A stretch of 64,000 nucleotides of DNA from Earliella scabrosa (Eukaryota; Basidiomycota; Agaricomycetes; Polyporales; Polyporaceae), in NCBI GenBank assembly GCA_022605405.1, contig JABYQQ010000019.1:62001-126000 (forward strand), given 5' to 3'. The notes under the pieces are model-generated. The model worked only from the letters and a program-made list of their open reading frames with translations, ran no database searches and was not told the DNA's origin. The position numbers were made by a program, and so were the translations under genes. Shown here piece after piece: positions 1 to 64,000 of the stretch (position 1 is the stretch's first letter; every line of letters starts with the position of its first letter).

Positions 1-38
1 GATACGAGGTCATTGCTCATTCGTGCTGGCCGCGACAG

Positions 39-613
39 GACGCGCAAGATGCTAGACCGTCTCGTCATCATCACGGTCAACACCGGAGTGTGGACCGCTC
101 TCCTGGCTATCATCGACATGACCCTGGTAAGTGACTACCGTCCATCCCATGGTCGATAGGAAACTGACGGATCATCCAGCTCTTCGTCTACCCAACCGGT
201 ATTCAATTCACCGTTGTCGAGTTCCCTCTCGGCCCACTGTATGTCAACGCGTTCCTCGCGAATCTCAATGCGCGGACGTACGTCCGTAACGAGCTTCCTA
301 CCCACAACAGCGTTGCGCTGGACACTGGGACGGACACTTGGGCTGTGCGCGAGGGCAGCGTTCACACCTCTACGAAGGTATCGTCGCGCCCCCAGGTAAG
401 ACGACATTTATCCTCTGGTGTGCCTATTCTCAACCGCTTCGTCTACCGTAGACTAGGGGACTCCGGTTCGCGACCCCAAGTGAGCTCAACACCTCCATCA
501 GCCGGGATTCCATTCGCGTCGACAAGGTGAGGACGTCAGACGTATATGGCTACAGCAGGGACTGATGCTCTCGCTTTATGTAGGCACCCAGCATTACAGG
601 GGTTTCTGAGTAA
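39..613 (+). CDS. DUF6534 family membrane protein, 3' part only
   Basis: This is the 3' end of a multi-exon gene whose 5' part lies left of the window. The first visible exon starts at 39 after a CAG acceptor and encodes TRKMLDRLVIITVNTG. Further exons run 180-377 (YPTGIQ, then LYVNAFLANLNAR), 452-526 and 584-613, ending in TAA. The introns 127-179, 378-451 and 527-583 have GT-AG borders and keep frame. It matches the C-terminal half of the complete paralogue at 33,790-35,801 exon by exon. DUF6534 proteins are seven-helix fungal membrane proteins of unknown function that are strongly expanded in Agaricomycetes. The visible part has no stop or frameshift, so I read it as a partial view of a possibly intact gene. 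Its function is not known. Confidence 0.75.
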
Positions 614-619
614 GCTCCC

Positions 620-2990
620 GGGTCGCAGGCACGTTGGACTATGGTCGTCAAGGCGTACGCGCATTTCGAGGTAATCTACTGTTTGTGTCTCCTCTGGTCT
701 TGTGCGGTCTTTATTGTGTCAATTTTGTACCATTCCTCCCTCCTTTCGTGTAGACATTCCATTTCGATGGTCGTGTAATTTTACGGACATATCAAACAAT
801 GGGAGGCTTGCTCAATCGGGAGACTTGAAGTTCTGCCCCGAGGGCCGACCGTCCGAGTTGAAACTCAAAGGGACGTATGTGTCTATCTTATCTAATCTAG
901 GCGCTGGACGGTCTTGGCGCCACGTTGAGGGTACATCTCTTCCGAACCTCCTCCATCTCGAGTTCTGGTTGGGAAACTCTTTTGAGCTACTACAGTAGTA
1001 TGTAGTGAGTATGTTTGACTCCTGTATCCATGATGACTTATACTCACCATAATACAGATCATGTATCGTACCCAGGGCGACGGAGCATTTGAATGACAGC
1101 TCTTTCCAAACTCACCTACTCAAGTGTGCTACTGCAGTACTGGAAGCTTTCTGCACAACGGGCTAGGCACATAGCTACAGTACTCCAAGACTCTCAACCG
1201 TCGATATCCATCCATTATCGTCATTTGTGACGCGGGGCAGCAGGGACACGAGCTGGCAGGGAGCGGGCGGTATGGTTCGTGCAGTTGTGAACTTGTGTTC
1301 CAGGTACGGCTCTCCCCTCTTCTGTCGGGGACTTGCGTCTTACCTTGACGCGAAGACTCGTTTACCGGGGACCCCACTGTGTCGTTCTTCTATTGTGAGT
1401 GGCCATTTTAGAGAGCCAGTTGCCCACACTGGACGGGGCATATCCTCGGTTCCTTGATCTAACTATCAATGCCCTTGCGCGCGATGTTCATGTTCATATC
1501 CAGCCAAGAGTTCAAATCGTGCAAGCCACTTATGAATACATCGACCGCCCAACATCAGGACCCCAGGACAATATCTAGTTCCTTCCCCATCACTTCCTCC
1601 AGAGCCCATCGCGTCGCACGTTGACATCATCAAGACTATGGTCAGTAGAGTTCTTCATCCGATCGCGTTTCGTCCCCGTATCTTCTACTGGTCACACTGA
1701 CAGTCATTTCAGGAGCGGTGATCGTGCCAAAACCCTCATGCGTGCGATCAGGCACTCGAAGACGAGCATAACGCCACTTCGCCGCACAGTGCTGTCGTCT
1801 ATCTGTCGTCCATCCCCACTTCCTTGAGCGAAGATCGAACTTCCGCCGCTCCGAATCGACCGCGGACGTGCGCGCTCTCAACTCAATGGAACGACGTCCA
1901 CTTGGAGCAAGACTGCATTGGATAGGTTCCTGTGGGTCGCCAATGGAGATGCCGTCAGTTGTCGAATGGCGAACGCACCCCGCAACATTGGACAGTGCTG
2001 GAGCTGGGGCCTGACGTAACTATCGCTGTCGGTGCGGGCATGATTGTGAGGTATTCTTGTCAAACCTACCGCGGTCCTGTGCTCACGCAAATTATATCGT
2101 ATTTTGACTGGATCTCCTCAAGCATGGCCCCATGGTCGTCCAACGCTCGTATGGCCCCACAAATGGGTTCGCCAGCTGGAAGCAGCACCCTTCGATACTT
2201 TCCGTTCAGCAATACTTGCTCACGCTGACTTGCGCTATCTGTTGGCGTCGAACTCGGGACGAGTTGGGTAAGCCGGAAGTGTCTTGGGTCCGGTATACTG
2301 GCAGCCCCGGTCACACTCGGAGAGTCTCAACTAGAGAGTCGCACCCTCTGGTCCTTCGCGCTTGGGTGAGTCTCACGATAACTCCATTGATAATTCCGTG
2401 CGCGATTGCATTCATGCCCTCTCTGATCGCAACGCAAGGGAAGGGCCGCCGGTCCTGGGAGATGACACAGCGGAAGCAGTACTCCGTACTCACCCAATTG
2501 GGTTATCAGTGTGTCGAATGTCATACGCAGCGGTTCGTCATATGTGAGTTGGTCTTGTCGTCATCGCCCTTGCATCGTCATCACAACCCCGTTCTCAGGC
2601 TTTGGACAGCTCGCCGCGCGGGCAAGTGGCGGAGGCCGCCGATGAAGACGAGACCCACCCATGCGTTCGTCTAGGCTGCAATAGAGCGCAAAACACCAGA
2701 ATGTCAGACGCTTGATGACGCTGTGCAGATGCGACCGTGTCACCGTTGTGCCCCGCATAGGCCTCGGCTTGCGGTACGTGCTGCGTCCCTAATGCGTGCG
2801 CTTAACGTTGAGAATTCCTAGCAGGCCCGGAACGCCCGAATCTCATCGAAGTGGTTGCCATGCGTTTGGAGGACGCTATACCCCTTGACAAATCCAAGGA
2901 CAAAGTAAGTTATCCACTCTATACGTTGTTGATCGTCAACAGTGATATGATACATAGGACTAGCAACGCCTCGTAATCCGTCATGCCGTC
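620..2990. other. Gene-poor stretch with decayed coding fragments
   Basis: No intact gene was found. Short patches look like former protein-coding sequence. Near 940-1,000 the plus strand encodes LPNLLHLEFWLG, and near 2,825-2,905 it encodes LIEVVAMRLEDAIPLDKSK, both reminiscent of leucine-rich F-box proteins. Stops in all frames separate the patches and no splice model joins them. I read this as a degraded F-box/LRR-type gene or non-coding DNA; the family assignment is weak. Confidence 0.3.
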
Positions 2991-2998
2991 AGGCACTA

Positions 2999-4509
2999 TT
3001 ATAGCTTAAACACGATCTTCTCGGCACTATGCTTCCCGTCCTTGATGTATTGCATACCCTCAGGTATTGCTGCAAGGCCGCCCTTCCACACCTTCAATGG
3101 ATTCGGCCTCAACATCCCCCGATCAATCAGGCGCGGCATCTTGGCACAGAAAGCCGCGATTTGTTGCGTGTCGTATGGCCTGACGGCAAAGTTCATCCCG
3201 ATCATCCTGAATGGCCGCCCGAAGACTGTGTACAACAGTATGTCTGCGCCCATTCATCGTCAACCTCCTATGTTCCGGTAGGTAGGACTGCGCACTCACA
3301 TATGCGCTCGACGTCCACTCTTTCTTCGATCTCTGCTTTCGGCACCAGAATGACCACCTTGCCTCCTCCAGGTGCTACGATCCGTTGCAACAACTGCTGC
3401 GAGTCTTGAGAGCTTATGCAATCGATGGCATGCCGTATCGTGTCCCCTGTTGCCTTCTTCAAGCTCTGCACAAGCTCGCCGCGCGACCCATGGTAGTCAA
3501 GGACCAGATCAGCGCCTAAGGCAGTGAGGTGCGTGAAGTTCCGTGGAGAGCATGTCGTGGCCACATTGTATCCGGAGGCGCGGAGAAGTTGCACTGCATA
3601 TTGACCGCATGATGCTGTGGTACGCGGGCGTGAGCGCGTGCGGAGCGCGGCTGAATACGACGTACTGCTACCACCGTAGACGAAGACCCATTCGTCTCGG
3701 ACCTTATGCGGGCTGCTGGGGTCGGGCTCGCAGAGCCCGAGCCGCGCTTTGTGGAACAGTCCTTGAAGCACGGTCCATACCCTAGCCGCGCCTGATGAGC
3801 ATACTTCCTGACACCCAAGTACTCGTATAGCCCCGTGAGAGCGTTTCGGGATCGAGAAGAGACCAAGGTTCTTGTGGATGCGTTACAGCTCGTGGCGCAT
3901 CTCCACCTTGTCTGCTTCGCCGATGAAGCATCAGTCTTCTGGACTGCGAGCCTTCTTGGGCATGTTCTGGTGCAGAGGGGGTCCGTGCGGAGAGAGATGC
4001 TCACCCGCATGTCATTGCCGCAGCCTCCTCATAGGCCATTCGCTCCGGGAGGACCCATACGAGCTCTGCAGGTGCTTTCACGTACTCGGCGAACGCACCG
4101 CGGTCCGGGTAGTAGGCCCCATGGACGAATGTCGCGACGCGTTCGCCGACCGTGCGCTGCTTCACGTTCTTCCCCACTCGTACGATCTCTCCTGCCATGT
4201 CAACCCCGAGGATTGCGCCAGGGTTGCCTACGAACTCGGCCACTGTCCAAGGTGTACGGCGAAAGAGGGAGATGGCAGCAGATATTGTTATTCAGGCGTT
4301 CTGTCATACCACAGGAGAGACGTACTCTTCCATTCTGCATTGTTAAGAGCGACTGCCGCCGTCTTGATAAGGACTTCGTCGTCGTCTATCGTAGGGATTG
4401 GTCGGTCTTGCACAGCTACTGTCCTGTCCTGTACCAGACCGAGTCGACTTAGACGCGGCGACGTTCTCGGCCACGAACTGCGTACCTCTTGAATCACCAA
4501 AGCCTTCAT
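2999..4509 (-). CDS. MDR-superfamily reductase (zinc-type ADH-like / trans-enoyl reductase-like)
   Basis: Six exons join in frame to 346 aa: 4509-4486, 4428-4326, 4242-4005, 3781-3666, 3614-3300 and 3243-2999. The N-terminal GroES-like domain carries VLIKTAAVALNNAEWK and GAILGVDMAGEIVRVGKN. The Rossmann part has WVFVYGGSTSCGQYAVQL (nucleotide-binding turn), then ATTCSPRNF and ALGADLVLDYH. No structural-zinc cysteine cluster or catalytic zinc ligands are visible, so a zinc-free quinone- or enoyl-reductase-type NADPH enzyme is more likely than an alcohol dehydrogenase. ATG 4509 starts MKALVIQE; an in-frame ATG at 4527 adds six residues. The third intron (3782-4004, 223 bp) is unusually long here. 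Probable role by family and context: NADPH reduction of an enone or enoyl intermediate in the neighbouring pathway. The substrate is unknown. Confidence 0.82.
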
Positions 4510-4529
4510 CTTGTACAGAATGGTCATCT

Positions 4530-5400
4530 TGAGATGTCAGCCGGGTGCAAGGGTATCTGGGATGCCCGGGTGGTCCCACTCGTCCTCTTATGAAGGGGCG
4601 CACGAGAAGCATCAAAGTCAAAAGGCTGCGAGTGCACCGGTGTTGCGCTCGCAGTGGATGTCCGTATACTTTTCCCGTTGACCCCATCCAGTCGCGGCAC
4701 AGCATTGACAGCGATCCTCCCACTTGGGAACCTTATTGAAGCTCCGTGGTTGCTGTGTCGTAAGGCGCATCTGCCATCTTGCTCGCGCTCCGGATGTCCC
4801 GTGGATGTTTCATCGGACATGAAACGAGCAGCCGACGGCGTGCTTGCTGTCTCCATCACCATCGGGGTACATTGATGGACGCGTCTCAAGAATCATCCTT
4901 CGTAATGAACCATGGCCAGTCTATGCAATGCATCCACACTCAACGAACTTCATAATCGCCTGCCAGAGAGCCCCGGTCTATTCCATCTGGTGCGCGCTCG
5001 TCCCGCCACGCTTAGGGTTGATTTCGTGTCTAACATGCTCTCTAGGATTCTTGGCACCGCTGCCAAGGCTCTCACTTCACTGTGGCCGATTGTGACTTGG
5101 AAAAGTGTACTCTCCCTTCTTCAACGTCTCCCTGACCCCGCATTCAGTCTGGCCGCCCTTGATCAAGAGGTGTGGCTCTCTCGAGGTGGGTACTCTGCAC
5201 AAGTGAGTGTACGCAAGCGTTCTCACCTATCGTCCGGGGTAGCACCAACTCTAAGTGGTGGTATGCCGTATTGTTCATATTCTAGCGGATGAGCATCGAC
5301 GACGCAAAAATGAAGTGCGTTGTTGCCTGCTTGATGCAGAGGTTATGTTACTACCGCATCTATTGTAGTGAGTAGTATCACCAGTTATCCATGTCTCGCT
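4530..5400. other. Intergenic stretch with one unassigned coding-like patch
   Basis: This stretch lies upstream of the MDR reductase and should hold its promoter next to 4510-4600. A plus-strand open frame at 4912-5292 looks protein-like in composition: it encodes LSLLQRLPDPAFSLAALDQE and several aliphatic runs. It has no recognised family, no splice context and no conserved partner, so I leave it unassigned. Confidence 0.3.
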
Positions 5401-6170
5401 TACCTTGACCTACCATCGTGTCAGTCGCGGGCAAGAAAGCGTTGTGGGAAGGCATTATAATCATGACTTGTCAGTGTACGCTTTCCCTGTCGCGTTGCCA
5501 AACTAAATGGTCACTGAACTATGCTGTAGATTCCTGTCTATCTCCTCATCTGGCAGTCTCCTCATGTGACAGCGAAGCATCTCGGCCCTATACATCTACC
5601 AACAGTCCGACTCGGGTTCGGAAGTGAGTGAGGGCGCATACAGCCCAGCAGCTCGTCTCAACCTTACCTCCGCTGTAGCAGGACGCGAAAGATGTTGGAT
5701 CGACTCGTCATCATTACTATCCCGGTGAATACTGGTGTATGGACGGCGGGCGTGGCCATCATCGATCTGACGTGGGTCTGTACCTTCGCTCACCTTGACC
5801 TGTACTGGTCTATTGTTAACCCGATCGTCGACGTAGCTTCCCGTCTACTGTACTGGTGCAGTACTACATCGCCGGGCTCTCGATCCGTTCTCTCTACGTC
5901 AACGCCTTCCTCGAGAACATCAACGCGAGATCGCTTGTGCGCAATCCTACAACAACTTCTGGCTGGAGTATGCAAGCGCAAGTCAGTGGACCGTGCGGGA
6001 CAAACGGTCTCACCTGTCGAACGGTTCGCACTCTCATGCATGTACCCTCGGGACTACTAGTTTTGGCATGTACTGATCCACTCAAATCCTTCACGGTGTA
6101 GGGAATGCGTGTCACCGTGGGCCCAGTGTGGGGACTGAGACCCCTGTCAGCAACGGCTTCTCGCACTAGG
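5400..6170 (+). pseudogene. DUF6534 pseudogene
   Basis: Relic of the same family as 39-613 and 33,790-35,801. After a CAG acceptor near 5,685 comes TRKMLDRLVIITIPVNTGVW, with two extra residues before VNTG compared with both paralogues. A GT-AG intron follows, then a damaged exon with LYVNAFLENINARSLVRN near 5,895-5,940. The hydrophobic segment expected before this block and the YPNGIQ segment after the intron are scrambled or frame-shifted. Upstream, 5,545-5,625 shows a decayed copy of the preceding exon ending in a GTGAGT donor. I found no intact start-to-stop model. The remains indicate that three copies once flanked this region. Confidence 0.6.
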
Positions 6171-6550
6171 TAAAGGTGATCATGCCTCCTCCTCTCGAGC
6201 GGGTGACTGGTCTCTCATCAGGTGTTGGAGCTGCAGGGAATCCCGTGAGGGCGATCCATGTTATACAACCTGGGTGATGCGCACCTGCCATACCGGCCGT
6301 AGGCGACTCGGGAACTCTTGAATTGAAGGGTTCTCTTGTAGTACTGTTAGCGAACTACGAGAAGTTATCTATCGTTGCTGTTACTTGTTGACTGCATGTT
6401 CGTTGTATGATGGCCCTTTGTGGCCCATTGTACGCGCGGCGGCTGTGGGCCGTTCGAGTTACGACGTAGTACTCGAACTTAGCTGTGTCTTCGAGCACGT
6501 GGGCGCTTAATTCCGACTGTCTTGCTACCATGATCCATCTTGCTGTATAA

Positions 6551-6588
6551 GTCGGTAGCGCCGGCAAGCGGCATCGCCCACTACCGAC
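6551..6588. repeat. Hairpin-forming inverted repeat
   Basis: GTCGGTAG at 6,551-6,558 and CTACCGAC at 6,581-6,588 are perfect reverse complements separated by 22 bp. The right arm, extended to CCCACTACCGAC (6,577-6,588), is also the exact reverse complement of GTCGGTAGTGGG at 7,976-7,987. Confidence 0.6.
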
Positions 6589-6672
6589 TCGTTCACGATG
6601 GAATGTCGATAATCGGGGTAGGAGTACTTTGCTAGCTGTAAGTACCATGTCGTATGGGTCGGAAACATCAAC

Positions 6673-6700
6673 CCCAGTGAAAACGCCGGCTGTTCTAATC
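6673..6700 (+). repeat. Left arm of a 28-bp inverted repeat
   Basis: CCCAGTGAAAACGCC and the following bases to 6,700 are the reverse complement of 7,783-7,810 with 27 of 28 positions matching. The arms enclose about 1.1 kb. Possible terminal or subterminal repeat of a decayed DNA transposon or MITE. Confidence 0.6.
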
Positions 6701-7394
6701 TTTGGTAGTCGTCTACGATCATTGCATAGACTAGAATTGATCGGCATCGTTCGCCAACGATGGTAATTGACAATTTGGAGTGAATCAAAGATTTAAACTT
6801 TCGGTGAATCGTTGCCCATCGTTGCACATCTATGCTCGTCCTTGCTCGTCCGTTGTGATCATTCGCAATCGTTGAAATGAATAGAATCTATTCGCCCAGA
6901 CCACAATACATTGTAAATGATAGGAAAAGAAGCGGAGCCCTGCCCCCCTCTACGAGCCCGCCCTGCGGCGCCGCCTTCGCCCGTCTCGCCCCAGTCCGGT
7001 AGCTCCCCGTCTTCGTATGGCCGTAGCGTCCACAGTTGTGAAAGAGAATGACTCACCATATGTATCCTGGTGATGTATGTTGCGGCGCATTCTGTCGGGA
7101 GTATGAAGTCAGTGAAGTCAACGCCTATATGCGTATAAACGCACCGACCGTCCTAGGTAGCTGTTAGCGCAATCAATATCATACCCCACCAGACTGGCGC
7201 TGTCATCTAACCCTTGGACATGCATTTGATGCGGATATATGCGCGTACATCGCTTACCGCGATATGGAGTGCAATCGAGCGCGATGGCGTCCGAGTCGAG
7301 GAGGCATTGTCGTCGCGAGCAAGTTGGACTGCCGTAGAGCATAGCAGCAAAGAGAGCAAAGAAAAAGGCGGGACGGCGTCGTGGGCGTGAGGGA

Positions 7395-7450
7395 AGGAAG
7401 AGAGAGAGAGAGACCGAGAGAGAGAGGGAGAGGGAAAGAGAGAGGAGCGG
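7395..7450 (+). repeat. GA-rich simple repeat
   Basis: Imperfect (GA)n run, visible as repeated GAGAGAGAGA blocks. Low-complexity sequence with no coding role seen. Confidence 0.8.
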
Positions 7451-7782
7451 ACTCGAGCGACGCGCTTCAGTTTGGCAGTCCCAGAGATCATGTGATCGCT
7501 CGACTGTGGAGCAATGCGGTGGCCCGAGTGTCTGTTGCAGTTACTAGGCTAACGTAGCGGTATACTTATAGTGTAGATCCACTGGCATTCTGTCTTGTAA
7601 GTAGAACGCGTAGATGTCGTACTACTTATGGTGTCACAATCGTATGGAACCGCGTCGGGATATGGCATATGGAAGGAGGATAAATGCAACGACTTCTATG
7701 TCAATTTCAACTGCTTCGCGTCTTCGAAAAGATATCTGCCCAGCCTACCAAAGATGCCCTTAGATTTCCACAGATGCCCAAC

Positions 7783-7810
7783 GATTAGAACAGGCGGCGT
7801 TTTCACTGGG
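7783..7810 (-). repeat. Right arm of a 28-bp inverted repeat
   Basis: GATTAGAACAGGCGG and the following bases pair with 6,673-6,700 (one mismatch, at the C/G in the centre). Confidence 0.6.
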
Positions 7811-7963
7811 CATCAACTATAGGGCGCGCATCAGTCGGACTAAAGTCCTCCTTCAACGCGCCCCCTTTGGAGGGAACTTGGAAGTCGAGACCGCCACAGA
7901 ACCCTCACGTGAAATGTCATGTGACGTTGGACCGGCTAAGGTGGAGTCGATCATCCACAGAGA

Positions 7964-7987
7964 CCCACTACCTAAGTCGGTAGTGGG
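7964..7987. repeat. Perfect 9-bp stem hairpin
   Basis: CCCACTACC at 7,964-7,972 and GGTAGTGGG at 7,979-7,987 flank a 6-base loop. The right arm also matches, inverted, the copy at 6,577-6,588. Confidence 0.65.
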
Positions 7988-10900
7988 AATATCCTCCGCA
8001 TCCTTTGGACTCACCCGTCGTTCTCACACCATGTTCTGCGGCCGACTTACACGAACCCACGACACCGTCTATACTGTGAAACCAACCTCGGTCGTCGACA
8101 TACTTCCCGAAGGATCATCGCGTCACCCAGGACACCCAGCTCGGAACATATCCACTCGCATCGCGATATGCTCCGGGTACTGTGGGCATGACGCTTGGGG
8201 TAACGAGGCTCTACAAGGCTCAGTGGGAAGCGCAGGGGATGGGGTAGAGATTACAACGGCCGCTTCCAACATACTCGGTACGGATACGCGCTCCTCTTTG
8301 TCTTTGTCGTGCATTCATCCATGAAGATTAGCTAGGAAGAGCCATAGCTGCTTGCGTCACCCTCTGCCAGTCCCGACTTTGCGCAAGATGTGCTTCAGTG
8401 ACACAACTAGCTAGCCTAGCTCATCCCTGACTCACGATGCGGAGTGGCAGGCAGACACTATCTTAGAGGAGGGAGAACGTAGTTGTCGATCGCCTGAATG
8501 TGAGTTCAACTGCTGGGCATCGGAGGAGGCACCCCTGTCTCACCCTGAGGGTGGACCATGATCGTCCGGATTTACGAGGATACTATGCCTCGGTATGTTT
8601 CCGTTTCTTCCTCCCATACTTCCACCCGGTGCCAACTCGTCTCTTCTCTTGCAGCTCGAATGGCGAACAATATGTGCGGGATGTTGGACTTCCCTCGTCG
8701 TGATCTGGCCCTCTCGTGCACCGCGGCGCCTGAGGTAGTGAACTTGGAGCAGCTTCGGTGCCGGGGCCCCTGCCGGAGCCGTCTACGAAGGCAGCTCTTT
8801 GTTGAATAGGTGCGTATACCTTCCACGCCACGTCATCACCCGCAAGGTTCTCTTGAGCTGAGGCGAATCGTCCTACGCAGATGCCTGTCTCTACAGATGT
8901 GGGTTTTGTGCTTCCCATCGTATAGCACCTCCTAACTTGGACCCAGTTGTCCCCAAAGCGACGCTTGACGCGTATCGTCAAGCTGTCATGCTACCCTTCA
9001 TCTGAGAGCCTTGCATGACTCCTTTCGACAAGCACGCATAGTACGTTATGGCATTTTTGGTCTAACATTTGCCCGGATACTCAGCGTAACCAACACAGCT
9101 CGACGAACTATCCTCTTTGCCCTTCTCCATGGAGCTTCGACTAAGGCGGACGGACGGCAGCAAGTTCCTTATCGAACCATCGACTATGGCGTATCAGGGT
9201 ACTTCGCTTGCCTGAGCTCGTAGATGGTATCCAATACGTTGTGATAATTAGTTGCGATCCTCGGGGGTATGAGTAAGTTTCTTGACACTCAGTGACACGA
9301 AGTCCCATGGTCATACTTGATTGTGCAGCTATCCGAAGACGTGGCGGACAACCTCTCCGCACCAGTTCCGAGTTCCGCACCACCTATTCCACGCCCGCTC
9401 AAGATTCATCTGAAACGAGTACTGCGACTACTTCAGCGCTCCACCCCCGACCGGACCTGGAGAGTTCTGGTACGATATCAGCAGTTTGCACACAGCTGAG
9501 CGAACACGCACATTCTGTTCGCCGACCATACATTCGGTTCGTGCGGTCAAATGGGGAAACTCGCGTCGCCGCAGGAGGGCCCTCGCTTAGGACGACGCCG
9601 CTCGAGCCTTCGACACGCATCGCCAGCCGGCTCTCCGCCAGACCTGTGTCCTATCCGAGGCACCGTGCGACGGTGAACTAACTTCTTAGTGTGTTATGGC
9701 GTCCAGCGCGCATGACCACAACCGAAGATACGATGCCTTCTAGTCCCTCTCGACTGTCACCCGCTTCTCTCTGACAATTGGTCCTTGCATCCCACGACGA
9801 CCGCAAGGGGAGGCCGTCGTGCCTGCGCGTAACTTGACGATGTCCACGCGCTGCCCCTAGGCCTTGTGTTCGACACTGCCCTGCTCTCAAGCATGTTGTT
9901 CTTTCACGGAGCGCGGTGCCCACTCCCATGCATGTCGCGGGACTGCATGTACGTACGTGCGTCCCGGTCACTCTCGTAGGCTGACGGCTATACAATGCAG
10001 TAACGCTCTCGTAACGCAGCTCCAGCACATCTCCTGTACGCGTGGTTACGTTTACTATAGCCGTTGCCAACTTCTATTCGTTGAGTCTGGCCACTGTCGG
10101 GTGGGTTCTTGTCTACAATCCCCTTGCGTATTCAGCGCCCCGCTAGATGTCCTAGCCCACGCCGGAGGGGGGTTTCCGATGCCTGCGCAGTCCAACGCGA
10201 AATGCCGTCATAAGAATGCACGATCCGGATATCCAGTAACGTTCCAAGTCGTGAGTGTTCGGGGTCCGCAATCAACCAGCGCTTCGCCGACAAAGATGCG
10301 ATACAGACGCAACATTCATCGAACTCTGTGGGCAGGTCTTTGAAGGCATCCTGCACCCGGAGTGCTCCACTGCTCCCTTGTTCAGCAAGTCATGACCGCG
10401 GGATGCCGTAAGGACGTCATCCCCCCTAGTATGACCTTTATGGTACTCTTGATTGTCTTCGACGTACACCGGTGAACCACACGATCCGTGAGCAGCCTCA
10501 TCATATCCATCAATGCAAGTCAATGCCCATGCTAAATCATGTAGATGAAATGAATGATAACGATGTTGACATAGACGCGGTCGCCGTCCAAACTCCGGTG
10601 ACCATTTTCCCCTGTTCGGCATGATATTACGAACTCTACGACCATGTCGTCACTCCGCCTCGTGGGGTAGGTCCGCGAACAGAAGCGGTGAAGAAGGGAT
10701 TGCGGTATCACCTCGGCTTTCACATGGTGGAAGAGAACAGCAACATCAATCCCATGTGACGGTCGGCGTGAATATTCTAACGCACGCGTAGGCAACAGGT
10801 GCTCGGTGCAAATGTATCTTTGCAAAACCATGAGCAGTGATCGGAGCCTTGGATACACATGGCAATGATACTTCTGTCGCTGAGCAGCGCTGAGCTCCAT

Positions 10901-11133
10901 GGCGGGTTGAAGATCTCATCTGTCACTTGTGGTCTCGTTGCTGTTAATCCCGCATGCGTGCGCTTCTACATCTCGCCCACGAGACAGAGGTGCAGGATCA
11001 TAGTCGCAATCCTTCGCACGCTGTTACGAGCAGATCCTCTTCGCGGGACATCATTTCAGATAGCGGAAGTTGGCAAGTTACGCTGTGCTAACGGCATGAA
11101 GTAACGCCGTCGAAGTTGTGGATCAGCACCTGC

Positions 11134-12565
11134 TCAGAAACGCGGTCGTTGGAACTCATAACTAGCAGGCGTCGATGTCAGCATCCCGCTCCGGCATAAG
11201 GCAATTTGCGACTCACAGTTCCTCGAGGTATTTCATCTCGTCCGCACTCAGTGTCTTGGCAGTCGTTATGCTCTCTTCAAGCCGCTCCAGCTGCACGTAG
11301 GTCAGCACATTGCCGCTTCGCCAGGGAGGGGGCGATGATTAACATGCCTTGTTCACACCCACGATCGGGCTCGTCACCTTGGCCGAGACCCAGGAGAGCG
11401 CAACTTGGCTCATCGTCCAGGAGCGCTTCTGTGCAAGCTCCTCGACCCGACGAATGATTTCGTTGTCAGACTCGCGCCTCTTCTTCTCGAAAGGACCACC
11501 TTTGGCAATCGTGGAACGTACACCTTCCGTGCCGAGCGGGCGTGCCAAGTACCCAGTCATGAGCGGACCGTAAGCAAGCACCGCGATGCCTTTGTAGTTA
11601 CAGTACGAGATCATCTCTAGCTCCTGTTAGATGCGTTGTAAGCCTAATGGCGTTTCAACTCGTTATGCCGTGCAACGTACCTCGGTTCGATAGAGAAGGG
11701 AGTACTCGAGCTGAATGCTGACGAACTGTGTCCATCCGTGCACCTCGGCGACACGATTCATTTCCGCTAGCTGCCATGTCTTCAGGTTGGACGCGCCCAA
11801 GTAGCGCACTTTGCCGCTTTGCACGAGGTCATGCAGAGCCTTCATCGTCTCCTCGATTGGTGTCGTTGCATCGAAGTAGTGAATCTGCAGCACGTCGATG
11901 TAGGACGTACCCAGTCTGGCGAGCGAGGCTTCGACCTGGTTGAAGAGCGCGGTCCGAGACAGACCACCTTGATTGACATAGTCTCTAGTCTTCAAGAGAG
12001 CGCCTTGGATGCGTGACGAATTGAGGGAAGGGTCGGAGGCGGCCACGAAGTAAGCTTTGGTCATGATGACCAGATTCTCTCTCGGGATGTCATACTGGGA
12101 GCCAGTCAGCGTAGTAGACGGACTGCTCATCTATCGGTGACACGCTTGCCTTCTCCATGAATACTCGAATGATTCGCTCTGAGTCGCCATTCGAGTACAT
12201 GTTCGCAGTATCGATGGTATTGATTCCAAGATCCCATGCGCCCTTCAGAATAGGCAGGGCCTGAGCGCAGAGAGAATGAATCAGCGCTGCTTTGCAAGAG
12301 ATATTGAGACTGGTATTATTGGACACACCTCGTCTTCTGTGATAACCCAGGACTTGAATCCCGTCAGCACAAGCGGCGTGAAATACTAGTATCGTACAAC
12401 AATCACGACATACGTTCCATGCTTTGTCACCAAATGCCATTCCACCAAGCTTCAGGCTGTTCAGTCATGAGTATCATGTCCGCAGATGCTACCACGTACT
12501 ATGGGCACCGAGATTCGAAGCCCGGACTTGCCGAGCTGGCGATACTCCGCCAAGGCTTGAGACAT
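11134..12565 (-). CDS. Aldo-keto reductase (AKR1)
   Basis: NADP-dependent aldo-keto reductase of the fungal aryl-alcohol dehydrogenase / potassium-channel beta-subunit-like group. Exons join in frame from [15 protein letters not shown] to the terminal exon [12 protein letters not shown]. The AKR catalytic residues are present: Asp and Tyr in [11 protein letters not shown], Lys in VIMTKAYF and His in LQIHYFD. Later blocks VRYLGASNL and [17 protein letters not shown] are typical of the family. One intron starts with GC rather than GT (donor at 12,149), where both paralogues use GT or have equivalent sequence. Start 12,565 aligns with the paralogue starts. It is the most divergent of three copies in the window. 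Inferred role: reduction of an aldehyde or ketone intermediate next to the terpene cyclase. Confidence 0.88.
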
Positions 12566-13467
12566 CTCTCGAATACTTCCTGGCACGGAGTCAGTTATTT
12601 CTCCAGCCATAAACCAGAGCTGGCTGGAGGCGCAAGAGACAAGCAGTCGGCGAGGATGGGACTCCCTTCCTCCCGCCGATGCCACGATGGCGCGTAGTAT
12701 GAGGTCACTAGCTCTATTTGCGGACGACAGCGCTGCTTAGCGGCTGTAATCGGTAAGCACTGTGAGTTCCCAAGATGGGTCTGTGTGAGACGCTGTAGAT
12801 ACTTCCCACCCTGGTGCTGAGCGCTGCGGACTCCGAACGCTGTCGGGAGAAGTCTGCCTGTCGCCGTGTGACACCGGCGCGAATCGTGCAGACTGACGGT
12901 CACTGACCGCAGAAGGTACTGCCGCGATGACATCTCTTCACGGGCGCACGGACTAACCAAGCACTGTGTAGTCTTTTACACTGTGAGCACACGCGCTCAC
13001 GGAAGCAAGTCACCCACACACCATTGCGGCGACTCTGACATGGCGGCCCGTCATGTCAAGGCACTCTTCACCTTCACGCGAACTTCTTTTCCGTCTGATG
13101 GACCAAGATTGTGTCCTCAACTGCAGACACATTTTCTATCGGATGTACAAACATGACATTTGCTTCTCTCCCCTGCCGAGCGAGTACAGCACAAGCGTCT
13201 TCCCGGCGACAAGAAACCAATTTTCGGTGAGGCATACCCCGGCCGATTCTCGCAGCTCAACTGATGAGCGTCGGACGCTGATGCCATCGGGACATCCCTG
13301 GCCGGACCTTCCTGCTATGAGGCGGGGTGATCTTTGATAGAGGGTGCTAACTAGATCCACGAGTTTCCAGCAACAATCTCTTTGATACTGCATGTGCGGG
13401 CGGCCTGCAGTGCCATTCCGTCCGCTTCCCTTTCAAAGGGAAGCGGAGGTCAACCTTCCTGTCAGCA
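12566..13467. other. Divergent intergenic region AKR1 / terpene cyclase
   Basis: About 900 bp between the 5' ends of AKR1 (-) and the UbiA-type cyclase (+), so it should contain both promoters. No gene is visible. A GGGAAGCGGA / TCCGCTTCCC inverted pair lies near 13,420-13,448, just upstream of the cyclase start. Confidence 0.5.
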
Positions 13468-14576
13468 ATGCCTGACATGTTCTCACTCACCACCGTTCGA
13501 GGTCCCTCTACCCCGACTTACCCTCACGTCATCTCAATCCGCTTCTCTCGACCACTAGCCGCGCTTCGAGAGTCATGCGTATACCATGCTTATACTGCCT
13601 TCTTGTTTACAAAGTCAGACCTTAAGACCATATTGTTTCCGGTGGTGAGTACTACTCGGAGCTACTTCCGTGGTCGTGACTAAAGCGCTTTCGCAGACCG
13701 CGTTTGCCTGTGCCGTTGCGCCAGTCTACTCTTTCCGACGCCTCCTTCTGGGCATGACATGGATATGGGCGCATCAGCTCATGTGCAACGTCTCCAACCA
13801 GGCCAGTACCCCAGCAGAAGACGCTCTCAACAAGCCTTGGCGGCCGCTCCCCGCCGGGCGAGTGTCGGAGCGCAAGGCGCGGCTTCTCCGTTGGCTCGTC
13901 GTCCTCGCCTGCCTTACCCTTTCCGCATCCATCGGTCTCGACCTTCTATGCGTCACCCTAGGCCTGCTCCTCACAACATTCCTCTACGACGAGATGGGGC
14001 TTGCGGGACACTACATCGGGAAGAACCTCTGCAATATCGGAGGGTATACGACCATCGAGATAGGCGCGACGAAGCTCATGGGTACGTTCGCGATACGCAT
14101 CAGTTGTCCACATGTCGATCTGACTAGTAGGCTAGGGGCCACGCGCGACTTGGACCGCGTGTCGATGTTCGCGGTCTGCCTGAGCGGCGCGCTGATCTTT
14201 ACCACGATACAGGCGCAGGACTTTGCCGACACCGAGGGCGACAGCGCCTTGGGTCGGGTGACGTTCCCGATCTACGCGCCCGAGTTCTCTCGGACTTTCA
14301 CCCTGTTTGCGCTTATCGCGTGGTCGTGCGGGCTCAGCGCGTTCTGGGATATCGGTCCCGCATATCGCGCGGCCTTCATTGGTCTCGGTGCGCTGGTGGG
14401 CTGGCGCTACTACTCGAAGCGGACCGTCGAGGCCGACTGCCGCTCTTACGTCCTATACAACGTGAGTTCGTCGATTATTGGCAGGGGCCGTGATTGATCA
14501 ACTTTGACTGCAGATATGGCTGACCATCGCGCACATCTTGCCAATCCATGCACGCCTCGGGATCTTCTCCCTATGA
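13468..14576 (+). CDS. UbiA-type terpene cyclase / prenyltransferase-fold protein
   Basis: Four exons (13468-13644, 13697-14081, 14136-14461, 14514-14576) join in frame to 316 aa. The introns have GT-AG borders. The protein is an integral-membrane UbiA-fold enzyme: hydrophobic helices include RRLLLGMTWIWAHQLM, WLVVLACLTLSASIGLDLL and FTLFALIAWSCGLSAFW. The first metal-binding region reads NQASTPAEDALNKPWRPLPA and the second QAQDFADTEGDSALGR, the Asp-rich positions that coordinate Mg and diphosphate in the superfamily. The first motif has NQ where UbiA prenyltransferases usually have ND, a departure seen in fungal UbiA-type terpene cyclases such as the fumagillin-pathway bergamotene synthase. 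Together with four P450s, this points to a terpene cyclase making a hydrocarbon scaffold rather than a ubiquinone-type prenyltransferase. The product is unknown. Confidence 0.82.
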
Positions 14577-14836
14577 TGTCTGTGACATCTACTTCCCGTC
14601 CGATTACCCCGTCATGCCCGCGATGCCCTTTGTATAACCCGTAGACTTCACGATGTACATGTATTTTGTCACGGTGAATGTATCAGGTTCATGTATTACA
14701 TCTGTACAGCTGCCGTCCATCTATACCCTCTACTGTATAGAACTCAGAACGCCCCACAATGAAAAGAGAACATCTATATTGACCAGCTTACAACTAAGTG
14801 ACAGCACACAACGCGATATGGCACCCTCAGACAAGC

Positions 14837-17011
14837 TCAGACGGTACACTGTCCCGCTCTCCACAACACCTGGGACGCCCTCGCTGCCGATCGAGGTTTG
14901 ATTGAGCACTCGAATGGGAGCGGATAGCTGAAAGGTGGGTGAGCGCGACTGTTGAAGACGAGTGTAGCTTGACGACGTACCTCACTAGGCCCGCTGCAAA
15001 TCCAGGCTTCAGCTCTCCGCTAGCAGGAGGTGCGATGTCGAATACGGCGAGGATTGTAGAGATGAGTATGAACAGAGAGTTCTCCGCGAGATGCTTCCCC
15101 GGGCAGATCCTGCAGACGCATCGAGTGAGCGCAGCTCGGCCCATATATACGGACATGGCTTACCGTTTGCCGAAACCGAACGCCCACGAAGCAGGATCTA
15201 CGGGAACGTTATCTGGGTTGCTATCGAGGAAGCGTTCGGGGACAAATGCGTGAGGGTCATACGGCCCACGCTTCTCGAAGGCGATTGCCCTGGACGACAA
15301 ATGTGACCGTGAGGATGGAGAGCTCCGGAAGCGTCCAAGACGAAGGGACATACCAAACGTTCGGCATCACGATCGTCCCCTTCGGTATGTCGTACCCCTC
15401 ATACACGTCGTCCTCCGACGTGCAGCGCGCGATGCCTGTCGACGTAGTGAGCAAGAGGTCTAACACACCCCATGGATGGAACTCACTGAGAGGCAGGGCG
15501 GGATGCCATCGCATCGTCTCCCTGATGATCGCGTTCACATATGGTAGTCGCGCGCGATCGCTGATAGTAGGGAGCCTGTCTACGCCCACAACTCTGTCGA
15601 GTTCCTCATGAGCAAGCTTAAGTTTGTCCGGGTGCAACGCCATGGCCATGATACACGTGATGACCGTCGAGTACGTCTGTCAACAGGGAATGAGTACAAT
15701 TGCAGAAGTTGCGGTGGACAGTGCGTCAACGTACCGTCTCTCCTCCGGCTGTACACAGACGACGTGCAAGAGAATGAGTGACCGACATAGGCGTACGCTC
15801 GAGTGAAGACATTCGCTTACCTCCGTAAAGCGAGCCGGCAGACCATTTGATAGAATGGAGCATGCTCTCATTGAGTTTCTCAGAAGAAAGTAGGTCGTGA
15901 GTTAGCGATGGAGGCGCAGTCCCCTTCGCCTAGAGTTTCTCAGCTCGTCGACATATTCTCGATGCACACGTAGTAAGCCTACCATCTCTTGCTTGACGTG
16001 TTCGAAGGGCTTTGTCACCAACTCCGCAATCATCTGCCTGCCTGCGCGTGCTTCCCTCTGGAAGGGGAGCCACGACGGCAGGTACTTCACTATTGAAGTG
16101 GGATGTGAGCGTCAAGAGAGTATAGGGTCCGCGAATACTCACTCCAAGGGAAGAAGTCACATAGGAACGCTCCTGGGATTGTCGCCCTGCTGATCATGTG
16201 CATCGTCTCCTCGGCGTGCGTGATGTACTGTTCCGATTCGGACGAAGGTCAGAGAGCATCACGGTGAGACCCAAGTGATTCGCACCTCGCTGTCAGCCGC
16301 CTCTACTGACAGTCCATACGTGATTGACAGAATCAAACGCGAGGCCGTTCTAGGAAACTCATGAATGAGGGTACGACGCATCGGAGTCGATAATGGACTG
16401 ACAGCCTGATGTGGTCGAAAAAGCCCTGGGGATCCTCCAGCATCAGCTTGCTCAAAAGGGCGGCGAGGTCTTCTTGAATGATGTGGTATTTCTTCACAGC
16501 GCCGGGACTCAAGGCGTTGTGCGCTAGCTTGCGCTGCATACGCCACTCCTCGCGATACGGCAGCAGAGGCATGCTCTGCGGCAACGATGAGTAGACGGTC
16601 CATGAGCCAACGACACGCTCATACCTGTCCCAGCCCCATAAGCTCCCCAACCACAGTGAAGAAGGGCCTGTCAGAGTAGACCCCGCTGCGCTTCTCCAGG
16701 AGTTCATTGACCGTCTTGAGCGAATTGACCACAAGTACTCGGTTTCCCAGGCCATGAAAGAATATAAGATCACCTACAAGGATATGTGGGTGTATATCGC
16801 AAACGGAGGACTATGACCACTCACCATAGATGTCCTTGTAGCTGGTGAGACGATGCCAGGCGGCCGTCAGAGGCAGAGCTAGCAGGTTTCCCACGAGCGG
16901 GCGAGACGGCGGTCCGGGAGGGTATCTTCGACGATGACGTATGAGGGAGATGTAGGCGAAGACAACAAGGCAGGAGAAGCCTAGCACAGCGGTGACCGAG
17001 TTCAGCAGCAT
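14837..17011 (-). CDS. Cytochrome P450 (P450-1)
   Basis: Thirteen exons join in frame. The N-terminus [20 protein letters not shown] is a membrane anchor, followed by the hinge [17 protein letters not shown]. Then come YSDRPFF, the C-helix [14 protein letters not shown]-helix GAGGETTYS, ExxR as [13 protein letters not shown], and the heme loop [19 protein letters not shown] with the cysteine ligand. The last exon ends [12 protein letters not shown] at 14,837. The architecture is that of E-class basidiomycete P450s often labelled O-methylsterigmatocystin oxidoreductase-like. It converges on the terpene cyclase, with only about 260 bp between the two stop codons, and is likely co-regulated with it. 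The substrate is unknown; inferred to hydroxylate the terpene scaffold in the endoplasmic reticulum membrane. Confidence 0.9.
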
Positions 17012-17887
17012 CGTACTGTCGACGCAGGAAGAGGAAGGCTTGGGGATATCAGCAGGAGGTGGATGGGGAGGAAGGACAGCGGCCTATCGCCGCTGGCGTC
17101 GGTAGGTAGACGTCCCCCATAGGCAATCGAAGTGCAAAGATCAATCAACATAATGATGTAGTACTCGAGGACGAGCACAGGAGTTGATTGTCCACTTTTG
17201 CCACTCACCATGGCCAGCTGCTCTCACGGTGACCAAGGTGCCATGGCGCATCAACTTCGCGGGGAATGGTCAGGGGCGCTCATGTAGCGCTCATCAGCCA
17301 TGTGCATGAGGCATGGGAGATGAGGCTGATGAGCTGGAGCCTTCCGACCGCAGTTAACGATGCTTCGAATGACGGCGCTCCGCACTTTCTGGGAGCGGTG
17401 CAGGTTGAATTGATCATTTAGACGTGGGAGTTGTTCGAAAATAGACAAGGGGGAGAGCGCCACCGGAACCTGACATGAGTACTACTCGACATCCGCCCAT
17501 TATCCGTAGCTGACAGCACTATACGCTTCTACGACGGCCTCTCGATAGTACCGCATGCTGTTCTCAATTGTCAAGGGGCCAGATTCCACCATCGTCTCCT
17601 TATCAGAATTCTGTCCTCAGCGCATGGGCGCACGTACTAAGTATGAAGACGCCCTTGATCGTCAGAAACTTTCGCAGACGGTGCAATTACGGCGAGCCCA
17701 ATAACTCGGCACCGTTGCAGACACCCAGCCGGTGAAGCATGTAGAAGATGCGAGGTGTCCCGGCCCGAGATCTCTGTCATACTTCTCAGGTCGTGGAATC
17801 AGAGTACTTAGTCGTAACAATGGCGGAAAGAGAACGATAGTGTTATTCGCATACCATAGCCGTCACTTGTACATATTGGAAACAAGC
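17012..17887. other. Intergenic region between P450-1 and P450-2
   Basis: About 875 bp, holding the promoter of P450-1 next to 17,012 and the 3' flank of P450-2. The open frame at 17,251-17,463 (-) shows no family signature. Nothing else was recognised. Confidence 0.5.
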
Positions 17888-19915
17888 CTACCGCACCAGC
17901 GGGACTTGCCCCATCTTCAGAAGCTCGTGAGCATGAGGACGAGGCTTCAAGTTGCACCTAAATGGCTTCGGTGTCCTGTAGAGTGGAGGTGAGAGGAGGA
18001 CAGCCTGAGATCGGAGCTGAGCATGCACTCACGGTACAAGTCCGGTCACGAATTCCAATGGGGGATACTCTGGGCTTCCTTCTTTTTCCTCCGGACAAAT
18101 CTCGTAGCAGGCAATCGCCCTCGAGATCACAAAATAAATGTAGTTGTTGGCGAAATGGGCCCCCGGACAAATACTAAGGAGCTGTCAGACAGGCAACCAA
18201 TGCGGAGCACGATGGACGTACCGTCGCCCAAAACCATAAATTAGCGTTCGAGGATCCCTCGCAGGCTCGTAGCCCTCTCGGGGAAGGAAGCGCTCTGGAA
18301 GGAAACTCTCGCTGTCTTTGTACTCGTCTTCGTTATGCAACATCGCCCTAGTCCTCTGAGTGAGAGACGGCGACAGGTAGACGACGACGACTGAACATAC
18401 CAGATGTTTCCCATGAGCCACGTCTTCTTGGGAATCCGACAGCCTTCGTACTCGTCTTCCTTTGAGTTGCTATGGGTGACGAGAGGGATGGGCGGGTTGA
18501 AACGGAAAGCCTCTTGGATGACGCAATCGAGATAGCGAAGGGACGGACGGTCTGCGAGCTCAGGAAGCCGGTCGGTACCAACCACAGAGACGATTTCTTC
18601 GTACGCGCGTTCCTGGACGTCCGGATGACGCATGATGAGTAGGAAGAACGTAAGGATTGCTCCGGAGATCTGAAATCGCTGGTCAATAATGAAGCAACCG
18701 GTTTGCATTAGGTCCCTCCTTACAGTATCAGTTCCCGCTGAAGTACATGTGAGCACATGTCGTCCTCGCTTAGATTGGCATGACGTGACGTACCGCTATA
18801 CAGACTGCCTGCCGCGGACATGACGACGCCCTCATCTTCTTCGGCTGCCGTCCTCAGCGCATCACGCACGAAGGACTGCTCCGCTTTGCCTTGTTCCTAT
18901 AGCAAAGTCCATAAGCAAGAGGGCTTCCCATAACCCGAAGTGCGTACCATCTCGGCTTTCACCTGGAGGAATGGTGTCCGAGTGAGCTGTACGAACGCGT
19001 CCTTCGCTTCCCGCGCCCACTTCTTGAAACCGGCGCCGGGTACCCAGGCAGGAACGTACATCACTGCGCAGATGTTAGTACACTGTCGTCTAACTCAAAT
19101 TGTCGAGCAGGGACGCACAGATGGGAATCAGGTTTACCATCCAACGACCAGGCTGCAGAGCCACGCCAGTGTCGTGCATGACCGCCTTGGCGAGTTCACG
19201 ATACTCCGGCTGAGGCGGTCGTCCATACGTGAACAGCACTATCATCTCCTCAACCGTCCTGCGGAGTCACGTCGCTGTCAGCCCGTACAATTGCCACTGA
19301 TACATGCGACTGAACCTACTCGATGACGTCGGAGTAGAACGACTCGGGCGCGAGCCCGACCTTGCGCAGCAGTTTGACGGACTGCTCGTCGATGAATTGG
19401 CCCCATGTGGTCGAGACCGCAGTTTGGCTCAGTGCGCCGTGGAGGACTCTGCGGCACTTCTTTAGCCGCTCGCCGTAGTATTGGAAGCCGACGTTGTTCT
19501 GGCGGCCGAGAAGCTCGGCCATCGGCCAGCGCGGGCGGCATGCGAAGTGGGCCCGCTTCTCGAGCAGGTCGAACGCCGCCTTGACGGTGTTTATAACCAC
19601 GACCGGTCGTCCAACGGGGTTGATTGTCACCAGAGGGCCTGTGTTGTGGGCGTCATGAGCCTATAGCGTTCACTGAGCTACGGAAGAAGGACTCGAACTT
19701 GCCTAACTCCGAGGCCCACCGCGAATAAGCGCGCCAGGGCTCCTCGTTCGCGCGCCGAGTGCCAGGTCCTGGCACTGACGTTAGCTCCCAGTCGTACGCA
19801 GTACGGTGCGAGACATACCCGGAGGTACAGGCTTTGCCGCCGAACGCTTCCAGTACCACACGCTAGCGAGCCATAGGGCGCAGCCGACCAGAAGGTATAG
19901 CTGTGGGATCGCCAT
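17888..19915 (-). CDS. Cytochrome P450 (P450-2)
   Basis: Eleven exons join in frame. The N-terminus MAIPQLYLLVGCALWLASVW is the membrane anchor, followed by PVPPGPG. Also present are AAFDLLEKRAHFACRPRW, I-helix SAGTDT, ExxR as EAFR in QEAFRFNPPIP, FLPERFLPREGYEPARD, and the heme loop FGRRICPGAHFANNY. The last exon begins TPKPFRCNLKPR and stops at 17,888. One intron has a GC donor (19,702). The hinge after PPGP is short: the usual PLIGN-type segment is missing from the best splice model, so either about ten residues are truly lost or the second exon is misjoined. It is related to P450-1 and in the same orientation, about 0.9 kb upstream. Likely a second scaffold-oxidising monooxygenase. Confidence 0.85.
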
Positions 19916-20535
19916 TCAAGTTGTTAGTAGCAGCTGCAGGGGCTGAGGGAAACAGCAACAGAGCGATTTCGGCAGAGGCGACCCGGCTATAACAGGATCA
20001 TGTCCGACGTCCATGTCCGTGCCGGTGAAAAGCTGTCTTCAGTGGGCGCCGCATGGGGGCTCGGAATACAGTTCAATCGGAGACTCATTCCCGCCCGCAT
20101 GCCTGGGCGAGGCTATACCGGCGCCTAGCAGAACTTAGCGCTACTCAGGAACGACTTACCCCGAGCACCCCAACTCTTCGTCTTGTACGCTGCACAGAAT
20201 GCCGAGCCGAAGCACAGATAGCGCATGCCTGATGGAAAGTGGCAGGACTGTCTCGTATCCTGCGTGATGCGCCCACGACTGCGACCAGCTATTACTGAAG
20301 TTCTCACGCCGGATCGCAACATGCCATGAACAGAACCTTGAACACGCGGTGATTGAGTATCGCTTTATGGTGTCTCGGTCAAGCAGCAGCCAGCCAGCCA
20401 GCCAGCTATACTTCAAACGTATGTATACGATCTAAATAAATTAGTGCAATAATAGGTAGTATGCGGCGGGCTCGAGCACGCCGCACGAAAGCAAAGTCCA
20501 AAGCTAGCTATCAAGAGCATCCAGCAAACCGACAC
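19916..20535. other. Intergenic region with short CAGC repeat
   Basis: About 620 bp upstream of P450-2 and downstream of the GMC gene. A (CCAG)n run at about 20,384-20,405 is the only clear structure. Confidence 0.5.
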
Positions 20536-23407
20536 CTACTTCCCACTCTTAATCTCGGCAGCAACCTAGGAGTAGATACGCATTAGTACTATGCAACGAG
20601 CCTATGCAATACAACCCTACCTTCTCTGCGATGGCGTATATGGTCGCTTGCGTGTGAGCGGCGACGAGGATCGGGAAGACACTCGCGTCGACGACTCGCA
20701 CATTCGCCGTGCCATAGACCTTGAGTGAGCCGTCGACGACGCCTACAGACACAAGTTCAGCTCAAAATCTCGCACCCGTAAGAAAGAAATGTGGAAACGT
20801 ACCACCAAGGTCCCTCGGTGCCATCGGCGCGGTGCCTGCAAATGAATGAGCGAGATTTTCATGCAGTACGGATCTAAGTCGACTTGCCTGCGAGATGCGC
20901 CCCACCCGCAGAGGCGGCGCGAATATAGCTAAGAAAGAGCCGTCAGCTGCATGCCATGCAGTCGGGAACGTAGTACACTCACGCGACGAGGGCGTCGTCG
21001 GAGTCGGCCGAGGGGCCAGGATGGGTCTCCTCCGCGACGTGGTCGGAGAAAGGCGCTGTGGCACCAAGCTTCCTCATGAACTTGAGCACGTCCACGACGA
21101 CCTGTGTATCTGTTATGATGATGATGAATGAGTGCGCTGTGCGAGCACGCGAAGGAAGATTCAAGGTCGCACCAAATTCCTTGCTGAGGAAGTTGGGGTC
21201 CAACGCCGGCGGTGCGAGGGGATCGCTCGACGCGATGTGCTTGAAACGACAGATGTTAGTACTCAAGACTGCACGAGTAGGACGCCATCGCGACACTCAC
21301 AATGCTACCGCGACTTGCAGGTTGCTAGTACAGGTTTTCAGCATTCTGTCATCAGGATCGACCAGAAAGGTGCGGTACGTACCACGATCCCCCCAAGCAT
21401 GGCTACGTAGCTAGCGCCCGCCTCCGGACCGAGAACGCCCTTGCTCCACTGGATGAGCTCGACAAAGGGCACCTCGCCGCTCTGGAACCACTCGCGTGCA
21501 AACTGCGACTGCTTGCGCTCAAGAGCGCAAGCGCCGGCTTCTTTCTCGAGGAGCCCGAGTAGCTCTTGTACCCGCTCGGGCGAGGAAATGTCCGAGAGCG
21601 GCATCAGGGCGACGGTCGAGTCGGTGGCGGCCAGCAACCCGGTTCCATTCGTCGCACTGCGAGAGGACTCGTCAGATCCATAAAACAGCTGTATACAGTA
21701 CAACGTACTAGAGCTGAGCTTGCTCTTCTGCGAAGGTCGCGTTGTTGCGCAGGAGGTCTGTCACAAGCATGAGACAATACCGGATCGGGCTGTGGCTGTG
21801 TCACCTACCAAAGGTCGGCGTGCCTTGCTTCAGCTTCCACTGCATGAAGACGAAGAGATGCTCCTGTTACATCGCACGGGTGAGTGTCGAACAGAAAAAT
21901 TGATACGAGAAGAACACGTACTTGGAGGTTCTCACCAACACCAGGGAGGTCGACAACCGTCTTAATGCCGTGCTTCTGCAGGATGGACGAGTTGCCAATA
22001 CCTACCAGGAACATGTGAGTGAGACGCGGGATCTCGACGCGAGAGGATCTCACCGGATAGCTCAAGAAGCTGAGGCGATTGTACAGCTCCGGCCGCGAGG
22101 ATGACCTCTTTGCGAGCAGTGGCAGAGAACGTCTTCCCACCAGAGACGAACTCGACTGCTGTGGCAACAGCTTTACCCTTAGACTTGCGCTCGAAGAGGA
22201 TCTTCGTGGCCTACTTGCGCGTAAGTCCTCGTCCCATCAGACACAAAATTTCGATGTTACCTGAGCGTTGAGAAGGACATGGTAGTTCTGGTGACTCGCG
22301 TGCTGACAGTAGTACGTTGTGGCCGCATAGGAGCGAACGCCTGCGGACCGATCAACACTCATAAGGCTGTTGAAGACACCGGTTGTGTTGCCAGCTTCCT
22401 GAACGCCAGCGAACCTGAATTAGCGTCATATCTGGAGAACGACCAAAGCGAACGCACAGGTTGAGGGTTCGTGCGAATACCCAGTGAGTTCAACGCGCTG
22501 ACCGCCGCCGGCACGACATCGAAGTATTCCGCGTTGTACGACGCCTGTTATTGCTTCTCAGCTTTGAATTCTCATCACGCAGGGGAAAAGCGAAGATACC
22601 GCTATGGGACCGGAGAAGCCAGCGATGTGCGGCAGGTTGGCGTCTGCCTGGGCGGCCTCCTCGGGAGAGATACCAGGGTACGGGTTGGCCGGGACTTTGG
22701 AGAACGTTTCGGCCTTCTGCAGGTACGGCAGGAAACCGCGCCAGGACCAACTGGGGTCGTTGGCGAAGGTCGCCCAAGCGTCGTATTCTTGCGAGGTAGC
22801 GCGACCCCATGCCATTCCGTTGATGCCGCTCGATCCTCCAAGCATCTTACCCCTACGACGTGTCAGCCTTGAGCGACGAAGCGCGTGCGCAGCCATGGCG
22901 TACCTAGCGAAGGAGATCGTTCGGCCGCCTGCATGAACCTGCGGCGTCGAGAGGAATCCCCAGTCGTAAGTAGCATTGCCGGCTGCATTGCGCGCTAGAA
23001 GGAACAATGTATGAGAACTGGGACATGCGTGACGGACTACTTCGAGCTACCTGGAACGTCAATGATACTGTCATCAGGATGGAAGTCGCCCGCTTCAATG
23101 ACGCCGACGGTCAACTTCGCATCCTCAGCAAGCCTAGCAAAAGTATCTTAGTGATTTGTCACTTCAGTGTTACTGCAAGCACGCTTACGTACCTCGCAGA
23201 CAGTGCGACCCCCGCCGTTCCACCTCCTGTGCGTACATGTTAGCGCGGCGGGGCACATGATGGTGAAGACATACCGATGATTAGATAATCAAACTTGATT
23301 CTAGAGAACGCTACCGGGTCTAGAGTCTTCGGATGGGCGCAGCTGGTAGCAGCAGATCTGCCCAGTAGAGCAACGGCGCAGAAGATGAGTGCTGAGAAGG
23401 GCAACAT
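20536..23407 (-). CDS. GMC oxidoreductase (aryl-alcohol-oxidase-like)
   Basis: FAD-dependent secreted-type GMC oxidoreductase. The start MLPFSALIFCAVALLG is a signal peptide. After a first intron comes the Rossmann motif IIGGGTAGVALSARLAED, then the GMC signature MLGGSSGINGMAWGRAT. Further blocks are KEVILAAGAVQSPQLLELSG and a C-terminal region with the likely catalytic histidines in GGAHLAGTAPM and VAAHTQATIYAIAEK. It ends KSGK-stop at 20,536. One intron has a GC donor (20,887). Near 22,410-22,470 I could not join the exon ending TNPQP to the next block (FAGVQEAGNTTGVF) in frame with a normal intron, so there may be a 1-base frameshift. Function by family: oxidation of an alcohol to an aldehyde or ketone with H2O2 release. 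The signal peptide suggests a secretory or extracellular step. Confidence 0.8.
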
Positions 23408-24573
23408 GATACGGGGCAGGCGGGGGTGCTACGTCGCGTCGGTGAGACCTCCCGAACACTGAGGCTGACTGTGACGAAATTGGCTGCAGCGTTCTAATAC
23501 GACTGCCGTGGAATCACAACAATAGCCGACACAGGTACGGGTCGGGCGCAGTATGATAGTGACTTGCAGTCCATCATGTCATGATCATGGCGGCAGGCCT
23601 CGCGCTGAAGGGCGTAACGTGCGCAACCGCGGCGTCGGTAGGTTGTCCACCGGTATGCCCGCAACGCGGCCGATGCGCGTTCGAATGCGGGCAGTGCGGG
23701 ATTATTCGATCGATCAGCATGGGCGGATCTGCCAATAGCGTATCGCGCGTCATGCAGCCCGCGCGGGGTGCTCATGCGGGCTTCTCTGGATCTTCTGGGC
23801 TCATCATACAAGGGGGCATTCTCACCTCATGGAGCGCTTTCATCAGCGCTGATGTGGTCGGCGAAGTTGGCAGAAAGCAAGCTTGACAGTGCTAGTCCGG
23901 CTTGAGACCCGATGACATGACCTTCCTAAGACCGCCGCCGTGCTGCTTGTGGAGACCCACCGGTGAACTGAGGACCCTTAGGTGAGCCGTGATTGGTCCG
24001 AATTTGTAGCTGTCTGCTTACCAGTGACGCATCACCATCGCCGAAAATCCTGCCCATGAGTAAGTTACATAGCACGCAGCAGGGCACCACAAGAACCCGT
24101 TTAACCGATGGCGCAGTTACGCTTGTCTCTCGGTGAGAGCGGCCGGCCAGAAAAGCAAACTTCGCCACTGGCAGCAGATCTCCAGTCCGAGCGCGATCGG
24201 AGGCGGCGCATGCAGTTAGGAGCGCAGAGGCTAGCACCCTAGAACCTTCATGTTGGGAATGCGGTATTCTGGGCACATCACCGGCGAAAGCATGTCGGAC
24301 GAAAGAGAATTTCGAAAGGCGCACTATCAGCGCTACCCCAACAGCCCGCGACTTGCCGGATTGGGCGTCGGCAAGCCACGAAGGTGGGACCCGAGACACC
24401 CCACGCGTCTCCTCATGGCGCACCGCATCTCTGATTCTCTCTTCTGCACCTTCTGTGTCACTCTTTGATCGTACCCCGACGCGGCCTTGCGTTCGATCTC
24501 ACTCCAGATGAGCACTACTGCTATAACAACGTCGCTCTTCTGCCTATCTGTCTGTCTTCCCAAGCGCTAACCG
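23408..24573. other. Divergent intergenic region GMC / P450-3
   Basis: About 1.17 kb between two divergent start codons, so it should hold both promoters. No gene is visible. The open frames at 23,581-23,886 (+) and 23,926-24,423 (-) lack family signatures. Confidence 0.5.
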
Positions 24574-27123
24574 ATGTTCCCAGTCAATATCCAGTTGCCC
24601 GCGCAGGGTGGAGCGGCTTACTATGCTGCAGCTGTTCTCGCGTTTGTCTGTCTATGGAAAGTCGTCGGATGGCTCCGGCCTAAGTCCGTGGTTGAGTCCC
24701 TACCCGTCCCAGTACGTACGCTTTCTTACTCACGAGTAATTGCTTCCTGATCATTCGCTCGCTGCAGCCTTCACCGCATCCCATTTGGGGTCACGAGAAG
24801 GAAGTATACGTAAACCAACCAGGACGCGCCTTCCGCAAGTGGACGCAGGACCTTGGCTTGACGTTCCGTATCAAGGCCGCATTGGGCGTGAGTTATTCTA
24901 CTGCGTGTTCTCGTTGAGCTCGCGCTAACATACTGCGTAGGCACGCGACGTGGTATGACGTGTCGTCATCTTCAGCGGTGGACGCTGCTCTAACGTCTTC
25001 CTAGCTGGTTCTGAGCGATCCTGGCTCTATCGCTTACATTTTGCAGAAGCAAATCTACAACTATCGTGAGCATTGGAACTCTCCTTTCCAATGGCGTCGC
25101 GCTGACTGCTACGCCCACTCCAGATCATAGTGAGGTTGTTCGCCCTCGGATTGGTCGTCTCCTAGGCGAAGGTCTCGGATGGGTCGAGGGCGAGGCAGAG
25201 CACAAGCGGATGCGCCATCTCGTCAGCCCTTCGCTCTCGTATGCGTCCTCTGCCTTGTCTTATATCGTCAGCCTTTCTAATCCTCATACAGGCAAGAGAA
25301 TGTCAAGGCCATGACTCAGGACGTGCGGCTGGGCGCGCTCCAGGTACTACAGGACGTTGTCTGGTTCGACCCGAGAGCTAACGATCACCAATCCATAGGT
25401 GCTCGAAGAGCTCACGCAGCATGTGCAGGCTCAGAAGGAGCACGGGCCGACCGACATGGTCCACTGGATGGCGAAAGCTACGTGAGTTGCCTACTGCTTC
25501 TCGCTGATGATGACTCTTTCTAATGCCTTCTGATCCAGACTCAACATCGTTGGCCGTGTTGTGAGTCGGCTCTCGTGCACTGTATCGTTCACGACAGACT
25601 CATTGCATCCCATCAGGCATTCTTGTACGACTTCGAAGGCGGTAACAGCGAGGAGGCCCTGCACATCATCAACAGCCGGCGTCGCAGCGTTTCAGTCGCG
25701 AAGCAATACGCCGCCTTCTTTGTAAGTTACCAGACCATCTAGAGAGGCGTGCTCCGTATTCATACGTCCTCCCAGACTCTGATGCTATTGCGTCGGTTCC
25801 CGATCTTGAACAAGCTCCCGATCAGCGCCATTCAGGCCCAAGGTCTTGCGAAGATGGCAGTACAGGTATGTAGTCTTCCTGTCATGTATTTGTGCTCGAA
25901 CCAGACATTGAGACGCGTCGTAGACCGGTGTGGCCCATGAGCTTGTGAGGCGGAACAAAGAACTAGTTCACGCTGGAGGGTCCACGATGCAAAAGGACCT
26001 GCTGAGTCGCCTACGTGAGTCATGCTGCTCTTCGTTCTCGTTCCCATCCTGACGATGATGCCTTCTTAGTGGTTGCGCAAGCTGCGGGGAAGATCTCTAG
26101 GGAAGAGCTATACGAGCAGGTCAGTATCTGTCCCTCTGCCCTGTATGACGTGCGCGAGTTGCTGATTGTACCCTCGACAGATCTCTACGTTTATGTGAGT
26201 ATCTCGCCCCGTTCACCAAAGCAGCTCTGACAGGTCTACAGCATCTCGGGACACGAGACAACTACTCAAACCCTCGCGTTCACCATCTACGAGCTCTCTC
26301 GTCACCCCGAGGTACAACGCCGCTTGCGTGAGGAGCTCGAGGCCTTCCATGAGGAGCCCACATACGACGACTTCGCGAATCGTCTTCCATACCTCGACGC
26401 TGTACTCAGAGAGACGTATGTAATTCCCCTTCTGTCGTGTTAGCTAGGACTCACGGTGCTGGTACTCTAGGCTGCGTCTGTACCCCGCACTTCCATACAT
26501 GGAGCGCACGGCCATGGTTGACGACGTGATCCCCCTACGCAACCCCGTCCGGCTCCCCAACGGCAAGGTCGTCACCGAGATCCCCGTCACTCGCGGTCAG
26601 GTGAGAGCTGTCGTTTGCGTATACCTCTCGCCGACTGCTGACGTCTTCGCACTTAGGTCGTGTTGATTCCTGTCATTGCAATCCACCGTATGGACTCTCT
26701 CTGGAAGGACCCCGACGTCTTCCGCCCGGAGCGCTGGCTTTCCGACCTTCCGCCTCCCCAGGACCTCTGCTCCGGTTGGGCGAACCTGCTCGCGTTCAGC
26801 GATGGGCCCCGGAACTGCGTTGGACTGCGACTTGGTGAGTACCCTCTCCCTTCAAACGTGCGTTCTATGTGTTGTGCGCTAACGGACGACGGACGCAGCG
26901 ATCTTCCAGTACAAGGTTGGTTGTCATCTCGCTGTTGCAACGCACTTCGCTCGCTGACAGAGCGTCCGTCTTCTAGGTCATTCTGTCGTACTTGCTCCAG
27001 CGCTTCAACTTCAAGGACGCAAACATGGATATCAAGCTGAAGATCTCGTCTAGCTTGCAGGCATGGGTTGACGGACGGGAGGACTTGGGTCCTTGCCTCC
27101 CGGCAGTGCTCGAGTTGCTCTGA
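24574..27123 (+). CDS. Cytochrome P450 (P450-3)
   Basis: Multi-exon P450 from MFPVNIQLPAQGG (anchor YYAAAVLAFVCLWKVVGWL) to VLELL-stop. Visible blocks are GHEKEVYVNQPGRAFRKWTQ, LVLSDPGSIAYILQK, EHKRMRHLVSPS, I-helix ISGHETTTQT, ExxR as ETLR, and DPDVFRPERWLSD. The heme loop is FSDGPRNCVGLRLA, with an intron splitting it from AIFQYKVILSYLLQRF. The region PVRLPNGKVVTEIPVTRG, after the ExxR exon, is typical of basidiomycete P450s with an extended K-helix-to-meander segment. It belongs to a different P450 family from P450-1 and P450-2. All exons found keep frame. The gene is divergent from the GMC gene. Substrate unknown; inferred tailoring oxidation. Confidence 0.88.
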
Positions 27124-28379
27124 GGGGCTCTGGCATCTTTGTTTCTAGAGTTTGCTTATCCGATCGGGTGTTCTTGCTGTTTATTGTAGAAGTGTCTCCT
27201 CCTGTATGTGATAAATATTTGTTGCCGGCGAGTCGTGCGATTATCCATAGAAACGGCCTCGGCCCTCAACAACCGCTCCGTGAGCGCTTGGACCTCCGGA
27301 CTCCGGCCCGGTTCCGATGCTCCGCTTCCGATTTGGGCGCTCCGTCGATCGTGGGTATGTACTGCGATGCGCTCTCAATTGAACGCGAACGAACCTCAGA
27401 TCATCACCTTCGTCCACCCACCTTTCCCTGCTTTTCTTCGTCGTTCTGACCGCCCTCCAGGAACGCAGACTCGTGCATAGACCCCAGCAGATCCCACCAC
27501 GCTTTTGATGCAATATCAGCCTATGACACAATGAAGTTCAGCAAGCTCAGCGGATGTGCGCAACGCATCCGCGCCCATTGGTTCCGACGGTGATTCTGAT
27601 GCCCGTGAGCTCTTCTCGTGCACGCCGATATGTACCATACAATTCGTTGATCGTGGGCGCGCACAGCAGGCGCGCAGACAGATCATCAATATGAACAATG
27701 CTATGCCCAACACGGAGTCGTCGCTCCAGAGGCCAACTTACGACATACGCCCGACCGATCGCATCGGCGACGGTATGACGGGGATCCAAGGTTCCAACAG
27801 TAACAATACAAGATTTGTACCTTTTGGAGGAGGCCGAAAGCTGCCGGAGCAGTGGTAAGTCACTAGTAACGCGTACGGACTTCCGAGGAGATTACAAATT
27901 GGCCTGAGCATCATCATGCCGCAGCCCTCCGGACGTCGATGTACTACTTATTCTTGGGGACCACACGATCGGGCAATCACCTGAAGATTCGGTACAACGC
28001 AATGTAATGTCAAGATGGCTGAAACCCGATGATGGTGAGTACTTGCACCGAAGCCATTCATACGGAGTCGTGAACACGCACGCTTACACCACTTGGGCTG
28101 TGCGGCGTGCCTCTACACGCTGGTGCAGATAGGTTTGATCATCTGGGTCTCGTTCTGGAAGGATGCAAGGACACCGCCGAGCGCAGCGGGGTCTAAGGAG
28201 GTGTGACCGGACAAGATTCGCGACATTCCGTGCAACGGACTTCGAGGCGGAGAGAACTCTCTTGGCACCGAGAGCACAGGGCCGTGTCGCTTGATGCACG
28301 CTCCCACTGCTGGTCTGACACTAGTAAAGGCGATCCTCCGCATCGTCTACAGTCGCCCACAGTAAATCCTAACAGCGCT
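27124..28379. other. Intergenic region between P450-3 and P450-4
   Basis: About 1.26 kb with no recognised gene. Open frames on both strands are short and lack family features. The 3' end should hold the promoter of P450-4. Confidence 0.5.
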
Positions 28380-30458
28380 ATGGGTGGTCTGTCTCCCGTC
28401 ATTCTCATTGGGCTCGCGTCTCTCTTGGTGGTCGGCATTCTTCGACGTCGCCGAGACGCGGTGCGTGCATCGTCATTATCACAGGCTTCCCTCGGAAAAT
28501 ACTGAAGGTGTCTCTAGTTGCACCGCATCCCGACAGTCGGAGGAAGCTCGCTCCCACTTCTCTCGTATCTGGGTGCGTTCGAACTCATCAAGCGAGGGAA
28601 GGACGTCGTCGAGGAAGGCTACCGGAAGGTCAGCAGACGCTTCGATCGTTCCAGCCAACGTGCTCACGTACACGTTGGACTCTCAGCACTATGACTCCGT
28701 CTTCAAGGTTGCAATGCTCGACAGGTGGATGGTAGTGGCCTGCGGTCCGGCGTTAATCAACGACATCAAGGCCCGGCCCGAAAGCGAGCTCTCCGCCAGG
28801 GAAGGCGCTGGTATTGTACGCTCGCCGCTCAGCGAATTGGTCCTGTATTCCTTCTCTGACATTCCACATTGCAGTTCACCTCCACGGTACACTCTCTTGG
28901 GCCGGCGACGCACCACGACCCGTACCATACGTACATTGTACGCGATCAACTCACGAAGAACATCGGCAACATCCTTGACGAGTTGGTCGACGAGACCGCA
29001 ATTGCAGTCAGCGGACATGTCTCGACCGACGCAGCAGGTGAGCAGCCCGTTGTGAGTATCCGTATGAAAGCGCTTAGGCAGAGGTACAGAGTCAGGATGG
29101 GCGGAGATGTACCCCGCCGTCAGCATGAAGGAGGTCATCGCACAAGTCTCCAACCGCGTACTGGTCGGCGCTCCGCTATGTACGCGCACCATCTTGAGTT
29201 CGTGGTCCCTTCTAATGTTGATATGCTGCAGGTCGTAACAAAGAATACTTGCAACTGGTAATGACATTCACCATGGACGTCGTCATCGATCGAACGACAG
29301 GAGTTTTCAACCTTGTCCCGGAGTTCCTCAAAAGGTCAGCACAGCGTCTTCTCTATCGTGCTCCGACTGACCCTGGAGCTAGCTATGCACGGCACTCCCT
29401 GAGTCATGTTGCTAAGACCATCAGGCGTGCGATGCCATACCTTCGTCCGACGATCGAGAAGCGGAGAGCGCTCCTTGCGCAAATCTCGTCCGACCAGGAG
29501 AAACCAGTGGGTCTACTCTCCGTCACGTCGTCTTAGCTTCGGGATCTAACGTGGACCTTTCTACAACCAGACGGACATGCTCCAATGGCTCATGGACGAG
29601 TCCGACGTACGCCATAGCGGAGATGAAGACATCGTGTCTCGTCTTTTCCTCACCAACTTCGGTGCGATCCACACCACCACCAACGTAAGTCCCCTGAGTT
29701 CGAAGCCGCGCACCCATATTCACAGTTGCCACCTCTAGGCCGTCGTGAACGCGCTCCTGCATCTCGTCGAGTCTCCCGAATGGGTGCGCATCCTTCGCGA
29801 AGAGGCGGAGCGCACGGTCGTCGCCGAGGGCTGGTCGCGCACGACCCTCGCAAAGATGGTGCACCTCGATAGCTTCCTCCGCGAGTCGCAGCGCGTCAAC
29901 AGCGTGAACATCGGTACGCCACCTCCCTTCCACCTTTCTCTCTTCCTTGCCCCTCTCGCTCATGCCGCGACCAGTGTCCTTAATGCGCCAAGCGATGAAG
30001 GACGTCACACTGGTCGACGGGACTGTCATCCCGAAGGGCACGTTCATCGTCGCGCCGCAGTACGCCACGCACCACGACGAGCGGCTCCATCCCGAGCCCG
30101 ACAGGTTCGACCCCTCGCGCTGGGCCCCCCTGGACGGCGCGGAGGACGCGGACTCCCGGCAGGTGCGGTACGTGACGACGACGTCGGACTTTATCCCGTT
30201 CGGGCATGGGAAGCAGGCCTGGTGCGTCCCTCTCTTGCTCGATTCCCGGTAGTGACCGTGGGTAGCTGAGGTGTATTTCTGTGCAGCCCCGGACGCTTCT
30301 TTGCTGCGGCCGTGCTGAAGGTCATCCTTACCCACATCTTCATGACGTATGACCTCAAGTTCGAGAACGAAGGTGCTCGACCTGGGAACATCTTCTGGGG
30401 GACGAACGTCGAACCTCCCCACGACGCCAAGGTGCTGCTCCGGAAGAGGCAGGTGTAG
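28380..30458 (+). CDS. Cytochrome P450 (P450-4), ent-kaurene-oxidase-like
   Basis: The start MGGLSPVILIGLASLLVVGI is a membrane anchor. In-frame exons give LHRIPTVGGSSLPLLSYLGA, KVAMLDRWMVVACGP, MKEVIAQVSNRVLVGAPLC, I-helix NFGAIHTTTN and ExxR as ESQR. Then follow SLMRQAMKDVTLVDGTVIPK, HPEPDRFDPSRW and the heme loop FGHGKQACPGRFFAAAVL, split by an intron within the cysteine codon. The stop is TAG at 30,456. The meander and heme blocks resemble fungal ent-kaurene-oxidase-type P450s, which act on terpenoid methyl groups in several fungal pathways. That makes a terpenoid substrate plausible here but not proven. All splice junctions I traced keep frame. It is in the same orientation as P450-3. 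Confidence 0.88.
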
Positions 30459-31043
30459 ATGGCTGTTCGGTGTGGTCTTTGTGCGGGAGTGTATATCTCG
30501 TCTCCTAGTCTTAGGGCTAGCGCCATCTTTTCATGTCCGCACGTCATCTCTATATATCTCTGTATCTCGTTGACGTATCTATCATGCTGTCGTATACGTG
30601 GGTTGGTCAAATGCGCGCTCGAGCTTGACGACTCGGAGTAGAGGTGCCTCTGCGTGTATCGCATTACCATTCCTTCTACGATGTCGGGGGAGTACACCGA
30701 GATTGAACTTTAAGTTGCTGAGCAATAGTGTCGGGCGCCGAGGCGGCGAAGGGCGACTCCGCAGTGCGCACCAAGGGACCCAGTTAAGTCGCCTAGTCCG
30801 ATGCATGCGGCGAATGTGGCGCACCGTGTCTCCCTCTTGTCAAACGTGTTACGACTGCTGGTTGACGGTGACGACAGCACCATGAGGACATAACATTAAC
30901 TCGAAACTATATCAACTCCACCAAAGACCCCTTCCGCAGCGTTAAATAGTTAAATACATGCTTGCTAAGTTGAGAGTCCGGGAGTGTGCCGACTTGGCTG
31001 ATTATCGTACGATAGTGTACACCTCTCTATCCTTCACGCCCAC
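30459..31043. other. Convergent 3' region P450-4 / hydrolase
   Basis: About 585 bp between two stop codons of convergent genes; no coding sequence is recognised and terminators for both transcripts are expected here. Confidence 0.5.
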
Positions 31044-32289
31044 TTACGCGAACTCGAGGAAGTGGTCGAGCATCTTCTGCGGCTCGTCCCAGAAGTACTG
31101 CGGGGCAAGCGTCAGTCAGTCAGCGGGACAAAGGGAGCGACGAGCGCGGAGGATGGGGGGAGATACGCACGAAGTGGTTGCCGCCCTTGACCCACTTGAA
31201 CTGCATCGCGTCGCCGCCGTTCGCCTTGTTGTCGTCGCGCATGCTCCAGAACGCGGGGATGCCGTGCGGGGAGGTCGTGTCGCCGCAGAGCGCGGCGATC
31301 TTGACGTTCGGGTAGCGCGCGCGCGTCGCCTTGTCGAAGATCGCGCGCTTGTAGACGTCCTGGATCTGGGGCTCGAGGAAGAACATGAAGAGCATGTCCG
31401 TGCCGCCCTGCTCGACGAAGATCGCGCTCTCCTGCTCCTTGGGCGTCATGTTGTACACGGACGGGGCGCGGTCGAGCGCGGGGACGTAGTACTCGAGCAC
31501 CTCGTCCTTCTGGCTGTCGAGGTCGCCGTGGTTGAAGTAGGAGCTGATCCAGGGCACGAAGGCGGGGATACGCTTCTCCTCGGCGATGGTCGTATCGATG
31601 ACGGGCGACCAGAGCTTCTCGGGACGGTAGGAGCCGATGGCGACAGTCGGTGCCTCTGTCACACATACGTTTGAGATCCAAGATCCAAGAGAGGTGGTAG
31701 TGGGGCTAGGCGAAACGTACCAAAGAGAATGAGGGAGCGCAGATGGGCGGCAAGACGAGTCTGGGAAGCCTCAGGCAGAGCATCAAGGTTCGCGAGTGCG
31801 GCCATGGCGAGCGTGGCGCCGAAGGACCATCCCATGAGCTGAACACCGCCGGATTTCTTGTCCGCAGAGAGGGGCGGGAGCCCGTTCTTCTCGATGAGAC
31901 GGTCCACGAAGGTCGCGATCTCGACACCCTGTTCGCGCAAGAAAGCGGCCCTCTCGGCGTCAGTCCCCGAGTTGAGCACACGCTTGTCTTCGTCGGAGAA
32001 TGGTGTCGACCCAGGGTAGTCACGGCGGTTGACAGCGACGACGCGCACGCCAGACGCCTTGCCGCGTTCCATCAGTCTGCTGAAGACGGCTGTGTTGTGC
32101 GAGGGTGTGAGTGAGTATGAGATGCTGAGGAGGAAATAGGCTTGGATTGGATGACGCACGGGAGGAGAAGACCATTCCATGTATCGCCACAATGGTCATG
32201 TAGGATGCTCCAGGCCGGATGCCGCTTGGGACGCCCGAGTCGTAGTATCCCAGCTGGGTGCCGTTGTTGTCTACTACGATGGACGCCAT
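31044..32289 (-). CDS. Alpha/beta hydrolase
   Basis: Alpha/beta-hydrolase fold protein. MASIVVDNNGTQLGYYDSG starts at 32,289; an ATG at 32,304 adds five residues. After the oxyanion-region block VAIHGMVFSS an intron leads to VFSRLMERG. The nucleophile elbow is GWSFG (Ser) and the catalytic His lies in KGGNHF. A candidate acid is the Asp in ALCGDTTS. The last exon is YFWDEPQKMLDHFLEFA-stop at 31,044. The CDS is markedly GC-rich. No signal peptide is visible, so it is probably cytosolic. Inferred role: ester, lactone or epoxide hydrolysis, or acyl transfer, in the adjacent pathway; alternatively an unrelated housekeeping hydrolase. Confidence 0.85.
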
Positions 32290-32304
32290 CTTCACGGGGG
32301 TCAC

Positions 32305-33789
32305 TGGGTAGGGACGCGGATAGGATTTGACGGCTGGTCAGCACGACGGAAGCTTGATATAAGACGACGTGGAGCCGCGTGCTAATCAGGAAGAAGGATG
32401 CTTACGATGTGCTAAAAATAATAATAAAGCAAAGAACCAAGAACGAAGGGAGTGTGCGGCGCCTCCCATCATGAACTAGGGATGGGTGGACACAGAAGAA
32501 GAGATGGACCGGAGAACAGCAACGAACTCGAAGTGGGCGTTCGAGAAACCCTGATGCTCGCAGACGGTCCGATGACTGACTGAAATAGACGGCGAAGCCC
32601 GCACAGACCGCGCGCACGCGGGCGCGGTGAGAGACTCATTCTCCCCTCTTCGAGCTCATCCTCCTGGATCCATCATGTCAAGCCAATGTCTGTACCTCGA
32701 AAACAGGCACCCTCGTCAACAGGCACCACAGAAGTAAATTGGGCGCGAGACACTGACTGTATTGCGACCCTGCGCATCCCACCTTGGCTCGTCGAGAAGA
32801 TGAAGACTTGCAGTCTCAACGTTTTCTGTCAAACGCTGAGGGACAGGCCCAGAGCAGGATTGAACTGGAAGAAGCGGTGCACGGGGTCTCCCGCCATCAC
32901 CGGGCCGATGTTGGCCGAGTGCTAGACGCGCAAGCAACTTGCCAGGCGACTACCATCTGACTACCATACACCTCCCAGTCCAAGCCAGTCACCTAGGAGT
33001 CAACGGCTAGCGATGGCTGGGCATGAGAACCACACGCGGAACTTGGCACCATTCAGACACACCACCATGTAGCTCTCTGACACACGGAACTTGGACAGGA
33101 ACAGAGAAGTACTTCTTGATGATGCGCCCTTTGGCTTTAGGTCATATCCTGACCTGACGGACTGCGGCAGGTCAGAAACGGGTCAGAACCTGGTCAGAAC
33201 CCTTGGGAATGAACGTGCCGAAGAAGGTTGAAGAGCACCGGACTCCAACTCCGCGACCACACCCTCACGCGCTTAATGTGGTCCCCGTGAGCCCTGCGTG
33301 AGCCTCATCAGCATCCCTCGCACTGGTTGCGTCCACGATGGGCGATCCGGAAGAACCACGCTCGACCGACAATGTCCTTGCGGCTTGCGCCTGCGGACAA
33401 ATGATGCATCTATCCCGCCGTCAGCGACGTAGCCGAGCGCAGTTGGATGGCCAGCACGCTCCTCCGACGATAAGCACGACGATGTGCTCTTCCCACATCC
33501 CGCTCCCTGACAGCGATCCACTCCACCTACGGAATAGGCTGGTTCGTCTCCCCGGCGTCACCGGCACCGCCTACTCGCGTGCTCTGATCTCCCTTGAAAC
33601 GCGCTATCTCGGTTGGATCGCCCATCCATCTTTGGCGGCTGAGCGTTCGTATTGCTTGACGGTGCGCTGCGTGGTCGATACTTTGCGCATCACTGTGAGG
33701 CACCGACGACGCAACGCCATCGCTAAATTGCTTCCGCCGGCGGACTCTCAGCCACTGTTCTTTCCCCCTTCTCATTCTCGACAGTCACA
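32305..33789. other. Divergent intergenic region hydrolase / DUF6534 gene
   Basis: About 1.5 kb between divergent starts. No gene is recognised. It contains the GGTCA-type site cluster at 33,140-33,199, listed separately. Confidence 0.5.
33140..33199. promoter_or_regulatory. Cluster of GGTCA half-sites (candidate binding site)
   Basis: A palindrome GGTCATATCCTGACC at 33,140-33,154 is followed by three copies of GGTCAGAA at 33,170, 33,181 and 33,192, spaced exactly 11 bp. The cluster sits in the divergent region between the hydrolase and DUF6534 genes. Regular spacing of about one helical turn suggests protein binding; this is an inference. Confidence 0.4.
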
Positions 33790-35801
33790 ATGACGACTCC
33801 GGTGGAGAACCCGTACATCCAAGACCTCTCGACCTCCTATGGGCCGATGCTTGCGGGAGCAGCGCTGTCCTGCGCGCTGTGGGGTATCTCTTGCATGCAA
33901 TTGTGAGTGCGACGCGGCACTTGAGATGAGGCGGCGGACACTGACTGCTCTCTGCCATAGGTTCATGTATGCTGGAAAGTGCGTCTACATCAGTCTTCGC
34001 GCCATTTGTGGGTCCTTGACGGTTTCGGTGTAGCCATGGGAAAGATCCCCTTGCTCTGCAGCTTCTGGTGAGTCTATCCGATTCTGCACAGCGTGCGCGC
34101 ACTCAGCGGAGAACAACAGGTCTACGGAGTCTGGTACGATCAACGCCGTGCCCTTGCTTCGTCCATGCTTCTCACCGAATCTTCCCTGCGGCGTATTCAG
34201 GCTTCTCGACACAGCATCGGAAGCTCTCACTATGGCAGGGTGTGAGTGTCATGTTCTTCTTCCAACTTATCTCTCCTCAACATTGCGAACAGTCTGGGGA
34301 CCGTTGATTACGCGATGGGGCTCTTTGGAGGAACTGGGCCTCATCCGGGTGTGAGTAGTCTTTCTCCTTCATGTGTTCGAGCGTGTTGAACTCATCTTTC
34401 ACATCAGCACGAACATTGTGAGTATGTGAAGCAACCTTCAGGAGCCGGCACTGACGGGGTCTACTCTTTCCTGCGAGTTAGCACCGGCTGTGGATCGTGG
34501 TACGTACTGCAGTCCTGGAGAGTGCCCCATATCGTTGACTTATATTCCTTGTCATAGTGCCTTGTGGGCTTCATCGTGCAGTCCTACTACTTCTATCGTA
34601 TCTATCGCTGTGAGTGTTTCCTAGTTTGAACAACTAGGCGGCACTGACACTCTCTAGTGGGTGGCAAGCGATGGCTGATCGGCATCGTCATTCTTGTGAG
34701 TTCTATTCACGATTCGGCCTTCTACGAGATTACTCAAACGAGGATAAGATGCCGCTTGTGGTCTACCAACTTGGTATGTCGTCCGTCCAGCTCTCGCGTT
34801 GCATGGCTCTCATACGTCGTGCGGCACACAGTCATGCCAGTCAGTGAGTGCTCGTCTCTGCTGTACTTGTATCTGTTCAAAGCTCACGACGATATCCAGT
34901 GTTCGTCAAGTGGTGGTACGCATCTCAAATATCGCATTTTGGGTGACGTGACGTTCATGTGCTTTCTTCTAGCTTGGAGGACCTGTCCTTCGCGACGCTC
35001 CTCACGCAGCGGGTCAAGGTACGCACATACGCACGTCGGCAGGATAGCTCTCCCTTACAATCCCTGCCATGCTCCAGATCATTGAGATGATCCTTCGAGC
35101 AAGCAATGCGCTCGTCGATGTCGCGATCATGGTCTCCATGATCTACCTGCTTGCCAACTACCAGCACTCTGAGTTCCGGAAGTAAGTGTGAAATCGTACA
35201 TCGTGCGCCGGGCTTGACTCTCATGCTCTGCCCCAGGACGCGCAAGATGCTCGACCGTCTTGTCATCATGACGGTCAACACCGGTCTCTGGACTGCGCTG
35301 CTGGCCCTCCTTGATCTCATTCTGGTCAGTCATTCCGTCTCCCCTGTCTTCATGAAACGACTGACGGATCTCACCCAGGTCATCGTTTACCCTAACGGGA
35401 TCCAATACTGCGTGATCGAGTTCCCGCTCGGCGCGCTCTACGTGAACGCCTTCCTCGCCAACTTGAACGCGCGCTCGTACATCCGCGGCGAAGGCACGGG
35501 CATCACCAGCGTCGAGCTCGAGTCTGGGCGGACGACCGGTCTCACCTTCCGCAACGGCCGCAGCCACGTCTCCAAGGGCTCCCACTCACAGGTGCGTCCC
35601 CCCCTCCCCCCGTTGTCCGCCGTCGCTTCCGCAACTGACCACATGCCTCGTATTCGCGCGCAGATGGCGGTCCACGTCACGACTGACACGGCGGTCTTGA
35701 ACGAGACCAGCAGCTTTGACAAGGTGAGCGCGCGCGCGTGACGTCTCTGTGTGCGCACCCTCTTTACCTCCGCCTGGCAGGTCCGGGCTCGCGACTTCTG
35801 A
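33790..35801 (+). CDS. DUF6534 family seven-helix membrane protein (complete)
   Basis: Gene with many small exons from MTTPVENPYIQDLSTSYGPM to VRARDF-stop. Helical blocks are AGAALSCALWGISCMQLF, VYGVWLLDTASEALTMAG, VGFIVQSYYFYRIYRL then KRWLIGIVIL, LVDVAIMVSMIYLLANYQ, DRLVIMTVNTGLWTALLALL and YPNGIQYCVIEFPLGALYVN. The tail contains ANLNARSYIRG and a Ser/Thr-rich cytosolic end. This order matches fungal DUF6534 proteins, which have seven transmembrane helices and no assigned biochemical activity. The exon structure near 34,730-34,960 is the least certain. Two other copies in the window are partial (39-613) or decayed (5,400-6,170). Its position inside the cluster might suggest transport or sensing, but that is speculation. 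Confidence 0.78.
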
Positions 35802-37524
35802 TGTAAAACCACAACTGTCCCTGCTGTCCCCGCCGCACGTTTCAAGTGCGGCCTCTTGTCCTCGTTCTCGCTGTGCGGCTGTCCCGCCTCTTTCATTTCA
35901 CTTATTTGCATTATCGGCTTTCGCTTGTCTTTGTTGGACTCACGACGCGTGGGCCGTCCACCGCATGTAACTCTTATATCTATTTGGTTTTTTTGCGACT
36001 CCGTGTAGTGTGTAGCTCGAGCGATATCGATTGTCTGTACCATTGTGCCTTTACTAGCCATACCCCGGCACCAGCTTGCTGGTTGTTCAAGTGTCATTTA
36101 TGCCCTCCCCTTCCCTCTGCGTGCGTCAATTCGGTGGCAGTAACTCGGCGGTGGATGCGCCGTGTATGACGCGTGCGCTCGGGGTCAGTATTCCGGTACC
36201 AGTACTCAGTCACGGTAGAACTCCAACAAGCGGACTATGCACATAGCCTCAGCTCCATGTTCGGCAGCGGCAGTCGGACGGGACAAGTCCCCGTCGCTGG
36301 TAGTACGTCAACCCGGCATCGAGACGCTGCGTCTAAAGAGCGTGATAACCATCTTACGCGTACACAGTTCTATCGCGGCATCCGGCCATGCATTTCAGAC
36401 TGTGCCAGGAATGCCTCCATCCGCATCATAGAAGCATGGCAGACGCACCGGATCTTGACCCTCCTCGACCCTGACCGATCATAGAGGCTTCCATTCAACA
36501 CCGAGCCCGAAACAGCAAAGGCCTGATGAGATTGTTACGTTGGATGCTATCGCGGGATCAGACGATCCCTCGCACGCTCCCCACCCCGGATTCAATGGGA
36601 GCCCTGGAGCGTCCGTACAGCCTATGAGAATGAGCGATACATATCCCGTGTCGCCGAGCGCGCACATGGGGTCCTCCGAGTCCCTGACAATACAGAGCGA
36701 TGGAGTGCTCTTTGACAGATACTGATCAATTGCATATCACCTTCATGATGAGGTTGATGTATCCACCGCTGTAACGGCGCGCTCGCCGCTGGTGTCCTAG
36801 ACACTCCATGGGTCCGACGGCGCGGAAGCGAGCAGTGCACGGACTCCCCACCAGGCTCGAGTTGGTGGTATCTTCTCGTCGTATCGCTCCCACTACGGCT
36901 AGAATTGACAGTGGCACTCGCTGACATCTGCAACGCGTTGCGGCATCTGCGCTAGACCATGTATCGCGAGATACCTCTTCCAGGCTGACCACCAGCAGTG
37001 TCATGTCACCGTGCTACCGCCGTCCGGCTCACACCGACGACCAACCTGAGAGCGCGCGTACCGTCGCACGATCGTGACGGAATCCCGCTCTGTATGTGTC
37101 TTCGTGTCCGCGACAGGGATCTGCCGGGTCCGAACCCTTTCATTTCAGAAGACCTGCATAATGCGACCTCATGGTGGTCTGTATACGGTCGGACCGCCCA
37201 CGGTGACAGGCTTCTGTGGTCGGCGACTCGGTGGCGGAGGATGCGTCTACGGTCTGATAGTGATTGGGTAAACGATGTCTGGCGAAGAGCGCGAGGAGCG
37301 TGGGTATTGTGGTCGCAATCGCGGGGGGGGCGGCCTAGTCCCAACCTTCGTGGCCTTCGTGGGGCGACTCTGGGACTGGGTGAATGGAGTGACGATGATG
37401 GATACACATTGATTGTTATTCTCGTTTCGTTCCGCCGGGGTATGCACTCTACTGTACACGGACTCCGCCTGATGACCTACAAGGACAAGAGACTGGGGAT
37501 ATACACAGGCGCCGCGCCGCTGCC
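35802..37524. other. Intergenic, nothing recognised
   Basis: About 1.7 kb between the 3' ends of the DUF6534 gene and AKR2. Pyrimidine-rich 3' flank near 35,830-36,100. No coding family was detected on either strand. Confidence 0.5.
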
Positions 37525-39031
37525 TCAGAAGCGTGGACCTTGGACCTCGTAGCTAGACGTATTGCCCGATGGTCAGTTATCGAACTCGCGCGCAGACTGC
37601 TTCCCAGACTACTCACAGCTCCTCGAGGTACTTCTTCTCCTCTTCTGTGAGTGTCTTCCCGGTCGCAATGTTGTCCGAGAGACGTTCGACCTGCAAATTT
37701 CATCGTCAGCACAACGCCCTCCCGCACCCGCCGACAATGAAGAGCAAAGCAGAAGACAACCACCACGCACCTTGTTCAGCCCGACGATTGCAGCGGTGAC
37801 CTTCGAGCTGACCCACGCGAGCGCGACCTGGCTCATCGTCCAGCCGTGCTTCTTCGCGATCTCCTCGACGCGCTGGATGATCTTGTTGTCCGAGTCCCGC
37901 CGCTTCTTCTCGAAGAACGTGCCCTCGATCGACTTTGTCCGCTCAGAGTGCACGCCCAGCGGCCGCGCGAGGAAGCCGATCATGAGAGGCGCGTACGCGA
38001 TTACGCCGATGCCCTTGTAGTTGCAGTACGCGATCATCTCGAGCTCCTGTGGACGCGTGTGAGGATGAAGGGGGAGGGGTGGGGGGCAGAGCTCGCGTCA
38101 TCGCACAGCGCTTTCAATAGCGAGGACCACGCACCTCAGTCCGGTAGAGTAGCGAGTACTCGATCTGCATGCTCACGAACGGCGTCCACCCGTGGACGTC
38201 CGCGACGCGGTTCATCTCCGCGAACTGCCATGTGCGCAGGTTCGACGCGCCGAGGTAGCGCACCTTGCCGCTCTGGACGAGGTCGTGCAGCGCCTTCATC
38301 GTCTCCTCGACCGGCGTCTGGGGGTCAAAGTAGTGGATCTGGAGCACGTCGATGTAGGACGTGCCGAGACGGCGGAGGGAGGCCTCGACCTGGTTGAAGA
38401 GCGCGGTGCGCGACAGGCCGCCGTGGTTCGCGAAGTCGCGCGTGTTCATGAGCGAGCCGTGGACGAGGATCGAGTTCGAGGCCTCGTCCGGCGGGACGAC
38501 GAAGTAGACCTTGGTCATGATGACGATGTTCTCGCGGGGGATGTCGTACTGCGGGAGAACGCGCGCGTGCGGTCAGGGCTTGGGGGAAGACATGGAAGAT
38601 GCGAGAATGTATGAATCGCTCACCTTCTTGATGAAGGACCCGATAATGCGCTCGGACTCGCCATTAGAATAGATGTTCGCAGTGTCGATGGTGTTGATGC
38701 CGCGGTCCCAGGCAGCTTTGAGGATAGGGAGAGCCTGAGAGACAAGATTAGCTCTCGCGCCACCGACGCGAGGTCGCGTTCAGCGTACTTTTTCTTCGTC
38801 GATGACCCATGACTATCACGGTAGGAAGGTCAGTATACACTGACACTCGGTTGAGAAGTGAATCGCTGACGCACACTCCATGCTGGATGCCCGAACGCCA
38901 TCCCACCGAACTTCCCGACGTCAGTTGTCTCTCCATGCGTCCGCATGATGCGCGAGACTCACAATTGGGTTCGACACCCGAAGGCCAGACTTGCCAAGCT
39001 GACGGTACTCGGCCATGGATTGTTCAGACAT
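37525..39031 (-). CDS. Aldo-keto reductase (AKR2)
   Basis: Complete AKR gene with the same exon layout as AKR1 and AKR3. The start [20 protein letters not shown] is at 39,031, with an in-frame internal ATG at 39,016 that corresponds to the AKR3 start. Exons give [20 protein letters not shown], and [18 protein letters not shown] with catalytic Asp and Tyr. Lys is in [12 protein letters not shown] and His in LQIHYFD. The final exon is [12 protein letters not shown]. Over about 130 residues of the central exon it differs from AKR3 at only about nine positions, and the first 60 residues of that exon are identical. Coding GC content is high. Inferred role as for AKR1; the near-duplicate suggests a recent copy or ongoing gene conversion. 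Confidence 0.9.
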
Positions 39032-41887
39032 ATTGAGACACGGGCACGACGAGGAGGGCTATGGTCTGGGGTCGAGTGGAACGAGCGTAGCAGTGAACGC
39101 GCCTGGCAGAGCTGAGGTCGATGCGGTCTTGTAAGTCTTTGCTGCGCAAGGAAGCATGCTGCATGCATGCCCATCCCTCCTTCCAGAAGACCGCATGCTT
39201 CTACCAGCTGGGCTTCCCGGGGGTCCGATCTTCCATTTCGCGCGCGCAGTGCGGCGCAAGCATCGCCCAAACAGAACTCCATCACACGCAAGCGCCCGAG
39301 GTCTTGTTCAAGCTCCGACCGATATCATCCAATCTCGTTACTCGTACCCAGCAACGAATGTGTGATGTACTGTGCACCGCCGACATACGACGAGCCCCGA
39401 CCGCGGGAATCGCTAAACGGGGCGCGCACGGAAGTGATCTGGCACAGCGAGGAACGTCTTGGGCATCGGCCCGAGGAGGGCAGAGAGAGGCCTCGGCCGG
39501 GGATGGCGAGAAAGTGCAGACAGTGCCCGATGACATCCAGAGCACTCCCCCACGACCTGCGCTTGAAGGAGCGTTCTGTCATCGCAATGTCAATCAGCTC
39601 GCGGTGAGAGAGGGCCAACGGAGCGCTCCATTACCTTACTGGCCATTTTGAGACATATGTAGTGTCCATCGCAGAGTCTGACAAGGTCTGACATGCCCCG
39701 AACGACAAGCCGAACTGACATAAAAGGCGGTCACGGAGCTATGCCAGGTGGAGAGGTTCATTAGAGAGCGCAAGGTGAGATTTTAGGGATGCGGAGGGCT
39801 TCTCACCTAGTATCAACTGCTCTCACTTCACCTCCCCCGCGATGTCGCACGCCGAGGGTGTCGCGAGTCGGTACAATCCCCTGGGGCAGAACGTCACCCA
39901 CTAGCTACCTTCTGCAGAGCCATGATCATGCAAGGTCGCCCGCTTCTCTTCCAGCTTCCTCTGGGATCGGATAGACAAACGAAGAATGGAAGGGGCGGAA
40001 CCTGGAAAGCTGGATGGACGTTCTCGGCCGCGCAGGAGATTGGGGACATTGGTGGAGGAGGGGTATGTGCAGAGTGCCCGCGTCTCGCCATATCCCTCAA
40101 GGCACGGCCAGGTCGTCCGTCAGCGTCCATCGCTGTGTACTTATGGACGACGTTCTCCGGTGTGGCGCCACAGTGGGAGTTAGGGCCCTTCATGGGGGGT
40201 TGGGTGTTGAGCGAGGTAGGTCAATCGCACCAGACAAAGTCATTGAGACGAAGTCTTGGGGTTGACAATGTCCGCAAAGCCTGAACGTGGAAGTGGAAGA
40301 AGAGACGTACACGTTTAGTTGCGCGTTGGCAAGACGGCGCACCTCTCACGGGATTCTACACCGTAGCCCATCCCAGCTCCCGATTGGTAGCCCTCAGTTC
40401 CGCTCCATCTCCGGGGACTCGTTCGCACTCCTAAGAGTATCATAACGCGAGCAGGCTGCCAGTGACATGAACCAGTACGACGCAACAGACCAAGAGGGGC
40501 ATGGCTGGGTTGGAGCATGAGTGACGCACAGCGCGGTGTGAGCGGTAAACGAACTCACCATGGGCAATGATCATGCATCCGTCACAAGTATGACTGTGAG
40601 GGAGAGGAGAGAATGTCTGTGGCCTCATAACGAAGTCCATGCCCGCCGAAAAGCTGCAGTTGAACTTGAGGTCCGGGACCGTCGCGCGACCAGTTCAAGT
40701 TTTCAGGTTGTACGGGAGACTACTCAGGCTGCTGAAAGGTGGTGCTAGGCTTGCACAAGGATAGCAATCCGCGGTTGCATAGTGGAGTTAGAAAGGTATG
40801 GGGAGCTGTCAACGATGATGCCCAAGGTCAACTTGAAGACGTCGACCGACTCGGACTCCTCGACCTGCGCCAGCACTGCGCAGTAGTCCAAATTGCCACG
40901 TGGCCGAGCTGATCCGCTGCGAGCGCTCCGTTCACCTCTCCCGGGTAGTCGACTCTGACTCACTCTATCCACGAGCTCAACTCGCAACATCCCTCCACAA
41001 GGCTGTTCATGGGCGTGTCTTCGGGACAAAATGAACAGCTGACTACGTCGTAGCCGGAACGGACGACTACATCATGATCTGCCGTTACCTGGGGGTAGCT
41101 TCCATTGTCCAAGGCTTGCGCCGGCGGCAGATCTCTTGGCAAGGACTGCAGAGGTGGCAGTCTGGTCCTGTAAGTCTTGTTTTTGAGTTGTGCATATTCA
41201 CATGTTGACACGAGGAGAACAGATGGCGTTCGACAGCGGCTTAAGACAGTCGACTCGAGTGCCATATTCCCACTGTTCGGAGGGTTTCCATGTTCTTGCA
41301 TGATCATGATGGGCCTTCAAAGCACCTCGTATTAGAGAAGCTTGAGGACTACTTACTCGAAAGGTCTGCCAACCTTGGATCCAGAGTCACACGGAGACGG
41401 ATACTGACGAATGCTCATTGAAGATGAAGATCGCTCGATGCCTGGGTCCTCGATGACCTTGTCTGGACAGAAGTTGAGATCACCCTCAAGGTGCACGCGA
41501 AGCATCGCCCTCAACCCAAGAGGTGAAGCCATGCATGCTTGTCTCGTTCGATTGATCTTACGTCCCGCAACAGGTGCCGCAGACGAGAACCAGATCTCAT
41601 CGCTTACACGCATCGACCATGTGGCCCCCGCTCGGATCCGGGCAGGCGGATACTGAATTCCTGCAACCCGATGCCCGTGATGGAACACTGTGTGTGCATG
41701 AGCCGTGCTACGCCGCGCGGTGAGCATGCAGTAGCCGTGGAAAGGCTTAAAGGATGCTAAGTGCGGACAGATGCTCTATCCCGCAACGATGTCGCCCTCC
41801 ACGTTGCTTGAGAAGCGCTTCTTCCGCCATATCCTCAAAACGCGCTCGTCCAAGAAGTCTTCAATCAATAGTGAAGACGAACCGAAG
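39032..41887. other. Divergent intergenic region AKR2 / AKR3
   Basis: About 2.85 kb between two head-to-head AKR genes. No gene is recognised. An ATG at 41,771 could extend AKR3 by 39 residues in frame. Otherwise only short open frames without family features are present. Confidence 0.5.
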
Positions 41888-43316
41888 ATGGCGGAGTATC
41901 GTAATCTAGGGAAGTCCGGCCTGCGTGTGTCGAACCCCATTGTGAGTCCTGTCCATCGCACCCGGTTCGCTGTTACCAAGACTGAGGCGCCACGCTCGCA
42001 GTTCGGTGGAATGGCCTTCGGCGAACCAGCTTGGAGCGTAAGTCAGTTCTAGACTGCCCCTGAGCTCTCCTCAAACTGACAGATATGCTAGTCATGGGTC
42101 CTCGATGAAGAGAAGGTATGCACGTTGGACCGTCTCATCCGACACACCATATACACCTACATTCACCCTCAAGGCTCTGCCTATCCTCAAGGCCGCATGG
42201 GACCGCGGCATCAACACCATAGACACGGCCAACATCTACTCTAATGGCGAGTCTGAGCGCATCATTGGAGCATTCATGAACAAGGTCAGCGGAGCGTCCA
42301 TACCCATTCCATGCGCTGACCGGCGCTACAGTACAACATCCCCCGCGAAAACGTGGTCATCATGACCAAGGTCTACTTCGTCGTCCCGCCGGACGAGGCC
42401 TCGAACTCAATCCTCGTCCACGGCTCGCTCATGAACACGCGCGACTTCGCGAACCACGGCGGCCTGTCGCGCACCGCGCTCTTCAACCAAGTCGAAGCCT
42501 CCCTTCGGCGGCTGGGCACGTCATACATAGACTTGCTCCAAATCCACTACTTCGACACTGCCACGCCTGTGGCGGAGACGATGAAGGCGCTGCACGATCT
42601 CGTCGAGAGCGGCAAGGTACGCTATTTGGGCGCATCCAACCTGCGTACCTGGCAGCTGGCAGAGATGAACCGTGTCGCGGAAGTGAATGGCTGGACGCAG
42701 TTCGTGAGCATGCAGATCGAGTACTCGCTGCTCTACCGGACCGAGGTACGTGCGCTCTCGGTGCACTAGTTGCCGTTCATTGAAGAGTTGATGCCACCTT
42801 CACCGTACCGATGTACAGGAACTGGAGATGATAACGTACTGCAACTACAAGGGCATCGGCGTAATCGCGTACGCGCCACTCATGACCGGCTTCCTCGCAC
42901 GCCCACTCGGGACACAGTCAGAGCGGACGAAGAGCGTCGAGGGCACGTTCTTCGAGAAGAAGCGGAGGGAGTCGGATAACAAGATCATCCAGCGCGTCGA
43001 AGAGATTGCGAACAAACGTGGCTGGACGATGAGCCAGGTCGCGCTCGCGTGGGTGGCGTCGAAGGTGACAGCTGCGATTGTAGGAGTCAACAAGGTACGT
43101 TTACCTCTCCATAGCGCGCAATGACTCGACCTGACCCATTGATCATGGTATCCCATAGATCGAAAGACTAAGCGACAATATCACGACGGGGAAGACGCTT
43201 ACAGAGGACGAGAGCAAGTACCTTGAGGAACTGTACGTTCATTACACTTCTCACATGAGTACAGTCTAACTGACCGGTCGTCGGTGTAGCTACGAGGTGC
43301 AGCCGCCACGCTTCTG
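41888..43316 (+). CDS. Aldo-keto reductase (AKR3)
   Basis: Third AKR copy, on the opposite strand to AKR2. [18 protein letters not shown] is followed by an intron, then [20 protein letters not shown], and [18 protein letters not shown] (catalytic Asp, Tyr). [12 protein letters not shown] carries Lys and LQIHYFD carries His. Further exons give [36 protein letters not shown] and the final [12 protein letters not shown] at 43,316. Start 41,888 is chosen because it aligns with AKR1 and AKR2; the upstream ATG at 41,771 would add a basic, Ser-rich extension found in neither paralogue. Head-to-head arrangement with AKR2. Likely NADPH-dependent carbonyl reductase; substrate unknown. Confidence 0.9.
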
Positions 43317-45293
43317 AACACGACCATCAGGGAGGGCATGGTATTGTCCTTGTGCCTCCTTGTGGGTGTATTGTAGTGTACGCCGCTAAGTTATTCAAAG
43401 TAATTTGCGCCCGCGGCACGGAAAGAACGGAGGCGGTAATCGCATGAGGTCTGTACGTACAAACTCCAAGCACGAAGCAAACTGGGATTTGGATCCGGCG
43501 ATAGAATTTGGGCACCAGCATTCCGCGCGAGACCGGAACTATCGGACTCATGAGCGTGCGGCTGGAGAGAGTTGAGCCTGACGCTCCTTCTTGCGCTGAC
43601 GAGAGCTTTAAAGATTGTCGGCCAGACAGATCATCATGAGAACGGGCTAGAGCGGTCAGTTCTGTTCCTGGGACCGGGGGTAGAATCGAAGACGTGATGC
43701 CCGCCGGGGATGCAACTTGCCATGCGTGGCACGGCAGTAATCGCGCGGTGAATGCTGCCCTGGACGCATAGGAGTCGGCGAGCAAAAAGTCTTGAAAAAC
43801 GTGTACTTGAGGGGTTCCAGAAGGTTTTGCCAGGTTTCAATAGGTAGTATGCGTAGGGAAGGCAAGTGTACATGGGGCACCCACGGAGCGCCCGAGCGGA
43901 TCAAAACCGATTATGTAATAGCGCGCAAACTCTCAACGTTCAACGTTCAACGTTGCAAAATGGACATATGTCCGCGGCTATTGCATTTCTGTCCATATCG
44001 ATTAGCCATCTGTCCGCCCGACCTGCAGTTGCTCCACTACCCCTCCTATCCCCTCCAAATTTCGTGTGTATGCACTTTCAGCCCCCCTCAGTCCAGCAAA
44101 ATTATTATTTTCACGCCGATCTCTTTCGTCCGTCCTCGTGGTCCCTCGAATGCTTTGCCCTCCCACCGGCGCCTAACCGCCTATATATGGTAAAACCCCG
44201 CCCAGCCCCTTCCGGCGCTCTACGCCCACTGCCATCGGCCTTCTCGCAGTCCGTACGGCGCCTCACCTGTCCTTTCGGATTTTTCGGACTCGCTCGTCGC
44301 CCAGTAGCGCTCACTCTCCGGCGCTCTCCTCCACACCCTATTTGTTTCTATTTACCCTCTCCTTACCACTCAAACGCCTGGCCGTTCAACCCGCAGCGCC
44401 CTCTGGCGCTGCTGTCCTCCCACGTCAAGCGCCCCATCACCTTCCTTTCGCCCCCTCTAGTCATCCACCATCCCACTCCATACTCACAACCTCAGCATCC
44501 TGCTCACTCTCCCTTAGCGAGTCGCTATCACTACCGCTTCGCTCTCAACTCCCCACCTCCGCCTGTCTTCCGGGCCCCTTACACCCCGTCCATCCAATGC
44601 ACCCATAACATCGTAGCTCCCTCCTCCGATCGCATCACGTCCACATCGCTGACCTCCCTTCAAGTGCCCTCGGCCTTCGTTGACCACATACTACGCTCAC
44701 GTTTCCCAACTCGACGTCTTCCCTCTCACTCGACTCCCAGCCTTCTGACGCAATCCCTTCTTCTTATGCTACACTAGTAGCACGTCCTCCTCGTCACACT
44801 TATCCCTTACTCAGTACGCCTTTCCTTACCTGCCCCTCACACTGCTGTAGCAACGGTTGTACCACCCATTGTATCTCAATGCCAGCGCTCCTCGCTCCCG
44901 TGCCTGCAAGCTCATGTCAACCTCGCGCCACGTCAATATCTCTCCAAACCGGTCGTCCTCTCCAATCCCCTCGCAGCCTGCGTATCGTGTGGACACTGAG
45001 GCCGCAGTCTTCTCAGGTGCGTATCTCCGTGGCTCTCCCCGATCACACCGTGTATCCTACAACGCCCCCATCCATCGCAGTCTGCTCATTCCGCCGACGT
45101 CTCTCTTCCACCAACCCCACCCGTCTTCCATCTCCTCTCTATCCCGTGTCTGTTCAAGCCTTTTGTAGTCCCCCCTTCCCTTGTTCGCCTCCTCCCCATC
45201 TGTACGTTGTCCTCCTTTCATCACCAGATATCTCACTTTCACCCCGTTCACATTACCATGCTCGCTGTGTATAGACATTGTCCGCTCTTCCTA
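43317..45293. other. Intergenic, strongly pyrimidine-rich plus strand
   Basis: From about 43,980 to 45,290 the plus strand is dominated by C and T, giving long Pro/Ser/Leu-rich pseudo-frames such as 43,866-44,777. A TATA-like CTATATATGG at 44,181-44,190 precedes the densest part. CAACGTT occurs three times in tandem at 43,934-43,954. No protein family is recognised. The tract lies 3' of the long transposase-fusion gene and could be its trailer, an unrecognised promoter with a long leader, or the end of the element. Confidence 0.4.
43934..43954. repeat. Tandem 7-bp repeat (CAACGTT x3)
   Basis: Three perfect head-to-tail copies of CAACGTT. Confidence 0.85.
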
Positions 45294-48200
45294 CTACACG
45301 AAATGTCCATACGGGCATCGATATACAATGCGCTCTCTGGGGCTCATCGCCACAATGCTCCAGAACCAGTGCTCGTGCTGCACCCTATCCGCTCCGTCGA
45401 GTGATGGGTAATCCCGACCATACCTTGCGCATACCCAGCTCGGTATGTCCCGTGGCCGTCCCGCAAGGTGTCGCGCCCTCAGCTGCAGTAGCTCGAATGA
45501 CAACGGGCAGGACGACCCGAAGTGCGGCCATCCTCTTTGCACCGGAGTTGCCAAGATCGCCTGCCACAGGGCCTTGCCCTCCATATCGTCGTCCGCCTCT
45601 TCGTCGCTCACCATGTCTGCTTCGTCCTCCCTGATGCGCTCCATGGTTTTGCCTGGGCCACCGCGCTCGACCGCCAGATCTTCCTCACCGTCTGACTCCT
45701 CCTCTTCGTCGTCCAGCCGATAGCCTTCCTGCTCCGCGCTCAGCTCGAATTCCAGGTGACAAGCGCTCCTGATTAACCGGCGGCGGCGCACGTTCTCCAA
45801 GGAGTCCACCGGTCCCAAGCATTGCCTGTGGTACCACCGCGCGCACGGCTCGCAATACAATAGGACGTCCCGCTCCGGCTCATATCTTCGATCCACAGCG
45901 CAGAGACCGTCGTCTCGGCACACCTCGTTCGCCGTCAGCTGGGTCTCTTGTCAGACCATTATCTGGTAGCATTCTCAAAATACCACTCACCGTCTGCACT
46001 CGGCATTCCCGTGAGGCCTCCATCTGCATAGTGAATGCCAGCCACACCGTCGTCGACCACCACGCCGTCCTGTTCGTTCCCCCTTGAAAGACAGTGTCGT
46101 GCGGCTCAAGGCACACTGCGCGCACCTCGTCACGCACTGCGTCCTGCGGTAGGTCAGACACTATATCTGTCCATACGAGCTGCCTCTCTCCCCAGACTAT
46201 TGCGTTCCTGCCGGTATTCCCGCGCAGCGCGCACTGCGCCTCCCTGTTCTTGAGGCTCCCGCATGCGATCACCAGTCGAACTTTTGCTGACGAGTTCTAC
46301 CACCCCCTTTCAGGGTCTCCCTCCATTTTCATGGTCTTTTGACAAACTCACCTCGTTCTCTACGTCTTCGACCAAACCCAGCGGTTCCTCTTGTCCCAAC
46401 ACCATCCATTGGCATGTCTCCCAACGATAGCTGCCCGTCGTCAGTTCGATGCCACCTTCGCCCAAGTCATACCACACCTACATCGCGCCTTTCTTAATCC
46501 CTCCCCCTGTCACCCCAGTCCCTTAACCAACATATCATCCTCCACGTACGATGAGTAACACTCACCACTCGCCCCATCGGCCTCCCTCCCAGTCTCCTCC
46601 TGCCACCTTCGGCCATGATGCGGGTTTGCGCTTCGCCTGTTTTGCCTGTAGGCACGCGTCTTTCCCTTGCCTGAGGTCTGCATGGTTCGGAGTACGAGGT
46701 CTTCCCGCCAATGTGACAGCGTATGGTACAGCAGGGGACGGAACAAGGCAGTTCGTGGACCACACCCAGAATCTGATGCGCAGCCATGTTGCGGTCGGCT
46801 CCCCGCCATCTTCCCACATATGCGATGTGGCACGCTCCGTCCATCCCTCGACGTTCAATTCGGGCGAATCCATATTCAACTTGAACATAATACAGGAGGT
46901 TCTACCGTAGGTCCGGGAACTATGATCCGATGCGTATCTACCAAGTCTAGCTGCCACCCCTTCTCGTATGCTTTCCACACCTGTTCATACCTCGATACTG
47001 GACGTCTGATCCTGTTGTCGGCCACCGCTTGCTCGACGTCATGGAGCGCGACTCCGGTGTAGTGCTCCAATGCCACGTACATGAAGAACACCTTGGCCGC
47101 GCCTCCGCACTTCAGGTGATATCGCTCAGTCGGCCCACGAATTGGTTGTCTCCGTTGCAGGATCCCGCACATCTCTGTGCACAGAGCCTCGTCCCCCGCG
47201 TCCAGCAGGTAACGGTGCTCCTTTGAGTCCCCATGTCGCTCTACCACCCGCGATGCCACGAAATCCCAAGGAAGCATGTTCGGGTTCACGTTGGGCGGCG
47301 GTGGCGACAGCTCTTCCCCCTCCTCGTCGTATCCGTGCTCCCGCAGGCACTCCTTGATTAGGCGAGAGTACAGAGGCTCCGCCTCCCAATGTCCCGCTAG
47401 GACAGCATCCAGGGCCGGTAGCGTGGCCTCGAGGACAGCCCGAAGTCCCTGCCGTCGTGGCGTGAGGTTCGCCGCATGCACCCGCCCAAGCGAACGATGC
47501 TCGAGGTCTGCCGGCCATTGCATGGGCACGATCTGTCACCTTGCTATCAGACTAGAGTCCTGCCATGACCGGTGAATGCGGCGTACCTGGGATGCCGGCA
47601 CGTATTCGTCCCCCATTCGCTCGCATTCCTGATAGGTAAACTCTCGTTTCGACAGGAGTTTAGCCAGCGCGTGCGTATCCAATGGCGTCGGATCAGGAGC
47701 GACGTCGTCTGCGTTGTCCAACCAGAGGAGGTTGATGTCTCCTGCGACCTGCACGCGTTTCCGTTTTCCGTCGCACTTCACGATCTCAACTGGGAACGCC
47801 CGCCACGGACATCCGGGGAGGGGAGGCTCGTCTAGAACCATCATCATCCATTCTCCCTGCTGCGGACGCCGTTGACCCCTGTTGCACATAAAGTCAGCAC
47901 AATCTCCATCTCCACATACCGCAAACTTACTTCTTCGTTCGCGCAGACGTCCTGCCTTGAGATACGCAGCTGGCACTCTGAGACCCTCTGGACACCGCTG
48001 CTGAGACGTTCGTCAGCCGCACTGGGCTTGCCGCCTGCCCTGCGCGCCCTCCTTCACGTCGTGATCTGGGCCCCGACGAGATAGAAGCGGTCGGGACCAC
48101 CGGGACCCCAGCGCCGCTAAGGCGGGAAGAACGACGCGCACTTGTCGGGGCTGTTACCGGGGTGGGTTCTTCGGGGACGCCTTGTCCACTCAACCTCATC

Positions 48201-51200
48201 GAACGCCGCGATGGCGGCGGACGTGGAATGTCCCGCCGTTTCCTTCCCAATCGCGACGGAGGCCTGAGTTCGGCAGTGGGAAGGCGCGCACTGTTATCCT
48301 CGCGTTCTTCCCCCTGTAGTCATAATTAGTGAGGGTTGATCAATCAGACCTGACGTTCTACGTACCTCTGAGGCCCTCATCTCCACGACACCCGACGTCT
48401 CGACCTCCACCTGATCCTGGATGGCTCTGGGTGACCTCTTCTCTGACCGCTCAATGTCATCACGCCGCGCGCTTCGTTCGTCCTCACGCTGTGCCCCCTT
48501 CGAGGACTCCTGGCTCGGAGCGGGTTCGATCGGCTGACGCCGTGCCGCCATCGAAGACTCCTCGCTCGTAGCCGGTTCGATTGGCTCCACGGTCATCTCG
48601 TGCTCCCCGCACGATGTCGTCCCCGGGGCCACATATTGCTGTCTGCTTGGTACTGACGTCTCATCGGCATGCTCGCTCTCAAAAGCTTCGCGCGTGGGGC
48701 CTCCGCTCTGGTCCTCGATCCGTCCCGCGTGCATGTTGACCTCGACGGACTCCGTCAGCCCCACGACGTGCACCGATGAACCCACCGCTCTTTCAGACGT
48801 CTGTTAGCCAGTTCAGGCTTCATCAGCATCCCTCACTATAGTGCTCACGGCTCATACTCACCGCAGTCTGCTTCGCGCGCGGCAACTGTGTCGCCCTGAC
48901 AGCGCCTGCCGCGTTCTCGGGCCTGTCGCCTTCGTCGCTGGGATCGGGGGCTTCCGCTGCGGTCGTCTCATGCTTGGCTGCGTCGCCAGGGTGGGGGTCT
49001 TCCGCTGCGGTCGACTCATGCGTCGTCGGAATATGTAGGCTTTCCATCAGTCGCAAAACGAGATTCTCCATTAGCTTCTGGGCCTGCGCGGGGTCGAACT
49101 GAAAGTCGTCGCGTTCAGGAGCTCGGCCGCAAACGACTTCCATGATGAACTTGATCATATACACTCCGCACCACAGCGTCTGTCCTTGCGTGGGTACCGT
49201 TGGCTGGGTTAGAATGCGTTAGTAACAGCACTTGAGCGCGGTGGCCCAACCTAATTCCTGCGATCATACGCACCCGGGACGCTGGAGTGAGTTCGGCAGT
49301 CCATCCTGCGGCTGTCAACTGTTGGTCCGCATGCCGCACGCGGTATTCAAATTGCAGCATCTTGAACACCCGCTACAGACCATGAACGTCAGTCCGTGTT
49401 CTGTCTTAATGTCCTAGGCACAACATGACTCACCCCGTATACTGCCTTGGCTCGTGTCACGCTAGGCAGGCTGTCGTATACCACAATCTTCTTAGATGTC
49501 ATGTGCACGACCACACAAAGCCAGTGGCTGTCGCTCTTCCAGTAAATTGGAAGGATGAGCACGTCCAATGCGAAGACGTTCTTTGTAGCCATACAGGAGC
49601 TTGTCAGCATTTCATCCTGCCGTCGTTTATCGATAAACTCACCTCCTTGAACCACACTCCGGCTTTCATTCGTCGCGGTCCAGGTGCTAAGCCCTCGTCG
49701 CCTATGTTGCGCACGGGGGCTTTCATCAACACTGACAGGATCGACTGGGGGGCGATCAGTAATCGGTCGGGCCTAGGCCGTGAAATCGCCGGCGACAGCC
49801 CGAAGGCTTCGTCCCATTCGCCGGCCGCGAGATCATTCATGGGCCCAGCTAGAAGGGCGTCCACAAGAAACGTGGACATCCCTTCGCCTCTCCACAAAAT
49901 TTCGACGGCCTCGCGCTGGAACTTCTCTCGACCCATCTCCCACCATGTCTTCTCGTTGCAGAGACGGAAACACTGCAGCTTCTCGCGGATATCCGGGCGT
50001 TCCTGCATGGTGGTTCGCTTGCGGACAGGCGCGGGCATCTCGGAGTATTCGCCCAGGCGAGCTGGTGCGTCATGTATTCAGCGGGGTCGCACCCATAGGA
50101 GAAATCTGCACGCTTACCCTCAGGCGTCAACGCCGGAACCGGTTGAGTAGGATGGAAGCCCATCTCGGGGCCAGAGCTGTTCCCTGCAGCAGCAGTATTC
50201 AGCTCCGTGGTCGCCCCTTGGCTCACAGGCCGTTGAGAGAACTGCGGGGGATGTCCGGTGTCAGTCTCGCTCTGCCTTGCGACATCGTCGTTGGGATCAC
50301 AAACCACGGTCGGCAGGTCATCCCAATCAATCTCCGTCTCGTAATCCCCGAACCATTCACGTAACACCTCTATCTGTAGGCCTTCCTGGTCGCCCACATA
50401 CGACGTCCATATGGCCATCAACACGTCTCGAAGGTCTTCTGGACTTAGGTCGCCGAATCCGTCTTGTTGAATGTCGATTCGCAGCAGGCGCGCCCACCCG
50501 AAGATCAAACTCCAGAACCCACATGACAATCCGTCGGTCTGCAGGCCAGTAGCGACCTCCTCCAGCGTGAACTCCTCGCTTTGCAACGTTGGATCAATGC
50601 ACTGGTTACAACATCTTCCACGTCAACCAACCCCTCGCCAAGCGTCAGAATAAGTGCTAAGTCTCACCGGTTCCTCCACTTCGCGGCTGTGTTGCTGAGC
50701 CCGATCGATCGCGGTTACAATGACATGCTGGTGGGACAGGTTCGCTGCGGTCCCCGTCGAAAGCGAGTTCCAGCGCCGGATCCTTCGGGGGCGGCAGGTC
50801 AAATCGTGCTCGACAAGCGTCCAGTGTTGGTTCTCGTGATGGAAGAATATGAAACGCGTAAGCCCAGCAGTTCGGCTGGCTACCAGATCAGGGAGACGTC
50901 CCAACCGCTTGTCACGCAACTATTCGAATGTCGGCGTTCAACATGAGCGATCCATGCTGCACGCACTGAGATTGACATCACTCACCATCTCGCATACCTC
51001 CTGCATTGTCCCACCAACACTCGCCATCGCCTCAGCAAGCGGTTCGTCGGGCGTCATCCCGAAAATAACCCCCGTTTCCCTGGCTAGATGAGACCCATTC
51101 AGGCAATCCAGGAAAAGCCATGCCTCGTCAGCCCTCAGCCAATACTCCGGATCTTGCCAACGGTCAAAACTCATTCCAGCCATAGTAAGCTCCTCCGCGA

Positions 51201-54200
51201 GATACGCGTGGTCAGGCGTTGGGCGCAAGTCCATAGTAGGCATCCTCGACGCCTCCAGGAGCGCGGTCCGTACCGCCGGGGTTCCTGGCAGTAGACTGTT
51301 CGCGCCCAGGCGAGGTTGCTTCTTTGGACCGGGTCGTCGTTGGAAGACGGGCACGTGGGGCACAGAATGGAAGCGCTTGGAGGACACTTTGCGGGAGGGG
51401 GTCGTGGGCACCGATGGGCTTCTGGTGGTGACACCTGCTCTTTTCTTCGTAGGAGTCTGGTGCTCATGCAGAGGTCTGACGTTGCGTGGGCGCCCAGGAG
51501 TGCTACCTCCCACTGCATGCAGTCAGATTCTCTGTCGTTCGAGGCATCACGCGGGAAACCTGCCCACCTGGTGCATTCTTCGGAAGTATCTCTCGCATCT
51601 TCTCCTGCTCCGCCTTCTTCGCGGCGCGGTCGTCCCGTCTCCGTAGGGCACGCCTCACCGCCTCGAGTTCTCGAGCATCTAACGCATCCGATCGCATTTT
51701 GGACTCGCGCGGCAGTCCGAGGGCCTGCTTGGTCTGCTTGCCTCTGATGACGCGACGTCCTTCCGTGTCTGTCTCGCACTCTGGGTCCCGCAGGCGCGTC
51801 AGCTACCTGCATTTGCTCGTGTCACATGGTCCACGTACCAAGCCAGCCACGCACGGAACCATTGGCCACATATAGCTCCACTGCTTTGACATGCGCACAA
51901 CGCTTGCCCGTCTGCTGGAAGTTCTTGCATTGACAATGTGCTGGGTTCAGGCGGACATCGGGAAGCGCACACCCGGCCTCTTCACCAGTGCTAGACAAAT
52001 CCGAGTGTCAGGACATGGCTATTATGGCACAATTGGACCCTTCGCGCAAGTCAACTGGGCACTTACCGTGGCGCGATGACACTGTACGCTCCCTTGCCTG
52101 CTGGTTTGATGAGGTCGCTTTCCCAAATCTGGTAGGCTTGTAAGAAAAGGGCTAGCAGCTCTCGGTTCGAGCGGGAGTCGTTGGGTCGCCAGAATCGATA
52201 ATATGGGAGGAAGTCGCATAGGATGATCATTGCTAACCGGTCGAGCCTATCATGATGATATAGGTTCGGTCAGAATCCCGAGGCGAAGGGGCGTTGAGCG
52301 TACCGTTTGTTGTCCCTGTTGTCCAAGAACACCGAGTCGAACGTGCGAAATGCTCGCTCGATCCAGTTGTTCGTGTTCCACGGCCCATCTCTCGTCTGGT
52401 CCGCCGGCAGCCCTATGTCAGTGAATGCCGCTGATGAGGTATGTCAGCGCAGGCGTCGGCCCACGAAACCCTGCTGAGGAACACGCACGTATCCAGTCCG
52501 GGATGAACCAATTGGTCTCGAAGTACTCTCGCAGATACACCCACAGCTCCTGCGCACGAGCAGGCATGATCGATTTGGATGCCTTCTTCGCGACTGGCTC
52601 AGCGGGTTCAGAGTCCGAATTTGACCCCTCCGAGCCTGAGTCGTCGTCCCCGTCGGAGCCCGTCAGCACGATGTCGTGAACAGCGCGAAGGAAGCGAGCC
52701 TTGTAGGCTTCGAACTCGGATTCCACTCGGCAGCGTTGCAATAGGCGAAAGTGGTGGATGATCTTCGCCTTCACGGCTACAGGCACGCGGACAGGAGCGC
52801 CTCGGCTGCCGTTGTCGCACTCAATTCGCGTGAGAGCCTGGATGGCATGGAACTGGCACAACCTGATGCACGCATCAGGGCCGAACACTGCCAGACATCA
52901 AGTAAGCCTCCGATTGCGGGTCGTCATATGTGGTGCGCATATGCACCTTCTCTGATCGCGTGAAGTTCGGCGAGGCATTTGTCGATCATGAAGTGGGAGA
53001 CGTCGAACTGGTCCTCAGCTATCTTCGCCGCCGCCGCGCGGATTTGGGCTTCTTCGGACGCTGTGCGCGCCTCTATCGGCGAGCCTATAGCCAAGGCACC
53101 GGTCCTCTCAGTCCACGCCGACAACGTGCGAATCGGTCTTACCTGCGAGGATGTCGTTGGCGCGACGTTTAAGCCGCTCCTTGGTAGCCTGCTAGTACTG
53201 GATCAAAGTGTCGGTTCGAACATTGGCCGAAAGCAAGACGGAGCCTAAACAATGTCTTCAGTAGCTAATAGATTCACGAGTTCGGGAAATCTGACTCACC
53301 TGGCACTGCATGTTGGTTGGGTGTGACGGTGATCAGGAATGTCACGGCCGCGCGGTTCTCATTCTTGTTGCGCCAGCTCGAGTCCAGCGCCCATCCTCCG
53401 GTCCCGCCGTGAAGGATGAGGCTGTCCAGGGAGAAGTCGTCGGTGAGGCCTACGGTAAACTCCGACAGGGCGTCGTCGAGTTCAAAATCGTGCGGCGTGT
53501 GACTGAGTATATCATCGAATGACATGAGCAAACACGCCGGAGCCCATGACACGAATGTAGTCCTTACTAGTAAAGTCGAGATGGGTCTTGCTCCGCCATG
53601 ATTTGGACGGCGAATAGAGGGTTGCGGTCCAGACGCTCCCGTTGACGACATTGCTTATACATGCGTGAGATCTGCGCCGACGTTGGTCGGCGATGAACGG
53701 GTGCGGCGTAGGCGGCAGAGTGCGGTTCTTCAGTGGTCCACAACGACGCTGCCTCCAGGTTCTTCCAGGCCTGCATCACCTCTATGTCTCACGTCAGCTT
53801 CACCGAAGGTACCTACGCCGGGCATCACGAACCTTTCTTGACCGTCGACACTTTGCAGTTGTGCACGCTCAGCCTCTCATGGATCAGTAGGCGGACACGC
53901 CGGGAGGGGTTGAGATGCGTGTACTGTTCTGGGGTGGCATCCGGGTGTTGACCCCGCATCCATATCTTGGCCACGCCGAGATCGTCCGCGGTTATTTCCA
54001 CCTACACGTGCGACAGATCCATTAGCATTACCCCTCCAATGGGTCATGGATGACTCACCCGGAGCTTTACGCCGTGCGTACACCGGTCCCAGCGCGAGGG
54101 CGCGACGCCTGCGTAATCCTCCTCAGTGTCCTCTTCTTCTTCTGCCTGCCCGACCATGTCATGAACGCCGGCGCACGCGTAGTCCCATCGTAAGACCGGG

Positions 54201-54811
54201 GTCTTGTCGCGGATCGCGCGCGCCTTCTCGTCCGGCAGCAACCCACAGCCATCCTCCCATACCACGAGGAAAGGTCGCGCTCGGGCATCGACCGGGGCAT
54301 TCCCCGGATGACCAATCCAGATAATTCTGACCACCATGGTCCGTTTACTCTCCTTCGGCGCGTAGTCGTTGAGCTGGCAACCGCGGGACAAACAGTTGGG
54401 CGATTGACTCGACGTCATAGTAAACCCGGGCGGCTGGCTTACCTGCGAGTCGAACCACTGGTATAGCTCGTGGGTGGGCACCTCCGCAACCAAGGCCCAG
54501 TCTCCCGAGCGGTCTGGTTCGCCTAGGAACATTGGCAAGGACGTGCCAGCCTTCTTCTTCGGCGGCGGGCGGACCTCCTTAAATCGTTCGAAGGCCTCCA
54601 GAAGGTGCAGGGTTGTCTGTTCCGTTTGAGACAGCTCCACAGGTTTGTCGTGAGCGGGCACGTTTGCGTCGTTGTCGTTTGAGCGTGATGCAGCCCCCGT
54701 GGCAGCTGGCGGGTGAGGTGGGGGGGCTCTGAGGCTGTCATCTGGTTGACGGGCCCGGTATCGGTTGGCGGGGCGGCCGGGCCCTCGTCGTTTGTTGCCG
54801 GAGCAAGCCAT
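45294..54811 (-). CDS. Giant MULE transposase-SWIM-Ulp1-Ulp1-BAH-PHD fusion gene (one in-frame stop)
   Basis: About 26 exons join in one frame to about 2,670 codons, from MACSGNKRRGPGRPANRY to YRCPYGHFV-stop. Order and landmarks: (1) MULE-type DDE transposase with WALDSSWRNKNENRAAVTFL, HFMIDKCLAELHAI, IRLCQFHAIQAL and WNTNNWIERAFRTFD. (2) SWIM zinc finger CQC...CAH at 51,891-51,935. (3) A first Ulp1/C48-like domain, HENQHWTL then GLQTDGLSCGFW (Cys near 50,520). (4) A second, LPIYWKSDSHWLCVVV, YDSLP, then QTLWCGVYMIKFI (Cys near 49,165). (5) A linker with repeated RRS-RLSG-GVP units. (6) A PWWP-like and a conserved alpha-helical block. (7) A BAH-like block starting VWYDLGEGGIELTTGSYRW. (8) A PHD finger, CRDDGLC...YCEPCARWYHRQCL. 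An in-frame TAG at 53,192-53,194 breaks the transposase. Alternatively, two adjacent genes may be fused by my joins; a possible second start is MGSSVHVVG at 48,785. Confidence 0.72.
45294..54811 (-). mobile_element. Mutator-like (MULE) DNA transposon body with Ulp1 cargo
   Basis: The coding body of a putative class II element. The transposase has MULE-type motifs and the downstream SWIM finger common in Mutator-like elements. Carriage of Ulp1-like proteases is known from some plant MULEs. I found no convincing terminal inverted repeats or target-site duplication in 43,300-45,290 or 54,812-56,000, so the true ends are undefined. The gene may instead be a domesticated transposase. The nonsense codon suggests this copy is not autonomous. 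Confidence 0.5.
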
Positions 54812-56205
54812 GGACTGAGAGCAATCTGTTAGTGGGACGAGGCGGACGGCAGAGTGTGGCAGCCAGTGGCAAAAGCGAGGGCAGCAGAAAGAACACGCAA
54901 GCCTCTAACGATGTGCCCGCACGCCGAAGCCTCGTGCGGATAAGTTTTGTTAAATGTCCACAAGTAAGTACAGGTAAGTGCGGCACAAGTCTTTTCGTGC
55001 TTTTCCCGGGACTGGTAACGGCCTAACATTTGATGGCTATAGGATAAATGCTTAGGTCGGCCGGGCTGCAGTAGGCGAGATCCGATGGTAAGTACTTGCC
55101 TGATCTCGCTTGTGTGCTGTAGCCTGTCGGCCACCCACTGTCAGCCATGCACCACCACTCGTTTTGATTGCGTACATCGGTCTTCAACGAACCGAGAATG
55201 AAAGAACAGCAGTCTTAAAGCGCGTGACCAGCACCGTTTGCTCAGTGCTGAGCGCAACCTGTCATACTACGCTCAGGCACCCGTTGTCACACGGCGATCG
55301 CCATGCGCAAGTGTGACGTCACATTCCCGTGACTGTCGGGCGCGCGGCGGGGCGCAGTCGTCGTGCGGGCTTGGGTTGTATCGTGGCGTTGGTTCAAGTT
55401 GGATGCCAGCAGACACCTTGAAGCCCCATGCGTTGTCGCGGCTGATCACACCTCCCACTCCAGGTGCGCCGTTGCGCATGGACCACGCCTTATTCCCCAG
55501 GCCGCCATTGCAGGCCCGGGTTCATAATTCAACCATTTCCCCGGTGCGGCCGCCTGGGGCAAGCGAGTCGGCTGGCTGGTCTCAGGGTCGCCATTCCTCG
55601 CGACCAGTCTTCGCCGCATATGGAGCAAGTCTGCCAGTCGCACGACGTCATCCACAGCAAGTTGTTGGCAGACTTTAAGCTGCCAGATAAGGTGACGTTC
55701 CACCCGTCGTACTCTAAGGCGTTACTGGAGTGACGAGCTACCGCAGAGTATAGACTCGCACCCGCCTAACCTCCCCACCGACGTCGATACCTAGTGGCCT
55801 CGGGATAGCTGCCGGCCCAGCGGGTCTTGGTACTACGCAGCCCCGCGATCGAAACCATGAGGCTGAGTTTCGCCTGAAGCCAATGTACCGTCGCGGGATG
55901 CTAAGGCTCCTTTTTCTCTTCGATAATATTTGAGCTTGACGGCGCACCCGGGACAGATACCAGGGCCAAATAGTAATTCACTTGTCCGCCCGCCGGACGT
56001 TCGACCGATTTTGGGTGTATGGGGGCAGCGTCGTCCTTCCCCTGTTTTCCTCCCTACTTCTCTTCTCTTCGTCTGCGCTGTCTCTACCTCCATCGAACCT
56101 TTTTTCCAGCATCAGCTGCCGGATTACCGTTGTTCCCGTGCCTGCTTCCCTGCCCCGGTCCTGTCGAAGCCCAACGCATAAGTGGTCCCGCTGTGAACGG
56201 CGCGA
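54812..56205. other. Divergent intergenic region, giant gene / F-box gene
   Basis: About 1.4 kb holding the promoters of both divergent genes. A CT-rich tract at about 56,030-56,115 precedes the F-box start. Short open frames on both strands at 55,230-55,740 have no family signature. Confidence 0.5.
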
Positions 56206-57759
56206 GTGAGTTGTCACCGTCACGTTGAGCTCATGTTCCCCGCTGACATGTTTAGGGGGCGCGATCACCCTGCCGCACCACGGCCAGCCATGAGGTCTCC
56301 CATTGTGCTAGCTCCGACTTCGAAGACGTTCTACAACGCGCGCGTGATGCCATGGGAGCTCCTTCAGATCATCTTCGAGGAGTATGTGGTCCACACCCCC
56401 CCCTGCCCGGCTTTGGAGTCCATCACCTGCGATCATCCGCTCGTCCCTTTTCCAACGCCGCTGCGCGCCCGGCGCCGATCGGTGCTAGGATTAGTCTGCG
56501 CCCATTGGAGGAAACTCGCGAGCGAGAATTCTGCGCTTTGGCGGCATGTGGACCTTTGTCCGCACGTACGTCTCGACTCTCTACCACGCGTCCTGTTCCT
56601 TTCGCAGCAACGTACGCTCCAAATTGCTTTCCATTTCCTCGACGAGCCTACATACCCCCATTCCCGGCGCGCGTCCCTTCTTTCAACCACATCCAACTGC
56701 TCCTACCTCGACAGCGCTGTGCGGTTGTTGAGTGGCCATTCAGCGCGATGGGAGTCTATTGCCTTGTTCACCAACGACCACGAGGTGGTTGACGCGTTCA
56801 TGCAGGCTATCCAGCAAACGTCCGCCCCTCATCTGCGTCAACTTCAAGTGATCGTCAACGACGAAGAGTCCATCCGGCACACGCCACGTCCATTCATTCC
56901 CCTGTACACCTCCCTTGACCAACCCGCCGGTCTCCGCACTCTTGTCCTCCAAGGATGCGCGGTTGACTGGTCAGCCGTCGAGGCCGCTCTGTCGGGGGCC
57001 ACGACTGGCCTCGTGCTCGACACCATCATCACGGCGATCCCGGCCCCCCGTTTCCTGTCGCTCCTCGCCCGCTGCTCCACACTCAAGTCCCTCAGAATAT
57101 CGGGCATATTCTTTGGGGTGCCGCCCGGGGAGGACCTCCGTGACCACGTCTCACCCACCACTGTAGCGGGGCCCATCACCCTTCCCAGCGTAACCACCCT
57201 CTCTCTCAGCTTCATGGATGTCATCCACGCCCAGTTCTGCTGCCGCTACCTGCGCTTACCCGCGTTGAAGAATCTCCGCCTCGACTTACGATGGCAACCC
57301 CTGGACAACTATACATGGCTCCTGCAATCCCTCGCGTCCAGTCCGGCCGAGCACATCTCTTTTCAGACGATCGAAACCCTCTCAATTAGAACGATTGGCA
57401 TGGCGTACCTATCCAAGGTGCCAGTGTACTCCGCACTGTTCACCCATCTTGCCAAGGTCACCGAACTCAGCCTTGATTTTCGTACGTTAAACCCTGACTA
57501 TTGGCGGGGCTTCTTCGAGCGCACCTTAGAAGGCGCCGTTCCTCAGCTAGAACGATTGAACGTGGCGGGGTTGTCCGCCACTGATCTACAGGAGTACATT
57601 TACGCGCGTAGTTTGATCAAACTCCGCCCTCTCCAGATCGTCTTCATCTGTCGTCCTCGCGATCCTGAAATGCTTCATGCTGCCAAGTGGCTCTCATGGC
57701 TTCGCGCAAACACCATTTCCCTCACGCTCATATCTGACACATCTTACCAGTTTATCTAG
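56206..57759 (+). CDS. F-box / leucine-rich-repeat-like protein
   Basis: Single-exon ORF of 517 aa. An F-box-like segment, MPWELLQIIFEEYVVH to LVCAHWRKLASENSALWRHV, is followed by leucine-rich-repeat-like segments such as LRTLVLQGCAVDWSAVE, CSTLKSLRISGIFF, VTTLSLSFMDVI and LKNLRLDLRWQPL. This is the usual plan of Agaricomycete F-box proteins, substrate adaptors of SCF ubiquitin ligases; the target is unknown. M1 at 56,206 gives the longest product; MRSPIVL at 56,290 is a plausible alternative start because the conserved part begins later. The upstream CT-rich tract fits a fungal promoter. It is divergent from the long transposase-fusion gene; whether it is cargo or a host gene is unclear. Confidence 0.8.
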   Translation: MSCHRHVELMFPADMFRGRDHPAAPRPAMRSPIVLAPTSKTFYNARVMPWELLQIIFEEYVVHTPPCPALESITCDHPLVPFPTPLRARRRSVLGLVCAHWRKLASENSALWRHVDLCPHVRLDSLPRVLFLSQQRTLQIAFHFLDEPTYPHSRRASLLSTTSNCSYLDSAVRLLSGHSARWESIALFTNDHEVVDAFMQAIQQTSAPHLRQLQVIVNDEESIRHTPRPFIPLYTSLDQPAGLRTLVLQGCAVDWSAVEAALSGATTGLVLDTIITAIPAPRFLSLLARCSTLKSLRISGIFFGVPPGEDLRDHVSPTTVAGPITLPSVTTLSLSFMDVIHAQFCCRYLRLPALKNLRLDLRWQPLDNYTWLLQSLASSPAEHISFQTIETLSIRTIGMAYLSKVPVYSALFTHLAKVTELSLDFRTLNPDYWRGFFERTLEGAVPQLERLNVAGLSATDLQEYIYARSLIKLRPLQIVFICRPRDPEMLHAAKWLSWLRANTISLTLISDTSYQFI

Positions 57760-58295
57760 TTCTCGCTGCCGCTTGGCAGTTCTGTTAATACGTGTGATGA
57801 AGTCGTACTATAGCGCTACTCCTTCTAATCGTCGCTAGTCTCAAAGCCTCTGATATCTTCGTATAATGCTGGTTCACTCCCTTGCCTAATCGCCTTACCT
57901 CTGCCGTTTGATCACTACTACCTCTAGTCGTCCCCCTGTGTGGATCGTCAAATACGTCCGATTAATTCGTATAATGCTTGTGCTGTCGCCCTGCTAGATA
58001 CCATACCTCTACACTCTCGTAACGTCTCCCCACGGACGCTCGTTGGCCGTGGCCGTGCTCATCCAATGCGTGTTCCTACGGTCCTGGCTGTCCCGGTCTG
58101 ACGACCGCCTCTGTCCGCGGCTCTGTAGTCCCTCCGGGTTCACGTACCGCGCACTGTAGATCTCCCAAGAGCGCGCTACGAGCAGCAATCGCATTGCCAT
58201 GGGCAGAGGGACTGCTGATACTGGGTTTGGAGCTGCTCATGACTACACGCTACGCGTTACATGGTACTGGTACACAGGACGACTACTCGGGTTGT
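57760..58295. other. Convergent 3' region with a repeated 13-mer
   Basis: TTCGTATAATGCT occurs at 57,858-57,870 and again at 57,966-57,978. No coding sequence is recognised. Convergent 3' ends of the F-box gene and the dioxygenase gene. Confidence 0.5.
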
Positions 58296-60030
58296 CTACC
58301 CGCACGCCGACAATTCGGCAAGCGTGGAGAACTGCGTCACAGCCCTCTGCCACCGCTCCCAGCCGGTCTCGGCATGCTGGCCGCCGTGGGCGACGAAGCT
58401 TCGCTGGGACTGGTAGCCACACGCGCTCCACCGGAAAATCCCGCCGGCCGTGTACTGCGTGAAAGAGTATCTAGTATCCCCAGGGGCCAGCGCCACGTTA
58501 GAATGACGGAGGATGGCGGATGGGAGGAAGATGAGTGACCCGGGGGGAAACCGGATGGCGATGCCCAAGTCCCAAATGATAAGATGGCCGCCCTTATCAG
58601 GATTGAACTTGCCCAGAGCTACGATCGCGCACCACCCAGGCGCGTAGTTGAGATGGTCCGTATGTACATGTGTTGTCACATCGCCACCGAGATTGAACGT
58701 CGCGGCGGCGAACACGTTGTTGTCGAAGGGGGCCCGAAGGTGGGGGTCACGCGCTCTGAGGCCGCCAAGGACCTGTCGATATTGTTCATAAAGCCTGGGA
58801 GCAAACAACTTGAATGAAGCTAACGAGCAACCCAATGGCATCGTCAATGTATGATCGTCATGAGCAGCAAGATTGTAGCTCACCGTCCACAAACCCTGAG
58901 AGACGAATAAAGGTTGGATGGGTCAGGATTCGGGCGACCACGGCCTTGTTGTGCGAGGTTTGGGCGACGTTGCTCACGCGCTGAAGAAGAACAAGGTGAT
59001 GAGTGCCACCGTAACTCCATGACTTGTGTGATCAAAGACCGACCTTTTGGCCGCCGCCATATGATATCCCACAAGTAATACTCGCGTAGGAGCCCCGACG
59101 CACGTTGGGGTGGCGTGCGTGGTGGTAGGTCCGGCCTTCCTTGACCATCACTTCGACAGCTTCATCGCATAGCTCCAGCCACGTAGGGTCACAGGGACGA
59201 CCTGGGGCGCTCATGAACACGCGATCCTCGTCGTCGCAGAAGACCAAAGGGTTCCTTCAGATCGAGTGAGCACGGGGTTGATCAAACAAGCCCCAGATAG
59301 AGACTCACACGCCATCCCACTCGATGATGCGGATGCCCATCGCGCGTATGTCCTCCAAAGTGTACGCCACGCGATCGGCAGGCTTCTGGCGTATAAGGCG
59401 GCCTATGAACGCGGTGCTTGCCACTGAGAACGCATCGTGGAGACGCCGGCTGAGGGGGGCGCCTCGAGAGCTGGACGCGTGCGAGGGAGCGAGGGAGGTA
59501 GCGATGGGTACCGTGGTAAGGCGTTCGAGCACTTTGAATGTGACGCTCTTGATCACACGCCCTCCTCCTGCAGGCTGACTGTTGCGATGTTTAGAGCGAT
59601 ACGCCACCCATCGCGCTTTATTGCGCGCATGCCTATTGGGTGCGGTGCGGGGAGGCACTGCGGTCTCGCGCGGGGAAGGCACTGCAGGACCACCGTCGTG
59701 GTCCTCCAGGGCCACGTCATCCTCGTCATCTGACTCGGCGACTGCCTCCCCTCTCAGCTCGTTGTCCCAGATGAGATCAAGGATGTGGCGATCTATCTGG
59801 ACGCCCGTCGCGCTGATGCTCTGGAGGGCGCATCAGTACGTACGGGGGGGCTGACGGCAAGTCCGATAACATACCATGGGGGAAGGCGCACTCGGGCGAC
59901 GGGGCGGGTGGCGAGAGTGAGAATCCTGGCAGGCGACATAAGTGTGCGGACAGAGGTGCCAATTGGGGGCATTGAGACCAACGCCTACCTTAGCGCGAGT
60001 GGGAGCCGATGGTGGAGGCACGGAGGACAT
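58296..60030 (-). CDS. TET/JBP-type 2-oxoglutarate/Fe(II) dioxygenase
   Basis: Exons join in frame from MSSVPPPSAPTRAK (60,030) through DSHSRHPPRRPSAPSPM, SISATGVQIDRHILDLIWDN, LVFCDDEDRVFMSAPGRP, SYASITCGISYGGGQK, RVSNVAQTSHNK and ASFKLFAPRLYEQYRQVL to a stop at 58,296. The double-stranded beta-helix core shows the iron triad: His and Asp in HVHTDHLNYAPGWCA and His in AILRHSNVALAPGD. The 2-oxoglutarate-binding Arg is in TRYSFTQYTAGGIFRW. The order GGHLIIWDL then IRFPPGSLIFLPSA is characteristic of fungal TET/JBP proteins. The family oxidises 5-methylcytosine or thymine in DNA, and basidiomycete copies are known to be expanded and linked to transposons (KDZ elements). All residues needed for activity are visible and no stop interrupts it. 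Start choice is moderate because the first two exons are short. Confidence 0.85.
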
Positions 60031-60958
60031 GAAGACGAAAACCTGCGCCCAAGTGTAAACGACGTCAGGTCCTGCTGCGGCCGCGGAGGGGGGGAGGAGA
60101 AGGGAGGGATAGATGCTTGTTGGCGAGAGCACGCACTGCCTCGAATGCGCGGTTTCCAGGGTCGGAGATCACGTCGCATTGCGTAGGTTAATGCGTGCAG
60201 CACACCGGACGAACCACGCGCCCTGGGATGAGCGGAGGTGGTTGGGGATGGAAGGAGGGAGAGCGAGACGGCGAGAGGGCGAGGCCGGGACGAAAGGGAC
60301 GTACCAAGGGGTGTATGGGCGCTGCTGGCTGGGCGAGGGAGAGCAGGAGGTTGAGGGAGGGAGAGAGAGCTGGGGGAAGGAGCAAAGTGAGCGGATGCGG
60401 ATGACGGATAAATAAGGAAAGGGCTGCTGCCGACCTCGTCGTTGAGAGTGATTGATGCGATGAGCGGGGCGTGGCGCAGGAGCAAAGCGCGCTGATCAAA
60501 AGAGCGGGCGAGATCGCGAGGCTCAGTTCGTAGCTTGCCAGGTCGCAACGCCGCTAGTGCCATATAGTAGGCCGGGGTGCAGACCACCCATACCGGACGG
60601 GTTGGGGGATGAAGCGGTGTTGACCCATTGCTTACTGGACGCGTGGCGACTTGGTCGGGCAGACGGGGCATGGTGTCGAGAGAGTTTCGTCGCAGAATAG
60701 ATAAGCGGGAGCCTCTGGTGCAACAGGCGAGGGGGAGGAAGAACATGAGGGTGAGGTGGGCACAGGTAGTGAACCGTGGGAAGCTTAGGGCCCACGCGAA
60801 CTCGATTATTGGGGTCACGTGCGTCCCTGGTCGCTCATGTTGATTATTGTTAAGATTCTGAAAACGAATCCCGCTTGACCGGGTGAAGCAGGGAGGCAGG
60901 CGTAGTAGCATAACGTGTAGTATGGAGACTAAGTACAAAGCCACTCGACAGCACAACC
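60031..60958. promoter_or_regulatory. Promoter region of the dioxygenase gene (CT-rich on minus strand)
   Basis: Upstream of the TET/JBP-type gene the minus strand is strongly pyrimidine-rich (about 60,110-60,500), typical of fungal core promoters. A TTATTTATC (minus) TATA-like element lies near 60,405-60,415. The 332-aa open frame here (59,985-60,983, -) is a composition artefact. Confidence 0.45.
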
Positions 60959-61942
60959 TCAGGGCGACCAAACCAACAGCCAATGGGTCATCACGACAGC
61001 CTCGTCGGGGTTATCGTTGAGGCATGATCCGCCACAAGGCCGAATGTCCATGCGCCAGCGATCATGCGTGTAAAATGGGGACCTGTAATGTGGTCGAAAG
61101 CAGCCATTGACAGCTCCTCGATCGTCAAAGCGACGGATCTGGGCATGACAGGACCACTGCGCTGCGGAGCAAACGGGGTGCCCGAGGTCGCCCCACAGAT
61201 GGCTGGCGAGACGAAGATCGAGGCCTCGGGCTTGCCATTTCTCAAGAAGCTCCGGTTCATCCTCCCGATACTTCCCGACAAGGGCCCGCTGCAGCGAAAG
61301 GAGGGTGGGGTAGCCGAACCCGAAGTGATCGGGGTGAATGAAGGCGACGAGAGCGGAGCACCATGCTCGACAGATCGGGCCCAGCGGACTGTTGAAGGAG
61401 GCACTTGTGTGAAGGGCGATCACTCCGGCGCGGGTCTTGAACCATATCACGGAGAATAGCATGCGTTCCTCCAATACGGCGGCGTCAGTGTTGGTCTCGT
61501 CCATCTTGCGCAACACGATCCCCTCCTGCTCGTCATGGAGGTGTTGGTAGGCCCGACGATGCTGTGAGCGGGAGACGTAGAGGTCGAGGGACCTTGGGCG
61601 GAAATGAAGGTGGTGAAGGAAGAAGAGGACAGCTGCCGATCCACCTATGAAAACATTGTGGTCGCGCATATGCTCGAGGAGCGCGCGAGGAAAGGGGGCG
61701 AAGGCGTGGACGATGTTGCCGAGGCGGATGTCCATCAGTCGAGCGACCGCATACACGGTCACTCTGGCGCAGCGGCGGAAGACGAGGAGATCGCGGAACT
61801 CGAGGGCGGCGCATATCTGTAGCCGGAGGACCAATGGTATCCCGCCGAAGTGAGGCTCGGGCGGGTCCAAATCGCGCGTGTAGAACCCTTCTTCATGTCT
61901 ATAGTCCGGCATCCTGGTGCAAGGGACGATGAGTGAACGCAT
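60959..61942 (-). CDS. Hypothetical protein, Agaricomycete family with possible nucleotidyltransferase-like segment
   Basis: Single-exon 327-aa ORF starting MRSLIVPCTRMPDYRHEEGF. The start of the conserved part, LVLRLQICAALEFRDLLVFR, resembles an F-box-like helix pair. It is followed by FIGGSAAVLFFLHHLHF and RPRSLDLYVSR, a Gly-Gly-Ser then Asp arrangement reminiscent of nucleotidyltransferase-fold proteins but without a proven catalytic set. The C-terminus has Cys/His-rich patches. The same plan occurs in the next gene (62,585-63,761: IVTGLAALNFLYPG then APIVDILVPRG), so the two are probably paralogues. I cannot assign a function. The segment 61,759-62,228 upstream, with several open frames, may hold an unrecognised 5' exon. 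Confidence 0.6.
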   Translation of the reverse strand: MRSLIVPCTRMPDYRHEEGFYTRDLDPPEPHFGGIPLVLRLQICAALEFRDLLVFRRCARVTVYAVARLMDIRLGNIVHAFAPFPRALLEHMRDHNVFIGGSAAVLFFLHHLHFRPRSLDLYVSRSQHRRAYQHLHDEQEGIVLRKMDETNTDAAVLEERMLFSVIWFKTRAGVIALHTSASFNSPLGPICRAWCSALVAFIHPDHFGFGYPTLLSLQRALVGKYREDEPELLEKWQARGLDLRLASHLWGDLGHPVCSAAQWSCHAQIRRFDDRGAVNGCFRPHYRSPFYTHDRWRMDIRPCGGSCLNDNPDEAVVMTHWLLVWSP

Positions 61943-62584
61943 GTAAGCAGGGGACGCGGACTGAACTGACCTGAGAATCCGCGGGCCCGGTGTGCAACGG
62001 CAAGCAGGTCAGCTCGCGAACAAGGGGGAGGCGGACTACGCGAGGGGCGGAGGCGAGGACAGGGGGATGATATGCAATCATATCCAGCGGGCACGAGCAC
62101 CTCCGGGACCTGGAAGCCCGCGCCTTGATGAAAACCCATGCATCAGCTGCTACGAGGACCATGCGGATCGACGCCGGCACAGAAATCTGATGCAGCGGAA
62201 GGCATGATGATGTACTCATCACCACCACCAGTCATGCGACCTAAAAACGACTTTGCTAGTGAACCTGATCAGCCAAGGGACAACGTGTTTTGCCCTTTGC
62301 TACTGAGCCTGATCAGCCAAGGGAGAACGAGATCGCGACAAGGCCGGGTGTTAGAGGTTGAGCACTCCACACGCGGCGGCGCGAGGGATGGCTGACGAAT
62401 GCATGATAGATAACGGGTCTACTGATGTTGCGGGCACATACAACGTACTTAGCGGGGATAGAGGGAGAGACGAGTGTGGGTGGGGACGAGGAGAAGGGCT
62501 AGGACAGTCAACGGGCACGGTAAGCTATGAATGTACGCACAGGAAGCATAGGAAGAGTATGCGAGCTTACCGTGCACGTTGAAC
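61943..62584. other. Intergenic region with a 35-bp direct repeat
   Basis: Contains the direct repeat 62,251-62,285 / 62,295-62,329 listed separately. No gene is recognised. Confidence 0.5.
62251..62329 (+). repeat. 35-bp direct repeat, period 44
   Basis: Units 62,251-62,285 and 62,295-62,329 share CTTTGCTA and CCTGATCAGCCAAGGGA and match at 32 of 35 positions. Each contains the palindrome TGATCA. Confidence 0.8.
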
Positions 62585-63761
62585 TCATCCGCTTGCCAAC
62601 AATGACCAGGCGCACGGGCGAGATCCAGCCCGCAGCTTCCTCTGATCGGCATGACAGCCCGGGGCGCAGGTCAGGCCGCCTCTCCACCAGACAGCCGTTT
62701 GCTGGGCATGTACGTCGTCCTGCCCACCAGCAGCTGGCAGTCCTTGCAGTGTGCCGAACGTACAATGGCGGTCTCGAAAGTACCGGGTAGCCGCCGCGCA
62801 CCCCGAGGAGCGAACGCCGTTACAGGGGGCGGATGGGATCCACGCGGACGAGTCGAGGCTGACGTCCCAGTGGTTGCGGTGCCAGCACCCGGCCTCAGCT
62901 CGCACCCACTCAGGAGGTGTGCGATAGTCGAATACGTCGAGATGGAGTGGGTTGACGAGGGCGCGAGACTGGCTGGACAGGGCGGGGTAGGCGATGGTGA
63001 AGGACCGGGACGATACGTAGTTAAAGAGGGCGGAGTTCCATGCGGTAGTGACGTAGTAAAGTGTGGAGTCGCCATCACACTCGCAGAGATTGAGACGCAC
63101 GCCGCCTTTGACGAGGTGGATCTGGTTGAGGACGTCTGGGAGAGGGAGCGTGGTGACGGCGGGCTGCGCGATTGGAACCTGCGTAGGCGGAACTTCCCCA
63201 GCGTGAGTGTGAGGGTTGACGGTCAATGCGACCGGAGGAGGGGAATCGGTGCTGGTGGGCACCCCGGTGGTCGGCGTGGGTGAGGCGGACTGGGATGGCT
63301 GAGAGCCTGCACAGAGACCAACACGTTAGGAAAGGCGGGCAACAGGGTTGGCTGGGGAATCGGGTAAGCGCACCCCAGGCGGGAACAGGATCTTGTAGTT
63401 TGACAAAGCCTTCAGTGCGCATGAGATAGCGGCGCATACCGGTATACTGGCCGCGGGGTACCAGAATGTCCACGATAGGTGCCTTAGGGTGGCCGGGATA
63501 GAGGAAGTTGAGCGCGGCGAGCCCAGTCACAATACACCGGTGGGCGTGAAACTTCTGCATGAAAGCATCCATGCTGTCGATGGCTGGACGGAAGATCGCG
63601 CGCCATCGGCGCAGGAGCACGGCGGTGACATACTGATCGGCCAGTTTGAAAGTGAGACGCAACCGCACGAGCGAGTCAGCATCTAGAAGGTCGACAATGG
63701 CCACGCATATGTCGTGGACGAGGGGAGGGAAAAGTGGGGGCAGAGGGGGGTGATTGGGCAT
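62585..63761 (-). CDS. Hypothetical protein, paralogue of 60,959-61,942
   Basis: Two exons joined by a GT-AG intron near 63,305-63,375. Exon 1 starts MPNHPPLPPLFPPLVHDICV, with VDLLDADSLVRLRLTFKLAD, then IVTGLAALNFLYPGH and APIVDILVPRGQYTGMRRYL. Exon 2 has GSQPSQSASPTPTTGVPTST, a Pro/Thr-rich stretch, then LPLPDVLNQIHLVKGGVRLN, FVDYRTP-like FDYRTPPEWVRAEAG and a Cys-rich tail. Stop at 62,585. It shares the F-box-like start and the Gly-Ser/Ala...Asp segment with the neighbouring gene. Function unknown. The 3' part after about 62,760 is uncertain because a second frame also looks coding there. Confidence 0.55.
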
Positions 63762-64000
63762 GGGGGTGGAGCGAGTTCAACCGGTGATGACGAGGAGCAC
63801 GTCTGGGGAAAGTTTCGGAGATCGCCGGAGCCTCGTGGCGCGAAGCCAATCTGCACAGCCACTAAGGATCGACCGCAGCGAAGGGTCGGGCCCGGGGCAA
63901 GCGATGTATAGAACAAGAGCCGGCTAATGATATGCGTATCGAGGATCAAGAGAACGGGGGCGGACGGGAGATGGGGCCAACTGGCCGCCTGGGGGGCACC
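63762..64000. other. Upstream flank of the last gene
   Basis: Probable promoter of the gene at 62,585-63,761, C/T-rich on the minus strand near 63,700-63,780. No coding feature is recognised before the window ends. Confidence 0.4.

Follow-up and report, generated by a model that had tools for sequence, protein, structure and literature searches.

In our study, a window of 64,000 nucleotides from Earliella scabrosa (Polyporales; C19:62001-126000 of a 51.7 Mb genome in 48 contigs) was found to cut through a giant multi-gene Mutator-like element (MULE), whose genes, we infer, serve as a kit against silencing; the probability of this reading is put at about 0.7. As judged from the DNA, the element has defined ends, 9-bp target site duplications (TSDs) and two 99%-identical copies, and it comprises a fused transposase gene and, upstream of this gene, a divergent F-box-like gene and a further conserved ORF. 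A PHD gene downstream of the transposase and a TET/JBP-like gene upstream of it were found in one sublineage.

Ends and copies of the element

The part of the element inside the window extended from 43955 to 64000, and the element continued to C19:141993. Its length was 36.0 kb, of which about 25.3 kb remain when a nested KDZ element is subtracted. The copies on contigs C19 and C8 shared both ends, and their alignment placed these at window position 43955 and C19:141993, and at C8:1538193 and C8:1555489, respectively. The left terminal inverted repeat (TIR; 43955-44024, plus strand) was imperfect and matched the inverted right end at 43 of its first 50 positions and at 50 of all 70. The 9 bp at 43946-43954 were found to be identical to those at the right end (C19:141994-142002, outside the window). 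Perfect 9-bp TSDs were present in both of the two copies in which both ends were read (C19 and C8), the TSD differed between the copies, and the flanks of the two were unrelated. The left flank of the C19 copy is a short tandem repeat, so the TSD of the C8 copy is the stronger evidence. The C8 copy was 17.3 kb long and showed 99.3% DNA identity to C19; it was devoid of window positions 50817-59303 and contained a 457-bp insertion with an 8-bp duplication. The element nested in the C19 copy was 10.7 kb long and encoded a KDZ transposase (PF18758, 7.1e-39). Its inverted ends measured about 0.62 kb and agreed to 99.8%, and it had an 8-bp duplication. The outer left end was also found at 19 further loci beyond the ends of the two copies (41 matches in all), and these may be short derivatives or related elements. 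An Rfam search of the window gave no matches. The sequence-only reading of this DNA had overlooked the 25-kb mobile element with its TIRs, TSDs, conserved partner genes and TET/JBP-like gene.

At least eight copies were found by transposase or Ulp matches, on C19, C8, C29, C11, C18, C1, C4, and C6. The C4 and C6 copies were over 99.6% identical across the 13 kb compared and differed in their left flanks. Other MULE matches in the genome were taken as other lineages; five of the six loci were compared with the transposase protein, and none fell below an E-value of 0.03. The low copy number, the many introns and the seemingly interrupted C19 copy would suit a segmental duplication or a domesticated host gene instead of a transposon, but this explanation is extremely improbable in view of the TIRs and perfect 9-bp TSDs of both copies read at both ends, their unrelated flanks, and the spread of divergent copies over eight contigs.

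Transposase gene and the separate PHD gene

The transposase gene was located on the minus strand (46876-54811) and contained 24 exons, in the deposited reading, and 23 introns. It encoded 2172 amino acids and ended at a TGA stop (46878-46876); this reading combined the deposited protein P0001 with the window's own last exon. P0001 is a hypothetical protein, of 2582 amino acids in the deposited model, that already contains the fused gene, and therefore the long frame itself is not new. Our own splice model on the minus strand ended at 54811 and 45294, the same limits between which the sequence-only reading had placed a single frame. Comparison with relatives showed the splice model to be broadly correct to about 46.9 kb and incorrect past that point; the single frame thus stood over its larger part and was found to stop at the TGA. 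This stop agreed with the ends of the relatives, and the same conserved terminal stretch was found in P0002 (2190 aa) and P0003 (2183 aa) of Lentinus brumalis and in P0004 of the C18 copy. An in-frame TAG was present at 53192-53194 (minus strand), where P0002-P0004 read on, and the deposited model placed this TAG (53194-53192) inside a 30-nt intron (53221-53192), one of its 23 introns. Because of the in-frame TAG, the C19 copy is probably interrupted in its transposase and no longer autonomous.

The MULE transposase core and SWIM region (51855-54094, minus strand) covered amino acids 240 to about 790 and contained the residues D419, D505, and E668, followed by a SWIM finger (51935-51891, minus strand) with C765, C767, C777, and H779. 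The match to the MULE profile PF10551 was 8.7e-4 in the C19 copy, under the cut-off, and 1.2e-7 in the C18 copy, over the cut-off. The D-D-E triad was kept in 17 of the 18 aligned proteins, and a profile search of the transposase gene for the KDZ transposase (PF18758) gave no match. A DDE transposase of MULE type, a 9-bp TSD (8-11 bp being expected) and TIRs were found together, as in MULEs.

Two Ulp1-like domains followed the transposase. The first, UlpA (50305-51213, minus strand; aa 970-1228), contained H1077, N1096, Q1150, and C1156 and gave no match in a Pfam profile search. An H-N/D-Q-C motif was present in this domain in 12 of the 18 aligned proteins, with Asn for Asp in 10 of those 12. 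UlpA appears to be a distant member of the CE clan, and with Asn at the Asp position its activity is uncertain. The second, UlpB (49021-50118, minus strand; aa 1291-1573), contained H1449, D1466, Q1518, and C1524, and was assigned to Peptidase C48 by the family profile, the H-D-Q-C residues and a SENP fold. The H-D-Q-C residues were kept in 14 of the 18 aligned proteins, and the Pfam C48 profile matched 13 of 18 related proteins, the window's own included. The order of MULE transposase, SWIM and two Ulp1-like domains was kept in other Agaricomycetes. The earlier claim that all of these lie in one gene was borne out, with the reservations just given for UlpA. In every domain pN was lower than pS: pN was 0.23-0.34 and pS 0.74-0.82 in the comparison with C29, and 0.33-0.47 and 0.71-0.80, respectively, in those with C18 and C4; synonymous sites are mostly saturated between the copies, and these values are only a rough sign of constraint. 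The C8 rows of this comparison were set aside (UlpB, for example, was 86% identical there against a DNA identity of 99.3%); the discrepancy is probably caused by tblastn pieces overrunning into introns, which may slightly affect the other rows too.

The C-terminal domain (46879-47862, minus strand; aa 1863-2172) appears to consist of a small beta-barrel plus helices. The barrel is tentatively described as Tudor/PWWP/MBT-like, i.e., as a reader of the Royal family, on the basis of a weak resemblance. Foldseek gave nothing for this domain at E-values up to 0.001, and a PDB profile search with it gave no useful match. A BAH chain was absent from the 50 structure matches listed, which does not in itself exclude BAH. 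The BAH profile PF01426 matched neither the C-terminal domain nor the block downstream of it, in a search in which the HMMER filters drop most weak matches.

The PHD block downstream (45294-46484, minus strand; exon limits approximate, especially at the 5' side) carried a PHD finger at about 45.79-45.89 kb. Its match to PF00628 was 2e-5 in the ORF, with 25.0 bits against a cut-off of 24, and 22 within P0001. A standalone relative of this block with its own start, P0051 (523 aa), was found in the same genome. Close copies of P0051 lay no more than 45 kb from the ends of C1, C4, and C8, whose counterparts at C6:16-26 kb and on C45 were weaker relatives; P0051 gave no PDB sequence match at E-values up to 0.1. 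In C29, the PHD block was located at 100860-101842 and the transposase match ended at 96125, leaving a gap of 4.7 kb. The PHD gene was present at four of the eight copies (C19, C8, C29, and C11) and was not found near C18, C1, C4, and C6.

The sequence-only reading had placed PHD and BAH in one polypeptide with the transposase, as did the deposited model of 2582 amino acids for the PHD block. A splice path through to 45294 does exist, and the C-terminus of P0001 is the translation that ends there. Such a polypeptide is nevertheless very improbable and was rejected: the native TGA sits where the relatives that contain the region end, the PHD block stands alone as a gene elsewhere and lies at a distance in C29, and BAH had no profile match. 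The PHD block is a neighbouring gene downstream of the transposase. Separation of the blocks in homologues, which the sequence-only reading had itself named as the observation that would speak against it, was found for the PHD block. Of its further suggestion, that a single protein would couple DNA cutting, removal of SUMO or a similar tag and histone reading, the fusion of transposase and Ulp domains holds and the inclusion of PHD and BAH readers fails.

Companion genes of the transposase

The F-box-like gene (56290-57756, plus strand) was divergent from the transposase. Its match to the F-box-like profile PF12937 (0.0036; 17.5 bits) was below the curated cut-off of 24.3 bits, and the gene is labeled 'F-box-like' only. 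Among 16 candidates scored, this gene had seven genome matches, the window's own included, and all seven adjoined transposase copies, 1.5-8.4 kb upstream and on the opposite strand. C8 was the sole copy of the eight without it, and the region is deleted there. The second conserved ORF (C19:139941-141260), upstream of the transposase, had 14 genome matches, with a relative at each of the eight copies, four paralogues inside the C19 and C8 copies and two elsewhere. Its strand relative to the transposase differed in C1, and it had no Pfam match. Inspection by eye showed a CE-clan-like motif common to this ORF and its paralogues, in which the C19 copy has Ser instead of Cys. If the companion ORFs belong to the element, the minimum spans were 19.7 kb in C4, 21.4 kb in C6, 21.4 kb in C29, and 25.0 kb in C18. 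Two other ORFs on the minus strand had no Pfam match: one of 349 aa (60962-62008) belonged to a large genome family with 116 genome-wide matches, and one of 233 aa (63078-63776) was present in the C8 copy too.

The TET/JBP-like dioxygenase gene was located at 58296-60179 (minus strand; own splice model, start approximate). The profile PF12851 matched at 4.8e-5 and 4.6e-5; the latter match, of 23.1 bits, was below the curated cut-off of 34.9 bits, and the gene is labeled 'TET/JBP-like' only. HTD, RHSN, and TRYSFTQ were read by eye in its frame as candidate sites for HxD, the distal H and R, which we take to be the motif of a 2-oxoglutarate/iron site. No PDB sequence match was found for the protein at E-values up to 0.1, and the last exon searched alone gave chance matches only. 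The TET-like core was present at three of the eight copies (C19, C29, and C11), in the same place and on the same strand relative to the transposase; C8 had an N-terminal remnant only, and none of the 24 genome matches lay near C4, C6, C18, or C1. In C11 the gene was about 29 kb from the transposase, a distance taken to be the result of later insertions. The identity to C29 was 68% for the TET-like gene, close to the 65% of the transposase, which fits joint inheritance. One sublineage thus carries both the TET-like and the PHD gene, in the same relative place and on the same strand; since the TET-like core is missing from five and the PHD gene from four of the eight copies, the family does not need them.

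The TET-like and PHD genes might also have come in as passengers of old KDZ insertions and play no working role in the MULE. Kojima (2025; PMC12730594) reports TET genes of Polyporales together with Kyakuja, a KDZ element is nested in the C19 copy, and the genome contained 20 strong TET-like loci, one of which, a second TET-like match of C11 (C11:1552245; 47%), lies in the extra DNA of the C11 copy. However, the TET-like gene of the window lies outside the nested KDZ element and holds the same position in C29 and C11, and a search with the nested element's 29 ORFs, confined to this one KDZ lineage, gave no match to the remainder of the MULE at E-values up to 1e-3. A passenger origin is accordingly improbable, and the nested KDZ element was rejected as the source of the TET-like gene.

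Proposed function and relation to known elements

In the reading we prefer, that of a giant MULE with a kit against silencing, the DDE core with its SWIM finger would cut and paste the element, as suggested by its membership of the MULE family. At the element, silencing factors or the transposition complex could lose SUMO or another ubiquitin-like tag through the action of UlpB, and perhaps of UlpA, and the barrel and the PHD protein might anchor these functions at chromatin. Degradation of host factors would be directed by the F-box-like protein, and the TET-like enzyme would oxidise 5-methylcytosine on the element, so that the kit as a whole may let a long and conspicuous element escape silencing. 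More tentatively, and at slightly less than even odds, we propose a giant-Mutator lineage of mushrooms that is kept as a gene set: a transposase fused to tandem domains of deSUMOylase/deubiquitinase type and to a barrel resembling chromatin readers, together with an F-box-like partner that is obligate and one more conserved gene. A sublineage would add a TET/JBP-type DNA oxidase and a PHD protein, giving a self-contained kit against silencing at the levels of SUMO, ubiquitin, histones and DNA methylation, and no Mutator lineage with a TET-type gene would have been seen before this one.

The main rival to silencing escape is that the proteases serve the transposition machinery, by trimming the long protein or by freeing the transposase complex, or an SCF complex that the F-box-like partner belongs to, of SUMO, NEDD8, or ubiquitin. 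This is less probable than not; against it, genes of chromatin type travel with the element, and the Ulp1 domain of plant Vandal elements sits in an anti-silencing protein, according to PMC13317346. In that source, related elements become hypomethylated through the KIU genes of Vandal MULEs, which carry Ulp1, a plant precedent for the preferred reading, and plant MULEs with Ulp1, some with ULP1 in the transposase frame, are known from the part available of PMC2528002. As far as these two sources extend, the E. scabrosa element resembles KI-MULEs and Vandal KIU elements in the Mutator superfamily, the element-borne Ulp1 and the proposed escape from silencing; it differs in that KI-MULEs have their ULP domain reversed relative to mudrA and that KIU stands as a gene of its own in non-TIR MULEs. 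Compared with the plant ULP1 transposons, the E. scabrosa element is far larger, has TIRs, carries two CE-clan domains and a barrel after the transposase, and adds F-box-like, PHD and TET-like genes. Compared with SENP/Ulp1 SUMO proteases, UlpB shares the fold and the full set of four motif residues, whereas UlpA appears to be remote, with Asn at the Asp position. To our knowledge, SENP/Ulp1 SUMO proteases are not fused to a transposase.

Fungal DNA transposons with TET genes include Kyakuja, Zisupton, Plavaka and others, and these genes were proposed to remove silencing marks (Kojima, 2025; PMC12730594, as available in part). The E. scabrosa element is likewise a basidiomycete DNA transposon, with a TET/JBP-like gene, but its transposase is of MULE type with a 9-bp TSD; the available part of that study names no Mutator/MuDR lineage as TET-bearing, and only Kyakuja for Polyporales. 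The parts seen of PMC6446971 describe MULEs, fungal and other, with a DDE transposase, SWIM in some, TSDs of 8-11 bp and TIRs of 14-500 bp, and the E. scabrosa element has the DDE transposase, SWIM, TSD size and TIRs in common with them. A PHD finger is given there for the Rehavkus outgroup; the words Ulp1 and protease are absent from the main text as available, and no comparable gene set appears in it. Giant eukaryotic transposons and Pack-MULEs are similar in that large elements carry extra genes; in the available part of PMC6431247, the Pack-MULEs cited are not above a 7-kb full-length element and most are of 1-2 kb, whereas the E. scabrosa element extends over 17-25 kb and keeps its gene order. 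In the same source, greater length is regarded as costly for cut-and-paste DNA transposons, and Mutators with captured sequence are usually small. Among the matches listed from open-access full text, judged by the title and the start of the abstract, none concerned a fungal MULE with Ulp1, a MULE with TET, or a giant multi-gene MULE.

The retention of one set of genes next to a 2172-aa transposase in divergent copies of a 17-25 kb Mutator family suggests that these genes aid persistence. SUMO/ubiquitin-type proteases, an F-box-like protein, putative chromatin readers and a TET-like oxidase would be joined in one mobile unit, and silencing escape would become testable gene by gene. The deposited model also shows that automatic gene models can fuse a transposase to a neighbouring gene.

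Protease and protease-like domains of the related fusion proteins and of the element

The transposase protein of the giant Mutator-like transposon (MULE) combines a MULE core, a SWIM finger and two Ulp1-like domains, UlpA and UlpB. In the MULE relatives P0016, P0017 and P0018 (Tremella and Kwoniella), a ubiquitin-hydrolase (UCH) match was found where UlpA would stand, and the UlpB residues were retained; the protease type was exchanged. Outside Agaricomycetes, P0039 of Tilletia indica was found to unite MULE, SWIM and C48 (Ulp1 family) in 881 aa, and is a simpler fusion with a single protease.

The element also contained three ORFs of one family (contig JABYQQ010000019.1, C19:126286-127338, 138284-139462 and 139941-141260), for which no Pfam match was found. 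CE-clan-like cysteine motifs were read in them by eye; the motif Cys was retained in two of the three and was Ser in the third.

Insertions within copies of the element

Immediately right of the window, the C19 copy contained a nested KDZ transposon of 10.7 kb (L070/L071; C19:127548-138259; PF18758, 7.1e-39), flanked by an 8-bp TSD. Its inverted ends were about 0.62 kb each and 99.8% alike. It is a recent insertion into the MULE.

In the copy on contig C8 of the same genome, the PHD gene was interrupted by a 457-bp insertion (C8:1539906-1540362) with an 8-bp TSD, inverted ends and abundant AAGGGT-like repeats. The insertion of about 1.65 kb in the C6 copy (L065/L066; C6:422208-423860) contained identical direct repeats of 219 bp, and its alignment with the C4 copy showed a 6-bp overlap; it resembles a small LTR element.

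Relatives and neighbours elsewhere in the genome

At C12:1398.6-1401.5 kb (L004), a TET-like match was located 2.1 kb from a MULE of another lineage; this is perhaps a second lineage of TET-bearing MULEs.

Relatives of the PHD gene were present at C1:5406.9-5409.6 kb, C4:3.9-5.6 kb, C8:2196.5-2205.2 kb and C6:16-26 kb, on each of these four large contigs within 45 kb of one end, and also at C45:11-17 kb; they are possibly subtelomeric.

Left of the element, a stretch containing an aldo/keto reductase gene recurred in window 37.7-43.1 kb and at C19:25-26, 37-39 and 73-74 kb. The copies, inverted and dispersed on this one contig, were 69-76% identical and form a local gene cluster.
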